Assembly: GCA_016875995.1 (NCBI GenBank)
Contig: VGOG01000006.1
Coordinates: 1-45,990 of the forward strand
From: Chloroflexota bacterium
GTDB lineage: Bacteria > Chloroflexota > Anaerolineae > VGOG01
Direction of reading: 5' to 3'
DNA: 45,990 nucleotides
The translations under genes were made by a program, and so were the position numbers. Below are positions 1-45,990 of this stretch, piece after piece. How positions within the stretch are numbered: the first letter of the stretch is position 1; each line of letters begins with the position of its first letter. The notes beneath the pieces are model-generated. The model searched no databases. It was not told the origin of the DNA and saw only the letters and a list, made by a program, of their open reading frames with translations.

Positions 1-3000
1 GACTCGCACCCTGTCCCCCTCGGACAGCACGGGGCACTCCCCCTCTCGCAAGTAGACCTTGATCCCCGCCGTGCTGTCCTGCACGTAGAAGGTCTGCTCG
101 CCAAAGATGCCTGGCGGGGCGGTCACCTGGCCCTCGACGATGACCAGGGTCCCCTTGGCCATCGTCTTCGTCTCGGCGATGGTCACGAAAGCCAGGCCCG
201 GCGGCGGGGGAGGGCCGGGGTGGGGGTGGTTGGGGGCACCCATGGTCACGGCGTAATCGGCTGTCCAGTGGCCACCGCCATCCACAGTACGACTGAAACT
301 GCGGTCGTAGCCGGGGCTGTGAGTGTAGTGGTATTCGTCGGCCACCGTCCCGTCGGGGCGTATCAGGCGCACCCAGTCCTCGTCGTTGTTCAGGGCGAGG
401 CCGGTGTCCCTCTTGAAGAAGACCAGGAATCCGCCCGGCGGGATGATCTTGTCGGCATGGATGGTGTGGGGGCCGCTGCCTCCCTCGGCCACGTCGTCCA
501 GTTGCCAGCCGCCCAGCCCCACCACGGCCTGGACGGCGTTGTACAGCTCGATCCACTCGTCGTTGTGATCGGCCACGCCATCGCCATCCCAGTCCACGCT
601 GCGGGGGGCGGGCAGGAACTCGTTCAGCAGGACCACGTCGGCTGGCGCTACGCCCTCCACCCAGATGGGGCTGGTGTAGGCAGTGTCGCCGTCGGCCTGG
701 GTGGCTTTGACGAAGTAGAAGTGGCCTGCCACGCCGGGCGCGGTGGGCGTCCAGGTGTATGTGGTGGATCCTGAGAAGCTAACGCTGGCCACCACCAGCC
801 CTCTATCGAAGAGTTCCAGACTCACGCTCTCCCCGTCCGGATCCACCACGTCTACGGAAAAGGTGATGGCCGCTGCTTGGGGGACGATGGAACCCATCCA
901 GGCTTCGCCAGCGCGCAGGGCCAGGGCCAGGTTGCCGTCCTCGGTGGCGAAGGTGCGCCGCGCCCGCAGGGCCTCCAGGATGTGGCCTTTGGTCAAAGCC
1001 GGGGCGACCACTCCCGTGCGGTGGGGGGTATCGGCGCCCCAATCGGGCGTCTCGGTGTCGCCGTTGTTGGTCGCGCCCACGTGCCAGCCGGCGTAGAGGC
1101 TGCGCAGGTAAGCGCCCTCGAAGGTGAAGTACTGGCTCCCGCTGCCGTTCCCCACCTCCTGGAGGGCAATCATGGCGTCGGCGGCGGGGTGGTAGGCGAA
1201 GTCGTTGAAGTCGCTGTCGGCGAAGGGGTGATTGAACTGGGCGATGGCCTCGGGCTGGGCAGCGAGCCAGGTGTAAATCTCTCCAAGGCTGTCGTAATCG
1301 GGATCGTCACGAGAGGGATAGCCCTCGGTCTCGAAGACGTTGATGTGGCCCTCCACCCGACCTGTCCACTCGAAGCCACGCAGGGCCACGAAGGCCCCAT
1401 CCACGGTGGCGGCCTCGGCCTGGGCCAGGGTATCGGCCCACCAGGTGTGGTTAAGATAGTGGGAGTGATCGGTGAGGGCCAGGAAGTGTAGTCCGTTGGC
1501 CCGGCCTACGGCGTAGGCGTAACGCGGGGGACCGCTGCCGTCAGAGTAGGTGGAGTGGGAATGGATGCAGCCGAAGTAGGCCCACATCCCACCGGGCAGC
1601 GGGGCGGGCGGCGGAAACCAGGGAGGCGGTGCGGGGAGGTCCGTCAGGGAAGCAGGGTTGGGCGCGGCGACGGCGAAGTCGGCGTTCATGTCATTGCTAT
1701 CGCCGGCGCCCACCCGCTGTAGCGACCGGGGGGCTGGGGCGGAGATGTTGCCGCTCACGCCCACGGCGGCATAGTCGCCAGACTTGTAGGCGATGGCGTC
1801 CACGATCTCATCGGCGGGGCCCAGGAGCACCACCTCGTCACCCGAATTGGAGAGGGCCCAACTGCCGCTGGCCCAGGGGGCATACTTATCCATATTGGGC
1901 ACTGTTGGAGTATCAGTGTAGCCCGCGCCTGAGACCACCACCTCGAAGTCGGGATAGAACCCGAAGCGGGCCTGGAACTGGGCCGCGTTCTTGGCTACGA
2001 CGATCAGACCGCGAGGGCCGATCGTCGTCCCCGGCGGGAAGCGATACATCCCCTCGCCCTTGCCCTTCGTCTCCTCGTCACCGACCTTGTAAAGAGAGAG
2101 GTCTACCGTCTCCCCGGTGGGGTTGAAGATCTCTGCGAACTCGTCGCCCTCGGTCCCGGAAATCGTGCCGTCGTAGCAGACCTCACTGACGAGGAGGGGA
2201 GCCACGGGAGGGAGTGCGGGAGTGGTGGTGGGCGTGGGGGTCGGGATGGGGGCACCCCCTGGCGAAGGGATAGATCGCTCCACGAAATCGCTCGCCTGGT
2301 CAGTGTCGTAGCCCGTCGGCTCGCGCTCCAGCGAATGGCCGGCGGCGACGTCGGGGCAGGGCGGATCGAAGACCGTGGTGTCCGTCCCGTAGGACATCTG
2401 GTCAACGATCGTCCCCGCACTGTCCCTGAGGATCAGGCGGTCGCCATCGTTGCCCAGCCCGTTGCCGATGCTGCCGTCGGCGATGAAAACGATGGTGCCT
2501 GTGAAATCGGGGTAGTTGGTGTAAAAATCCTCAGCGGCGGCGATGACCACGAAGCCGTTAGCGGGGATAATCACCGTGGGAATCGAATCGGTGGCCATGT
2601 TGTCGCTTATCGTCCAACCGGCCAGCTCGAGCGGCGAAGAGGCGTTGTTGTAAAGCTCCACCCACTCGTAGGCAGCGTCGGGGCCGGACTGGACGGAATC
2701 GTACTCCACCTCGTTGATGACCACCTCGGGGCGGACGGGGATGGTGGTGGGTGTGGCCGTCGCCGTCGGTGTAGGTGGGGGAGTATCTGTCGCCGTCGCT
2801 GTGGGAGTAAGCGTGGCGGTGGGTGTCCACGTGGGGGTGATGGTCGCTGTGGGGGTGATGGTCGCCGTGGGGGTGAATGTGGTCGTCGCCGTCGGTGTAA
2901 GGGTCGTGGTTGCCGTAGGCGTCGAGGTGTTGGTAGGGGTGATGGTGCTATCCGGCGTGGCGGTTGGGGTCGGCGTCTCCGACAGCCAAGCATCTTCGGC

Positions 3001-3081
3001 GCTGGCACCCATTACCGCAGCCATCAACACCCCGCCGCTTAGGAGTAGAACTACGGCAAGCCCGGCTATGAGCTTCTTCAT
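1..3081 (-). CDS. Secreted multidomain LTD-LTD-PHP-LTD-OB protein (3' end outside window)
   Basis: The frame is open from ATG 3081 to base 1 (1027 codons), so the C-terminus is missing. A signal peptide (MKKLIAGLAVVLLLSGG) is followed by a Thr/Pro-rich linker (about residues 30-115). Then come a lamin-tail domain (about 118-250), a second one starting PLLVSEVCYDG (about 300-440), and a PHP-type phosphoesterase domain. The PHP ligands are visible: H507-S-H509 with SDG at 513-515, T-D538-H539, and H618 in FNHPF. A third LTD begins VVLLNEF (about 810-950), followed by an OB-fold-like stretch (GTLVIVEGQVTAPPG, then FYVQDSTAGIKVY). LTDs are common in secreted bacterial proteins and PHP domains hydrolyse phosphoesters with metals. 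I infer an exported phosphoesterase or nuclease-like enzyme; the substrate is unknown. AAGGGAA is a weak ribosome site. The downstream-transcribed neighbour region is unseen; the paralog at 3281-4069 lies just upstream. Confidence 0.85.
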   Translation of the reverse strand, partial: MKKLIAGLAVVLLLSGGVLMAAVMGASAEDAWLSETPTPTATPDSTITPTNTSTPTATTTLTPTATTTFTPTATITPTATITPTWTPTATLTPTATATDTPPPTPTATATPTTIPVRPEVVINEVEYDSVQSGPDAAYEWVELYNNASSPLELAGWTISDNMATDSIPTVIIPANGFVVIAAAEDFYTNYPDFTGTIVFIADGSIGNGLGNDGDRLILRDSAGTIVDQMSYGTDTTVFDPPCPDVAAGHSLEREPTGYDTDQASDFVERSIPSPGGAPIPTPTPTTTPALPPVAPLLVSEVCYDGTISGTEGDEFAEIFNPTGETVDLSLYKVGDEETKGKGEGMYRFPPGTTIGPRGLIVVAKNAAQFQARFGFYPDFEVVVSGAGYTDTPTVPNMDKYAPWASGSWALSNSGDEVVLLGPADEIVDAIAYKSGDYAAVGVSGNISAPAPRSLQRVGAGDSNDMNADFAVAAPNPASLTDLPAPPPWFPPPAPLPGGMWAYFGCIHSHSTYSDGSGPPRYAYAVGRANGLHFLALTDHSHYLNHTWWADTLAQAEAATVDGAFVALRGFEWTGRVEGHINVFETEGYPSRDDPDYDSLGEIYTWLAAQPEAIAQFNHPFADSDFNDFAYHPAADAMIALQEVGNGSGSQYFTFEGAYLRSLYAGWHVGATNNGDTETPDWGADTPHRTGVVAPALTKGHILEALRARRTFATEDGNLALALRAGEAWMGSIVPQAAAITFSVDVVDPDGESVSLELFDRGLVVASVSFSGSTTYTWTPTAPGVAGHFYFVKATQADGDTAYTSPIWVEGVAPADVVLLNEFLPAPRSVDWDGDGVADHNDEWIELYNAVQAVVGLGGWQLDDVAEGGSGPHTIHADKIIPPGGFLVFFKRDTGLALNNDEDWVRLIRPDGTVADEYHYTHSPGYDRSFSRTVDGGGHWTADYAVTMGAPNHPHPGPPPPPGLAFVTIAETKTMAKGTLVIVEGQVTAPPGIFGEQTFYVQDSTAGIKVYLREGECPVLSEGDRVRV

Positions 3082-3280
3082 TTCCCTTGCCCTCCGCTTT
3101 AGAACATGGATGGGCAGGATTTCGGATTCCTCGTCAACTCAAGTCCCCCGATCCGTTATCCTGCCGATCCGTCTGTTAAATCCGATCTTACCGTGCCCCG
3201 AATCCGTTGACAGCACTCCGCTCTTGTCATTCCCCCGCCTTAAGGATGATCCGGTCAGTCCGTTATTCCTCGTCCGCGCC

Positions 3281-4069
3281 TTAGTCGAACCCCTTAAGCA
3301 CCAGGGGCAGGTAGACCCTGGATATGACCGTCGTCGGCGTAGGGGTGACGGTGGGCGTGACCGTCAGCGTAGGTGTATCGGTTGGCGTTGGGGTGCTGGT
3401 AGGCGTGGCGGTGGCCGTGGGCGTGGGCACAGTTACCGACCCTGGATTGGGGAACTCCTGGTCAATCCAGTCCGCGGCAGTGTCGGTGTCTACGTTGGCC
3501 GGGGAGCGCTCCAGCGAATGGCCGGCGGCGACACCAGGGCAGGGAGGGTCGAAGTAGGTGGTCTTATTGCCATAGGACATGGCATCCACGATGGCATCGT
3601 CGTCGTCGAGGATCAATACCTCATCGCCACTGTTGCTGAGCTCGACCCTGCCGCTGGCCCAGGCGGTGTAGGGGATCATGTCTGGCACGTCCTCGTCCGA
3701 AGCCACCATCTCGTAATCGGGGTTAAACCCCCAGGCGTCGAAGAAAGCTGTGGCCTTGTTGGCCACCACGATCACCTGGCCGGGGTTAATGGAGCTGTCC
3801 GCCGGGAATTGCAGCATCCCCTCGCCCTTGCCCTGCTCCTCCTCGTCGCCGACCTTGTAGTTGGAGAGGTCAATGGTAGTAGCTCCCGCGTTGTAGATCT
3901 CGATCCATTCCTCATCTGGCTCCTTTCCAAGGGCATCGTACAACACCTCGCTGATGAGAAGGGTAGGCGGGGAAGCCCCGATGGGGGAAGAAAGACGTGG
4001 CAAGAGAAGCAGGGATAAAATAAGCAGGCCAAGCAGAATCGTGTTTCTTAAGTCTTTACCAGAGCTCAT
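3281..4069 (-). CDS. Secreted lamin-tail-domain protein with Thr/Pro tail and YLPLVLKG C-terminus
   Basis: 262 aa. An N-terminal hydrophobic segment (LLGLLILSLLLLPRL) is followed by one lamin-tail domain (about residues 35-190: LISEVLYDALG, DEEWIEIYN, DLSNYKVGDEE, SGDEVLILDDDDAIVDAMSYG). A Thr/Pro-rich linker (PTPTATATPTSTPTPTDTPT) precedes the final residues ISRVYLPLVLKGFD. The first half of the LTD resembles the second LTD of the neighbouring 1-3081 gene (KVGDEE...GKGEGM), and the end resembles that gene's first LTD (DPPCPxVAAGHSLER), so it looks recombined from the same stock. The 199-bp gap to the next gene contains no clear terminator. Function unknown: an exported, probably wall- or surface-associated protein. 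Its promoter is at 4103-4131. Confidence 0.88.
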   Translation of the reverse strand: MSSGKDLRNTILLGLLILSLLLLPRLSSPIGASPPTLLISEVLYDALGKEPDEEWIEIYNAGATTIDLSNYKVGDEEEQGKGEGMLQFPADSSINPGQVIVVANKATAFFDAWGFNPDYEMVASDEDVPDMIPYTAWASGRVELSNSGDEVLILDDDDAIVDAMSYGNKTTYFDPPCPGVAAGHSLERSPANVDTDTAADWIDQEFPNPGSVTVPTPTATATPTSTPTPTDTPTLTVTPTVTPTPTTVISRVYLPLVLKGFD

Positions 4070-4102
4070 TGACGGGCCTCCTTGTGGGTGTGGTTAGCCG
4101 AC

Positions 4103-4131
4103 AGTATATTACAAAAGACCACCTGTGTCAA
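4103..4131 (-). promoter_or_regulatory. Sigma-70-type promoter for the LTD gene
   Basis: On the minus strand TTGACA (4131-4126), a 17-bp spacer and TATACT (4108-4103) match the consensus well. Start of transcription would be near 4096, about 27 nt before the LTD start codon. A dyad CCTGTG(7)CACAGG at 4122-4140 overlaps the -35 box and could be an operator. Confidence 0.75.
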
Positions 4132-4221
4132 ACTCACAGGCGGCTTTTGTCCAAAACTCTTTGCGAGGTTGGCTCGGATGAAGTATACTACAAAATGGCT
4201 GATTATCCAGTGGCCCCGAAT

Positions 4222-4250
4222 TTGTGTGCTCTGGGCTGTTGTGGTATAAT
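4222..4250 (+). promoter_or_regulatory. Promoter for the nuclease-dnaB cluster
   Basis: TTGTGT (4222-4227), 17-bp spacer, TATAAT (4245-4250). The -10 is perfect and the -35 weak. It lies 60 nt upstream of the bifunctional nuclease start and is divergent from the LTD promoter. Confidence 0.6.
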
Positions 4251-4309
4251 CAAAAACGTCAGGAAACGGCGGTAGCTTCATAGGACGACTGGGAGAGGAG
4301 ACAGCGAAA

Positions 4310-4804
4310 ATGATCCAGGTAACGGTTGACAGCATAAGGGCAAGTTTAATGTCCCAGCATCGGGTAGTGATCTTGAAAGATGTAGATAGCGAAAGGTATT
4401 TGCCTATCTGGGTTGGCCCCTTCGAAGCTGAGGCCATTGCCCTCGAATTACAGCAGGTCGAGCTAGCTCGCCCCCTTACCCATGACCTGCTGAAAGCAGT
4501 CATCATCAAGATGGGAGCCAGAGTGTCGCACATCCTGATAAACGATCTGCGCGATGACACCTTCTACGCCCGTGTCGTCTTGGACAACAACGGTCGGCCT
4601 ATAGAAATAGATTCCCGACCCAGCGATGCCATCGCTTTGGCTGTGCGAGCCAAAGCCCCTATCTTCGTGGCCGAATTAGTGATGGAAAGAGCTGCTATAA
4701 CGCCTGACGAAGGGATAGGCCCTTCTGATGAGGAGAAGCTATCGGCTTTCCGCGATTTCGTTGAAACCCTTGACCTCGACGCCCTGGGCGAAGAGGAGAA
4801 CTGA
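4310..4804 (+). CDS. Bifunctional nuclease (BFN/DUF151) domain protein
   Basis: 164 aa, the usual length of bacterial BFN-domain proteins. The family signature is spread over residues 1-130: [89 protein letters not shown]. Members of this family have been reported as nucleases acting on RNA and DNA; the bacterial role is poorly defined. A GGAGAGGAG ribosome site lies 10 nt upstream of ATG 4310. Twelve bases separate it from dnaB, so it probably heads the replication cluster and shares the promoter at 4222-4250. Confidence 0.93.
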
Positions 4805-4816
4805 GAATACGGTGAG

Positions 4817-6163
4817 ATGATGAACGAGTCCGAGAGAATGGCGCCTCATAACACCGAGGCCGAAGAGGCAGCCCTGGGATCGCTTCTTTTAGATCCCGAT
4901 GCTATATTCAAAGTGGCCTCCTTTCTCAATCCTGAGGATTTCTACCGCGAGAAAAACGGCTGGATCTACGAGGCCATTAGAGACCTCCACAACCGGCGGG
5001 AACCAGCCGACTTCGTCACCCTTTGCGACGAGCTGGAGCGGCGCGGCCAACTGGAGGAGGTCGGCGGGGCAGCCTACATCACTTTTCTGATCAATGCTGT
5101 ACCCACGGCTATCCACGTGGAGTACTATGCCCGCATCGTGGAGCGCACAGCCATCCTGCGCCGACTGATTGGCGCGGCGGGGCAGATCGCGGCCATTGCC
5201 TACGAGGACACTGAAGACGTGGACGAGGTGGTTGACAGGGCCGAGCAGGTACTGTTCGGGGTCTCTCAGCGCCGCATCGCCCGCGACCTGGTGCCGATCA
5301 AGCAGATAATCGGTACCTACTATGACCGGATAGACTATTTGTACCAACATCGTGGCGAACTCATCGGCATCCCCACGGGCTTCCCCATGCTGGACAAGTT
5401 GCTGGGAGGGTTGCAGCCCTCCGACCTGATCGTCGTGGCTGGCCGGCCCAGCATGGGCAAGACGTCGTTTGCCCTCTCCATTGCCCAGAATGCCGCCCGC
5501 AAATACAACCAGCGCGTGGCTCTCTTTAGCCTGGAAATGAGTTCCGAGCAAGTGGTGCAGCGTCTCGTCTCGGCCGAGACGGGCATAGATTCCCAAAGAT
5601 TGCGCCTGGGTGACCTGAGAGACGATGAGTGGCCTCTCTTCGTCGAGGCGACAGGTATCCTCTCAGAGGTGCCCGTCTTCGTTGACGACACGCCCTCTAT
5701 CTCCGCCTTGCAGATGCGAACCAAGGCCCGCCGCCTCCACGCTGAGCACGGTCTCGATCTGATCATCGTTGACTACCTCCAGTTGATGCGAGGAGACGCC
5801 CGGGCGGAGAACCGCGTCCAGGAGATTTCCGCTATCTCTCGCGCGCTCAAAGGGTTAGCCAGAGAACTGAGCGTGCCTGTGGTGGCTGTCTCCCAACTAT
5901 CCCGCGCCGTCGAAGCCCGTAGGGATCACATACCCATTCTCTCCGATTTGAGAGAAAGCGGATCGATCGAGCAGGACGCGGACGTGGTGATGTTCATCTA
6001 CCGTGAGGAAATATACAACCCTGACACGGAGATGAAGAACATCGCTGATGTCATCGTGGCCAAACACCGTAACGGCCCCACTGGCAAAATCTCTCTGTTT
6101 TTCCAGAAACAACTGGCCCAATTCCACGAATTAGAACTTTTTCGCGAAGAACTGGGACTCTAA
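4817..6163 (+). CDS. dnaB: Replicative DNA helicase DnaB
   Basis: 448 aa, standard length. The N-terminal DnaB domain (about residues 8-115) begins [21 protein letters not shown]. The RecA-like C-terminal domain (about 175-445) has Walker A GRPSMGKT at 209-216, FSLEMSSEQ, Walker B-region [10 protein letters not shown], and the conserved [22 protein letters not shown] and AKHRNGPTG segments. It is the hexameric helicase that unwinds DNA at the replication fork. Two adjacent ATGs (4817, 4820) could start it; ATG 4838 ([10 protein letters not shown]) is also possible because the ribosome site is weak. It is followed after one base by the DnaD-like gene and then by a DnaC-like gene, so helicase, remodelling factor and candidate loader sit together. 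Confidence 0.98.
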
Positions 6164-6164
6164 A

Positions 6165-6923
6165 ATGAAAGGCTTCTCCGGTTTCCCCGCCGGCAAGGTG
6201 CACTTCACCCCCTTGCCTAATTTATTCTTCAGCAAGCTCCTGCCAGCCATAGATGACCTGGCCGAGCTGAAGGTAACTCTGCACATCTTCTGGCTGCTAC
6301 ATCAGAAGAAAGGCTACCCTCGATACGTGAGCCGGCGAGAACTGGAGGCCGATGGGGGGCTGCTGGGTGGGCTTAGAGAGCCAGGACAGAAGCCCGAGGA
6401 GTGCCTGGGGCAGGCTCTGGAGCGAGCCGTGGCCCGGGGCACCCTCCTCCACGTGATGGCCCTTCGGCGGGGCCCTTCGACCCCACTCAGGGCAGGCTCA
6501 GGACAAGCCCAGCAGGGTGATGAGCGGGACGATTGGTACTTCATGAACACCGACGTTGGGCGGAGGACGGTGGACAAGATACTTCGCGGAGAACTGGAGC
6601 TCGACGCAACCATCTTGCCCAGTGAGGTACGTCTGGAGGTAGAACGGCCCAACATCTTCGTCCTCTACGAACAGAACGTTGGCCTGCTCACCCCCCTCAT
6701 CGCCGAGGAGCTCAGGGACGCCGAGAAGACTTACCCCGCCGACTGGATCGAGGAAGCCTTCAAGATAGCCGTGGAGCACAATGCTCGCCACTGGCGTTAC
6801 GTGCGCCGCGTTCTGGAGCGCTGGGCAACCGAAGGGAAGGACAGTGAAAAGGCCAGGAGAGATTCTGAAGAAGATCGCCGTAGATACATCGAAGGGAAGT
6901 ATGCCGAGTACATCGAACACTGA
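6165..6923 (+). CDS. DnaD-like replication protein
   Basis: 252 aa. The C-terminal part (about residues 165-225) is a DnaD/DnaB2-type domain: NIFVLYEQNVGLLTPLIAEEL, then YPADWIEEAFKIAVEHNARHWRYV, then VLERWATEGK. The N-terminal half (FTPLPNLFFSKLLPAIDDLAELKVTLHIFWLL) resembles the winged-helix part of DnaD-like proteins. In Firmicutes, DnaD-family proteins help load DnaB; the neighbouring dnaB and DnaC-like genes support the same role here. Residues about 103-116 (GPSTPLRAGSGQAQ) come from an inserted repeat at 6473-6511. The stop TGA (6921-6923) overlaps the start of the next gene and abuts a heptamer array. Confidence 0.82.
   Translation: MKGFSGFPAGKVHFTPLPNLFFSKLLPAIDDLAELKVTLHIFWLLHQKKGYPRYVSRRELEADGGLLGGLREPGQKPEECLGQALERAVARGTLLHVMALRRGPSTPLRAGSGQAQQGDERDDWYFMNTDVGRRTVDKILRGELELDATILPSEVRLEVERPNIFVLYEQNVGLLTPLIAEELRDAEKTYPADWIEEAFKIAVEHNARHWRYVRRVLERWATEGKDSEKARRDSEEDRRRYIEGKYAEYIEH
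6473..6511 (+). repeat. In-frame dispersed-repeat insertion in the DnaD-like gene
   Basis: The stretch encodes GPSTPLRAGSGQAQ and has the look of a family of short intragenic repeats (CTTCGACCCCACTCAGGG, GGCAGGCTCAGGACAAG) that I recall from environmental Chloroflexota-like genomes. It keeps the frame and falls between the two predicted domains. Confidence 0.55.
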
Positions 6924-8316
6924 AGAACGTCAAACGTCAAACTTCAAACGTCAAACGTCGAAGAGTCCAGGACTTAGGAGTAACGACGTTTGTCTTGTTT
7001 GCAAAGGGGCTGGGTATCTGGTCAAGGACGTGCCCTTTGGCCATCCCGATTTCGGCAAGCTCTACCCCTGCCAGTGCAAGATCGAGGAATTGGATGCCAA
7101 ACGCCTGTCGGACTTGCGAGACTTGAGCCAATTGGGCGAGCTTTCCCGCATGACCTTTCAGAGCTTTAAACCTGAAGGCATCGGGCTCAACGCCGAGAAG
7201 CGAGAGAACCTCAGGCGAGCTTACGAGCGGGCTAAACACTTCGCCCAGGAATCCGTAGGGTGGTTGATTCTCAAAGGGGGTTATGGCTGCGGTAAAACCC
7301 ACCTGGCAGCGGCCATATCCAACTACCGCATCGCTAATGGTCAACCGGTTCTCTTCGTCGTGGTGCCCGATCTCCTCGATCATCTGCGGGCCACCTTTGC
7401 CCCCACCAGCCAGGTCTCCTACGACGAGCGCTTCGAGGAAGTGCGCACTGCTCCCCTGCTGATCCTCGACGATCTAGGCACCCAGAGTGCCACCCCCTGG
7501 GCCCAGGAGAAGCTCTACCAGATACTAAACTACCGTTACAATGCCCGGCTACCCACAATCGTCACCACCAACCGCGAGTTGGAGGAGATTGATCTGCGAC
7601 TTCGCTCGCGGCTGGTGGACCCCGACCTGGCGGAGATTGTCACCATCCTGGCTCCCGACTTCCGCCGCAGCGGGGTGGGCCAGGATCAATCGGAGCTTTC
7701 CAGCCTCTCCCTCCACAGCGACAAGACCTTCCAGACCTTCGACCTGCGGGCCCACGAGCTCCCTCGCGAGGAGCACGAGAACCTCAAGCGGGCCTTCGCT
7801 ATCGCCAAGGGATACGCCGAGAATCCGGTGGATTGGCTGGTCTTCACCGGCCCTTATGGCTGCGGCAAAACCCATCTCGCGGCGGCCATTGCCAACTATC
7901 GGCAGGACCGTGGCTATTCGGCCCTCTTCGTCGTCGTGCCCGACCTCCTCGATCACCTGCGAGCCACCTTCAGCCCCCAGAGCCTGGTTTCGTACGACCA
8001 GCGCTTTGAAGAAGTGCGCAATGCTTCCCTTTTGATCCTCGACGACCTGGGTACCCAGAGCGCGACGACCTGGGCCCAGGAGAAGCTCTTTCAGCTTTTC
8101 AATCACCGCTACAACGCTCGATTGCCTACTGTGATCACCATGCAAGAATCAGTAGAGGAGTTCGAGAAGACAAATCCCCGCCTCAGTTCCCGCATCCTGG
8201 ATTTCTCCCGCTGCACCGTGTTCGCCATCATTGCCCCCAGTTACCGTGGCGGAGTGCGGCCTGAAAAACGGGCAGGGGAGCGGAGGAGCAGGGGAGCAAG
8301 GGAGCAGAGGAGATAG
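6901..8316 (+). CDS. Tandem double-AAA+ DnaC/IstB-like helicase-loader protein
   Basis: 471 aa from ATG 6901 (GAAGGGAAG upstream), overlapping the DnaD-like gene by 23 bp; no ATG, GTG or TTG codon occurs later in frame before the zinc motif. An N-terminal zinc motif C31-x2-C34 ... C57-x-C59 is followed by two complete DnaC-type ATPase domains 191 residues apart. Walker A is GGYGCGKTH at 126-134 and GPYGCGKTH at 317-325. Both contain VLFVVVPDLLDHLRATF-type and LLILDDLGTQSAT (Walker B) segments. DnaC/DnaI proteins load DnaB and normally carry one AAA+ domain, so this fusion is unusual. The last ~20 residues (RAGERRSRGAREQRR) are encoded by an octamer repeat. A start further upstream (6781) is open but would overlap more of the DnaD-like gene. 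Confidence 0.88.
   Translation: MPSTSNTEERQTSNFKRQTSKSPGLRSNDVCLVCKGAGYLVKDVPFGHPDFGKLYPCQCKIEELDAKRLSDLRDLSQLGELSRMTFQSFKPEGIGLNAEKRENLRRAYERAKHFAQESVGWLILKGGYGCGKTHLAAAISNYRIANGQPVLFVVVPDLLDHLRATFAPTSQVSYDERFEEVRTAPLLILDDLGTQSATPWAQEKLYQILNYRYNARLPTIVTTNRELEEIDLRLRSRLVDPDLAEIVTILAPDFRRSGVGQDQSELSSLSLHSDKTFQTFDLRAHELPREEHENLKRAFAIAKGYAENPVDWLVFTGPYGCGKTHLAAAIANYRQDRGYSALFVVVPDLLDHLRATFSPQSLVSYDQRFEEVRNASLLILDDLGTQSATTWAQEKLFQLFNHRYNARLPTVITMQESVEEFEKTNPRLSSRILDFSRCTVFAIIAPSYRGGVRPEKRAGERRSRGAREQRR
6922..6963 (+). repeat. GTCAAAC heptamer array at the DnaD stop
   Basis: Units: GAAGAAC, GTCAAAC, GTCAAAC, TTCAAAC, GTCAAAC, GTCGAAG. It begins inside the DnaD stop codon and is translated as residues about 8-21 of the DnaC-like protein if that protein starts at 6901. 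Confidence 0.8.
8269..8316 (+). repeat. GGAGCAGG-type octamer array ending in the loader stop codon
   Basis: Units: CGGGCAGG, GGAGCGGA, GGAGCAGG, GGAGCAAG, GGAGCAGA, GGAGATAG. The last octamer contains the TAG stop (8314-8316). A related octamer array, opposite strand, is at 19721-19776. Confidence 0.85.
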
Positions 8317-8329
8317 CACCTCTGCACCC

Positions 8330-8385
8330 CTCACGCTTCACGTTTCACGCTTCACGTTTCACGCTTCACGTTTCACGCTTCACTG
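8330..8385. repeat. TTCACGY heptamer array at a kinase stop codon
   Basis: Eight consecutive heptamers: CTCACGC, then TTCACGT and TTCACGC alternating, then TTCACTG. The minus-strand kinase stop TGA (8382-8380) is in the last unit. It fills the space between convergent genes; no conventional terminator was seen here. Confidence 0.85.
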
Positions 8386-10092
8386 TCGCGGTATCTTCAC
8401 CGTGAAAGTCGTATCGCCTGGACGGCTCTTCACCTCGAACTCAGCACCATAGGGACGCAAGAGCTGATAACAACTGTGCAGCCCCAGCCCTGTCCCCCTG
8501 AGGGTGCCCCCACTGATGGGTTTGGTGGTGAAGAAGGGCTCAAAAAGGTGGGGGATGTCTTCCGCTGGGATACCTACTCCTGTGTCGTGGACGTCAACGT
8601 AGATACACTCGTCGTTACAGCGTGTGGTAATGGTTAGCACCGGTTTCTCGCAACCTTCCATGGCATCTACGGCGTTTTTGATGAGGTTGGAAAAGGATTG
8701 GCTGAAGTCGCTGTAGATGCCTTCAATGTACAAAGGGGTCTCATAGAAATTGTAAGCTTTCTCGACGTAGTGTTTGAAGCGCGGGTCCCCATCCAGGAAC
8801 TTCAACTCCTGCCATAGCAGATCATTGATGTCAATTAGCTGCTTGTGCTCCTCTTGCTCCCGCCGGCTCTTGTACATCAGGTTATCAATGATCTCCTGCA
8901 TGGTTTGGCTCCCTCGCCCAATGGCAAACAACTCCTGACGTATGTTATCATATACCTCAGCAATGTTGGGGGGCGTCTCCAACTCATGGCCAGCCAGCCG
9001 GCCCAGGAGGGATGGCAGTTTCTCCTCGAAGCAATCTCGTGCCTCTTCGAAGATAAGCTGGGTTCGGCCTCTGATGACTGTCAGCGGAGTGAGGAGGTTA
9101 TGGGCGATCCCCTGGGCCAACCGCCCAATGGCCGAGAGTTTCTCAGCCTGTACAAGCTGGGTCTCCAGTTGTTTCCGCAGAGTGATGTCCTGGACGATTT
9201 GGACCAGCCTGACCACATTGTCCTTCGGGTCCCGCAAGGGATAGGAAGACAGGAGCAGATCTCTTCCCAGCGTGGGCTCCCTCACCTCGATGGTGTGAGG
9301 CTCCCCCGTCCGCACGGTCTCAACCTTGGGACAGTAGTTGGGAGGTTCACCCTGATCGTGTAACACCCGGTAGCATTTCTGGCCAATGAGCTTGGCTGGT
9401 ATAGTGCCCACCATCCTGGCGAAGGCGATGTTTGCCCGCAGGATGTTAAATTCTTCGTCCAGCATAAAGATGCCTTCGGTGATGGCGTCGAAGGTCTCTT
9501 CCCACTCCTTCTTGGCCCGAACCACGTTTTGAAACGTCTGCGCGTTCTCGATAGCCGCCCCGATCTGTTGGCCAATGGTCGCCAGCAAATTGACTCGAGA
9601 GGGCGGAGGATAGCTCCGGCTGAAAGCGTTCATGATCCCCACCAGTTTTCCCCTGGCGCTCAGGGGCACGCTGATGTAGAAGTGAAACCCTTCCCTGTCC
9701 CGCATGAACCTGCCCAGCCGGGGATATTCGGAAGTTTCCTGGACCACGATGAGTCTTTCCAACTCAGGGGTCACGGCTGGGAAATCGCGCCCGGCTTTCA
9801 TAGTAACCAATTCTCGGCTAAATTGGCCTCTCATTCCCCGCTGAGCTTTCAACACGAACTCGCCTCTGGCCTCATTTAACAGGAAGATAAAACCTGTCTC
9901 CAGTCCCATCGAGGACAACACGATGTCCAGGGCCTTCTCCAGGATCTCCTGTAGATCAAGTGATGGGTTGATCTCAACGCTAATCTTGTTGAGAGTGACA
10001 AGTTCCTCCTCTCTGGACAGCAGCGCATCGTTGACTTCCTCCAGTTCGGCAATCCTCTCTTCCAGATTGTAAATCAACGCCTCTTCCTCCAT
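8380..10092 (-). CDS. GAF-PAS sensor histidine kinase, cytoplasmic
   Basis: 570 aa from ATG 10092, chosen for its GAGGAGGGG ribosome site; a TTG 21 nt upstream is unlikely. Order: short coiled coil (1-40), GAF domain (about 40-190: LQEILEKALDIVLSSMGLETGFIFL), PAS domain (about 195-310: FDAITEGIFMLDEEFNILRAN), HisKA-like region with H331 in GIAHNLLTPLTVI, and HATPase (NLIKNAVDAMEG; DTGVGIPAEDIPHLFEPFFTTK; GTGLGLHSCYQLL). No membrane segment is seen, so it probably senses a cytoplasmic cue. The usual acidic residue after the phospho-histidine is Asn here. It lies 60 bp downstream of a receiver-PAS-HD-GYP gene on the same strand, a plausible partner. Confidence 0.93.
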   Translation of the reverse strand: MEEEALIYNLEERIAELEEVNDALLSREEELVTLNKISVEINPSLDLQEILEKALDIVLSSMGLETGFIFLLNEARGEFVLKAQRGMRGQFSRELVTMKAGRDFPAVTPELERLIVVQETSEYPRLGRFMRDREGFHFYISVPLSARGKLVGIMNAFSRSYPPPSRVNLLATIGQQIGAAIENAQTFQNVVRAKKEWEETFDAITEGIFMLDEEFNILRANIAFARMVGTIPAKLIGQKCYRVLHDQGEPPNYCPKVETVRTGEPHTIEVREPTLGRDLLLSSYPLRDPKDNVVRLVQIVQDITLRKQLETQLVQAEKLSAIGRLAQGIAHNLLTPLTVIRGRTQLIFEEARDCFEEKLPSLLGRLAGHELETPPNIAEVYDNIRQELFAIGRGSQTMQEIIDNLMYKSRREQEEHKQLIDINDLLWQELKFLDGDPRFKHYVEKAYNFYETPLYIEGIYSDFSQSFSNLIKNAVDAMEGCEKPVLTITTRCNDECIYVDVHDTGVGIPAEDIPHLFEPFFTTKPISGGTLRGTGLGLHSCYQLLRPYGAEFEVKSRPGDTTFTVKIPRQ

Positions 10093-10152
10093 CTCCCCTC
10101 CTCGGTTTACCAAACCGCTTAGCTGGGACGATGCACATCGCCTGTTTAGCCA

Positions 10153-11739
10153 TCACTCGCGATCGTTCATCTCTCGCTCGAACTCAAACCCTTCCTGGCG
10201 GAAAAGCTTCAAGCAAGCACCTACTATTGCAGGATCATAAAGGACGCCCCTATTTTGTGAGATTTCCTCCAGGGCCTTATATATGCCGAGGGCCGATCTG
10301 TAAGGTTGGCGAGAGGCCATGGCCTCAACGACTTCAGCTACCCCTAAGATCCTCGCTTCCAGCATAATCTCTTCCCCCGACAGCCCTTGAGGATACCCAG
10401 AACCATCCAGCCTTTCGTGATGTTGGAGCACGATTTCGGCCACTGGCCATGGAAATTCCACGGCCTTCAATATCTCGTAACCGATTTGAGGGTGGGCCTT
10501 AATTATACCGTATTCGAACTCGGTTAACTCATCGGGGTTACTGAGAATTTCAATAGGTACACTTATCTGGCCGATATCATGAATCAGCCCCGCCACACGG
10601 ATCCCTTCGATCTGCTCCTCAGAAAGATCCATCTCTCTGGCAATGGCACAGGCCAATTGAGTTACCCGCCGCTGATGGTCAGCCGTATAAGGATTCCTCG
10701 TCTTGATTGCCGAAGCCAGGGCATTGACCGTTTCATCGAATGTTCTTTGCAATCTCTTGAGACTCTGTTGAAGTTCTTCCTCCACCTGCTTGTGCTCAGT
10801 GATGTCGGTGAAGACGGCCAGGGTGCCAGCGAAGCGACCTTCTTCAACGCGAGGGCTGCTGCTGACCAGGACAGGAACCAGGGTGCCGTCCTTGCGGATG
10901 AACTGGAGTTCGTAGCGGCCGGCTTCGCCGTGCATGTGCCTTTCGCAGGCTGCCCGGACGCTGGGGTGCTGATCGGGTGGAACGATGACCGTCCAGTGCT
11001 GGCCCAACAGCTCCTGGGGCGAGTAGCCCAGCAGGGTAGCTGCAGCCGGGTTGACGAAGATAATGCGCCCCTCCGCGTCCTCCACGGCGATGCCCTCGGC
11101 CATGTTCTGGACGATACTCTCGTTGAAGTCTTTCAGCCGTCGAATCTCCTCCTCCGCCTGCTTGCGCTCGATGATTTCCTGTTGAAGCTGTTTATTGATC
11201 TCTTGTAGTTCGCGCCGCGTCTTGATCAGTTCGCGGTTTTGTTGGACAGCGTCGTCATACGTGGAGAGGAGGAGATTCAATATCTGCTGACGGTTTGAGG
11301 TTAGGACGAGACGTTCGCCGCCGAAGGCAACCTCCAACTTTTCCGCTGTCCTTTCGTTCTTCTGTCGCACCGGCTTGGCAAGAGCAGATTCAACTCGGGA
11401 CAGGAGATGATTTTCCTGGTATGGCTTGGTAAGATAATAGTCTGCTCCCGCTTTGAGCGCCCTGATAACGTCTTCCGTGTCCGATAATACCGTGAGCAGT
11501 ATAACCGGAATGTCCTTGAGCATCCCGTCATGTTTAATCGCCTGGCACATCTCGTAGCCGTCCATCACCGGCATACTGATGTCGGTGATGATGAGGTCCA
11601 GCTTACGCTTGCGCGCTGTAGCGAGGCCCTCTTCGCCATTGGTGGCAACCGTGACCCGGTAGCCATGCTTCTGGAGCAAGTCCTTCAACTGTGCAGCCTG
11701 AATCAGGCTGTCTTCGACGATCAAAATGTGCTTGTTCAT
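10153..11739 (-). CDS. Response regulator with PAS and HD-GYP domains (predicted c-di-GMP phosphodiesterase)
   Basis: 528 aa from ATG 11739 (GGGAGGAG upstream). Receiver domain 1-120 with D9/D10, phospho-acceptor D53 and K of LTKPY; coiled coil about 150-215; PAS domain about 215-335 (FNESIVQNMAEGIAVEDAEGRIIFVNPA); HD-GYP domain about 345-520 with AGLIHDIGQ, LQHHERLDGSGYPQGL and an EARILGVAEVVEAM helix. HD-GYP enzymes hydrolyse cyclic di-GMP; the HD and GYP motifs are intact, so activity is likely. Phosphorylation, perhaps by the downstream GAF-PAS kinase, would gate it. No GGDEF cyclase is in the window. Confidence 0.94.
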   Translation of the reverse strand: MNKHILIVEDSLIQAAQLKDLLQKHGYRVTVATNGEEGLATARKRKLDLIITDISMPVMDGYEMCQAIKHDGMLKDIPVILLTVLSDTEDVIRALKAGADYYLTKPYQENHLLSRVESALAKPVRQKNERTAEKLEVAFGGERLVLTSNRQQILNLLLSTYDDAVQQNRELIKTRRELQEINKQLQQEIIERKQAEEEIRRLKDFNESIVQNMAEGIAVEDAEGRIIFVNPAAATLLGYSPQELLGQHWTVIVPPDQHPSVRAACERHMHGEAGRYELQFIRKDGTLVPVLVSSSPRVEEGRFAGTLAVFTDITEHKQVEEELQQSLKRLQRTFDETVNALASAIKTRNPYTADHQRRVTQLACAIAREMDLSEEQIEGIRVAGLIHDIGQISVPIEILSNPDELTEFEYGIIKAHPQIGYEILKAVEFPWPVAEIVLQHHERLDGSGYPQGLSGEEIMLEARILGVAEVVEAMASRQPYRSALGIYKALEEISQNRGVLYDPAIVGACLKLFRQEGFEFEREMNDRE

Positions 11740-11865
11740 GCTCCTCCCTGCCCACAACCCTCCCTTGTAGCCGCTTGGGGTATTCCTTCCAGCGCTTCCT
11801 TAGCCCGCCGGCGTCCGGTGTCCACTATTTCCGATTCGGCAATCAGCCGGCGAGGCCCCTGTCGG

Positions 11866-12090
11866 CTACTTAACCCTGGACTCGCTCCCCGACCTCCGGC
11901 GACGAGAAGATAGGCGACTCTGTTCGAGATATTCGTTCAACATCCTGAGGCTGTACCTGCGGTGGCCACCAGGAGTGCGGAAGGGAATCAAGCTCCCATC
12001 GCTCTCCATCCTTCTCAGAGTGTATAGGCTCACCCGCAGATACTCAGCAGCTTCTCTTGCGGTAAGGATGATCATTTCCTCTTCCGCCAT
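11866..12090 (-). CDS. Small BldC/MerR-type helix-turn-helix protein (paralog 1)
   Basis: 74 aa with one excisionase/MerR-like winged HTH: LTAREAAEYLRVSLYTLRRMESDGSLIPFRTPGGHRRYSLRMLNEYL, then a basic tail. AGGAGGG precedes ATG 12090. It matches the second HTH gene (12270-12464) almost residue for residue from TAREAA to SLRMLNEYL. BldC-like proteins bind DNA as small regulators; the target is unknown. It sits 126 bp upstream of the HD-GYP gene on the same strand and may be co-transcribed. Confidence 0.88.
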   Translation of the reverse strand: MAEEEMIILTAREAAEYLRVSLYTLRRMESDGSLIPFRTPGGHRRYSLRMLNEYLEQSRLSSRRRRSGSESRVK

Positions 12091-12269
12091 ATCACCCTCC
12101 TGCTTACTGCTGGCGGATTAGCAAGCTGACCGTGGATGTCGTTCCCCGACTCGCTTCGCTTGCCATCTTGATGCTTCCCTCGCGCCACTCAGCGCAAGCC
12201 CAAACCTGTCTCCCTCACTTTGATGCTAAACAAGGATTCGAAAATCCAGCGTTGCACCCTGTCCTTCCT

Positions 12270-12464
12270 CTATCGGCGGGAAGATCTGCGGCTATTGTTG
12301 AGATATTCGTTCAACATCCTGAGGCTGTACCTGCGGTGCCCGCCGGGAGTACGGTAAGGCGCCAAACCACCATTGCTCTCTATCCTGCTCAGAGTGAACA
12401 TGCTCACTCGCAGGTACTTCGCAGCCTCCCTGGCGGTCATGAGACCTGTCCTATCCTTTGCCAT
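12270..12464 (-). CDS. Small BldC/MerR-type helix-turn-helix protein (paralog 2)
   Basis: 64 aa from ATG 12464, chosen because AAAGGAGGTG lies directly upstream. HTH core: MTAREAAKYLRVSMFTLSRIESNGGLAPYRTPGGHRRYSLRMLNEYL. A near duplicate of the gene at 11866-12090, lacking its longer basic tail. The 179-bp gap between the two shows no further gene. An extended -10 box (12549-12557) lies about 85 bp upstream. Confidence 0.87.
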   Translation of the reverse strand: MAKDRTGLMTAREAAKYLRVSMFTLSRIESNGGLAPYRTPGGHRRYSLRMLNEYLNNSRRSSRR

Positions 12465-12548
12465 TTTCACACCTCCTTTCTTTTCTTTGTCTGCCGAAGA
12501 GTTATCCCAAAGTGGGCAAAATGGTTGCAAATTTTCTGAACTGTTTGC

Positions 12549-12557
12549 ATTATAGCA
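12549..12557 (-). promoter_or_regulatory. Extended -10 (TGCTATAAT) upstream of the HTH gene
   Basis: The minus strand reads TGCTATAAT, a perfect extended -10. No good -35 lies at 16-18 bp, as often found with extended -10 promoters. It would give a leader of about 80 nt before ATG 12464. Confidence 0.6.
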
Positions 12558-12729
12558 GATTCCGCCCATGTTTTGGGTGAAGGAAGCGTAAATTTAACAT
12601 GAATTTGGCGTGAAGGCAGGAGGATAAAAATGTTTGGGGAGAAAATTGAGCTTCGAGGTGGTTAAATGGGAATTGGGGCGCAGTTATCTAAATGGGGGGC
12701 GACGTGCCTTGGACGGGAGCCGTTCAAGG

Positions 12730-12761
12730 CAGACGCTAGTCCAATGGTGGACTAGCGTCTG
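12730..12761. other. Perfect inverted repeat, 14-bp stem
   Basis: CAGACGCTAGTCC and its exact complement pair around AATGGT, of which the outer A-T also pairs, leaving an ATGG loop. It lies 73 bp after the stop of the OmpR-type regulator gene. No U-tract follows, so it may be a weak terminator, an RNA-stabilising hairpin or a protein site. Nothing else gene-like is visible between 12570 and 12833. Confidence 0.7.
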
Positions 12762-12833
12762 GCGGGAGGGTTTTGGCCGTTGTTTGGGACGGTCGGAGCC
12801 GAGGTTGCTGGAAGGCCAGCAAAGCGGAAATCG

Positions 12834-13523
12834 CTATCCCTGAACGACGTAGCCGTGGCGGGAAACGGTTCTGATATAAATGGGATCCTCGGGTGAGGGT
12901 TCGATCTTGCCCCGGATGTTCTTGATATGCGCTCTGACCAGGTTAGGGTCGCCCGTGCCTGGGGGATACTCCCACACTTCTTGGAGCAATCTCTCGGTGG
13001 AGATGACCTCGCCGGCGTGTTCCATCAGGTAATAAAGCAGCTCAAACTCCACAGGGGTAAGGAGAAGGACCTTGCCATCCACGTTTAACTTGAAGGTGCG
13101 GGGATCGAGGGAGAGGGTGCCAACTTCCAGGGGGGCTTTGGGTGCCTCAGTGGGCATACTACGGCGCAGAAGGGCTCTCACCCGCAACTCCAGCTCTCGG
13201 AGGTCGAAGGGTTTCGTCAGGTAGTCGTCGGCCCCGGCCTCGAAGCCTTCGATTTTGTCCTCGATTTTGCCTTTGGCCGTCAAGAACAGGATAGGCACAG
13301 AGGCCACGTTGGGAAGGTTACGTATACGTTGGCAGGCCTCAATGCCATCCATACGGGGCATCATGATATCCAGCACCACCAGGTCGGGACACTGTTGTTG
13401 GATCAGTTGCAGGGCCTGAGCACCACTGTAGGCGACAACCACCTGATGGTTCCTACGCCGAAGGGTACGCTCTATGGTCCCAGCAACATCTTTGTCATCA
13501 TCAACAACCAGGATGAGGGCCAT
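12834..13523 (-). CDS. OmpR/PhoB-family response regulator
   Basis: 229 aa. Receiver domain 1-120 with acidic pocket D8-D10, phospho-acceptor D52 (VVLDIMMPRMDG), T of FLTAKG and K of YLTKPFD; winged-helix effector about 130-228 (LLLTPVEFELLYYLMEHAGEVISTERLLQEVW; VRAHIKNIRGKIE; IRTVSRHGYVV). Its start is 26 bp after the stop of the histidine kinase at 13550-15160, so the two form one operon and a likely cognate pair, expressed from the promoter at 15208-15236. Regulated genes are not evident from the sequence. Confidence 0.95.
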   Translation of the reverse strand: MALILVVDDDKDVAGTIERTLRRRNHQVVVAYSGAQALQLIQQQCPDLVVLDIMMPRMDGIEACQRIRNLPNVASVPILFLTAKGKIEDKIEGFEAGADDYLTKPFDLRELELRVRALLRRSMPTEAPKAPLEVGTLSLDPRTFKLNVDGKVLLLTPVEFELLYYLMEHAGEVISTERLLQEVWEYPPGTGDPNLVRAHIKNIRGKIEPSPEDPIYIRTVSRHGYVVQG

Positions 13524-13549
13524 GGGTCACCTCCAAGACAAATAAGGGA

Positions 13550-15160
13550 CTAATCCTGCTTTTCGGTCGAAATCTGATTTTCTGTCGGCAGGGTCACGGT
13601 GACAGTTGTTCCTTTCCCTTCCTCGCTGTCTATCTCGATACTCCCATTATGCCGGGCAATGATTTTATAAGTGAGGTATAACCCTAAGCCCGTGCCCTCG
13701 CTCACGTCCTTGGTCGTGAAGAAGGGCTCGAACATCCTCTCCAGGTTGGCCTTGGAGATACCAACACCAGTGTCTGAGATAAGCACCTGGACAGCTTTGC
13801 CAGACCCATCCAGCCGGGAGGTGATGCGAATCTCGCCCCTTTGCTTGGCGGGTATCGCATCTCGTGCATTGAGCAGCAGGTTAATCCAGGCCTCTTCGAG
13901 ATGATGGGTGCTGGCTGACACGAGGGGCAGATCGGCAGTCAGGTCTTTGGTTATAGTGATATTAGACCTCTCGATCTGATAAGCGATGAGGGAGAGGGCG
14001 CTATTGATGGAGTCGTTTATATTTATGGGGATGAGTTCATACTCCTCCCGCCGGGAGAAGCTCAACAGGTTCGCGATAACTTCGCTGGCACGCTGTCCCG
14101 ACCGTTCGATGGCTTTGAGGGACTCGTATTCCGGTTGGCCTGGCTTCATATCTGCCATCAGCAATTGGGCATCGCCGATTATGGTCGTCAAGGGGTTCCG
14201 GATCTCGTGGGCGATCCCGGCCGCAAACTCCCCGACCGCTGAGAGCTTAGCTGATTGAAAAAGATGAGCCTTCGCTGCCGCCAGGTCCTTGTACGCCTCG
14301 TTTAAGTCGTGGAAAAGCCGGGCATTATCAATGGCTACGCCGATTTGATTGCCTATAGAGGTGAGCAACTCCACATCCTGAGTGGAAAAGTGGCGAAGGT
14401 CGTGGCTGGCAATGTCCATCACGCCAAGCACCTTCTCCTTGGCCCCTAATGGTATGCAGGCAAAAGAGCGAAACCCCTCCTCTTTCATCCTCAACTCTAT
14501 CTTCGAGAGGTCATCTTCCCCGTAGATGTCCTCTACTAAGATCGGTTTCCCTGACTGCACGGCCCGTCCGGTCAGCCCTTGCCCTGGTTTCAGCGAATCC
14601 GCTTCGTGGAGCAACTTTTCAGGAAAGCCGCGATGAACGGTAAAAGACAGTTCATTGGTCTGCTCATCCATCAAAGCTATGCCGCCCGTCTCTACTCTCA
14701 TCACCTCCAGCACCTTTTCCAGAGTGCTGTTTAGAATCTCCCCCAAATTCAGAGATTGGCTGACCGTGGCGGCGATGGCGTTGAGAGTAGAGATTTTCCT
14801 CAGGTTCTCTGTTTCCTTGTCAATTTCTCTTATCCTCCGTCTCCATACCATAACAAGCGTAGCGATGGCAGCCATGAGCAAGCCAACCTTGGGAATGAGA
14901 AGATACTCGCTTTGCATCAGGTTCGTAAACAGGCTAATCTTGGACGCTTCATCTTTGGCCGTAAACCAGACGCTGAAATAGATGCTATCAATGGCCAGGA
15001 CTGCAAATCCCAAAAGTAGAACAACTCTGGCGATAGTAGCAACCCTGGGCTCCTGGGCCTTGGGCTGCTCGTATCTCGTCAGGAATACCAGCACGATAAG
15101 ACCCCATATAATGACCAGAAGCCAATATATACCTATGGAAATATAATCAGCTAGAATCAT
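13550..15160 (-). CDS. Membrane GAF sensor histidine kinase
   Basis: 536 aa. Three hydrophobic segments lie in the first 115 residues (IGIYWLLVIIWGLIVLVFL; VVLLLGFAVLAIDSIYFSVWF; LIPKVGLLMAAIATLVMVW). Then a GAF domain (about 135-285: LGEILNSTLEKVLEVMRVETGGIALMDEQ), HisKA with H318 in GIAHEIRNPLTTIIGDAQLL, and HATPase (WINLLLNARDAIP; DTGVGISKANLERMFEPFFTTKDVSEGTGLGLYLTYKII). The H-box is canonical, unlike the kinase at 8380. There is no clear ribosome site before ATG 15160. It probably phosphorylates the OmpR-type regulator encoded next. Confidence 0.94.
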   Translation of the reverse strand: MILADYISIGIYWLLVIIWGLIVLVFLTRYEQPKAQEPRVATIARVVLLLGFAVLAIDSIYFSVWFTAKDEASKISLFTNLMQSEYLLIPKVGLLMAAIATLVMVWRRRIREIDKETENLRKISTLNAIAATVSQSLNLGEILNSTLEKVLEVMRVETGGIALMDEQTNELSFTVHRGFPEKLLHEADSLKPGQGLTGRAVQSGKPILVEDIYGEDDLSKIELRMKEEGFRSFACIPLGAKEKVLGVMDIASHDLRHFSTQDVELLTSIGNQIGVAIDNARLFHDLNEAYKDLAAAKAHLFQSAKLSAVGEFAAGIAHEIRNPLTTIIGDAQLLMADMKPGQPEYESLKAIERSGQRASEVIANLLSFSRREEYELIPININDSINSALSLIAYQIERSNITITKDLTADLPLVSASTHHLEEAWINLLLNARDAIPAKQRGEIRITSRLDGSGKAVQVLISDTGVGISKANLERMFEPFFTTKDVSEGTGLGLYLTYKIIARHNGSIEIDSEEGKGTTVTVTLPTENQISTEKQD

Positions 15161-15207
15161 TTTTTGTCTATCTTATCGTTTCGATGTCGCCTTTGCCGTT
15201 TAATACT

Positions 15208-15236
15208 ATTATAACCTATTTTCTACATTTATGCAA
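15208..15236 (-). promoter_or_regulatory. Sigma-70-type promoter for the kinase-regulator operon
   Basis: The minus strand carries TTGCAT (15236-15231), a 17-bp spacer and TATAAT (15213-15208). The leader to ATG 15160 would be about 40 nt. Confidence 0.75.
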
Positions 15237-15241
15237 AATCC

Positions 15242-15282
15242 ACAACAGGGTTATGAGTCACCAGGACTCATAACCCTGTTGT
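15242..15282 (-). terminator. 18-bp perfect hairpin downstream of the SIMPL gene
   Basis: ACAACAGGGTTATGAGTC and its exact complement flank a 5-nt loop (15260-15264). It lies 33 bp after the SIMPL stop and immediately before the kinase promoter. On the minus strand the tail reads TGGATTTTGC, only partly U-rich, so termination is probable but not certain. Confidence 0.7.
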
Positions 15283-15314
15283 AGAAGCGGGATAGATTGA
15301 GAGAGCTTTTGTAG

Positions 15315-16064
15315 CTATGGCACGATGGCGTAAGTTACCTGTATCTGCACGCTGAACTCCAGCTCGCCAGGGGAGATGGGGCCAGCTCCACCGCCGTATT
15401 CCGCAGCCATGGGTACAGATATCCCACTCGTAAGAAACGGCCCGCCAATGACTTCGCTGATCTGGAGCACCTCGCCCAAATTTACTCCGTTGAGGTCCGC
15501 CAGCTCTTGCGCCCTGATCCTGGCGTTGGCAATGGCCTTACCCCTGGCTTCGCTCCTCACTTCACTGGGATCGTCCACGGTGAAGTTGACGCCGTAGACG
15601 TTGTTGGCTCCAGCTTCGATCACCCCATCCATGACGGCCCCCACCTCGTCCAGGTCGCGGATCTTGACCCGCACCATATTCGAGACTCGATAGTTGCCCT
15701 CTACTTCCAGTGGCTCTGCTTCGACCATGGCCCTGATCTCAGGGTAGCGCTCGAAGTAGATGCTGTAGTTGGAGGTTTGGATGTCTTTCTCGGCGACACC
15801 CGCCTTTTGGAGCGCGGCCATGATGGCCATCATTCGTTCCTTGGCTTCCTCAGTGGCTTCCTTCACTGTGGGGGCCAGCACCTCTACGCCGACGTTGGCC
15901 TCGGCCACGTCAGGCGACACCGAGGCTTTGCCCTCCCCAACGACGGTGATGCTGCGCTCTATGGACCTTGGTGCCTCAACAGAGCTGGCTGAGGGTGCGC
16001 AGCCAACTGTTACGGCCAGCAATGCCAGGCAAACTAGCAGGCTGATGATAACTCTCTTGGACAT
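15315..16064 (-). CDS. SIMPL-domain (DUF541) lipoprotein
   Basis: 249 aa from ATG 16064 (AAAGGAG ribosome site). A lipoprotein signal ends in LAVTVGC with Cys22 as the lipidation site. The mature part is one SIMPL domain: SITVVGEGKASVSPDVAEANVGVE, then NYSIYFERYPEIRAMVEAEPLEVEGNYRVSNMVRVKIRDLDEVGAVMDGVIEAGANNVYGVNFTVDDP, then ARGKAIANARIRAQELADLNGVNLGEVLQISE. Proteins of this family sit in the envelope; their biochemical role is not well established. It is followed by the hairpin at 15242-15282. Confidence 0.92.
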   Translation of the reverse strand: MSKRVIISLLVCLALLAVTVGCAPSASSVEAPRSIERSITVVGEGKASVSPDVAEANVGVEVLAPTVKEATEEAKERMMAIMAALQKAGVAEKDIQTSNYSIYFERYPEIRAMVEAEPLEVEGNYRVSNMVRVKIRDLDEVGAVMDGVIEAGANNVYGVNFTVDDPSEVRSEARGKAIANARIRAQELADLNGVNLGEVLQISEVIGGPFLTSGISVPMAAEYGGGAGPISPGELEFSVQIQVTYAIVP

Positions 16065-16153
16065 GACTGTATTCTCCTTTACCTCTTTGTTTTTGTGGAG
16101 AGGCATTTTCCTCTTCCAGCATATTGGACGTTGGTGGCCTTAAAAAGGTTCCC

Positions 16154-16948
16154 CTACCTGTGCCCTGATAGCGCTGGCGACGACCACTGCTTCGGTCTTA
16201 GCCTGCCCTGGCAAGAGAACTCCTTGTAACCAGAGAACCGATAGCCAAGAGCTTCGCAGACCCGAATCGAAGCCGTGTGGCCCTCGGCGACGATGTAGAG
16301 GGGCCTGATCCCTTCTTCCAGCAATTCAGAAGTGCAGGCCGAGACCACCGCCTTAGCCAGGCCCCGCCCCCGGTGGCTTTCCTGAGTCCAGACGCCGACC
16401 TCGGCAAAATAGGGCGAGCGCCAGTTTGGGCCTGCAGCCGCTATCACGTCTTCGCCGTCCCTGATCTCAAAGCGAGGGAAACGGCCTTCCCTTGCTTCGG
16501 CAAGGCAACGAGAATGCGGTCGGAAGCTCTCCTCGTCAACAGTGTAGATCAGGTTATAGTGTTCATCCCAGGTGGTGAGACATCGCCGCAAGACCGAGGC
16601 CATTTGTTCTTTCACCGCGAACAGATACTCCCGCCCCTCGTCCAGGTGATCGGATATAAGAGCGGCCAGTACGTCGTCGGAGTCGGCTCGCATCACCACC
16701 AGGGGGGTGAAAAGGTCATGTGCTGTCTGGCAGATGGCGAGGAAACCGACGATGACCTCTTGGCCGTGCGTGAAGAGCTGTGTGCGGTGATGATAGAGAG
16801 CGTAGTAAGCGGTGAGGGCATCCTCTGGGGAGGTTGGGGAGAGCAAGTGGGCAATGGAGCGCCGTTGCTCGAATTCCACATCAAAATCCTCAGGCCATTC
16901 GCTGTGATAGAACTTTTCGGCACGTTTCGATGAATATGTTGGTGTCAT
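16154..16948 (-). CDS. GNAT-family N-acetyltransferase
   Basis: 264 aa. The C-terminal third is a GNAT domain of the FR47-like kind: FAEVGVWTQESHRGRGLAKAVVSACTSELL (acetyl-CoA loop HRGRGLA), then PLYIVAEGHTASIRVCEALGYRFSGYKEF. The N-terminal half (about 1-140) is unlike a standard domain I can name. Substrate unknown. There is no good ribosome site before ATG 16948, and that ATG overlaps one arm of a 13-bp inverted repeat, so the start could be wrong; no later Met precedes the body. It lies 89 bp upstream of the SIMPL gene. Confidence 0.85.
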   Translation of the reverse strand: MTPTYSSKRAEKFYHSEWPEDFDVEFEQRRSIAHLLSPTSPEDALTAYYALYHHRTQLFTHGQEVIVGFLAICQTAHDLFTPLVVMRADSDDVLAALISDHLDEGREYLFAVKEQMASVLRRCLTTWDEHYNLIYTVDEESFRPHSRCLAEAREGRFPRFEIRDGEDVIAAAGPNWRSPYFAEVGVWTQESHRGRGLAKAVVSACTSELLEEGIRPLYIVAEGHTASIRVCEALGYRFSGYKEFSCQGRLRPKQWSSPALSGHR

Positions 16949-17133
16949 AGGGATTCACGGGTGGAGTAAAGTGCAGCAATAAAAACCACCCTGCGGTTAC
17001 CCGAATTAGCTCTCAAGATTCATCATCCCCATGCAGCCTGAAAAGCTAGTGCCATTGCCCCCCAGGCCCGCGTTTGTGTCAGATTTAGATGACCACGCTA
17101 CCTGCCAAAATCTGGACTATCCGTGAATCCCTA
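16948..17133. repeat. 186-bp segment bounded by 13-bp inverted repeats
   Basis: TAGGGATTCACGG at 16948-16960 is exactly complementary to CCGTGAATCCCTA at 17121-17133. TGTCATA occurs next to both ends (16944-16950 and 17136-17142). The interior has no ORF of note. MITE-like, but too little is seen to be sure. Confidence 0.45.
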
Positions 17134-17154
17134 CTATGTCATACAAAGCGATGA

Positions 17155-17388
17155 TCAACGTTCTCTCCTGAATTCGTGAACGATTTGGGCCACGTCCTCT
17201 TCAGTTAAATGAGTGAACCCTTTCTCTTTGGCTAAGTTCTCTGCCCAAGCATCGAACTCTATTATCTCCCTGGCCTCGGCTAAATCCTGCCATCTCAGAA
17301 ATTTGGCAAAATCTAGCACTTCCAAAACCTTCTCGCCCGGGAGTTCCTCTATGACATCGAGTAATTGCTCAGCATAACCGATAGTCAT
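17155..17388 (-). CDS. Small DUF2281/antitoxin-like protein
   Basis: 77 aa: an N-terminal helix pair (GYAEQLLDVIEELPGEKVLEVLDFAKFLRWQ), then an acidic-basic tail (LTEEDVAQIVHEFRRER). It resembles DUF2281-type small proteins, often annotated as antitoxins. AAGGAGGGTG gives a strong ribosome site. It begins 18 bp after the asnS stop, so it is likely the last gene of the transporter-asnS transcription unit. No toxin gene is adjacent; 16949-17154 contains none. Confidence 0.75.
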   Translation of the reverse strand: MTIGYAEQLLDVIEELPGEKVLEVLDFAKFLRWQDLAEAREIIEFDAWAENLAKEKGFTHLTEEDVAQIVHEFRRER

Positions 17389-17406
17389 TGCACCCTCCTT
17401 AAGTTT

Positions 17407-18702
17407 TTATGGATAGATACGCCCCAACATCCTGGGGAAGGGAATCGTCTCCCGGATGTGCTTCACCCCGCAGATCCAGGCCACCGTTCGCTCCAGGCCC
17501 AGTCCAAAGCCGGAGTGGGGCACCGATCCGTAGCGCCGCAGATCGAGATACCACTCGTAGGCCCGGCGAGAGATGCCAAGCTGCTCCACTTGCTGTTCCA
17601 GATACTCGTAGCTGGCGCTGCGCTGGCCACCGCCGATGATCTCGCCGTATCCTTCGGTGGCCAGCAGGTCCACCGAAAGGCAAACCTCCGGCCGCTCCGG
17701 GTCAATCTCCATGTAAAATGCCTTGCAGTGAGTTGGATAGTGGTGGACGAAGACCGGCTTCTCAAAGTGCTCAGCCAGGGCCACTTCGTGAGGAGCCCCG
17801 AAATCTTCGCCCCAGGCGATGGGAACGCCGTCCCGGTTGAGGATTTCCACTGCCGAATCGTATGTGAGGCGCGGAAACGGGGGCTCCACCTTTGCCAGCA
17901 ACGTCGTATCGCGCTCGAGAATCTTCAGTTCTTCAGCTCGATTCTTCAGCGTCGTCTGGACGACGTAGCTAACGAGCTCCTCCTCGACTCTCATGCACTC
18001 TTCCAGGTCGGCCCAGGCCATCTCCGGCTCCACCATCCAGAACTCCAGCAGGTGGCGGCGGGTCTTGGACTTCTCGGCGCGAAAAGTGGGGCCGAAACAG
18101 TAGACCTTACCGAAGGCCATGATCTCGGCCTCGTTGTACAGTTGGCCGCTCTGGGCGAGGTAGGCCCGCTCCCCGAAGTAGTCGGTCTCGAAGAGGGTGG
18201 TGGTGTCCTCGCAGGAGGAGGGGGTGAGGATGGGGGTGTCCAGGTTGATGAAGCCGTGGGAATCCAGCCAATGGCGGATGGCCCGCGCCACCTCGGCCCG
18301 CACCCGTAGAACGGCATACTGCCTGGAGGAACGCAGCCAAAGGTGACGGTGATCCATCAGGAACTCCACCCCGTGCTCCTTGGGGGTTATAGGGTACTCC
18401 TCAGCCAGTTGCACGATCCCGACCTCGCTTGCCGTGAGCTCGTATCCGCCCGGCGCTCGCCTGTCGGCTCGGACGGTGCCGGTAACGATCAGGGATGACT
18501 CCTGAGTAACCGTTTTGGCTGCTTCGAACGCCTCAGGGGACACGTCGTCCTCGAAGACCACAGCCTGGATGACCCCCGTGCCATCCCGCACCAACAGGAA
18601 CTGCAGCTTCCCCTTATCCGTTTTGTTATAAAGCCAGCCCTTGAGGGTCACTTCCTGGCCCTGGTGGGCGGCGATGTCTTCGATATACACGTGTTCAGTC
18701 AA
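17407..18702 (-). CDS. asnS: Asparagine-tRNA ligase
   Basis: 431 aa from TTG 18702 (GAAGGGGG upstream), 2 bp after the permease stop; no in-frame ATG is near. N-terminal OB-fold anticodon domain (about 5-100: [28 protein letters not shown]). Class II catalytic core: motif 2 region [22 protein letters not shown] and motif 3 [15 protein letters not shown]. The full-length core and [23 protein letters not shown] fit AsnRS better than AspRS. It charges tRNA-Asn. Placement directly behind a nucleoside transporter permease, almost overlapping, implies translational coupling. Confidence 0.95.
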
Positions 18703-18704
18703 GA

Positions 18705-19661
18705 TTATACCCCCTTCTCCTCTCTCGCGTAGGGCAGCCCCAGGGCAGCCGGGGCGCCCACCCGCTTGCTGAACGCCTCCCACCAGGTGATGATCACCAA
18801 TACCAGGATGGTGAAGGCGTAGGGTAACATCCCCAGGAAGGCGGCAGGGATGGTGGTCCCTGCGGCCTGCATGCGGAATTGCACGGCGCTGATCCCCCCG
18901 AAGAGCACCGCCCCCACCACCGCGCGCAGCGGATTCCAGGTGGCAAAGATCACCAGGGCGACGGCGATCCACCCCCGTCCGGCAGTCATCCCCTCCGTCC
19001 ATCCCGGCGTGTAGGCCAAGGACAGGTGTGCCCCGCCCAGCCCCGCCAACATCCCGCCCAGGATGGTGTAGAGATAACGGGTGGTGGCCACGTTCACTCC
19101 CATGGCGTCGGCGGCCTGGGGGTTCTCGCCGACCGCCCGCAGGTGGAGGCCAGGCCGGGTCCTGTGCAGGTAGAACCAGGCGATGAGCACCAGCAGGTAC
19201 ATGGCATAGACCAGCAGGTCCTGATCGAAGAGGGCCTTACCGAGAACGGGTATGGAGGAAAGGCCCGGTATTTCTAGCTTGCCGAACTTCGGCCCGATGA
19301 GACCCACCAGGGGGCTGCCGCCTGGACCAAGCCGCTGCCCCAGGAAGCTGGCCAGCCCGCTGCCGAAGATGGTGAGGGCCAACCCGCTGACCGTCTGATC
19401 GGCCCGCAGGGTGATGGTCAGAAAGGCGTGGATCGAAGCCACAAGACCGCCCACGACGATCCCCGACGCCACCCCGGCCCACGCGCTCCCGGTCCTGTAG
19501 GCCACGGCGAAGGCGGACACCGCCCCCATGATCATCATCCCCTCCACTCCCAGGTTGAGGATTCCCGATCGCTCGGTGTAGATCTCGCCGACGGTGGCAT
19601 ACACCAGCGAAGTCCCGGCCCGAACGGTGACGGCCAGGATGGAACCAAGAAGTGCGATCAC
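18705..19661 (-). CDS. ABC transporter permease, BMP/nucleoside type (NupQ-like)
   Basis: 318 aa from GTG 19661, chosen for GGAGGGG seven bases upstream. A polytopic membrane protein of the branched-chain/ribose permease superfamily: [101 protein letters not shown]. The EExNxGxxGxM-like N-terminal part is typical of the second permease of Bacillus NupNOPQ-type guanosine importers. Four bases separate it from the other permease gene, and asnS follows. It forms the membrane pore with the product of 19666-20823. Confidence 0.93.
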
Positions 19662-19665
19662 TTTT

Positions 19666-20823
19666 CTACCCCTCCATTTTTGAGCAGGGGGGCTGGGGTG
19701 CGGAGGCGCGGAGGTGAGCTCTCCCTTGCTCCTCTGCTCTCTCGCTCCTCTGCTCCCTTGCTCCTCTGCTCGTGAGGCGGATACGGTACTGAGTGAACAG
19801 GCTTCCGCCCAGCACGAAGAACAGGATGGCCCCTTGCAACACCAGGGCCACCGCTGCGGGGAGCTGCATGGTGATCTGAATCTGATCGCCACCCACCAGC
19901 AGCCCGGCCAGGAGGATGGCGACCACCAACACTCCCCAGGGGTTCAGTCTTCCCAGCCAGGCCACGATGATGGCGGTGTAGCCGTAGCCCACGGTCAGCC
20001 CCTTCTGCAGGCGGTGGGAGATGCCGGCCACCTCGGACATCCCCGCCAGGCCGGCCAGCCCCCCGCTGAGGATCATTACCAGGATGATGTTGCGCACGAT
20101 GCTGATCCCGGCATAGTTCGCCGCCCTGGGATTCTCGCCGATCACGCGGATCTCGTAGCCCCACTTGGTGCGCCTCAACACAATCCAAATCAAAAGGCCC
20201 GCCACCACCGCGAAGGCCAGCCCCAGGTGGATGCGAGTGCCGGGCAGTCGCGGCAGCCGGGCTGCTTGTGGAAACTGCGCGGTGCCAGGAAACCCGTAGC
20301 CATGAGGGTCCTTCCACGGCCCGTAGAACAGGTGCTCCACCCACAGGATGGCGATGTAGTTCATCATCAACGAGGTGATGATCTCGTTGACGCGGACGTA
20401 CGCTTTGAGCAAGGCTGGGATCAGGCCCCAGAGCGCACCGCCGAGGAAGCCGGCCACGACCATCGCTGGCAGCAACAGGGGGCCTGGAATGCGATCTGCC
20501 CAGAAGAGCGCCACCCCCGCAGCGGCGATCCCCCCCACCGCCAACTGCCCCTCGGCGCCGATGTTCCAGAAGAGCATGCGGAAGGCAACGGACACCCCCA
20601 GGCCGCACAGCATCAGCGGGACGGCTTTGACCATCGTCTCCGAGACGTTGTACTTGCCGCCGAAAGCTCCCAGGGCCATCGCCTTGTAAGTCGTCAGCGG
20701 GTTGGCCCCGGCCAAAGCCAGCAACACCGCCCCTGCGAGCAACGCCAAGACCACCGAGGCGATGGGTACCAGGAAAGCAATGAGGCGAGAATATTCGAGG
20801 CGTTTTTCGATGATAAGTCGCAT
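19666..20823 (-). CDS. ABC transporter permease, BMP/nucleoside type (NupP-like)
   Basis: 385 aa from ATG 20823. Polytopic: MRLIIEKRLEYSRLIAFLVPIASVVLALLAGAVLLAL, FWNIGAEGQLAVGGIAAAGVAL, VNEIITSLMMNYIAILW, WGYEIRVIGENPRAANYAGI, LSGGLAGLAGMSEVAGI. Same superfamily as the following permease and the usual first permease of such systems. The normal C-terminus seems to be around FTQYRIRL; the last ~35 residues (TSRGAREQRSERAEEQGR and onward) are encoded by an octamer repeat array and are not expected in the family. Confidence 0.92.
   Translation of the reverse strand: MRLIIEKRLEYSRLIAFLVPIASVVLALLAGAVLLALAGANPLTTYKAMALGAFGGKYNVSETMVKAVPLMLCGLGVSVAFRMLFWNIGAEGQLAVGGIAAAGVALFWADRIPGPLLLPAMVVAGFLGGALWGLIPALLKAYVRVNEIITSLMMNYIAILWVEHLFYGPWKDPHGYGFPGTAQFPQAARLPRLPGTRIHLGLAFAVVAGLLIWIVLRRTKWGYEIRVIGENPRAANYAGISIVRNIILVMILSGGLAGLAGMSEVAGISHRLQKGLTVGYGYTAIIVAWLGRLNPWGVLVVAILLAGLLVGGDQIQITMQLPAAVALVLQGAILFFVLGGSLFTQYRIRLTSRGAREQRSERAEEQGRAHLRASAPQPPCSKMEG
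19721..19776 (-). repeat. Octamer array within the 3' end of a permease gene
   Basis: On the plus strand: CTCCCTTG, CTCCTCTG, CTCTCTCG, CTCCTCTG, CTCCCTTG, CTCCTCTG, CTCGTGAG. It is complementary in type to the array at 8269-8316. It is read in frame as RGAREQRSERAEEQGR-like residues. Confidence 0.85.
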
Positions 20824-20849
20824 GGTTCCAACTCCAAAATCCAAAGTTC

Positions 20850-20937
20850 AAGGGACAAGGGACTAGGGATCAGGGACAAGGGATCAGGGGGACCTTGCCA
20901 ACGTCCCTAGTCACTTGTCCCTGGTCCCTAATCCCTT
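20850..20937. repeat. Two opposed heptamer arms between permease and ATPase genes
   Basis: Arm 1 (20850-20891): AAGGGAC, AAGGGAC, TAGGGAT, CAGGGAC, AAGGGAT, CAGGGGG. Arm 2 (20903-20937): GTCCCTA, GTCACTT, GTCCCTG, GTCCCTA, ATCCCTT. The arms are complementary and could form a long hairpin. The ATPase stop (TGA, 20913-20911) is in the second unit of arm 2. Confidence 0.85.
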
Positions 20938-22443
20938 TGTTCCCGCCATCATCAACCCAATCTCTTCAATATCCGCTTCCTCGGCATCCACAATGCCCAT
21001 GATCTCGCCTTCGTACATCACGGCGATGCGATCGCTAACGCTCAGCAGTTCGTCCAGGTCCTCCGAGATCAGCAAGATGGCCGCGCCCTCTTCCCGCTGC
21101 TTGAGGAGAAGATTACACACTGACTCGGTGGCCCCGATGTCCAACCCCCGCGTGGGGTGTACGGCTACCATCAGCCGTGGGCCGGCGCTGATCTCGCGGG
21201 CCAGGATGGTGCGCTGGAGGTTGCCGCCGGACAGGAGCTTGACCGGGGTCTCCTGGCTCGGCGTGAGGATGCTGAAGGCCTCGATCAGCCTGGCCGCAAA
21301 CCGGGTGATGGCCAGGCGGTCCAGGAACAGCCCCCGGGCCAGGGGCGGGTCCCGGTAGCTCTTGAGAATCACGTTGTCGCTGACCGCCAGATTGGGTATC
21401 AGGCCCATTCCCAGCCGGTCCTCCGGCACGTGGCTCACCTGCTCCCGGATCACCCGGTGGGGGGAACGGTTGGTCAGGTCGCAATCGGCAATGAGTACGC
21501 ATCCATCCGCTGTCTTCCGCAGCCCGGTAACCACCTCGGCCAGCTCTCGCTGCCCGTTCCCTGCCACCCCCGCGATTCCCAGAATCTCCCCCTGGCGGAT
21601 GGCGAACGAAACGTCCCTCAGAGCCGGCAGCCCCTTGTCGTTGAGCGACCGCAGGTTGCGGACCTCCAGGACCACCTCGCCTGGTTCGACAGGTGCCTTT
21701 TCCATCCGGAAGAGCACTTCCCGGCCAACCATCATCCGTGCTAGTTCCTCCTTGGTGGTCTGGTCGGTGTCCACCGTGGCCACTACCCTGCCGCCGCGCA
21801 AGACGGTGATCTGATCGGAGATGGCCATCACCTCGCCAAGTTTGTGGCTGATAAAGATGACGGCCTTCCCCTCGTCGGCCATGCGCCGCAAGGTGACGAA
21901 TAGCTCTTCCACCTCCAGGGGGGTGAGCACGGCAGTGGGCTCGTCCATGATCAGGATGTCCACCCCACGATAGAGCATCTTCAGGATCTCGACCCGCTGC
22001 TGCTCCCCCACCGAGAGCTGCCAGATGCGGGCTCGGGGGTCCACCTGCAGACCATACTGCCTGGAGAACTCGGCGATCTTGCGCTCGATGCGCGCCATAT
22101 CGAGGAAGAAGCCCGGTGCTTTGAGCCCCAGGATGACGTTCTCGGCCACTGACTGCGGCTCGACCAGCATGAAATGCTGATGCACCATGCCGATCCCCAG
22201 GTCAATGGCGTCGCGTGGCGATTGCAGGTCGGCCCTTTGCCCTCGAATGTAGATCTCTCCCTCGTCGGCCCGATAGAGGCCAGAGAGGATGTTCATCAGG
22301 GTGGTCTTGCCTGCTCCGTTCTCGCCCAGGAGGGCATGAACCTGGCCCGCCTGCACCTCCAGGTCAACGCGATCGTTGGCCAGCACGCCGGGGAAACGCT
22401 TGGTGATTCCCCGCATTCTCACCAATGGGGTATCTGTGGACAT
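20911..22443 (-). CDS. ABC transporter double ATP-binding protein, nucleoside type (NupO-like)
   Basis: 510 aa from ATG 22443. Two ABC domains. The first (about 7-235) has Walker A GENGAGKTT at 40-48, signature LSVGEQQRVEI and Walker B ILIMDEPTAVL. The second (about 255-495) has a degenerate Walker A (GVAGNGQRELAE), LSGGNLQRTILARE and VAVHPTRGLDIGA. An intact first and degenerate second site is normal for sugar/nucleoside importers of this type. It energises the two permeases encoded next. The final residues TKGLGTRDK are encoded by heptamer repeat units, and the stop lies in the repeat. Confidence 0.95.
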   Translation of the reverse strand: MSTDTPLVRMRGITKRFPGVLANDRVDLEVQAGQVHALLGENGAGKTTLMNILSGLYRADEGEIYIRGQRADLQSPRDAIDLGIGMVHQHFMLVEPQSVAENVILGLKAPGFFLDMARIERKIAEFSRQYGLQVDPRARIWQLSVGEQQRVEILKMLYRGVDILIMDEPTAVLTPLEVEELFVTLRRMADEGKAVIFISHKLGEVMAISDQITVLRGGRVVATVDTDQTTKEELARMMVGREVLFRMEKAPVEPGEVVLEVRNLRSLNDKGLPALRDVSFAIRQGEILGIAGVAGNGQRELAEVVTGLRKTADGCVLIADCDLTNRSPHRVIREQVSHVPEDRLGMGLIPNLAVSDNVILKSYRDPPLARGLFLDRLAITRFAARLIEAFSILTPSQETPVKLLSGGNLQRTILAREISAGPRLMVAVHPTRGLDIGATESVCNLLLKQREEGAAILLISEDLDELLSVSDRIAVMYEGEIMGIVDAEEADIEEIGLMMAGTKGLGTRDK

Positions 22444-22462
22444 CTCCTCATCCTGCGATTTT

Positions 22463-22596
22463 GTTCGTAGTGACGACTTTAGTCGTCCACAATGGGCCAG
22501 GGCGACTGAGGTCGCCACTACAAACCCCTGTTCGTAGTGACGACTTTAGTCGTCCACAATGGGCCAGGGCGACTGAGGTCGCCACTACGAACCCCT
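22463..22596. repeat. Two tandem 67-bp REP-like palindromic elements
   Basis: Copies at 22463-22529 and 22530-22596 differ at one base. Each starts GTTCGTAGTG and ends CACTACRAAC (terminal inverted repeats), with two inner hairpins built on GACGACTTTAGTCGTC and GGCGACTGAGGTCGCC. A diverged third copy is at 44502-44565. They sit between the binding-protein and ATPase genes. Confidence 0.9.
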
Positions 22597-22601
22597 GTAC
22601 G

Positions 22602-22641
22602 AAAAGGGTTCTGGCAGGCGGCTGGCCACCTACCAGAACCC
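22602..22641 (-). terminator. Intercistronic hairpin with U-tract after the binding-protein gene
   Basis: Minus strand: GGGTTCTGGTAGG pairs with CCTGCCAGAACCC (13 bp, one G-U), loop of 10, then TTTT. It follows the binding-protein stop by 18 bp and probably attenuates read-through, so that binding protein is made in excess over ATPase and permeases. Confidence 0.7.
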
Positions 22642-22658
22642 CCTTGACGATCTATGGC

Positions 22659-24815
22659 CTATTTGGGGATGATGCCGACGACCCCTTCGACCAGCCAGTC
22701 GAAGGCCAGCTTCTCCTCGTCGGCCATGACCACCCCGTCTGGCACCCGCAGCTCGCCCGTGTTGTCCTTGATCGGGCCGTGGAAAACGTCGAAGGTGCCG
22801 GCGATGATCTCCTGTTTCTTCTGCTCGATGAGCGCCTTGGCGTCATCCGGCACCGCCGGCCCGAAGGGTGCCAGGTCCAGCAGCCCCTCGGCCAGTCCCC
22901 ACCAGACCGGGGTGTTGGTCCAGGTGCCATTCATCACCGCCTGAACCGCCTTCTTGTAGAAGACGCCCCAGTTCCAGATGGGCGAGGTGAGCAGGGCGTT
23001 GGGCGCCACGGCGGGCACGTAGGCATTGTAGCCGATGGCGTAGACGCCGTTCTCTTCGGCCAGCTTGTCCGGCTCGGTGGAGTCGCTCTCGCGGGCGATG
23101 ACGTCGCATCCCAGGTCCAGCAGCACCTGGGCCGCCTCCCGCTCCTTCACCGGGTCCACCCAGGTGAAGATCCACACCGAGTGCACTTTGACATCCGGGT
23201 TGACCGAGCGGGCGCCCAGGGTGAAGGCGTTCATGTTGCGCACCACCTCAGGAATGGGATAGGGAGCGATGTAGCCGAGCACGTTGGTCTTGGTCACCTT
23301 GCCGGCGGCGATGCCCGCCAGGTACCACCCCTGGTAGCCCCGGCCGTCGTAGATGCCGGCGTTCTCGGCCGTCTTGTAGCCGGTGCAGTGCTCGAAGATT
23401 GTGTCCGGATACTCGGCGGCCACCTCAATGACCGAGTCCATGTAGCCGAAGGAGGTGGCGAAGATCACGTCGTACCCCTTCTCGGCGTAGTCACGGATGA
23501 TGCGGGTTGAGTCAGGGCCCTCCGCAACCAGCTCGCTGTAGGCCGTCTCCACCCCCAGCTCCTTCTCCAGGTAGAGGCGTCCCTGGTCGTGGGCGTAGGT
23601 CCAGCCCAGATCGCCCGTGGGGCCGACGTAGACGAAGGCCACCTTCGGCTTCTCCACCTCTGTGACCACCGGCGGCTTGGCCGGGGCCTCGCCGACGACG
23701 CCCTCCACGAACCAGTCCATGCTGAGCAGCTCTTCGGCAGTCATGCTCACGCCAGCCGGTACGGAGAGCTCACCATTCTGGCCTTTGATGGGGCCGGTGA
23801 AGACGGTGAAGATAGTGGCTTCACCTTTCTTGAACCTGGCTATCTCGGCGTCGGCGATGTTCTTCACGTCGTCCGGCACCTTGTCACTCAAGGGAGCCAG
23901 GTCCACGATGCCGTCCTGCCAGCCACCCCAGTACTGGTGGGTCTTCCAGGTGCCGTCGAGGACAGCTTTCACCTGCTCCACGTAGTAGACACCCCAGTTC
24001 CAGACCGGACTGGTCAGCACCGTGTCCCCCACGAACTGGCTCATGTCCGAGTCGTAGCCGATGCTGACCTTCCCTCGCTCCTGGGCGGCCTTCTGGGGCT
24101 CGGTGGTGTCCTGGTGCTGGGCGATGACGTCACAACCCTCGTCCAGCAGGGCCACGGCCGCCTCTTTCTCCAGCACCGGGTCGAACCAGGTGTTGGTCCA
24201 CACTACGTGCACCGTGGCCTTCGGGTTGGCGGCGCGCACCCCCAGGGTGAAGGCGTTGATCCCCCGGACGACTTCGGGGATGGGATAGGCGGCCACGTAG
24301 CCAATCTTGTTCGCCTTGGTCATCTTGCCAGCCACCAGGCCAGAGACGTAACGAGGTTCCTCGATCTTCCCGAAATAGGTGGCTGAGTTCTCGGCCGTCT
24401 TGTAGCCGGAGCAATGCATGAAGTATTTGCCGGGGAACTCGCCAGCCACGGTGACGGTGGGGTCCATGAAGCCGAAGCTGGTGGTGAAGATGACGTCGTA
24501 GCCCTTCTGGGCGTAGTCACGGATGACCCGTTCGGCGTCGGGGCCTTCGGGCACGTTCTCGATGTAGGCCGTTTCGACCCTGTCGCCGAACTCTTTTTCC
24601 ACCATCAGCCGCCCCTGCTCGTGGGCCCAGGTCCAGCCCAGGTCGCCGATGGGCGCCACGTAGACGAAGGCCACCTTCAGCTTCTCCGGCGGTGGTGGCG
24701 GCGTAGGCGTTGGCGGCACCGGCGTCGGCGTCGCTGCTGGTCGGCAAGCCGTGACCAGCAGAGCCACGACCGTCACCAGGGCCAATAAAGCCCAAAATCT
24801 CTTGTTCTTGAACAT
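22659..24815 (-). CDS. Fused tandem BMP-family solute-binding lipoprotein
   Basis: 718 aa, about twice the usual ~350 aa of this family. A lipoprotein signal ends VALLVTAC (Cys24), then a Thr/Pro linker. Two full BMP (PnrA/NupN-like) domains follow: about 46-375 (LKVAFVYVAPIGDLGWTWAHEQGRL, GYDVIFTTSFGFMD, YPIPEVVRGINAFTLG, VWNWGVYY, FTGPIKGQNGEL) and about 392-715 (PKVAFVYVGPTGDLGWTYAHDQGRL, GYDVIFATSFGYMD, YPIPEVVRNMNAFTLG, IWNWGVFY, FHGPIKDNTGEL). BMP proteins bind nucleosides outside the membrane for ABC import; substrate here is inferred. TAAGGAGG precedes ATG 24815, and a near-consensus promoter lies at 24916-24944. Confidence 0.95.
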   Translation of the reverse strand: MFKNKRFWALLALVTVVALLVTACRPAATPTPVPPTPTPPPPPEKLKVAFVYVAPIGDLGWTWAHEQGRLMVEKEFGDRVETAYIENVPEGPDAERVIRDYAQKGYDVIFTTSFGFMDPTVTVAGEFPGKYFMHCSGYKTAENSATYFGKIEEPRYVSGLVAGKMTKANKIGYVAAYPIPEVVRGINAFTLGVRAANPKATVHVVWTNTWFDPVLEKEAAVALLDEGCDVIAQHQDTTEPQKAAQERGKVSIGYDSDMSQFVGDTVLTSPVWNWGVYYVEQVKAVLDGTWKTHQYWGGWQDGIVDLAPLSDKVPDDVKNIADAEIARFKKGEATIFTVFTGPIKGQNGELSVPAGVSMTAEELLSMDWFVEGVVGEAPAKPPVVTEVEKPKVAFVYVGPTGDLGWTYAHDQGRLYLEKELGVETAYSELVAEGPDSTRIIRDYAEKGYDVIFATSFGYMDSVIEVAAEYPDTIFEHCTGYKTAENAGIYDGRGYQGWYLAGIAAGKVTKTNVLGYIAPYPIPEVVRNMNAFTLGARSVNPDVKVHSVWIFTWVDPVKEREAAQVLLDLGCDVIARESDSTEPDKLAEENGVYAIGYNAYVPAVAPNALLTSPIWNWGVFYKKAVQAVMNGTWTNTPVWWGLAEGLLDLAPFGPAVPDDAKALIEQKKQEIIAGTFDVFHGPIKDNTGELRVPDGVVMADEEKLAFDWLVEGVVGIIPK

Positions 24816-24915
24816 CTTCTTTCCTCCTTAAAAAATCTGTCGTGCTGAAACTCTCTTCCACTGAGAATTGAGGCTTCTGGCAATCACCTCCTTTCGCTCG
24901 GCTAAAGGCACTTGA

Positions 24916-24944
24916 AATATATCACGAAAGCTCGCTTTTGTCAA
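24916..24944 (-). promoter_or_regulatory. Strong sigma-70-type promoter for the nucleoside-transporter operon
   Basis: Minus strand TTGACA (24944-24939), 17-bp spacer, TATATT (24921-24916). The leader is about 95 nt and contains a full-length Shine-Dalgarno sequence (AAAGGAGGTGAT, 24895-24884) well ahead of the one used by the lipoprotein. Confidence 0.85.
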
Positions 24945-24977
24945 CGATGTAGGCGAGGGGGAGCGAGAGTTTGCAAC

Positions 24978-26228
24978 TCAGGGTTCGGTTCCGCTGTTGC
25001 CTTGGACCCTTTGGTGATAGCGGCCCAACAGGTCGAGGAATTCGTACTGTCTCGCCTCCTGCAACTGTCGCTCTATTTCTCGATGAAAGCGATCTATCCG
25101 CCTAAAAATCTCGATTTGTACCTCCCTGGGATGGGGTACAGAATCGAAGGTGAATGCCTCTATCCCGCCCGCTGTCTCCAGGCGCACGTTGCCGAAATCG
25201 AGCCTGAGGGCGATAAAACCCTCCTGCAAGTAACGCACGTCCTGTATCTTGTCCAGGTCAGCCTCTCTACGCTCTTCACGGACGAAAGGCATTTTTTCGA
25301 TGTCAATGGCGCGATCATCGGTTATGACGTAAAGGTCGTTCCACCAATCTGTGACTAACCAGGTGATCCACAAGGAAATTGCGACCAGGGAGATACCAAA
25401 AAGCAAATCAAACCGGAAGTTGACACCAAAGCGTAGGGAAACCGCTGCCCAGAGGATTAACAGGATGACAAAGACAAGCAGGGGAGAGGCCATCTCGTTG
25501 AGCAAAACCCACCAGTGTTTGCGCCAGATGATCTGGTTTTCGCCGAAGACCGGCTTGGGGAAAAACATCATCTTGATCACCTCTGATAATTGTTCCCGTC
25601 TTCGCTTCTCGCTCTCCCAGTGCAGCTCCTCGGCAGTGGGGGGAAGGGGTTTGGGTTCCGGCTTGGGCCAACCAAGTATTTCGCGGACAGCCTGGACCCC
25701 TGGCGTTTCCTCCATGGGGATCGCTGCTTGAACCTGTGACGCCAAAGCTAGGATTTGGGCCTGGGCTTTGCGAGGCTTTCGGATGCCCTGGAAACGGATC
25801 GTGCCCAATGTGCCAGCAGTATGGATGGTCACGTTGCCAAAGTAGAGCAGGTGAGTCATGAGCCCTTTCATTTCGACGAAGACATCCTGAATCATGGTCA
25901 GAGGCGCCTCGTCCCTTTTCTCTAGCGTAAGAAATACTTTCTCGATGTGAATCACTCGCTTGTCGGTTACGATGTAGCGATCGTTCTCCCAATTCAGGGC
26001 TTGCCACACCAGCCAGGCTATCGCCATAATGACGAGGCCATAAAAGACGAGGCTCAAGACTGAGGTAGGTCCCAACAGCGTAGTCACAACCCAGGCAACC
26101 ACCGAAGAGATAAGCAGGAAAAGAAAAGGTAGCCTTATCCACTCGAGGATCGTAAACCAATACCTTCGCTCGTAGATGATGACGTTTTCATCATCCAGTT
26201 GCCCAGGAAACAGAGGCTTCTTGGCCAT
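24978..26228 (-). CDS. Membrane protein with two bacterial PH (bPH2-like) domains
   Basis: 416 aa with an internal repeat. Each half has a hydrophobic pair (LPFLFLLISSVVAWVVTTLL / VFYGLVIMAIAWLVWQAL; PLLVFVILLILWAAVSL / LLFGISLVAISLWITWLV) followed by a PH-like segment (NDRYIVTDKRVIHIEKVF...MIQDVFVEMKG...LYFGNVTIHTAG; NDLYVITDDRAIDIEKMPF...IQDVRYLQEG...LDFGNVRLETAGG). Domains of this YdbT/DUF304-like kind are common in bacterial membrane proteins; function is mostly unknown. GGCAGGAGGG is the ribosome site. It ends about 30 bp from the transporter promoter. Confidence 0.9.
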   Translation of the reverse strand: MAKKPLFPGQLDDENVIIYERRYWFTILEWIRLPFLFLLISSVVAWVVTTLLGPTSVLSLVFYGLVIMAIAWLVWQALNWENDRYIVTDKRVIHIEKVFLTLEKRDEAPLTMIQDVFVEMKGLMTHLLYFGNVTIHTAGTLGTIRFQGIRKPRKAQAQILALASQVQAAIPMEETPGVQAVREILGWPKPEPKPLPPTAEELHWESEKRRREQLSEVIKMMFFPKPVFGENQIIWRKHWWVLLNEMASPLLVFVILLILWAAVSLRFGVNFRFDLLFGISLVAISLWITWLVTDWWNDLYVITDDRAIDIEKMPFVREERREADLDKIQDVRYLQEGFIALRLDFGNVRLETAGGIEAFTFDSVPHPREVQIEIFRRIDRFHREIERQLQEARQYEFLDLLGRYHQRVQGNSGTEP

Positions 26229-26269
26229 TCTTCCCTCCTGCCTGCCGTCCGTAGAGGTGCTGCATTGAT

Positions 26270-26298
26270 ATTATACCACATTGTTTGATTGGTGAAAA
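26270..26298 (-). promoter_or_regulatory. Promoter for the PH-domain gene
   Basis: Minus strand TTTTCA (26298-26293), 17-bp spacer, TATAAT (26275-26270). The leader would be about 35 nt. Confidence 0.6.
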
Positions 26299-26308
26299 GT
26301 TTGCAGCT

Positions 26309-26337
26309 TTGCCTTCCATCTTCTTTTGGAGTATAAT
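26309..26337 (+). promoter_or_regulatory. Promoter for the transglutaminase-like gene
   Basis: TTGCCT (26309-26314), 17-bp spacer, TATAAT (26332-26337). It is divergent from the PH-gene promoter and would give a leader of about 265 nt containing the inverted repeat described at 26362-26521. Confidence 0.6.
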
Positions 26338-26361
26338 TATTCTCAGGACGCAGAGGGGGCC

Positions 26362-26521
26362 GTGAACCTTTCTTAAGCGTTCACGTGCCAGGCACTTCCA
26401 TAGGCTTCTTGCGGGCTGCAGTGCTTCCAGGCCAGGTGAGATCGCTCAATCGCTCGGCTATTCGCAAGTGCCTGGCACGTTGACGGGGCGCCCCTACCAT
26501 ACACCTGAACGGTGAACCTTT
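26362..26521. repeat. Nested repeat in the leader: 15-bp inverted repeat flanked by 10-bp direct repeats
   Basis: GTGAACCTTT occurs at 26362-26371 and 26512-26521. Between them ACGTGCCAGGCACTT (26383-26397) is exactly complementary to the sequence at 26466-26480, and each arm is itself a palindrome (GTGCC/GGCAC). No ORF lies inside. It looks like an inserted REP/MITE-like unit. Confidence 0.6.
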
Positions 26522-26609
26522 TTGTCTGCTTGACAGTATTACAGTTGAAACGCGCCGCGGTTTGCTTCACAATCGTGATGTGATGTAATGAAAGCAGGTG
26601 TTGCCAAAA

Positions 26610-29033
26610 ATGAGGTCTGAATCGAGATTGCGAGAAGGATGGACAGTTCTTGTTTTGATAATTTGTATGCTCCTCAGCGTGGCCTGGCCTATCCACACCG
26701 CCGAATGGGCCGAGGGCCTGGGTGTTCTATACCTGGTGGTGGTGGGATCCGCGCTCGCTGGCTTCTTCCTGGCTAAGAGCATATTCCCTGGTGTGATAGC
26801 TCATTTGTTCAGCCTGGTTTATGGGATAGCATGGGTGGCATTCCTGGGAGGGAACCTCCTGGCCCCTCAGTTCACCTGGCGTGAAAAATTGATTGAGCTG
26901 GGGATTCGCCTAAACAAGTGGCTGTGGACAGCGACGCACGGCGGCACCAGCGAGGACAACCTCATTTTTGTCCTGTTCCTGGCCCTGATCCTCTGGCTGG
27001 CGGGCTATCTTTCCGCCTGGTATAATTTCCGCGAGCACAGGGTCTGGGAATCTATTGTCCCCTGTGGCCTGGTCCTGCTCTGGAATCTCTACTATGCCTC
27101 CCCACGGTTGGAGTCGTACCTGGTGGCCTATCTTTTCTTCGCCCTACTCGTGGTGATGTACTCCACCCTCTCAATCCGAAAGCGAGAGTGGCGAATGGCC
27201 AGGGTCAACTACAGCTCTGATATCGGCGCAGCCTTCCTTCGGGCCGGGGTCATCTTTTCCCTCGTGGTCATCACTTTCGCCTGGCTCACGCCCAGTGCTG
27301 CCGCTAGCCAGCAACTTTCCGACATAGGGTCGTTTCTGGATAAACCCTGGCTGAAGGTACAAGAGAACTGGAATCGCCTCTTCTCCGCCGTTAGATCTTA
27401 TGGCACAGTCTATCCCAATCCCTTCGGCAATGTGCTGGGCCTGACAGGGCCCGTCCACCTCAGCGAGGCGGCGGTGATGGACGTGCAGTCCCCAGCGGGA
27501 CGATATTGGCGGGCGGCCGTCTACGACCAGTACACCGGCTCCGGCTGGCTCAACAAAGATAAAGAAAGCATTAGCCTGGAAGCCAACGATTCTTCTCATC
27601 TGGCGCTGCCTGAATACGAGCTGCGCCAGGAGATCACTCAAACCATCACCACATTTCTGCCCGGCAGGACTTTGCTCTTCGCCGCCGCTGAGCCTCAGCG
27701 GGTGGGTCTGCCGGCCTGGGCGGTGGTGAGTTATGTGCCCCCTGTTCCACCAGGCGAGGAGGCCAGGGCCTACCTGGCCGAGAATGAAGAGGTGATTACC
27801 CCTGTCTCGATGCTTTATAGTCGCTCTCACCTGAAGCAGGGCCAGAGCTATACCGTCGTCTCCTCCCTCTCTGCGGCCGACGAAGATAGCTTGCGCGCCG
27901 CCGGAGACGACTATCCAGATTGGATCCTGGACCGCTATCTTCAGTTGCCGGACAGTCTACCGTCGCGCGTGCGCGAGCTGGCGGAAGAGATCACGAGGAT
28001 CAAACCTCCTGGGCACCTTCTCCTCGAGCAGATAATCCACGTTGACCAGGAACGCAGCGATTTCATAACATCTTTGTCCAAGTCTAAGTTGATGGTGCTG
28101 AAATTCCCAGATTACGACAATGCCTACGACAGAGCCACGGCTCTGGAGAGCTATTTGCGGAATATAAAGTACAACGAGCTGATCGAGGCGCCGCCCGCGG
28201 GCCAGGACGGCGTGGACTACTTCCTGTTCGATGTCCGCCAGGGCCACTGCGACTACTACGCTTCGGCCATGGCCGTGATGGCTCGGGCTATCGGCATTCC
28301 GGCCCGGGTGGCAGCCGGCTATAGCCAAGGCCAATACAATGCTGCGACCGGAGCCTACCGGGTGAGGGAGCGGGATGCCCACGCCTGGGTGGAGGTCTAC
28401 TTCCCTCGCTACGGCTGGGTGGAGTTCGAGCCCACGGCCTCGGAGCCACTCATAGTTCGACCCCAGCCCCCCAGGGTGGCTGAGTCGTCGGAAGACCGCA
28501 ACGAAGGCAAATCTCAGGGCGATGCAGAGAGGCTCCGTGATGATATCTTGCCCGACGATGCTGTAAGTGGGGTCACTTCTGACTGGGCCCAGGCGAGGTC
28601 GCAGGCAACTCGCTGGTTAGGGGGCCTGATTTTGCTTTCGATCCCGGCAGGGTTGGCGATACTGTGGACCTTGCGTGAGAGGAAGCTGAGCGAGCTGAAC
28701 CTGGTGGAGCGAGTCTACGAGAGGCTGTGCGATTTTGCCCGCCGGCTGGGCATCGAGTACCAGCGACACCAGACGCCTTACGAGTACGCTGCCGCTTTGA
28801 TCACTGTCTTACCCGAGGGGCAGGGCCAGGTGCAGCGCATCGCTGATCTATACGTGAGGGAGCGTTTCAGCGGCAGGGAAGTCAGGAAGCAAGATGCAAG
28901 ACGCAGGGAGCAGGAAGCTGAGGAGGCCTGGCAAGGCTTGAGGCCCATTCTTTGGCGCCGCTGGCTGCAGCGGAAGCTGGAGAGGCTTCAAAGACGGACA
29001 CCTTCCCGTAGCTCTGAACCCTACTACAGATGA
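26610..29033 (+). CDS. TgpA-like transglutaminase membrane protein
   Basis: 807 aa from ATG 26610 (AGCAGG upstream); GTG 26598 and TTG 26601 are in-frame alternatives. The N-terminal ~230 residues hold several membrane segments (DUF3488-like). An extracytoplasmic part follows, with a transglutaminase-like domain (about 490-620). Its Cys547 is in QGHCDYYASAMAVMARAIGIPARVAAGYSQG, His591 in RERDAHAWVEVYF, and GWVEFEPT follows. A further membrane helix (WLGGLILLSIPAGLAILW, about 670) and a DUF4129-like tail (LGIEYQRHQTPYEYAAALI) complete the family layout. Predicted to act on proteins or peptides at the outer membrane face. It ends in a strong terminator. Confidence 0.93.
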   Translation: MRSESRLREGWTVLVLIICMLLSVAWPIHTAEWAEGLGVLYLVVVGSALAGFFLAKSIFPGVIAHLFSLVYGIAWVAFLGGNLLAPQFTWREKLIELGIRLNKWLWTATHGGTSEDNLIFVLFLALILWLAGYLSAWYNFREHRVWESIVPCGLVLLWNLYYASPRLESYLVAYLFFALLVVMYSTLSIRKREWRMARVNYSSDIGAAFLRAGVIFSLVVITFAWLTPSAAASQQLSDIGSFLDKPWLKVQENWNRLFSAVRSYGTVYPNPFGNVLGLTGPVHLSEAAVMDVQSPAGRYWRAAVYDQYTGSGWLNKDKESISLEANDSSHLALPEYELRQEITQTITTFLPGRTLLFAAAEPQRVGLPAWAVVSYVPPVPPGEEARAYLAENEEVITPVSMLYSRSHLKQGQSYTVVSSLSAADEDSLRAAGDDYPDWILDRYLQLPDSLPSRVRELAEEITRIKPPGHLLLEQIIHVDQERSDFITSLSKSKLMVLKFPDYDNAYDRATALESYLRNIKYNELIEAPPAGQDGVDYFLFDVRQGHCDYYASAMAVMARAIGIPARVAAGYSQGQYNAATGAYRVRERDAHAWVEVYFPRYGWVEFEPTASEPLIVRPQPPRVAESSEDRNEGKSQGDAERLRDDILPDDAVSGVTSDWAQARSQATRWLGGLILLSIPAGLAILWTLRERKLSELNLVERVYERLCDFARRLGIEYQRHQTPYEYAAALITVLPEGQGQVQRIADLYVRERFSGREVRKQDARRREQEAEEAWQGLRPILWRRWLQRKLERLQRRTPSRSSEPYYR

Positions 29034-29045
29034 TCGGTAGCAAAT

Positions 29046-29085
29046 AAAAAGCCGCTCAGGTTTCGCAACCTGGCGGCTTTTTCTT
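29046..29085. terminator. Bidirectional intrinsic terminator
   Basis: AAAAAGCCGC-T-CAGGTT, loop TCGC, AACCTG-GCGGCTTTTT. The A-run and T-run make it usable from both sides, serving the convergent transglutaminase and ATPase genes. Confidence 0.93.
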
Positions 29086-29086
29086 G

Positions 29087-29875
29087 TCACTGGATGGCCT
29101 GCCGCACGCGCGTGGACAAGACCCCAAACTCAGGACTGTACAGCATCTCCAGGCGGCGAGGCCGGGGGAGAGGAACGGAGACGGTCGCTTCGATGCGGCC
29201 CGGCCGGGAGCTCATGACCAGGATGCGATCGGCCAGAAAGATGGCCTCCTGGATGCTGTGAGTGACCATGACCACTGTCTTGCGCTTCGCCTCCCAGATG
29301 CGCAATAGCTCCAGGTTCATCTGCTCCCTGGTGATGGCGTCCAGGGCGCCGAAAGGCTCGTCCAGCAGCATGATGGCCGGATCGTGGACGAGGGCCCGAG
29401 CGATGGCCACCCGCTGCTCCATCCCCCCTGACAGCTCGTGGGGATAGGCGTCCTCGAAGCCCTCCAGCCCCACCAGCTTCAGGAGTTCCCCGGCCCGCCT
29501 GCGAGCCTCGGCTGCCTCCACCTTTTGGATCTCCAGCGGCAAGGTCACGTTCCTGAGAACAGTGCGCCAGGGCATCAGATTAGCTTTCTGGAACACGAAG
29601 CCGATCAGGCGGCGAGGGGCGGTCAGCAGCGCGCCGTCCAGGTAGACCCTGCCACTCGTGGGCCGCACCAGGCCACCCAGAACCTGCAGCAAGGTTGACT
29701 TGCCGCATCCCGATGGGCCGACGATACACAGAAACTCCCCGGCGTCCACTTGCAAAGAAACACCTTCCAGGGCTTCGAGGGAACTCTGCTGCCCTTGAAA
29801 AGTCACGGTTATCTCGTCGGCTGCCAAAACGGGGATCATATCAGGATTTGACTTGCTGGCAGGGTAGATGGTCAT
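29087..29875 (-). CDS. ABC transporter ATP-binding protein of the predicted riboflavin importer
   Basis: 262 aa, SsuB/TauB-type ATPase. Walker A GPSGCGKST at 53-61, Q-loop FVFQKANLMPW, signature ELSGGMEQRVAIARAL, Walker B IMLLDEPFGALD, H-loop VTHSIQEAIFLADR. It is the third gene behind the FMN riboswitch (permease, binding protein, ATPase) and would drive that importer. A heptamer hairpin array (29882-29972) fills the gap to the binding-protein gene. By sequence alone it could serve nitrate, sulfonate or pyrimidine transporters; the riboswitch decides. Confidence 0.94.
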   Translation of the reverse strand: MTIYPASKSNPDMIPVLAADEITVTFQGQQSSLEALEGVSLQVDAGEFLCIVGPSGCGKSTLLQVLGGLVRPTSGRVYLDGALLTAPRRLIGFVFQKANLMPWRTVLRNVTLPLEIQKVEAAEARRRAGELLKLVGLEGFEDAYPHELSGGMEQRVAIARALVHDPAIMLLDEPFGALDAITREQMNLELLRIWEAKRKTVVMVTHSIQEAIFLADRILVMSSRPGRIEATVSVPLPRPRRLEMLYSPEFGVLSTRVRQAIQ

Positions 29876-29881
29876 TTCCGC

Positions 29882-29972
29882 TCTCGTATTTCGTATTGCG
29901 TATTCCGTTTGAGGTTACGCAATACGCACTACGCAATACGCAACACGCACTACGCGATACGCAACACGTCAT
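29882..29972. repeat. Opposed heptamer arms between binding-protein and ATPase genes
   Basis: Arm 1: TCTCGTA, TTTCGTA, TTGCGTA, TTCCGTT. After TGAGGTT, arm 2: ACGCAAT, ACGCACT, ACGCAAT, ACGCAAC, ACGCACT, ACGCGAT, ACGCAAC, ACGTCAT. The binding-protein stop (29971-29969) lies in the last unit. A homologous element in the same transcriptional sense is at 33741-33824. Confidence 0.88.
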
Positions 29973-31006
29973 TGGGATTCAACGAACCGATTGGTAAACA
30001 TTGTCTCCACGTCCACCTCGGCGTCAATGAGCCCAATCCGACGTATGAAGCGCTGGGACTCCTCCCAGGCGGCGCGGTCGGAATGGCCCAATCGCTCGCC
30101 CTGCCAGAACTTTATTGACTCAAGCAGGACAGCCTTTTGCAGGGCCTCGTTATCCCCAGCGATCTCTGGCACGTATTTCTTGCAGATGGCGAAGGCTTCG
30201 TCGGGGTGTTCGATGGTGTATCTCAGCCCACGCAGCATCGCCCGCACCAGCTCCTGGACCAACTCCGGCCGCTCAGCGATGGTCTGCTGGTTGGTGATGA
30301 GGCCGTTGGAGACCAGGTTGACCCCCCCAGCCCCCCCAACGTTGGAGGGGAGTGGGGGGGCGGCCACGTAGATCACGTCTATCGCGTATCCCGCCTGGCG
30401 CAATTGGACCGGTTCGTTCAGGGCGTAGCACACGGCGGCATCCACCCGACCCTCGGTGAGGCTGGCCACCTGGGTGTAGCCGATGACCTGCAGGTTGACC
30501 TGGGCCTCGTCTATTCCTTCCGCGTGAAGGAGGGCCCGCCAGCCGATGTAGCTGGCCCCTTCGGTAGCCGGTATCCCCACCGTCTTGCCCACCAGGTCCT
30601 TCGCCCCATTGATGCCCTTTTCTTTCAAAGAGACCACGCACACGGGGAAGCGGCGATACCAGTTCAGAACGTAGACCACCGGCAGCCCTTGTGCCCGGGC
30701 CAGGATGACTTGATCCCCGCTGGCCACCGCGAACCGCAGTTCACCAACGCCCACCAGCTTGAGCAAGTCCGTCTCCATGCCGTAGTCGAACCGGACTGCC
30801 AGGTTCTCCTCGGCGAAGTAGCCTTTGTCCTCGGCCACGTAGAAGGGAGCGAACTGGACGTTGGGGATGAAACCCATAGCCAGAGTGATCGTCTCCGGCG
30901 CGGGCAGCGTCGGTGTGGCCGTTGGTTGGGCCAGGCTACAGCCGCCGAGGGCGATGATAACCAAACACAACAACGGATTTAGAATTAAACGGATTTTCGT
31001 CTCCAT
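29969..31006 (-). CDS. ribY: Solute-binding lipoprotein of the predicted riboflavin importer (RibY-like)
   Basis: 345 aa from ATG 31006 (TTGGAGGT upstream). Lipoprotein signal LVIIALGGC (Cys23). The mature part is an NMT1/THI5-like periplasmic-binding fold: ITLAMGFIPNVQFAPFYVAEDKGYFAEENLAVRF, LRFAVASGDQVILARAQGLPVVYV, GKTVGIPATEGASYIGWRALL, ASLTEGRVDAAVCYALNEPVQL. THI5-like proteins often bind thiamine precursors, but the upstream FMN riboswitch points to a flavin; a RibXY system of this kind has been described in Chloroflexi from comparative genomics. Residues about 217-231 (PPLPSNVGGAGGV) derive from a G/C-run palindrome inserted in frame. Confidence 0.9.
   Translation of the reverse strand: METKIRLILNPLLCLVIIALGGCSLAQPTATPTLPAPETITLAMGFIPNVQFAPFYVAEDKGYFAEENLAVRFDYGMETDLLKLVGVGELRFAVASGDQVILARAQGLPVVYVLNWYRRFPVCVVSLKEKGINGAKDLVGKTVGIPATEGASYIGWRALLHAEGIDEAQVNLQVIGYTQVASLTEGRVDAAVCYALNEPVQLRQAGYAIDVIYVAAPPLPSNVGGAGGVNLVSNGLITNQQTIAERPELVQELVRAMLRGLRYTIEHPDEAFAICKKYVPEIAGDNEALQKAVLLESIKFWQGERLGHSDRAAWEESQRFIRRIGLIDAEVDVETMFTNRFVESQ
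30321..30360. repeat. C-run/G-run palindromic insertion inside ribY
   Basis: Runs of seven C, an AACGTT-centred palindrome and runs of G. Read in frame, it adds about 13 residues. A similar insert occurs in the gene at 42863-44176. Confidence 0.6.
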
Positions 31007-31077
31007 TGTGAAACCTCCAATTATCCCGATCATTAGCATGTTCCCCCAGACATCAACGCAACCGCATCCCCACCCCA

Positions 31078-31119
31078 GGCCCTAGTCCCTTATCCCTTGT
31101 CCCTAGTCCCTTATCCCTA
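31078..31119 (-). repeat. GTCCCTT-type heptamer array at the ribX stop codon
   Basis: Plus strand: GGCCCTA, GTCCCTT, ATCCCTT, GTCCCTA, GTCCCTT, ATCCCTA. The ribX stop TAG (31119-31117) is in the last unit. Same family as arm 2 of the array at 20850-20937. Confidence 0.87.
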
Positions 31120-31962
31120 CTTTCTCCACGAAAGCAACAAGCTTTCCAGGGCAGCTACGGCCGCGTACAGACTGACGGCGATAGCCACCAGGGTGAACAG
31201 GGCCACGAACATGAGGGGGGTGTCGAACAGCCCGCGAGCCAGGTTCACCAGGAAGCCCAGTCCGCGGTCGGCGCCCACGAACTCCCCCACCACCGCCCCG
31301 ATCACCGACAGGGTGACTCCCACTTTCAACCCTCCCAACAGGACAGGCAGGGCGGCCGGCACCTCCAGCATGGTGAACACCTGCCAGCGCGTGGCCTCCA
31401 GGGAGCGCATCAGGTCAACCAGGTCCCTTTCCGCTGAGCGGATACCGACGATGGTGTTGATCAGCACGGGGAAGAAGAGCGTCAGGGCACAGACCAGAAC
31501 TTTGGATAGGCTGCCGAAGCCGAACCAGATGACCAGCAGCGGAGCCAAAGCGACGATGGGGATGGACTGGGAGGCCACGATGTAGGGCAAGAGGACACGC
31601 TCTACGAGCCTCGACTTGGCCAGGACGTAGCCCAATAGGGTGGCGGTAGTCAATCCCAGAGCCAATCCCCCGAAGATCTCCACCAGGGTCACCTGGGTGT
31701 GGCGCCACAGAGTGCCGTCTCTGACTACGATCAGGAATTTGGCGTACACTCGCCCTGGCGAGGGCAGGAAAAAAGGCGGATAGTCGCCCAGGCGCACGAC
31801 CAGCTCCCAGAGGCCGAGGAAGAGGAGTAAGGCCAGGGGGACGAGCAGATACTCCGCCCGCTTACCGGCGGGGATGGAAAGTCGGTTCGCCAGCCTCGAT
31901 CTCCCTCCTGCCCGTGCCAGTTGTACCCCGGTTTCTATTTCCCTGGAAAGTTGAGCCTCCAT
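31117..31962 (-). CDS. ribX: ABC permease of the predicted riboflavin importer (RibX-like)
   Basis: 281 aa from ATG 31962 (GGGGGTGG ribosome site, freed only if the riboswitch terminator is not formed). SsuC/TauC-type permease: LLVPLALLLFLGLWELVV, FFLPSPGRVYAKFL, LVEIFGGLALGLTTATLLGYVLAKS, EAA-loop region IPIVALAPLLVIWFGFGSLSKVLVCALTLFFPVLINTIVGI, ALPVLLGGLKVGVTLSVIGAVVGEFVGADRGLG. First gene after the FMN riboswitch. It would form a homodimeric channel with the ATPase at 29087 and the lipoprotein at 29969. Confidence 0.92.
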   Translation of the reverse strand: MEAQLSREIETGVQLARAGGRSRLANRLSIPAGKRAEYLLVPLALLLFLGLWELVVRLGDYPPFFLPSPGRVYAKFLIVVRDGTLWRHTQVTLVEIFGGLALGLTTATLLGYVLAKSRLVERVLLPYIVASQSIPIVALAPLLVIWFGFGSLSKVLVCALTLFFPVLINTIVGIRSAERDLVDLMRSLEATRWQVFTMLEVPAALPVLLGGLKVGVTLSVIGAVVGEFVGADRGLGFLVNLARGLFDTPLMFVALFTLVAIAVSLYAAVAALESLLLSWRK

Positions 31963-31975
31963 CGTTCCACCCCCG

Positions 31976-32010
31976 AAAAAACAACCCCGAAGACCTGTTG
32001 GCCCTCGGGG
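31976..32010 (-). terminator. Riboswitch expression-platform terminator
   Basis: Minus strand: CCCCGAGGGCC, loop AACA, GGTCTTCGGGG (11 bp with two G-U), then TTGTTTTTT. It sits between the FMN aptamer and the ribX ribosome site, as expected for transcriptional attenuation by bound FMN. Confidence 0.92.
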
Positions 32011-32060
32011 CGTATTCATACGATTTCGGGCAAGGCTTACCAGCCTGCCGCTATCTCGCT

Positions 32061-32215
32061 GACCCTCTCCCATCCGGACTATACCGTCGGCTCTGGCCTC
32101 TCACCAGATCAGCCTTGCGGCTCGCGGGCTCGGAACCAGCTAGTCGCTAGTTCCATACCGCCGATCGGGAATTGGCTCCGCACTGCGCTGAGAACCTCAC
32201 CCTGCCCCGAAGGTC
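32061..32215 (-). ncRNA. FMN riboswitch (RFN element)
   Basis: Minus strand, in order: P1 GACCTTC, GGGGCAGGGTGAGGTTC, CCAATTCCCGATCGGCGGTAT, AGCCCGCGAGC, GGTGAGAGGCC, GCCGACGGTATAGTCCGGAT, and P1' GAGGGTC (7-bp closing stem). All conserved blocks of the family are present. It controls the ribX-ribY-ATPase genes through the terminator at 31976-32010. When FMN is high, transcription should stop. Confidence 0.97.
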
Positions 32216-32238
32216 TTGAAATGTCAGTTGTTAAGTTT

Positions 32239-32266
32239 ATTATAGCGTAGTTTGCCGATTTGTCAA
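32239..32266 (-). promoter_or_regulatory. Promoter of the FMN-riboswitch operon
   Basis: Minus strand TTGACA (32266-32261), 16-bp spacer, TATAAT (32244-32239). Transcription would start near 32232, about 17 nt before the aptamer. Confidence 0.88.
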
Positions 32267-32273
32267 ACTCAGC

Positions 32274-32302
32274 TTGACGAACGTCTCAATCTGTAGTATG
32301 AT
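32274..32302 (+). promoter_or_regulatory. Promoter of the radical SAM cluster
   Basis: TTGACG (32274-32279), 17-bp spacer, TATGAT (32297-32302). Its -35 box is only 7 bp from the -35 of the divergent riboswitch promoter, so the two polymerases would compete. Confidence 0.82.
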
Positions 32303-32352
32303 AGCGCTGTAAATCGGAGGGTGGCACCGTCGCAGCCAAGATACTGATAATC

Positions 32353-33744
32353 ATGAACGATAGACTGCATCAGTTCGCCAGCAGTTTCATAGAAAGCACC
32401 CGTGACTACATATTTGTCCGTCCGGAGGACAATCTGCTCATCCTGCGGCCCAACCGGGTGCACCACCTGAACGCCACGGCCACGGTGATGCTCAAGGCCC
32501 TCTACGACCGCCAGCCGCTGGACGTCGAGGCCATCGTAGCCGAACTGGCCGACCGCTACGACGTGCCCCCGGAGCGCATCGAGGAAGACATGGAGAAGCT
32601 GCTCCAGAGCCTCTCGCTCCTGCTCCAGGATAAGGTCGGTTGCGCTCCAGCGGTGAAGATCACTCCCTTCGGCAGCCACGAGAGGAAATACCCCGTCCTG
32701 TCCGAGATCGCCCTCACCTACCGTTGCCAGAACCGCTGTTTCTTCTGCTACGCCAGCTCCCCCGACCGAGGCCGCCAGGTGCCAGAGATGGCCACCGACC
32801 AGGTCAGGCTGGTGCTGGATAAGATCGTGCACCAGGCCAGGGTACCCACCGTCTCTTTCACCGGCGGCGAGCCCACCCTCCGCGACGACCTGCCAGAGCT
32901 GATCGCCCACGCCAAGGGACTGGGAATGAGGGTCAATCTGATCAGCAACGGCATCAGGTGCGCCGATGCCAGTTACGTGGCCAGATTGACCGAGGCGGGG
33001 CTGGACTCGGCCCAGATCAGCCTGGAGGCGGGAGAGGCCATCGTCCACGATGAAGTGGTGGCCCACCCGGGAGCCTTCGAGCGCACGGTGCAGGGAGTGC
33101 GCAACCTGCGGGCGGCGGGCATCCACACCCACACCAACACCACCATCAACCACCAGAACCAGCAGGCCCTGCCCGCCCTCATTGACTTCCTGGCCGAGAT
33201 GGGCATGGAGTACCTCTCCATGAACATGGTCATCCGCACCGGCGGGGCGGTAGGCGTGCCCGACGTCAATTATCGGGCCATCGGCGACCTGGCGCTGTCC
33301 CTCAAAGCCAGGGCGGAAGAGCGGGGGATGCGCTTCGTCTGGTACTCGCCCGTGCCCTACTGCCTGTTCAACCCCGCCCAGCACGGTCTGGGCTCGCAGT
33401 CGTGCTCGGCGGCCGATGGCCTGCTGTCCATCGCCCCCGACGGGGCAGTGTTGCCCTGCTCCAGCTTCGAGGAGGGCATCGGCAACCTGCTCACCGAGGA
33501 TTTCGCCACCCTCTGGAATCGGCGGACGGCTCGCTACTGGAGAAACAAGGAATTTCTGCCCCCCGGTTGCCAGGAGTGCGAGCTGGCCCACCTCTGCTGC
33601 GGGGCCTGCCCCCTCTACTGGGATGAGCAGGGCACCTTCGCCGAGATAGCTCCCTACATGGCCAGGACCTCGGTTTGGGAGCGACTGACCTGGAACTGGA
33701 AAAGGCGGTACCTGGGAAGGGTCAAAGGGGTGGGGATGGGATAG
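32353..33744 (+). CDS. PqqD-like/radical SAM/SPASM protein
   Basis: 463 aa. Residues about 10-95 resemble a PqqD/RRE-type peptide-binding domain (YIFVRPEDNLLILRPNRVHHLNATATVMLKALYD...VDAxx-like IVAELADRYDVPPERIEEDMEKLLQSL). The radical SAM core has C125-x3-C129-x2-C132 (CQNRCFFC), SFTGGEPTLRDDL and LISNGI. The C-terminal SPASM region has Cys in CSAADGLLSIAPDGAVLPCSSF and CQECELAHLCCGACPLYW, for auxiliary iron-sulfur clusters. Such proteins usually modify ribosomally made peptides or small proteins, sometimes haem or quinone precursors. No precursor peptide is adjacent. The stop TAG is inside a heptamer array. Confidence 0.92.
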   Translation: MNDRLHQFASSFIESTRDYIFVRPEDNLLILRPNRVHHLNATATVMLKALYDRQPLDVEAIVAELADRYDVPPERIEEDMEKLLQSLSLLLQDKVGCAPAVKITPFGSHERKYPVLSEIALTYRCQNRCFFCYASSPDRGRQVPEMATDQVRLVLDKIVHQARVPTVSFTGGEPTLRDDLPELIAHAKGLGMRVNLISNGIRCADASYVARLTEAGLDSAQISLEAGEAIVHDEVVAHPGAFERTVQGVRNLRAAGIHTHTNTTINHQNQQALPALIDFLAEMGMEYLSMNMVIRTGGAVGVPDVNYRAIGDLALSLKARAEERGMRFVWYSPVPYCLFNPAQHGLGSQSCSAADGLLSIAPDGAVLPCSSFEEGIGNLLTEDFATLWNRRTARYWRNKEFLPPGCQECELAHLCCGACPLYWDEQGTFAEIAPYMARTSVWERLTWNWKRRYLGRVKGVGMG

Positions 33745-33824
33745 CGTATTGCGTAGTGCGTATTGCGTAAGGCTCAAACGGAATACGCAATACGAAATAC
33801 GCAATACGGAATACGCAACACGGA
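33741..33824. repeat. Opposed heptamer arms after the radical SAM gene
   Basis: Arm 1: ATAGCGT, ATTGCGT, AGTGCGT, ATTGCGT. After AAGGCTC, arm 2: AAACGGA, ATACGCA, ATACGAA, ATACGCA, ATACGGA, ATACGCA, ACACGGA. The radical SAM stop lies in the first unit, and arm 2 runs into the GGAGGT ribosome site of the next gene. Confidence 0.88.
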
Positions 33825-33832
33825 GGTTGTAC

Positions 33833-35014
33833 ATGCCCCGAACCGTCTCTTTGGAACAACTCAACGATTTTCTCTTGGAAAACCGGCGCAAGATCAACGC
33901 CGTAGGGCGCGAGGTGGAGGAGATCCAGGTGGGCTTCAACAGCGCCTTCGTGGAGTTCAAGGCCGACCACGACGCCCAACTGGCCCGCCTGACTGAGACA
34001 CTGCTCGATAAACTTGATAACCTTGGCCCAGAGCTGCGATCCCTGATTGACGAGCGGGCCGTCGAGGAGCGTCGCTTCCTGGCCAGGCGCAGGACGGAAC
34101 TGCGGGAAGAACTGATCCCCCAGACCCAGGCGGAGGCCGACACTGTACTGGCTCAGGCCCAAGAACAGGTCAAGGCCCTGCGCCAGCTCAACCCCCGCTT
34201 GAATGAGCGCGAGGAGCGATACAAGGCCCAACGGGATGCATTGGAGACGAAGCTGGCCCAGCTCAACGCGGAGATTTCCCAACGCTCCCGAGGTCTGGGC
34301 TTCATCACCCGTTTCATCTCCATCGCCGGGCTGGATCGCCAGCGACACCGCATCCTCGGCCAACTGGAGATCCTGGCCCGAGACCTGAAAGAGGTGCGCG
34401 AGGAGTGGCAGACCCGCCAGCAGGAGTTCCAGATCGAACAGGAGGCCTTGCAGGGTCAGTGGCGGGAGCTTAGCCTCAAGGCCGCTGAGCTGAAGAGAGA
34501 GCTGACCTGCCTGGACGACGACGTGCAGCGAGAGGCTCTGGCGGTGAAGCGGGCGGTTCGTCACGTCCTGGACAACCTGAAAGAGCGTGTCCCTTGCCCT
34601 GGTGATCTGAGGCCCGGCCTGGAAGCCATGATCGAGCTCAACATCAAGACCGATACCTATCAGGAGGGGCTGGGGACGGTGGGAGGGCTCATCGCCCTTT
34701 TGGATAGCGTCGGCAAGGGGCTGGGCAGCTTCCAGACCAGCGTCGAGGGGCTGATCGGGGAGCAGCGCATGCACGGCGAATTCCTCCCGCGGCTCCAGGT
34801 GCGATTGCCCGATGCGGTGATCGCCTTTCACAACCAATGGGATGGCTTGAGAGCTAAGATGCATGACGATGCCCGGTTGTGTGCTCACCCCGCAGAGTTT
34901 CTGGAAGCAGCGCGGCCCGTTATTCAGCGCGACCTGAGCGACGAGGCCATCAACAACATGTTCAACCACCTCGGCCAGGCCCTGACCGAGGCGACCAGGA
35001 AATGGAGGGGATGA
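33833..35014 (+). CDS. Coiled-coil protein of unknown function
   Basis: 393 aa from ATG 33833 (GGAGGT upstream). Almost wholly predicted helical and rich in Glu, Gln, Leu and Arg: QLNDFLLENRRKINAVGREVEEIQ, LIDERAVEERRFLARRRTELREEL, ALETKLAQLNAEISQRSRGL, KEVREEWQTRQQEFQIEQEALQGQWRELSLKAAELKREL. No signal peptide or membrane segment. I recognise no family. It lies 88 bp downstream of the radical SAM gene and just 2 bp before the membrane zinc-ribbon gene, so the three are likely co-expressed. It may be a structural or scaffold protein. Confidence 0.85.
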   Translation: MPRTVSLEQLNDFLLENRRKINAVGREVEEIQVGFNSAFVEFKADHDAQLARLTETLLDKLDNLGPELRSLIDERAVEERRFLARRRTELREELIPQTQAEADTVLAQAQEQVKALRQLNPRLNEREERYKAQRDALETKLAQLNAEISQRSRGLGFITRFISIAGLDRQRHRILGQLEILARDLKEVREEWQTRQQEFQIEQEALQGQWRELSLKAAELKRELTCLDDDVQREALAVKRAVRHVLDNLKERVPCPGDLRPGLEAMIELNIKTDTYQEGLGTVGGLIALLDSVGKGLGSFQTSVEGLIGEQRMHGEFLPRLQVRLPDAVIAFHNQWDGLRAKMHDDARLCAHPAEFLEAARPVIQRDLSDEAINNMFNHLGQALTEATRKWRG

Positions 35015-35016
35015 TC

Positions 35017-35511
35017 ATGAAACGAACGATTTTGATCGCCGCTTTTGTCATGGCAGTGATTCTTTTGGTCCTGGGGCTCATTTTCCTGTGCGCAGCCACC
35101 CGTGAGCCGGGGCGGTTGCCGCTGTCGCTGATCCTGCTCGCCATTGGCGGCGGCCTGGCCGCCTGGAGTGCCCTCACCTGGCGACGGGAGCAGCAGTTAG
35201 AGCCTGACCGCCTGGCCGACAGCATCGTAGGCCTGGCCCGGGCTGGCGGTAGCGCCGAGGTCAGCCTGGCCCAGATCGTGGCCGAGCTCAATGTGCCCAC
35301 CGAGGCCGCTCAGCGGGCCCTCGGCGTGCTGGAGCGGAGAGGCGAATGCCGCAGGGAGCGCCGGGCTGGTAAGGACCTCTACGTTTTCCCTGGCCTGGTG
35401 GAGAGAAAGGTCGTGCGCCGCTGCGCCTACTGTGGCAGCGAATTCAGCGTCAAGACGCCCCTGTACAAGTGCCCCAACTGCGGCGGCGAGTTAAAGCTGG
35501 TGAGAGAATAG
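35017..35511 (+). CDS. Membrane protein with winged-helix-like and zinc-ribbon segments
   Basis: 164 aa from ATG 35017, chosen because GGAGGGG lies 6 bases upstream; ATG 35011 overlaps the previous stop (ATGA) and is also possible. Two N-terminal membrane helices (ILIAAFVMAVILLVLGLIFLCA; LPLSLILLAIGGGLAAWSAL), then a winged-helix-like region (VSLAQIVAELNVPTEAAQRALGVLERRGECRRE), then a C-terminal zinc ribbon (CAYCGSEFSVKTPLYKCPNCGGEL, CxxC-x12-CxxC). Function unknown. Last gene of the radical SAM cluster, followed by a terminator. Confidence 0.87.
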   Translation: MKRTILIAAFVMAVILLVLGLIFLCAATREPGRLPLSLILLAIGGGLAAWSALTWRREQQLEPDRLADSIVGLARAGGSAEVSLAQIVAELNVPTEAAQRALGVLERRGECRRERRAGKDLYVFPGLVERKVVRRCAYCGSEFSVKTPLYKCPNCGGELKLVRE

Positions 35512-35542
35512 ATTTGAAATTGGGTGCAAAATTTTAAGAATC

Positions 35543-35567
35543 AGGCCGTATCTAAAACGGCCTTTTT
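35543..35567 (+). terminator. Intrinsic terminator after the radical SAM cluster
   Basis: AGGCCGT, 7-nt loop, ACGGCCT followed by TTTT and ACGTTTT, 31 bp after the zinc-ribbon gene stop. Confidence 0.88.
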
Positions 35568-35605
35568 ACGTTTTAATAGTAGGAAACCTTAGATTATTGA
35601 TTGAG

Positions 35606-35632
35606 TTGCAATGGCAAGGTGTGAACTATAAC
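35606..35632 (+). promoter_or_regulatory. Possible promoter of the SARP-type gene
   Basis: TTGCAA (35606-35611), 15-bp spacer, TATAAC (35627-35632). Spacing is short, so this is tentative. Confidence 0.35.
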
Positions 35633-35679
35633 CCCTTACCGCCTTGTTCTTAACCTTCGCCGGCCTGAGGAGGGCAGTG

Positions 35680-38600
35680 ATGCCGGCTTTGAAAGTGTAC
35701 CTCTTTGGTTCTCCTGTCACCATCCGTGACGATGTTCCGCTCTCTATTACTTCCCAGAAAGCCCAGGCTCTATTCTACTACCTGATCTGCAATCGCCAGG
35801 CCCATTCCCGAGAGAAGCTGGCCACCCTGTTCTGGGGAGAGACCAGCGAACGTCAGGCCAAAGGTAGCCTGCGCAACACCCTCTACGAGTTGCGTCGCGA
35901 CCTGACACCAGGCAACGAGCCCGCCGAAGAATACATCCTGGCCGAAAGCAATACCCTCTGCTTTAACCCTGAGGCCGATTGCTGGCTGGACGTCGAGCAG
36001 TTCGAGAAGCTGCTAGACCAAAAAGCCGAGAGTGAACGAGCCAGGATGGACAACTGGAGCAAGGCGGTGGAGCTGTACCGGGGCGATTTCCTCGAGGGTT
36101 TCATCGTCAGAGATAGCTTCGAATTCGAGGACTGGGCCTTTTTCGAGCGGGAGAGGTTACAGAGAAGACACCTGGAGGCCCTTACCGAACTAAGCAATTA
36201 TTGTGGCAGGCAGGGCGAATACGAGAGAGCCATCGCCTACGCTATTAAGATACTCGGCCGCGATAGCCTTCAGGAAAACATCCACCGCCAACTGATGCGC
36301 CTGTACTACGCGGCTGGCAATCGCAGCGCTGCCCTGCGCCAGTACGAAATATGCCAGGAGGTCACAGAACGGGAATTAGGCGTCCCTCCCCTGGCCGAGA
36401 CCACGACCCTCTATGAGCAGATACTCCGCCAGGAATTGGTGGAACCCCCGGCCAGGGAGATGGAGGCACCGAGGAGAGAACCAGGCGTTGAACTCCAATG
36501 GCCACTTCGTCCATCACCGCTTCGCCCCTGGCCGAAGCCAGAGTATTTGAGCTCCAGCCTCGTCGGTAGAGACAAGGAATACGCCCAATTGACCCGCCAT
36601 CTGGAGGCCGCCAGCCAGGGAAAGGGGCAACTGGTCATCGTTGATGGTGAGGTCGGCGTTGGCAAGACCCGGTTGGTACAGGAGTTGCTCGATCGAGCAG
36701 AACCCGATTTTCACCTGCTGATAGGTCGGTGCTACGAGTCCGAGATGGCGTTGCCCTATCAGCCTGTGGTCGAGGCCCTGCGGGGTCTTCTGCCAACAGT
36801 AAATATGAACAGGCTTCAGATATCCAGCCTGTGGCTAAGGGAAGTAAGCAAGCTGGTCCCCGAACTGGGTGAGGCCCTGCCAGACCTCCCCAACAGCGTT
36901 CCCCTGAACACCGATACGGAACGCAGCCGCCTCTTTGAGGGAGTTGCTCAGTTTTTAGTTGCTCTCTCACGCCAACGGCCGCTGACGCTCTTTATTGACG
37001 ACCTCCACTGGGCCGATCAAGCCACCCTCACCCTTTTGCAATACCTGGCTCGTCACGTCACCAGGGAGAGGATACTGCTCATAGGGGCTTATCGCGCTGA
37101 AGATTTGAATGATTTGCTGACAAATACCATGCGCAGCCTCAATCAAGACGGGCTTCTTTCGCGGATCACCCTGCGTCGCCTCACCCTGGAAGAGGTGATC
37201 ACCCTGATCAGAGAGATGGCGGGAATGGAAAGCGGGGGCGAGAGATTCAGTCGCCGACTATATCAAGAGACGGAGGGCAACCCCTTCTTTATCTTCGAGG
37301 TCATTCGCTCCCTCTTCGAGCAAGGCATTCTATATCGAGACGAGCATGGCTGGAGCACAGACCTCAAGGATTTCGCCACCAATTACGCCCAGGTACCGAT
37401 TCCCCCCAGTGTGCGCGACGTCATCCAAGTCCGCCTCAATCGTTTGGACGAGACAAGTCGCCAGGTACTGGAGACAGCCGCGGTTTTTCGCCAGCAGTTC
37501 TACTTTGACACCATCAAGAGGACCTGCGACAAAAGCGAGGACGAGATCCTTGATGCCTTCGACAGGTTGCTGCGTGCCCAGTTGATCAAAGAGGTCGAAG
37601 TGGGCATGGAGGGCAGCAGCTATGACTTCAACCACGACAAGATCAGGGAAGTGGCCTATCAGCAAATGAGCGGAGCCAGGCGGCAGCAAGTGCATCGGCG
37701 AGTGGGCGAAGCCTTGGAGATAGAATATCGCCATCGCCTCGACGAGGGGGTCAGCCAATTGGCCTATCACTTCGTAGCGGGAGGGGATAGGGAGAAAGCT
37801 CTGAGATATTCTATCAAGGCTGGTGACAGGGCCAGAGAACTCTATGCCAATGAGGAGGCCATCGTTTATTATCAGCGAGCGATAGAACTCGCGGAGAGCG
37901 AGGAGGAGCTGGCCACCATCTACGAAGGCCTGGGCGATGTTTACGCCCTGGTAGGAAAACATCAGAAAGCCATAGAAAGCTACAAATCGGTGCTGGACAG
38001 CGCAGGTGAAGGGTTGGACAAAAGACGGGTGGCCGAGATTCATCGTAAAATAGGCAGGGTATATGAGAGGAACGGGGGGCGTGATCTGGCCCTGGAGCAT
38101 TTTAGAACTGGCCGGAGGATCCTTGAATCCGATGGCCCCTCACTAGAGATGGTCAGGCTGGATAGTGGCATGGCGTTTTTGAATATTCGTCAGGGTCAAT
38201 ATGAGGAGGCCATCAGACTCTGCCAACGAAGCCTGGATATGTTAGAGACCCTGCCTGATAACGTGGCCAGCCGAAAGGAGAGGGCCAGGATATATAATAA
38301 CCTGGGATCTATTTACCTTAATTGGAACGACTATCCCCGCGCCACCGAGCATTTCGAGAAGAGCCTGGCCATAAGAATCGAAAATGAGGACACGCACGGC
38401 ATCGCCGTTCTTTACAACAACCTTGGGGTGGTCTATGAGCGTCAGGGCCACTACGACCAGGCTTTTGAATACCATCGCCAAAGCTTCGAACTGGAGAAAG
38501 AAATAGGGGACATCTATGGCCTGGCCATATCCCACACCAATCTGGGGCTGATTCTCTCCCACAGAGAAGATCACTCTCAGGCCATTGATCACCTGGAAGA

Positions 38601-39039
38601 AGCGGTGAGTATTTGTGGGAACATCAAGTGCGAATGGCTTTTGCCCGAAGCCTACAGGATCATGGCCGAGATTCGCCTGGCCCTGGGCGAAGTAACAGAA
38701 GCCCTGGAGTTCGGCCAGGCTTCTCTGGAAATGGCCCTCAAGACTGGCGACACGGTGTTCGAAGGAGTGGCGCACCGGGTGCTGGGAAAAGTCAAGGCCC
38801 TGGGGCAGCAGCAGTGGGAAGAAGGAGAAAGTCATTTCTCAAAGAGCATAGATATATTGAAGGCCCTGGGAAACGAACATGAGCTCGGCAAGAGCTACTA
38901 CGAATTTGGACTGGTGTTGAGAGACAGGGGAGAGGTAGCCCGGGCCCAGCAATGCCTCTCCCAGGCCATCGAAATCTTCGAAAGAACAGGAGCCCCCGAG
39001 AGACTCGAAAGAGCCAAAACAGCGTACCATCAGCTTTGA
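35680..39039 (+). CDS. SARP-type regulator: winged helix, BTAD, AAA+ ATPase and TPR domains
   Basis: 1119 aa from ATG 35680 (GAGGAGGG upstream). Order: OmpR-like winged helix (about 1-90: [37 protein letters not shown]), BTAD domain (about 95-245: DVEQFEKLLD, AVELYRGDFLEGF, RQLMRLYYAAGNRSAALRQYE), and STAND-type AAA+ ATPase (about 290-640; Walker A GEVGVGKTR near 323, Walker B LFIDDLHWAD near 437). A long TPR array follows (about 700-1115, e.g. ARIYNNLGSIYLNWNDYPRATEHFEKSL, VLYNNLGVVYERQGHYDQAFEYHRQSF). This is the AfsR/SARP plan: signal or partner binding by the TPRs, ATP-driven switching, DNA binding at direct repeats. Such repeats occur 75 bp downstream of its stop, so it likely controls the secreted-protein genes that follow. 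Confidence 0.95.
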   Translation: MPALKVYLFGSPVTIRDDVPLSITSQKAQALFYYLICNRQAHSREKLATLFWGETSERQAKGSLRNTLYELRRDLTPGNEPAEEYILAESNTLCFNPEADCWLDVEQFEKLLDQKAESERARMDNWSKAVELYRGDFLEGFIVRDSFEFEDWAFFERERLQRRHLEALTELSNYCGRQGEYERAIAYAIKILGRDSLQENIHRQLMRLYYAAGNRSAALRQYEICQEVTERELGVPPLAETTTLYEQILRQELVEPPAREMEAPRREPGVELQWPLRPSPLRPWPKPEYLSSSLVGRDKEYAQLTRHLEAASQGKGQLVIVDGEVGVGKTRLVQELLDRAEPDFHLLIGRCYESEMALPYQPVVEALRGLLPTVNMNRLQISSLWLREVSKLVPELGEALPDLPNSVPLNTDTERSRLFEGVAQFLVALSRQRPLTLFIDDLHWADQATLTLLQYLARHVTRERILLIGAYRAEDLNDLLTNTMRSLNQDGLLSRITLRRLTLEEVITLIREMAGMESGGERFSRRLYQETEGNPFFIFEVIRSLFEQGILYRDEHGWSTDLKDFATNYAQVPIPPSVRDVIQVRLNRLDETSRQVLETAAVFRQQFYFDTIKRTCDKSEDEILDAFDRLLRAQLIKEVEVGMEGSSYDFNHDKIREVAYQQMSGARRQQVHRRVGEALEIEYRHRLDEGVSQLAYHFVAGGDREKALRYSIKAGDRARELYANEEAIVYYQRAIELAESEEELATIYEGLGDVYALVGKHQKAIESYKSVLDSAGEGLDKRRVAEIHRKIGRVYERNGGRDLALEHFRTGRRILESDGPSLEMVRLDSGMAFLNIRQGQYEEAIRLCQRSLDMLETLPDNVASRKERARIYNNLGSIYLNWNDYPRATEHFEKSLAIRIENEDTHGIAVLYNNLGVVYERQGHYDQAFEYHRQSFELEKEIGDIYGLAISHTNLGLILSHREDHSQAIDHLEEAVSICGNIKCEWLLPEAYRIMAEIRLALGEVTEALEFGQASLEMALKTGDTVFEGVAHRVLGKVKALGQQQWEEGESHFSKSIDILKALGNEHELGKSYYEFGLVLRDRGEVARAQQCLSQAIEIFERTGAPERLERAKTAYHQL

Positions 39040-39092
39040 TTGCCTCCTCATAATCCTCAAATCTTTCCCCCCTCACAAAAACCCGGAAAACT

Positions 39093-39167
39093 CTGACGGA
39101 TCCTTAAGCGATCTTGACGTTTTACTGACGCTGCGCTAACGGAAAATTGACGCCTATTTGGTATACT
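39093..39167 (+). promoter_or_regulatory. Candidate SARP operator and activator-dependent promoter
   Basis: Hexamers TTGACG (39114), CTGACG (39125), CTAACG (39136) and TTGACG (39147) start exactly 11 bp apart; CTTAAG at 39103 may be a degenerate fifth in phase. A further CTGACG at 39093 is one base out of phase. The last repeat ends 9 bp before a -10 box TATACT (39162-39167). There is no normal -35 at 17 bp (ACGGAA). SARP proteins are known to bind direct repeats one helical turn apart close to the -10. Confidence 0.8.
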
Positions 39168-39194
39168 GCTGTTGAAAGTTAACAGCAGTTTTTT
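39165..39194 (+). terminator. Intrinsic terminator overlapping the operator promoter
   Basis: ACTGCTGTT, 7-nt loop, AACAGCAGT, then TTTTT. Its left arm overlaps the -10 box, and a transcript from that promoter would start near 39174, inside the loop. It therefore stops transcripts coming from the regulator gene but would not form fully in the new transcript. Confidence 0.8.
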
Positions 39195-39219
39195 ATTTGC
39201 TGTAGAAAGGAGAGAAAGT

Positions 39220-39438
39220 ATGTCGCTTCAGCAACGAAGGTATGTGTCCTTCTTCATCCGCATCTGGGAAGAGCCGCGGGAGATGGAGGACGAAAATCCT
39301 GAGTGGCGCGGCAGTGTCGAAAACGTCCAAACAGGGCAGAAGAATTACTTCATGGGTATGGAGAATCTGGTTAGTTTTATCCGTGAACAGTGTAACGGGT
39401 TTGGCATCTCCTGGAACAAAAGGAAATACATCGCCTGA
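39220..39438 (+). CDS. 72-aa protein of unknown function, first gene of the SARP-linked unit
   Basis: ATG 39220 follows AAAGGAGAG. The sequence has an N-terminal strand pattern RYVSFFIRIWEEP, an acidic stretch REMEDENPEWRGSVENVQTGQ, then FMGMENLVSFIREQC. The pattern (F-I-R-I-W-E-E-P, then W-R-G-x-V-E-x-V-x-x-G, then L-x-x-F-I) recalls small uncharacterised Chloroflexota proteins I have seen next to regulators, but I cannot name a family. No signal peptide. It lies 46 nt downstream of the predicted transcription start and 45 bp before the repeat protein, so it is probably co-transcribed. Confidence 0.78.
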   Translation: MSLQQRRYVSFFIRIWEEPREMEDENPEWRGSVENVQTGQKNYFMGMENLVSFIREQCNGFGISWNKRKYIA

Positions 39439-39483
39439 GATCAGAGAGGTGCCAAGTCCAGGCCATTCACAAAAAAGGAGGCA

Positions 39484-39897
39484 ATGAAAATGAAAATGAA
39501 AAGAACTCTGTGGTGCATCTTCAGTCTGGCGCTGATCCTCGGCCTCTTGCTAAGCCTCAATATGGCCGAGAGCCTGGCATCGTTCAAGAACGTCGGGATA
39601 ATCAAAGGTGATCTCGCTCCCGAAAACGCGGGGATCATCAAGGGCGACTTCGCCCCAAGCGCGGGGATCATCAAGGGCGACTTCGCCCCAAGCGCGGGGA
39701 TCATCAAGGGCGACTTCGCCCCAAGCGCGGGGATCATCAAGGGCGACTTTGCCCCAAGTGCGGGGATCATCAAGGGCGACTTTGCCCCAAGCGCGGGGAT
39801 CATCAAGGGCGACTTCGCCCCAAGTGCGGGGATCATCAAGGGCGACTTTGCCCCAAGCGCGGGGATCATCAAGGGCGACCTGGCGCCCTCCGCTTAG
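39484..39897 (+). CDS. Secreted tandem-repeat protein, nine GIIKGD-type 11-residue units
   Basis: 137 aa. A signal peptide (RTLWCIFSLALILGLLLSLNMAESLA) is followed by SFKN and nine units: VGIIKGDLAPEN, seven AGIIKGDFAPS, and AGIIKGDLAPSA to the end. The whole mature protein is repeat. AAAGGAGG ends 2 nt before ATG 39484, so ATG 39490 or 39496 may be the true start. The units are identical in protein and almost identical in DNA (only Asp-Phe TTC/TTT and Ser AGC/AGT changes), pointing to recent expansion. I recognise no family: not RTX, pentapeptide or collagen-like. Options are a surface or matrix protein, an amyloid-like beta protein, or a multi-core peptide precursor. All are guesses. Confidence 0.85.
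   Translation: MKMKMKRTLWCIFSLALILGLLLSLNMAESLASFKNVGIIKGDLAPENAGIIKGDFAPSAGIIKGDFAPSAGIIKGDFAPSAGIIKGDFAPSAGIIKGDFAPSAGIIKGDFAPSAGIIKGDFAPSAGIIKGDLAPSA
39595..39894 (+). repeat. 33-bp tandem coding repeat
   Basis: Eight copies of a 33-bp unit (GGGATCATCAAGGGCGACTT and onward) start at 39629 and every 33 bp to 39860, preceded by a diverged copy at 39595. There are no spacers, so it is not CRISPR. Confidence 0.95.
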
Positions 39898-39930
39898 AAT
39901 CGCTGTAACTTACTCGCTTGATACGCCAGA

Positions 39931-39986
39931 TTGGAGGTTAGAGGTTAGAGGTTGGATATCCAACTTCCAACGTCCAACATCCAACA
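39931..39986. repeat. Opposed heptamer arms between repeat-protein and secreted-protein genes
   Basis: TTGGAGG, TTAGAGG, TTAGAGG, TTGGATA, then TCCAACT, TCCAACG, TCCAACA, TCCAACA. The arms are largely complementary about TATCC. It starts 33 bp after the repeat-protein stop. Confidence 0.85.
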
Positions 39987-40019
39987 AACTAGCTCAAAAA
40001 TCAAAAAGGAGGCTCGAAA

Positions 40020-42737
40020 ATGAAGAAGAAGTTTTGGACGATATTGGGCCTGGCATTGGGAACATTGGTGCTGGGAGTGGTAGTAGGATTGATGACCGTC
40101 GGCACAGTGGCAGCCGACCCGACGCCCGGAGTGAAGATCCAGATTCCTCGCATAGATGTAGGAGACGTGCTGGGAACTGGTCGCTGGGAGACCTGGATTC
40201 ATGTGCAGAATGTGAGCCATGATGTGGACACCGGGGCGATCTTCTTAGGGTGGGGAGAATACTCTGGACTTTGTCCTACCAACGATCCAGGGATTATCGT
40301 CCACTACTGCCAGTTGATTCGCGGAAATGCTGTCTGGACCCTGAGATCCCAGCTCATCAACGATAAAATCAAGTCGGGCATCATCTACTCGGTCAAAGCG
40401 GAGGCGTTCCAGGAAGCATGCGCGACTTCAGCCTTGACCGAGGGTAATACCAACATGTGGAGAGAATGGTTGAAAGAGCTGAAGTTTGGCACGGGCATGG
40501 ACATTACAAAGAGCCCGCCTGTCCCGATGACATGGGGGCCAGCCGAAGGAGAGAAATTAGCTGTTACGGTGACCCGCTACGGTCCCAATGACTACGGCAC
40601 CTTTGTCTCCAGCACCTATACCGGCATCTCCGAGGAGATGGAGGGGGAGGATCACCCGTACGAGTACTATGCTCCCTACATCATGAAGGGCTACAACGGA
40701 CTGGACACGGAGATGACCATCCAGAACTCGGGCGAGATGTGTACCTCGGTGTGGATAAACTACATGGAGCAAGGAAGCTGTAGAATCGTCTATAAGTACC
40801 ACGTCGAGCAGTTAGCCCCAGGTGAGGCCGTACGGCTGAAGGTGCCGTGTAATGTAGGTCAGATTCCATGTAATTGGCTGGGATCGGCCCACATCGCGGC
40901 TAAGATGCCCCTGCGCATCATCATTGACCAAACGAGCTTCGACGAACCTTGCGTCGGCGTGGATCGGGGTACGCTGCTGACCCATCGCGCTCGGCCCAAA
41001 AAGGAGCTCAGAGATGGAGTAGAAATCGAGGACAGGCTCGTCTACGCCGACCTCATCTTCCGCGAGTGGAGCGGCTGGGATGCCAGCATCCAGGTGCAGA
41101 ACCTGAGCCGCACTGGCCAAAACACCTTCGTGACCGTAGACTTCATGGACAACAGCGGCGACGAGATCCTCTTCCTCGCTGACTGGATCTGCCCCGGAGG
41201 TTCTGCCACATTCTATCTGCCCATAGTCAATAACCTCGGCTTCGACTACGTAGGGGCAGCCGAGATCCAATCGCACGAGCAAGTAAGCTACCCAGGTGGT
41301 AAAGTGCCTGGCCAGCCCATCTTCGCCGTGGTAGACCTGAAGAAGCCAGATGACCCTCGCACACCGGAGCTGGACGCTCAAGGGGGAAGCTACAACGCCC
41401 ATCCATACTCCCAGAAGGAGTGGGTAAGCGAGATCGCCCTTCCCTTCGTGACCAAAGACGCTGGTAACCTGTACACCCCGTGGACCTCGTTGATTGCCAT
41501 CCGCAACAACTCCAATTGCAACAAGATCAAGACCATGATCTGGTTTAAAGACGAGACTGGGCGGAATGTTTGTGAGCTCCCTGTATCCTGGCTCCATCCA
41601 AAGCACGTCAAGCTGATTGACCTTAACAACGTCGGCTGCCTGTACCCCGGCTACGTTGGCTCAGCCAAGGTGATCGTCACAGAGGTAGAGCAACTCTGTG
41701 ACAAAGACAACGATGGCCACGCCGACAACTTGCCCTTCATGCCTTCCGTGATAGTGGTAGCGAAGGGCCTCCCCTTCGGCGGTGATGTCACCAGCATCTA
41801 CGAAGGCATCCCGTACTCAACAGGGGATAAGCACTGCGACGCCGACCTGTTGGGTCAGGTCATAGACGATAACACGTATCTACCCCTCCAGGGAGTCACG
41901 GTGACTGTTCCAGGCGGCAAGTACATCGCAGCGACCGGAACGTATGTGGATGCTACAGGTACGACCGGTCGTGGAGGCATGTACGAAATCAAGGGCATCG
42001 TCACCTTTGGAACCCTCGAGCCTGAGCCTGGGACCTGCTACACGGTTACAGCGTCGAAGAACGGCTACTTGAGCTCCATCGTCCCAGATGTGTGTCTGCA
42101 CTGCGGCGAGGACAAGGTGCTCGACTTCTCCCTGATCTGCAACACCAATACCATCACCGGCACGGTTAAGCAGTACGTCACACCTGAGAATAGCGGCCCT
42201 CCGATCGCAGGCGCTACCGTTACCGCCACGTGGGACCCGCACCCCGGCACCGACGACGACGGGGTCGAGAAGACCACTACGAATGCCCAGGGCTACTATG
42301 AGCTCAAGGGCCTGCCCAAGGAGGTGGAGATCACTGTCACCATTGAGCAGGACGGTTACGATAGCGAGTCCAATAAGCACACGTTCCTGCTTGCCACCTG
42401 CAACGAAAAGAGGGAGTTCAGCCCTATCTTAAATTGCTACGCTGAGGTACGGGGCGTGGTCTGGTTTGACCTCAACAGTAACGGTCAATGGGATTGTGGC
42501 GAGCCGTTGCTGCAGGGGCAGAAGGTGCACCTCTTCACCGATGGCAAAACAAAGTTCCTGGGATCCGCCACGACCGACGAGTATGGCCGGTACAAGTTCA
42601 ACGTCGGCAAGGATCTCTTCGATCCCGGCGACTTCAATTGGGGCGACGATCTCGATGTGGTGATCGGAACCACAGTAAAGGATATGGCTGCTATCTGGCC
42701 TTGCACGGTCAACGTGGTCAACTTCCCGCTGAAGTAG
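40020..42737 (+). CDS. Large secreted beta-sandwich protein with Cna-B/carboxypeptidase-regulatory-like domains
   Basis: 905 aa; AAAAGGAGG precedes the ATG. Signal peptide FWTILGLALGTLVLGVVVGLMTVGTVAA. The N-terminal 590 residues contain a recurring motif, roughly W-x-x-x-I-x-V-Q-N-x-S: TWIHVQNVS near 55, TEMTIQNSG near 228, ASIQVQNLS near 355, SLIAIRNNS near 490. Three carboxypeptidase-regulatory/SdrD-B-like domains follow near 610 (LLGQVIDDNTYLPLQGVTVTVPGG), 712 (GTVKQY, IAGATVTATWD) and 810 (RGVVWFDLNSNGQWDCGEPLLQGQKV). Cysteine-rich for a secreted protein; no C-terminal anchor seen. Probably extracellular and structural or adhesive. It is the last gene of the SARP-linked unit and is followed by a terminator. 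Confidence 0.9.
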   Translation: MKKKFWTILGLALGTLVLGVVVGLMTVGTVAADPTPGVKIQIPRIDVGDVLGTGRWETWIHVQNVSHDVDTGAIFLGWGEYSGLCPTNDPGIIVHYCQLIRGNAVWTLRSQLINDKIKSGIIYSVKAEAFQEACATSALTEGNTNMWREWLKELKFGTGMDITKSPPVPMTWGPAEGEKLAVTVTRYGPNDYGTFVSSTYTGISEEMEGEDHPYEYYAPYIMKGYNGLDTEMTIQNSGEMCTSVWINYMEQGSCRIVYKYHVEQLAPGEAVRLKVPCNVGQIPCNWLGSAHIAAKMPLRIIIDQTSFDEPCVGVDRGTLLTHRARPKKELRDGVEIEDRLVYADLIFREWSGWDASIQVQNLSRTGQNTFVTVDFMDNSGDEILFLADWICPGGSATFYLPIVNNLGFDYVGAAEIQSHEQVSYPGGKVPGQPIFAVVDLKKPDDPRTPELDAQGGSYNAHPYSQKEWVSEIALPFVTKDAGNLYTPWTSLIAIRNNSNCNKIKTMIWFKDETGRNVCELPVSWLHPKHVKLIDLNNVGCLYPGYVGSAKVIVTEVEQLCDKDNDGHADNLPFMPSVIVVAKGLPFGGDVTSIYEGIPYSTGDKHCDADLLGQVIDDNTYLPLQGVTVTVPGGKYIAATGTYVDATGTTGRGGMYEIKGIVTFGTLEPEPGTCYTVTASKNGYLSSIVPDVCLHCGEDKVLDFSLICNTNTITGTVKQYVTPENSGPPIAGATVTATWDPHPGTDDDGVEKTTTNAQGYYELKGLPKEVEITVTIEQDGYDSESNKHTFLLATCNEKREFSPILNCYAEVRGVVWFDLNSNGQWDCGEPLLQGQKVHLFTDGKTKFLGSATTDEYGRYKFNVGKDLFDPGDFNWGDDLDVVIGTTVKDMAAIWPCTVNVVNFPLK

Positions 42738-42755
42738 CCTTGCCATCGCAGCCGC

Positions 42756-42790
42756 AAAAGCCACCAGGGGTTCCCCCCTGGTGGCTTTTT
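42756..42790 (+). terminator. Strong intrinsic terminator
   Basis: AAAAGCCACCAGGGG, loop TTCC, CCCCTGGTGGCTTTTT: a 15-bp perfect stem with a U-tract, 19 bp after the secreted-protein stop. The region 42791-42862 shows no gene. Confidence 0.93.
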
Positions 42791-42862
42791 GTTGTGCGGA
42801 ACTGTCAACGGATTTGGGAACGGATTGAACGGATGGCCTTCGCTGTGCAAACCCACTAGAGC

Positions 42863-44176
42863 CTATCCGAAAAGTAGGGCAAGCGTGTTCTCCCCCTCAC
42901 CCAGAATTCGCCACAGGTCTTCGTGACTGGTTATGACAGCCACCGTGTCAACGAACTCCCTGAGGGAGGCGCTCTCTCGCCGCAGCCTCTGCAGTGCCTC
43001 CCCGATCGGGTCCACGGAAATAGGACTGGTGGCGTAGGAGCCATAAAAGGCGAAGTAGGCCTGGTTTAGTTTTCTAATGTAATAGCCCTGGGCCACCAGG
43101 AAACGACGCCGCTCCTCCATGTATTCCTCAGCCCCCTCCACATCGCCCTGGGCCAGCATTTCGTCAATGGTCAATCGGATGTGCCTCATCTCGCGGTTGA
43201 ACTCGGATTCTACGGGCTCCGGCGGAGGCGGCACTTCACCCTCCCCCCCACTGGGGGGGTACCCCCCTTCATTCCCCCCAGTGGGGGGGAAAGAGGGGGG
43301 AGGAGGAGCCAGCTCAGGATAGAAACGACGAATGACCAGGTCGCCCACCTCGTCACCCACAATCGAAGCCACCGTCTCGTTGATGGTTCTCATCTGAGGG
43401 CTGGCGTCGTAGTGCCAGCCTAGCGGTCTGAAGAACAAGTACCCGTGAACCCACTCGTGGGCGGCGGTCTTGACGATAAAATCCAGGGAGGCCGCTTCCA
43501 GTATCATGGCCGGGTAGGCCGATAGCCCACCGACGCCCACGGTCAGCGACGATACGTCGAAAGTCTCGTCAATCTCCTCCTCGATAGCCTCTCGCGTGTC
43601 TAAGCCCAGGCCGTGCTCGAGATAGATCCCTTTCCTCACGAATATCTCCTGGCGGAGTGAGATCACCAGGTAGAGAGGCAATCTCTCAAACTGGAATTTG
43701 ACCGGAGGCCAGACGATCCTGAGAGTATCCAAATCTTGAGAGAGCAGAACCCGGCTGATCTGCTCCTCCAGGATAGCCTCCACCAGCCCTTGCTGTTCCG
43801 CCTGACGCTGTCTCAACTCCTCCAGTTCCTGGCGCAAGGGCAGCGTGGCGGCGGCTGGATTCTCCTCAGTGCTGTAGGCCTGCTGGATACTTTGTTCCAA
43901 TTCACCGATCCGCTGGATCAGGGAGAGGTAATCGAGGACGATGGCCTTCTTCTCCTCCTCGCTCAACTGCCCCACTGTGCTGGTCAACATCTGGTCGAGT
44001 TTGCGGGCGACCGCTCCAACCTCCCACCTGGCAAAGCTGAACTGATGGCCAGCTACTACCGCGCCCACCCCATAGTCAAAGACCCGATAAGGGGGGATAG
44101 AACTAGTTTGAAGTAAGGCTAAAAGGAGGAGGACTCCTAAAGCTACTTTTATTGCTCTCTTGAACACTTTCAGCAC
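42863..44176 (-). CDS. Membrane-anchored gluzincin-like metallopeptidase homolog
   Basis: 437 aa. One N-terminal membrane helix (AIKVALGVLLLLALLQTSS), a coiled-coil region (about 85-140: LEQSIQQAYSTEENP, LRQELEELRQRQAEQQG), then a zinc-site motif H240-E241-W-V-H244 (KTAAHEWVHGYLFF) and E267 in INETVASIVGDEVGD, the spacing of a gluzincin third ligand. Residues about 292-322 (PPPPSFPPTGGNEGGYPPSG and onward) come from an inserted G/C-run palindrome. I expect an extracytoplasmic protease; substrate unknown. Its promoter is at 44203-44230. Confidence 0.87.
   Translation of the reverse strand: MLKVFKRAIKVALGVLLLLALLQTSSIPPYRVFDYGVGAVVAGHQFSFARWEVGAVARKLDQMLTSTVGQLSEEEKKAIVLDYLSLIQRIGELEQSIQQAYSTEENPAAATLPLRQELEELRQRQAEQQGLVEAILEEQISRVLLSQDLDTLRIVWPPVKFQFERLPLYLVISLRQEIFVRKGIYLEHGLGLDTREAIEEEIDETFDVSSLTVGVGGLSAYPAMILEAASLDFIVKTAAHEWVHGYLFFRPLGWHYDASPQMRTINETVASIVGDEVGDLVIRRFYPELAPPPPSFPPTGGNEGGYPPSGGEGEVPPPPEPVESEFNREMRHIRLTIDEMLAQGDVEGAEEYMEERRRFLVAQGYYIRKLNQAYFAFYGSYATSPISVDPIGEALQRLRRESASLREFVDTVAVITSHEDLWRILGEGENTLALLFG
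43243..43300. repeat. C-run/G-run palindromes inside the metallopeptidase gene
   Basis: CCCCCCCACTGGGGGGG and CCCCCCAGTGGGGGGG with a third G-run downstream. The frame is kept through a Pro/Gly-rich loop. It resembles the insert at 30321-30360. Confidence 0.65.
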
Positions 44177-44202
44177 CTACCGATGCTCATCGTCTATCTT
44201 TG

Positions 44203-44230
44203 ATGATACAGCATATTCGCTAATTGTCAA
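44203..44230 (-). promoter_or_regulatory. Sigma-70-type promoter for the metallopeptidase gene
   Basis: Minus strand TTGACA (44230-44225), 16-bp spacer, TATCAT (44208-44203). The leader would be about 20 nt. Confidence 0.8.
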
Positions 44231-44236
44231 GTGAAC

Positions 44237-44270
44237 CAACAAAAGAGCCCTCTCACAGTCTGAGGGCTCT
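44237..44270 (-). terminator. Intrinsic terminator ending the ECF transporter unit
   Basis: Minus strand AGAGCCCTC, 9-nt loop, GAGGGCTCT, then TTTGTT. It lies 330 bp after the ecfT stop and just before the metallopeptidase promoter. Between it and ecfT (44271-44601) only repeats are seen: 17-bp tandem units, a perfect hairpin ATCTTGGGGA/TCCCCAAGAT (44465-44497) and a REP-like element. Confidence 0.8.
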
Positions 44271-44319
44271 GGCGGTATTTGCTGGTATTGGATATGAGTA
44301 GGGACACCCCTTGCGGGTG

Positions 44320-44387
44320 CCCTGGGCGGGTGCAAGCCCTGGGCGGGTGCAAGCCCTGGGCGGGTGCAGGCCCTGGGCGGGTGCAAG
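44320..44387. repeat. Four 17-bp tandem repeats
   Basis: CCCTGGGCGGGTGCAAG four times (third copy has AGG). The last copy forms a hairpin GGGCGGGT/ACCCGCCC with the following bases. Non-coding. Confidence 0.9.
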
Positions 44388-44501
44388 ACCCGCCCCTACA
44401 ACCGATTTTGAACACACTCATTGAATATTAGGTCTGGAGTCTGGCGAATTTTTGACCCTACCATATCTTGGGGAATCTGCTCGATTGTCCCCAAGATGTG
44501 G

Positions 44502-44565
44502 GTTCGTAGTTGCCACTTCAGTGGCTTTTGCCCCGCCACCAACGACTGAAGTCGTTACTACGAGC
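44502..44565. repeat. REP-like palindromic element, diverged copy
   Basis: Ends GTTCGTAGT and ACTACGAGC. Inner hairpins GCCACTTCAGTGGC and AACGACTGAAGTCGTT. Same architecture as the tandem pair at 22463-22596, with inner stems changed but the ACT..AGT core kept. Confidence 0.8.
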
Positions 44566-44601
44566 CAAAAACGCCAGTGTCCAGTTAGGTATTGGGTGTG
44601 T

Positions 44602-45486
44602 CTAAAACCCTGCCCAGGCCAGCACGAAATAAGGGACCCACACGCGGCCCAGGGATGGGAGGGCCACCCGCACGGCGGTGGATCCCACGAACAGGAAAAC
44701 ACTGAAGACGACGAGTGCACGGTCGGCCCGCTCGTACTTCAGTTTCTGCAGCCAGGTGCGCTTTTCCACCCCAAAGCAGCGCAGGTCCATGGCGTCTATG
44801 ATGTCTTCCGCGCCGACGATGGCGTTGATGGTCACCGGCACGATGAGAGGAGCCAGCTTGCGGATCTGGGCGACGATGCCACCCTCCAGCTTCTCCACCT
44901 CGTAGCCCCGTGCCCGCTGCGAGTCCAGGGTGATGCTGAAGTCGCGCCCCAGGGTGGGGACGAAGCGGAAGGCCAGGTCCATGGCGTAGGCGAACTTATC
45001 GGGCAAGCCCAGGCCACGGAAGGTCACCCCGTACAGGCTGGGATCAATGGTGTAGGGCACGGCGATGGCCAGGGAAGTGATGGCGTACATGCGCGCCATC
45101 TGGGTGATGGCGAAGATGGTCTTCTCCACAGAGATATCTACGGTGAGCGACCATCCGACGATGGGGAGGGAGAGAGGCCCGAAGCGGGTGAGCACGTGCT
45201 CTTCTAAGTAGGCCGTTGCCACCCCACCTCTCCCGGTTAGAAACGTCAGGATGGTCATGAACACGATGAGGATGCTGATGAGCAGCCAGGCCCGCCGGGT
45301 GTCGCGCCAGGTCAGCCTGGCCAGGAAGTACTGAGCCAGGGCCAGGGCCAGGAACCCCAGGGTGATGCGCAGGTCCCAGAACTGGATGACGGAGAACAGC
45401 ATGGCTAACATGAAGATGATCCGCGCCCTGGGATCAAGCCGCTGGATGATGGTATCCCGCTCACGGTACTTCCAGGCGATCAGCAT
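44602..45486 (-). CDS. ecfT: ECF transporter transmembrane component EcfT
   Basis: 294 aa from ATG 45486 (GGAGGAAAG upstream). Polytopic membrane protein (IIFMLAMLFSVIQFWDL, ITLGFLALALAQYFLARL, AWLLISILIVFMTILTFL, FAITQMARMYAITSLAIAV). The two coupling motifs of the family are visible: SQRARGYEVE and AMDLRCFGVEK. EcfT couples ATPase subunits to a substrate-binding S component for vitamin or metal uptake. The gene upstream encodes another membrane component of the same unit; the ATPase genes are not in the window. Substrate cannot be told from this fragment. Confidence 0.93.
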   Translation of the reverse strand: MLIAWKYRERDTIIQRLDPRARIIFMLAMLFSVIQFWDLRITLGFLALALAQYFLARLTWRDTRRAWLLISILIVFMTILTFLTGRGGVATAYLEEHVLTRFGPLSLPIVGWSLTVDISVEKTIFAITQMARMYAITSLAIAVPYTIDPSLYGVTFRGLGLPDKFAYAMDLAFRFVPTLGRDFSITLDSQRARGYEVEKLEGGIVAQIRKLAPLIVPVTINAIVGAEDIIDAMDLRCFGVEKRTWLQKLKYERADRALVVFSVFLFVGSTAVRVALPSLGRVWVPYFVLAWAGF

Positions 45487-45506
45487 CTCTTTCCTCCGGT
45501 CCTCCA

Positions 45507-45557
45507 GCAGAGGCGGCTCCCATGCCGCCGAAACGCGGGCATGGGAGCCCGCTCTGC
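45507..45557. other. Long intercistronic hairpin in the ECF operon
   Basis: The arm at 45507-45526 (GCAGAG..GGCTCCCATGCC) pairs with 45537-45557, about 18 bp with a two-base internal mismatch and a 10-nt loop. It has no U-tract. It separates the partial membrane gene from ecfT. Confidence 0.75.
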
Positions 45558-45568
45558 TTCAGATGAGT

Positions 45569-45990
45569 CTAGCGGCCGGCCCGCACCTGCACGGCCTGAT
45601 AGGCGGCTAGCAAGATGGGCGTCAGGATCATGGCGTTGAGGATGTTGGAGCCAGCGGCCGGGGCGAACTCGCCCACCATGGCCACGAAGAAGGTGTAGCC
45701 GTTGATCCAGATGTCGGCGATGGAGGCGAAGCCGATGCCCAGGATGATGCCCAGTGTGCCCCAGATGTTCACCGCAGCCAGTTCCACGCTTGCCCGCTCC
45801 AGCAAGAAGCGTCCGGCGATGACCGCCGCGCCCCCGATCAGGAACAGCCAGGCCCACAGGCCGAAGTCCGTCTCCTCACCTGTCCAGGGGTGGGGTATCA
45901 CCGGCTTGATCAGGACGATGGCCGCAGCGATGACCACCAACACGGCGACAGCAACGGTCAGGACGTTGAGGCCACGCCTCTTGTCGGCGA
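45569..45990 (-). CDS. Membrane protein of an ECF transporter, probable S component (5' end outside window)
   Basis: The frame is open from the window edge (first full codon at 45988, reading ADKRRGLNVLTVAVAVLVVIAAAIVL) to stop TAG 45571-45569; about 140 residues are present. Hydrophobic segments: LTVAVAVLVVIAAAIVLIKP, LWAWLFLIGGAAVIAGRFLL, LAAVNIWGTLGIILGIGFASIADIW, GYTFFVAMVGEF, MILTPILLAAYQAVQV. Position directly before ecfT suggests the substrate-binding S component, but the sequence alone does not prove it, and the substrate is unknown. Confidence 0.7.
   Translation of the reverse strand, partial: ADKRRGLNVLTVAVAVLVVIAAAIVLIKPVIPHPWTGEETDFGLWAWLFLIGGAAVIAGRFLLERASVELAAVNIWGTLGIILGIGFASIADIWINGYTFFVAMVGEFAPAAGSNILNAMILTPILLAAYQAVQVRAGR

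Follow-up and report, generated by a model that had tools for sequence, protein, structure and literature searches.

The nearest solved relatives of the two-domain receptor described here, for both of its halves, are AtzT and 3s99. AtzT of Pseudomonas sp. ADP (structures 6pi5, 6pi6, and 6pii) is reported as a one-domain protein with a Tat signal that binds guanine more tightly (110 nM) than adenine (2.5 uM), and 3s99 is reported as a Brucella melitensis basic membrane lipoprotein in which adenine is modelled into density (PMC6834077). BmpD and PnrA belong to the same Bmp family and likewise serve ABC importers as substrate-binding proteins, but they are described as single-domain receptors for nucleosides (PMC7093131). 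Two receptor domains in one chain are known from a different system, GlnPQ of Lactococcus lactis, where SBD1 and SBD2 stand in tandem on a 14 aa linker, differ in specificity, and feed one translocator; according to the same account, they act largely independently on the flexible linker (PMC8025302). Tandem substrate-binding domains (SBDs) and BMP receptors are each known already; listings of the open-access literature that we searched showed no paper in which the two are combined.

The window, which is the whole stretch of DNA analysed here, comprises 45,990 nucleotides of a Chloroflexota (Anaerolineae) contig (VGOG01000006.1, assembly GCA_016875995.1). Within it, a fused BMP gene heads an ABC-import operon with the following features:

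24916..24944, minus strand: promoter-like TTGACA-17-TATATT, 11/12 match, TG before the second hexamer, ~100 bases upstream of the gene
24823..24829, minus strand: ribosome-binding site AAGGAGG, 7 bases before the ATG
22659..24815, minus strand: fused two-domain BMP lipoprotein gene, 718 aa (ORF call; ATG at 24815, stop ending at 22659)
24744..24815, minus strand: signal peptide with lipobox LVTA-C24 (aa 1-24; from sequence)
24684..24743, minus strand: Thr/Pro-rich spacer (aa 25-44; from sequence; pLDDT <50 over most of it)
23682..24683, minus strand: N-type BMP domain (aa 45-378), pocket WSFREGWHD, discriminating residues R155, G185, and H234
23655..23681, minus strand: interdomain linker (aa 379-387)
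22662..23654, minus strand: C-type BMP domain (aa 388-718), pocket WSFWENWED, discriminating residues W497, N527, and E576
22602..22645, minus strand: 20-bp hairpin followed by T's, between the receptor and ATPase genes (z -6.4)
20911..22442, minus strand: ABC ATPase with two ABC_tran stretches (Pfam; start ATG 22442 after GAGGAG)
19666..20844, minus strand: permease 1, BPD_transp_2 (Pfam)
18705..19892, minus strand: permease 2, BPD_transp_2 (Pfam; ORF as given, true start probably further in)

The fusion is one lipoprotein chain with two complete domains, as the original prediction had it. The 718-aa ORF contains two stretches of PF02608 (Bmp; E 7.8e-121, 403 bits against a cut-off of 24.1) behind a single lipobox, the conserved segments are retained in both domains as had been claimed, and the linker holds neither a stop nor a second signal peptide. 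No permease domain lies within the 718 aa, and the receptor is a separate lipoprotein. The AlphaFold model (mean pLDDT 89.2, pTM 0.55) predicts two well-folded halves whose mutual placement is unfixed. A more specific identity, as the substrate-binding protein of a putative B6 ABC transporter (NCBIfam NF047927), was rejected, as the match of 120.7 bits falls below the curated cut-off of 400.

We searched 396 genomes of the class and found one frame over both halves in 24 of them, including the genome of the window and one copy cut by a contig end (G209); a 25th fused protein comes from a Caldilineaceae contig (L067). Before domains were counted, 22 loci duplicating another locus were removed by hand, and two loci, L046 and L059, were kept out of the fused counts. 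The window protein shares 63-81% identity with 22 other aligned fused sequences, and the domain order, N then C, is invariant among the fused proteins. Three domains, arranged N-N-C, are present in two of these 25 proteins (L048, 1084 aa; L057, 1134 aa). The frame in G049 runs upstream off its contig, and the extra stretch may be the tail of a further domain; its best outside match covers 25 residues at 52% (E 0.011). Separate genes, which the original prediction named as evidence against a fusion, do exist as adjoining pairs in relatives (G014 and Caldilineaceae) but are absent from the window. These pairs, and halves similar enough to recombine, are what an assembly or gene-calling artefact joining two genes would have in its favor. 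Such an artefact is nonetheless next to inconceivable and was rejected, since the same single open frame, with its linker and without a second signal peptide, recurs in 24 genomes.

The operon has the BMP-family make-up, in which the lipoprotein substrate-binding protein adjoins a double ATPase and a pair of BPD_transp_2 permeases; the genes downstream of the receptor also include a class II tRNA synthetase. The claim that one permease pair is served is borne out. Of the 18 fused loci whose 3' flank spans 5 kb or more, 16 have the ATPase, permease 1, and permease 2 downstream. Two fused genes (G017 and G080; L017 and L055) are without adjacent transporter genes and without the lipobox cysteine. 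These same two copies adjoin adenine deaminase and dihydropyrimidinase. The promoter-like site upstream of the window gene is weak evidence alone, with four such sites found and 2.4 expected by chance. The hairpin behind the gene could be a partial terminator, through which the receptor would be produced in excess over the pump. At 22462-22598, in the gap separating the BMP gene from the ATPase gene, a 67-bp unit stands twice in tandem (98%); it is a dispersed palindromic repeat with 32 matches in its own genome, and one copy occupies the same place in G002. Elsewhere in the window we observed a second ABC import set (29087-32073; ATPase, NMT1/THI5-like binding protein, and BPD_transp_1 permease) and a 33-bp unit repeated 7.7 times at 96% (39627-39879).

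By every sequence and structure test run, including comparison of predicted structures, the window protein falls in the BMP family and in its AtzT/3s99 branch. The N half matches 3s99 with Z 45.5 and 49% identity, and the C half matches AtzT with Z 46.1 and 48% identity; for PnrA and BmpD, compared by overall similarity, the values are Z ~33 and ~19%. AtzT thus has the same fold and subfamily as the window protein, and 3s99 is, like AtzT, a single domain.

Gene neighborhoods point the same way. In eight of the 18 loci whose 5' flank reaches 2 kb or more, adenine deaminase is encoded no further than 1.4 kb 5' of the fused gene, and in four of the eight it is on the same strand. Seven of these deaminases, scanned against NCBIfam, scored 589-631 bits (cut-off 472.5); the eighth, in G020, is a tblastn match at 64%. 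In the window and nine other loci of the 18, no adenine deaminase was found near the fused gene, and in the window genome it lies on another contig. Among operons of Spirochaete single N-type receptors, 11 of 15 have adenine deaminase downstream, and the remaining four hold <4 kb there. Further neighbors are dihydropyrimidinase in three genomes (G017, G080, and G091) and adenosine deaminase in one (G209).

The original prediction called both domains nucleoside-binding and proposed a PnrA/NupN-like receptor with two nucleoside pockets. The shared Pfam family, the operon make-up, and the adenosine deaminase in the G209 locus are consistent with such a receptor. However, the base-binding AtzT and 3s99 are far closer than PnrA, BmpD, or Lbp (Z ~46 against ~33, 48% against 19% identity) and adenine deaminase is the recurrent neighbor, so we consider two nucleoside pockets very unlikely and the nucleoside label probably wrong: both halves appear nearest to receptors for free purine bases. 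The synteny with adenine deaminase suggests that the AtzT/3s99-like receptor may bind a free purine base, and for the N half adenine is the most likely one. Position 218 by itself is no proof of the base, as AtzT, with N at 218 and 220, prefers guanine over adenine.

We then compared the two pockets at nine positions in AtzT numbering: seven ligand contacts (45, 97, 98, 165, 194, 218, and 220) and two second-shell positions (139 and 169). In the order 45/97/98/139/165/169/194/218/220, the string of the N half is W S F R E G W H D, identical to 3s99 at nine of nine, and that of the C half is W S F W E N W E D, which agrees with 3s99 at six of nine. The three changed positions are 139, 169, and 218 (R155/W497, G185/N527, and H234/E576 in the window protein). 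AtzT shares S97, F98, E165, and W194 with both halves and N169 with the C half, but its guanine pocket has Y45/T139/N218/N220 where the N half has W/R/H/D and the C half W/W/E/D.

The difference between the two strings is fixed in the copies examined. WSFWENWED is found in all 25 last domains and WSFREGWHD in 26 of 27 first or middle domains, the 27th being truncated but in agreement where present. In pairs split into two genes, the N string is in 14/14 first genes and the C string in 14/14 second genes. R139, G169, and H218 are present in 60/60 single relatives (from Chloroflexota, Spirochaetota, Thermodesulfobacteriota, Bacillota, and others; L068, L069, and other BMP subtypes were kept out of this set), which suggests that the N pocket is older and the C pocket derived. 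Eleven columns separate N from C, and three of them are pocket positions. A concentration of N/C differences in the pocket was rejected, as the enrichment is not significant against conserved columns (P 0.13), compared with P 0.002 against all columns. Mean identity between genomes is 71% for the N half and 72% for the C half, compared with 54% between the halves of one protein, and dN/dS is 0.014-0.28 in ten pairs for both halves; purifying selection acts on both.

Loss of ligand residues in one half, which would have spoken against two binding domains, was not seen, though three positions change. The fusion had been proposed to provide either higher local substrate concentration or two specificities. 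Because the three fixed pocket positions differ in every fused, triple, and split copy examined, we favor two specificities. If instead both halves bound the same ligand, fusion would just raise local receptor concentration or capacity; six of the nine compared positions are equal in both halves, the pocket strings of a separate tandem, L046, do not differ between its halves, and the N domain is present twice in two proteins (N-N-C). We consider this unlikely, given that the order is always N then C, that the three differences are present in every copy, and that a lone C type persists in the genomes of one family (f50).

Under two specificities, the C half most likely takes a different small heterocycle, as judged from its residues. 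Its pocket, without R139 and with E218, is more acidic, and from this we guess at a ligand richer in hydrogen-bond donors or positive charge, i.e., amine-rich or more basic, such as a guanine-like base, 7-methylguanine, or cytosine. Around lone C-type genes (seven loci), we found no recurring purine or pyrimidine gene, by eye or with deaminase and dihydropyrimidinase queries; the most widely shared immediate neighbor, in three of the seven, is a protein of 440-504 aa.

The C type appears to be a single ancient duplicate with one origin. All C types form one clade with SH-aLRT 100, both in a tree of 118 rows (29 of them C type) and in one of 98 rows with the lone C-type genes added (35); both trees are quick ones with SH-aLRT support only, and L046, L058, L059, and other rows were left out. 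Concerted evolution of the halves was rejected because the C types form one clade. The second tree has four changes between fused and separate states; at the base of the C clade, independent fusions and fission are both compatible with it, and the first step may have been either fusion of separate genes or in-frame duplication. In G014, N and C are adjoining separate genes, and the first gene ends in the ordinary way. In Caldilineaceae, each of the 13 first genes closes with what is left of the fusion linker (...GVVGEAPGEAAPLGN or a variant of it) and not with the usual ...G-x-IPK, and the pairs that were placed in the trees nest among fused proteins with both halves. On these linker remnants and this nesting we argue for fission, for Caldilineaceae only.

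Halves have also been lost and exchanged. In G002, from the family to which the window belongs, the same operon carries just one N-type gene, behind which a scar of 25 residues (84% identical) marks the lost C half; in G021 and L119 only linker tails remain. The C half of G003 is near-identical to that of its genus-mates (dN 0.015 to L048) while its N half groups with Thermomicrobiota singles, so that the N half was, by sequence, replaced. In G176 (L059:366-2438), an N-type domain and the family linker are joined to another BMP subtype (WSDKELWGD) in the C place; here the N domain is 5' truncated in this frame, with a TAA inside the match, and adenine deaminase adjoins this domain-swapped copy too. 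Adjoining separate BMP genes in reverse order occur in L068:5923-8097 (a Mesoaciditoga record) and L069:5896-8124, with first-gene pockets WSFEEGWED and WSFFEIWYD, respectively; the L068 pair has a parallel H218E change.

In family f50, seven lone C-type lipoprotein genes occur in six genomes. The stretches examined around them held no homologue of the importer's transporter genes, and the f50 N type heads the operon in six of six N-type loci examined. Since these C genes lie apart from the N-headed operon, the two can be separate receptors, and the arrangement fits two receptors for one pump, tethered or not. In the 396-genome search, G218, G186, and G310 yielded only C-type copies, so the C type may work without the N type.

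Another reading is that the C half delivers no transport ligand and is a sensor or a docking or regulatory domain. The loss of the C half at least in G002, G021, and L119, where the N half stays, is in keeping with this, as are the lone C-type genes without an adjacent transporter gene. Yet 25/25 last domains retain the aromatic sandwich and the Ser, Glu, and Asp of the pocket, the N and C halves are under equally strong selection, and the Pfam domain scan found no signalling domain attached to the 718-aa protein. We therefore regard a non-transporting C half as improbable, more so than two halves with one ligand.

Other BMP fusions were also seen. In a 60-genome sample, eight genomes hold nine further two-domain proteins of other subtypes (L046:7788-9779, L141, L142, L143, L144, L145, L146, L149, and L151), so BMP tandems arose more than once in the class. 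Single ORFs also combine BMP with unrelated solute-binding folds (L147:1262-4444, L148:1312-4569, L150, L152, L153, L154, and L158). Their architectures include Bmp-Bmp-Phosphonate-bd (1061 aa), SBP_bac_8-Bmp-Bmp (1086 aa), Phosphonate-bd with Bmp, Bmp with Peripla_BP_6, and Bmp with SBP_bac_5, and they are possibly sensors or mixed receptors. In L156:94-2286, a BMP domain and a BPD_transp_2 permease share one 731 aa ORF.

Altogether, we think it probable that the fused protein is a dual-specificity tethered receptor for one permease. A membrane-anchored lipoprotein would carry two Venus-flytrap receptors on a short linker and hand ligand to one ABC importer, the ATPase and two permeases encoded just downstream. 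The N half would be the ancestral-type purine-base receptor, most likely for adenine, and the C half an N duplicate whose pocket was re-tuned at 139 (R to W), 169 (G to N), and 218 (H to E) and then stayed fixed. Tethering would put two specificities within reach of one permease and fix a 1:1 ratio. The ligands, the delivery of both to the same permease, and the advantage of tethering are what we infer here.

On our best reading, by analogy, the fused receptor works like the tandem domains of GlnPQ. Both have two receptor domains in one chain with a short linker, and as to the differing specificities of GlnPQ-type domains, the pocket residues differ in every copy of the fused protein. In GlnPQ, amino-acid receptors are fused to the transmembrane subunit, which is not a lipoprotein, and its SBDs belong to another family of substrate-binding proteins than BMP; the fused BMP protein is not a GlnPQ family member.

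More tentatively, we propose that the C-type domain (W139/N169/E218) may be an undescribed receptor class with its own ligand, which would have arisen by one duplication of the adenine receptor in Chloroflexota and since moved among fused, adjacent-gene, and stand-alone forms serving the adenine importer, with the docking pocket deciding which of two chemically different heterocycles the one permease imports. The finding marks an uncharacterised pocket variant in a family usually labelled "nucleoside-binding," and for this BMP branch we suggest the annotation "adenine/purine base." On the question of why some importers tether their receptors, the tandem example that has been well studied is GlnPQ. 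In the present family, one receptor pair occurs fused, split, unlinked, tripled, and halved among related genomes with homologous permeases, so that the effect of tethering on specificity and rate is directly testable. If the proposal is true, nature would have run the experiment of tethered versus untethered receptors several times in one transporter family.

Follow-up and report, generated by a model that had tools for sequence, protein, structure and literature searches.

Direct repeats at 11-bp spacing beside a large AfsR-like regulator gene in Chloroflexota: a predicted SARP-type operator and a recurring gene cassette

Short direct repeats in front of a lone promoter element raise the question of which protein reads them and which genes are controlled. 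The repeats considered here lie in a window of 45,990 nucleotides (the whole stretch of DNA analysed, contig VGOG01000006.1 of a Chloroflexota bacterium), downstream of a gene of the SARP type. SARPs are known antibiotic activators of actinomycetes. The original prediction regarded the repeats as a SARP-type operator, and its basic observations were reproduced: four hexamers starting at 39114, 39125, 39136 and 39147 follow each other in exact 11-bp steps, the last one ends 9 bp before a -10 element, and a sigma-70 scan of positions 38700–39600 found no -35/-10 pair, in agreement with the claimed absence of a usable -35. The fifth unit suspected at 39103 is in phase, and its word recurs in the orthologous locus of a second genus (G002), but this word is degenerate. 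The promoter region is composed of the following elements:

39093–39098, plus strand: possible distal unit CTGACG, 21 bp before unit 1 and one base out of register (ATGACG in G002)
39103–39108, plus strand: degenerate in-phase unit CTTAAG (identical in G002)
39114–39119, plus strand: operator unit 1, TTGACG (conserved in G002)
39125–39130, plus strand: operator unit 2, CTGACG (conserved in G002)
39136–39141, plus strand: operator unit 3, CTAACG (conserved in G002)
39147–39152, plus strand: operator unit 4, TTGACG (CTGATA in G002)
39162–39167, plus strand: -10 element TATACT without a usable -35 (unchanged in G002; the 9-bp gap is fixed across the small-protein family described below)

The four units were defined by sequence and by comparison with shuffles; the three-unit YTRACG pattern has two matches in the window, and 100 dinucleotide shuffles gave none. 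Transcription is predicted to start at about 39174. According to the published rule for SARP promoters, the repeats are 11 or 22 bp apart and the 3′ repeat is located 8 bp from the -10 element (PMC10936776). The window conforms to both parts, the gap after the last unit being 9 bp when counted from the hexamer and 8 bp when counted from the heptamer TTGACGC, and the poor or absent -35 typical of such promoters is likewise found. The array may be longer than four units, perhaps up to six, because the second genus has retained the words at 39103 and 39093 almost intact.

The orthologous locus of G002 retains units 1–3, the -10 element and a hairpin (see below), while the spacers differ from those of the window and the sequence further upstream has diverged. 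This conservation of hexamers amid drifting spacers is the footprint of a putatively selected operator. The adjacent regulator orthologue is 87% identical. A role of the repeats in repression or DNA curvature, or a non-regulatory short tandem repeat, is scarcely plausible in view of these data. Direct repeats can in general also serve repressors, but the gap to the -10 element is fixed, the -35 is missing, the hexamers are kept while the spacers drift, and the sequences differ between loci with preservation of the geometry; none of the tool results favoured another role over activation.

The proposed reader of the repeats is encoded next to them and, as originally described, is a winged-helix/BTAD/AAA+/TPR protein with an ATG at 35680 and a stop at 39039, supported by the Pfam families BTAD, AAA_16 and TPR:

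35680–39039, plus strand: large SARP-like regulator of 1119 aa, with a winged helix-turn-helix (wHTH) domain (residues 1–100), a BTAD domain (103–249), an AAA_16 ATPase domain (294–468) and a TPR array (about 720–1110)

The BTAD domain is matched by Pfam with an E-value of 1.7e-24 at residues 103–249, and profile searches with the wHTH-BTAD part recovered AfsR (E 2e-23) and EmbR (8e-21). An AlphaFold model of residues 1–253 (pLDDT 96) was most similar in Foldseek to AfsR in transcription initiation complexes (8k60/8hvr; TM 0.73–0.75, E about 1e-12), followed by EmbR (E about 1e-10). Pfam, profile and Foldseek data thus agree on an OmpR-like wHTH followed by BTAD, the arrangement defining SARPs, and the C-terminal ATPase and TPR families are those of the large, AfsR-like SARPs.

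The predicted target unit begins 3′ of the repeats and comprises three genes:

39220–39438, plus strand: small protein of 72 aa, first gene of the unit, belonging to a family with the pattern YxSYLLRLW..WRASLE.P.TGER.GFA.L..L.AFL
39484–39897, plus strand: protein of 137 aa with a putative signal sequence and about nine AGIIKGD(F/L)APS repeats; an orthologue exists in G002
40020–42737, plus strand: protein of 905 aa with a putative signal sequence and CarboxypepD_reg and SdrD_B-like domains (Pfam); gene order shared with G002

G002 keeps the gene order for the 905-aa protein, and its orthologue of the 137-aa protein has fewer and diverged repeats. Judged as a possible biosynthetic cluster, the targets resemble small and exported proteins, and a gene for a radical SAM/PqqD/SPASM protein is present at 32353–33744. 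The latter, located upstream of the regulator, is a possible peptide maturase. Speculatively, the AGIIKGDFAPS-repeat protein might be a multi-copy peptide precursor beside a TPR regulator. Downstream of another small gene (L170 in G277, plus strand, open reading frame from about 3318), the encoded protein contains repeated YHQSEWD words and appears to be membrane-anchored or secreted.

Related loci were collected by way of the 72-aa protein. A profile built from four small proteins detected the family in 162 of the 298 genomes of the class, and a larger profile in 46 of 301 genomes sampled across the phylum, other classes included. There was no usable match in Pfam or NCBIfam and none in the PDB, also when the model was used as query; the model itself indicates a beta-beta-beta-alpha arrangement at moderate confidence (pLDDT 81). 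About 120 small-gene loci were retrieved, and a BTAD gene was found within the retrieved stretch for 98 of 124 small genes. Orientation was scored for 49 loci, in 47 of which the closest BTAD gene is transcribed divergently; the two starts are separated by a median of 186 bp. The next gene downstream of the small gene carries a putative signal sequence in 96 of 125 cases, as called by a crude hydropathy criterion. These loci define a cassette of regulator, operator, small protein and exported protein, which is widespread in Chloroflexota. The window is an exception to the cassette order in that regulator and target share a strand, which is not the case in most of the family; its regulator also sits on a long branch. 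Between them a further element is found:

39165–39194, plus strand: terminator-like hairpin followed by a T run, with the 5′ arm overlapping the -10 element (z -3.5; the G002 copy is conserved with a longer loop)

This hairpin would form in transcripts that run through from the regulator gene and would terminate them. RNA started at about 39174 would lack the 5′ arm and would not be terminated. The hairpin might thus insulate the same-strand regulator from its target, as far as can be deduced from the sequence.

The upstream regions of these relatives were compared with the expectation that 11-bp-spaced YTRACG repeats are conserved, and this expectation was borne out in one half only. The 11-bp geometry beside a -10 element recurs upstream of the same small-protein family throughout the class and in other classes, but the word YTRACG is not conserved, and each locus has its own word. 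In a motif-blind test, in which the best three-unit repeat of six bases per upstream region was determined for periods 7–25 and compared with shuffles, 29 of 124 regions were significant (p<=0.02) at period 11, compared with 0–10 regions at every other period. When anchored on the -10 element, period 11 together with the 9-bp gap occurred in 27 of 123 regions, and other periods in 0–3. Replication on sixty new loci, including other classes, gave a weaker signal, with a score >=16 in 5 of 59 regions at period 11 and in 0–1 at the others. The 11-bp direct repeats expected in the target promoter of a SARP are found in the window and, as a period-11 signal, family-wide. A weaker excess was also seen at periods 7 and 14 in the repeat test of upstream regions (loci L129–L245). 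The words, among them CTGATA, CGGGCG, CTTGAG, TCGGTA, GACGAT, TTTTGA and many ending in ACG, vary at constant spacing. Because the word differs between loci, literal YTRACG is a poor probe in relatives, and a search of 60 of them retrieved it in 6 genomes. A search for the ACG core over 298 genomes found clearly more sites than a reversed control. A closer look at 30 of these sites placed a BTAD gene no more than 2 kb away in 10 and a small gene immediately downstream in 6; accordingly, some of the ACG-core sites probably arose by chance.

Within the 4.3-Mb source genome, the strict YTRACG pattern occurs at three places, namely in the window and on contigs C160 and C229. A search for two units plus a -10 element at operator spacing returned these three places again and nothing in the reversed control. 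The two sites other than the window lie away from any BTAD gene. The genome contains eight BTAD matches, of which two are genes on contig C14; each has just upstream, in divergent orientation, three (G/C)NRACG repeats and a TATACT at the same distance, before a small gene of the window's family.

Both additional YTRACG sites have features of their own. At the C160 site (L020:9105-9295) only six bases separate the -10 element from an ATG, so that the mRNA may be leaderless; the open reading frame is cut by the contig end and may represent a transposase N-terminus. The C229 site (L021:2029-2150, minus strand) belongs to a putative conserved small RNA of about 75–80 nt, also found at L023:8292-8404 (minus strand) and L024:4294-4414 (plus strand). 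Three YTGACG repeats and TATAAT are followed by a stem, by a conserved ACCUCC that looks like an anti-Shine-Dalgarno sequence, and by a second, terminator-like stem. It is located downstream of a Mg-chelatase-like gene in three genera, and the flanks diverge. Rfam returned no family match at this locus.

The distribution of words bears directly on the alternative that the repeats form a PhoB/PhoP-type box bound by an OmpR-family response regulator. PhoB/PhoP boxes are direct repeats of about 11 bp near the -10 element, e.g. TTAACA-N5 of Bacillus PhoP. Regulators of the OmpR family share the wHTH fold and the one-turn repeat spacing, and YTRACG resembles a PhoP box. However, one global regulator should produce one word shared across its regulon including phosphate genes, but the words differ by locus, even within one genome, and mostly have as neighbours a BTAD gene and a member of a single small-gene family. 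Among the genes read, no phosphate gene accompanies any of the three two-unit sites of the genome, and the sites of the source genome lack recognisable phosphate neighbours. Moreover, the word tracks the recognition helix of the BTAD protein, as outlined in the following, and we consider a PhoB/PhoP-type box very unlikely.

The relationship between regulator and word is most apparent at residue 65 of the BTAD proteins, which is usually Arg and less often Ser. Among adjacent regulator–operator pairs, CG-N9-CG precedes the -10 element in 50 of 67 Arg loci and in none of 9 Ser loci, counts derived from the same data on which the rule was found; the units of Ser loci are mostly TGATA or TGAGR. With new loci, the numbers become 62 of 81 for Arg and 0 of 10 for Ser (Fisher p = 3e-6), the loci being not fully independent by descent. 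The residues of the new loci were read by eye from the recognition helix and include only one new adjacent Ser locus. Three loci (L137, L187 and L189) absent from the table in which the pattern first appeared also followed it. The 17 of 67 Arg loci that have an adjacent BTAD gene without a CG-N9-CG repeat may partly reflect missed promoters. On the tree, Ser at position 65 requires at least five changes and forms a single clade in 0 of 200 bootstraps, yet the strongly supported branches alone are compatible with one Ser origin. Column 15 is as strongly associated with the repeat type as column 65, and the co-variation between motif and whole domain is weak (Mantel p = 0.04), with the wHTH performing no better than BTAD. 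Residue 65 aligns with R87 in the recognition helix of AfsR, which in the cryo-EM structure touches backbone phosphates, not bases, and adjoins the base-reading T88. Residue 65 is the strongest protein–DNA link; its direct base-reading role is putative. The computed residue–operator association suggests that the operator word diverged together with the regulator's recognition helix and that the spacing did not.

This association also helps to weigh the alternative that the repeats are a SARP operator read not by the neighbour but by another BTAD regulator of the genome. The eight BTAD matches and the two YTRACG sites remote from any BTAD gene are in line with such an assignment, as is genome G001 (79% complete), which has the site but no wHTH match to the regulator among the matches listed. 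Nevertheless, adjacency is the rule across the class, the residue–operator association was obtained with the adjacent regulator, and the two C14 regulators adjoin a different word. We regard a reader elsewhere in the genome as unlikely.

In summary of these arguments, the interpretation of the repeats as a SARP-type operator beside a SARP-type gene is supported by the layout, which equals the published rule, by the match of the wHTH-BTAD part to AfsR and EmbR in sequence and predicted fold, and by the word following the recognition helix. We assign a probability of roughly 0.86 to the reading that the operator is bound by the adjacent AfsR-like regulator, which activates the -10-only promoter of the target unit. 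The estimate is built on geometry, conservation, adjacency, fold and the residue–operator association, all established by computation, from which we infer a scenario for binding, activation, operon and signal. Copies of the adjacent regulator would occupy neighbouring 11-bp direct repeats on the same side of the helix, each via its wHTH domain. They might take the place of sigma region 4 at the missing -35, contact RNA polymerase and recruit it to the lone -10 element. The promoter would then drive a unit consisting of the 72-aa protein, the AGIIKGD-repeat secreted protein and the 905-aa secreted protein, and the ATPase/TPR half might gate activation through a signal.

The closest known system is AfsR at the afsS promoter of Streptomyces coelicolor (PDB 8hvr, 8k60, 8jke; PMC10936776), which shares the wHTH-BTAD part followed by ATPase and TPR parts and, in the promoter, a poor -35 region overlapped by direct repeats at 11-bp spacing, with 8 bp between the 3′ repeat and the -10 element. 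The window differs by four (perhaps up to six) units instead of two, a different word, a target of small and exported proteins, its occurrence in Chloroflexota and an identity of about 24% over the domain. The PimR-type SARP-LAL regulators of Streptomyces are also large SARPs with an ATPase half and an 11-bp repeat period; the PimR operator consists of heptamers with 4-bp spacers, three units in the main operator and at least two needed for binding (PMC5930380). It lies upstream of the -35, whereas the operator of the window abuts the -10 element, and target and phylum differ. EmbR of Mycobacterium tuberculosis (PDB 2fez, 2ff4) shares the wHTH-BTAD fold and has a C-terminal FHA domain, not ATPase/TPR parts. 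PhoP/PhoB boxes also have direct repeats of about 11 bp near the -10 element, but their reader is a two-component regulator and each regulon has a single word. A search of the open-access literature found no work on SARPs of Chloroflexota, which leaves room for existing work. The SARP promoter architecture is already known; new are the setting in another phylum, the recurring undescribed cassette and the diversification of the operator word by locus.

As a tentative proposal, which we rate as possible rather than probable, the cassette might represent an undescribed signalling module of Chloroflexota, in which a large SARP with an operator word of its own has been duplicated and rewired, along with an exported protein and a small protein from a new family, by recognition-helix changes (Arg/Ser at 65), and in which the small protein or a peptide from the exported repeats feeds back on the ATPase/TPR half. 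The findings place a SARP architecture in another phylum, where it would drive small and exported proteins and where genomes frequently carry several paralogous copies of it. The cassette loci constitute a natural data set for the SARP protein–DNA code, i.e. for which residue reads which base, and may make it possible to predict, from sequence alone, what many uncharacterised BTAD regulators control. They also give initial access to a very common family of small proteins of unknown function.
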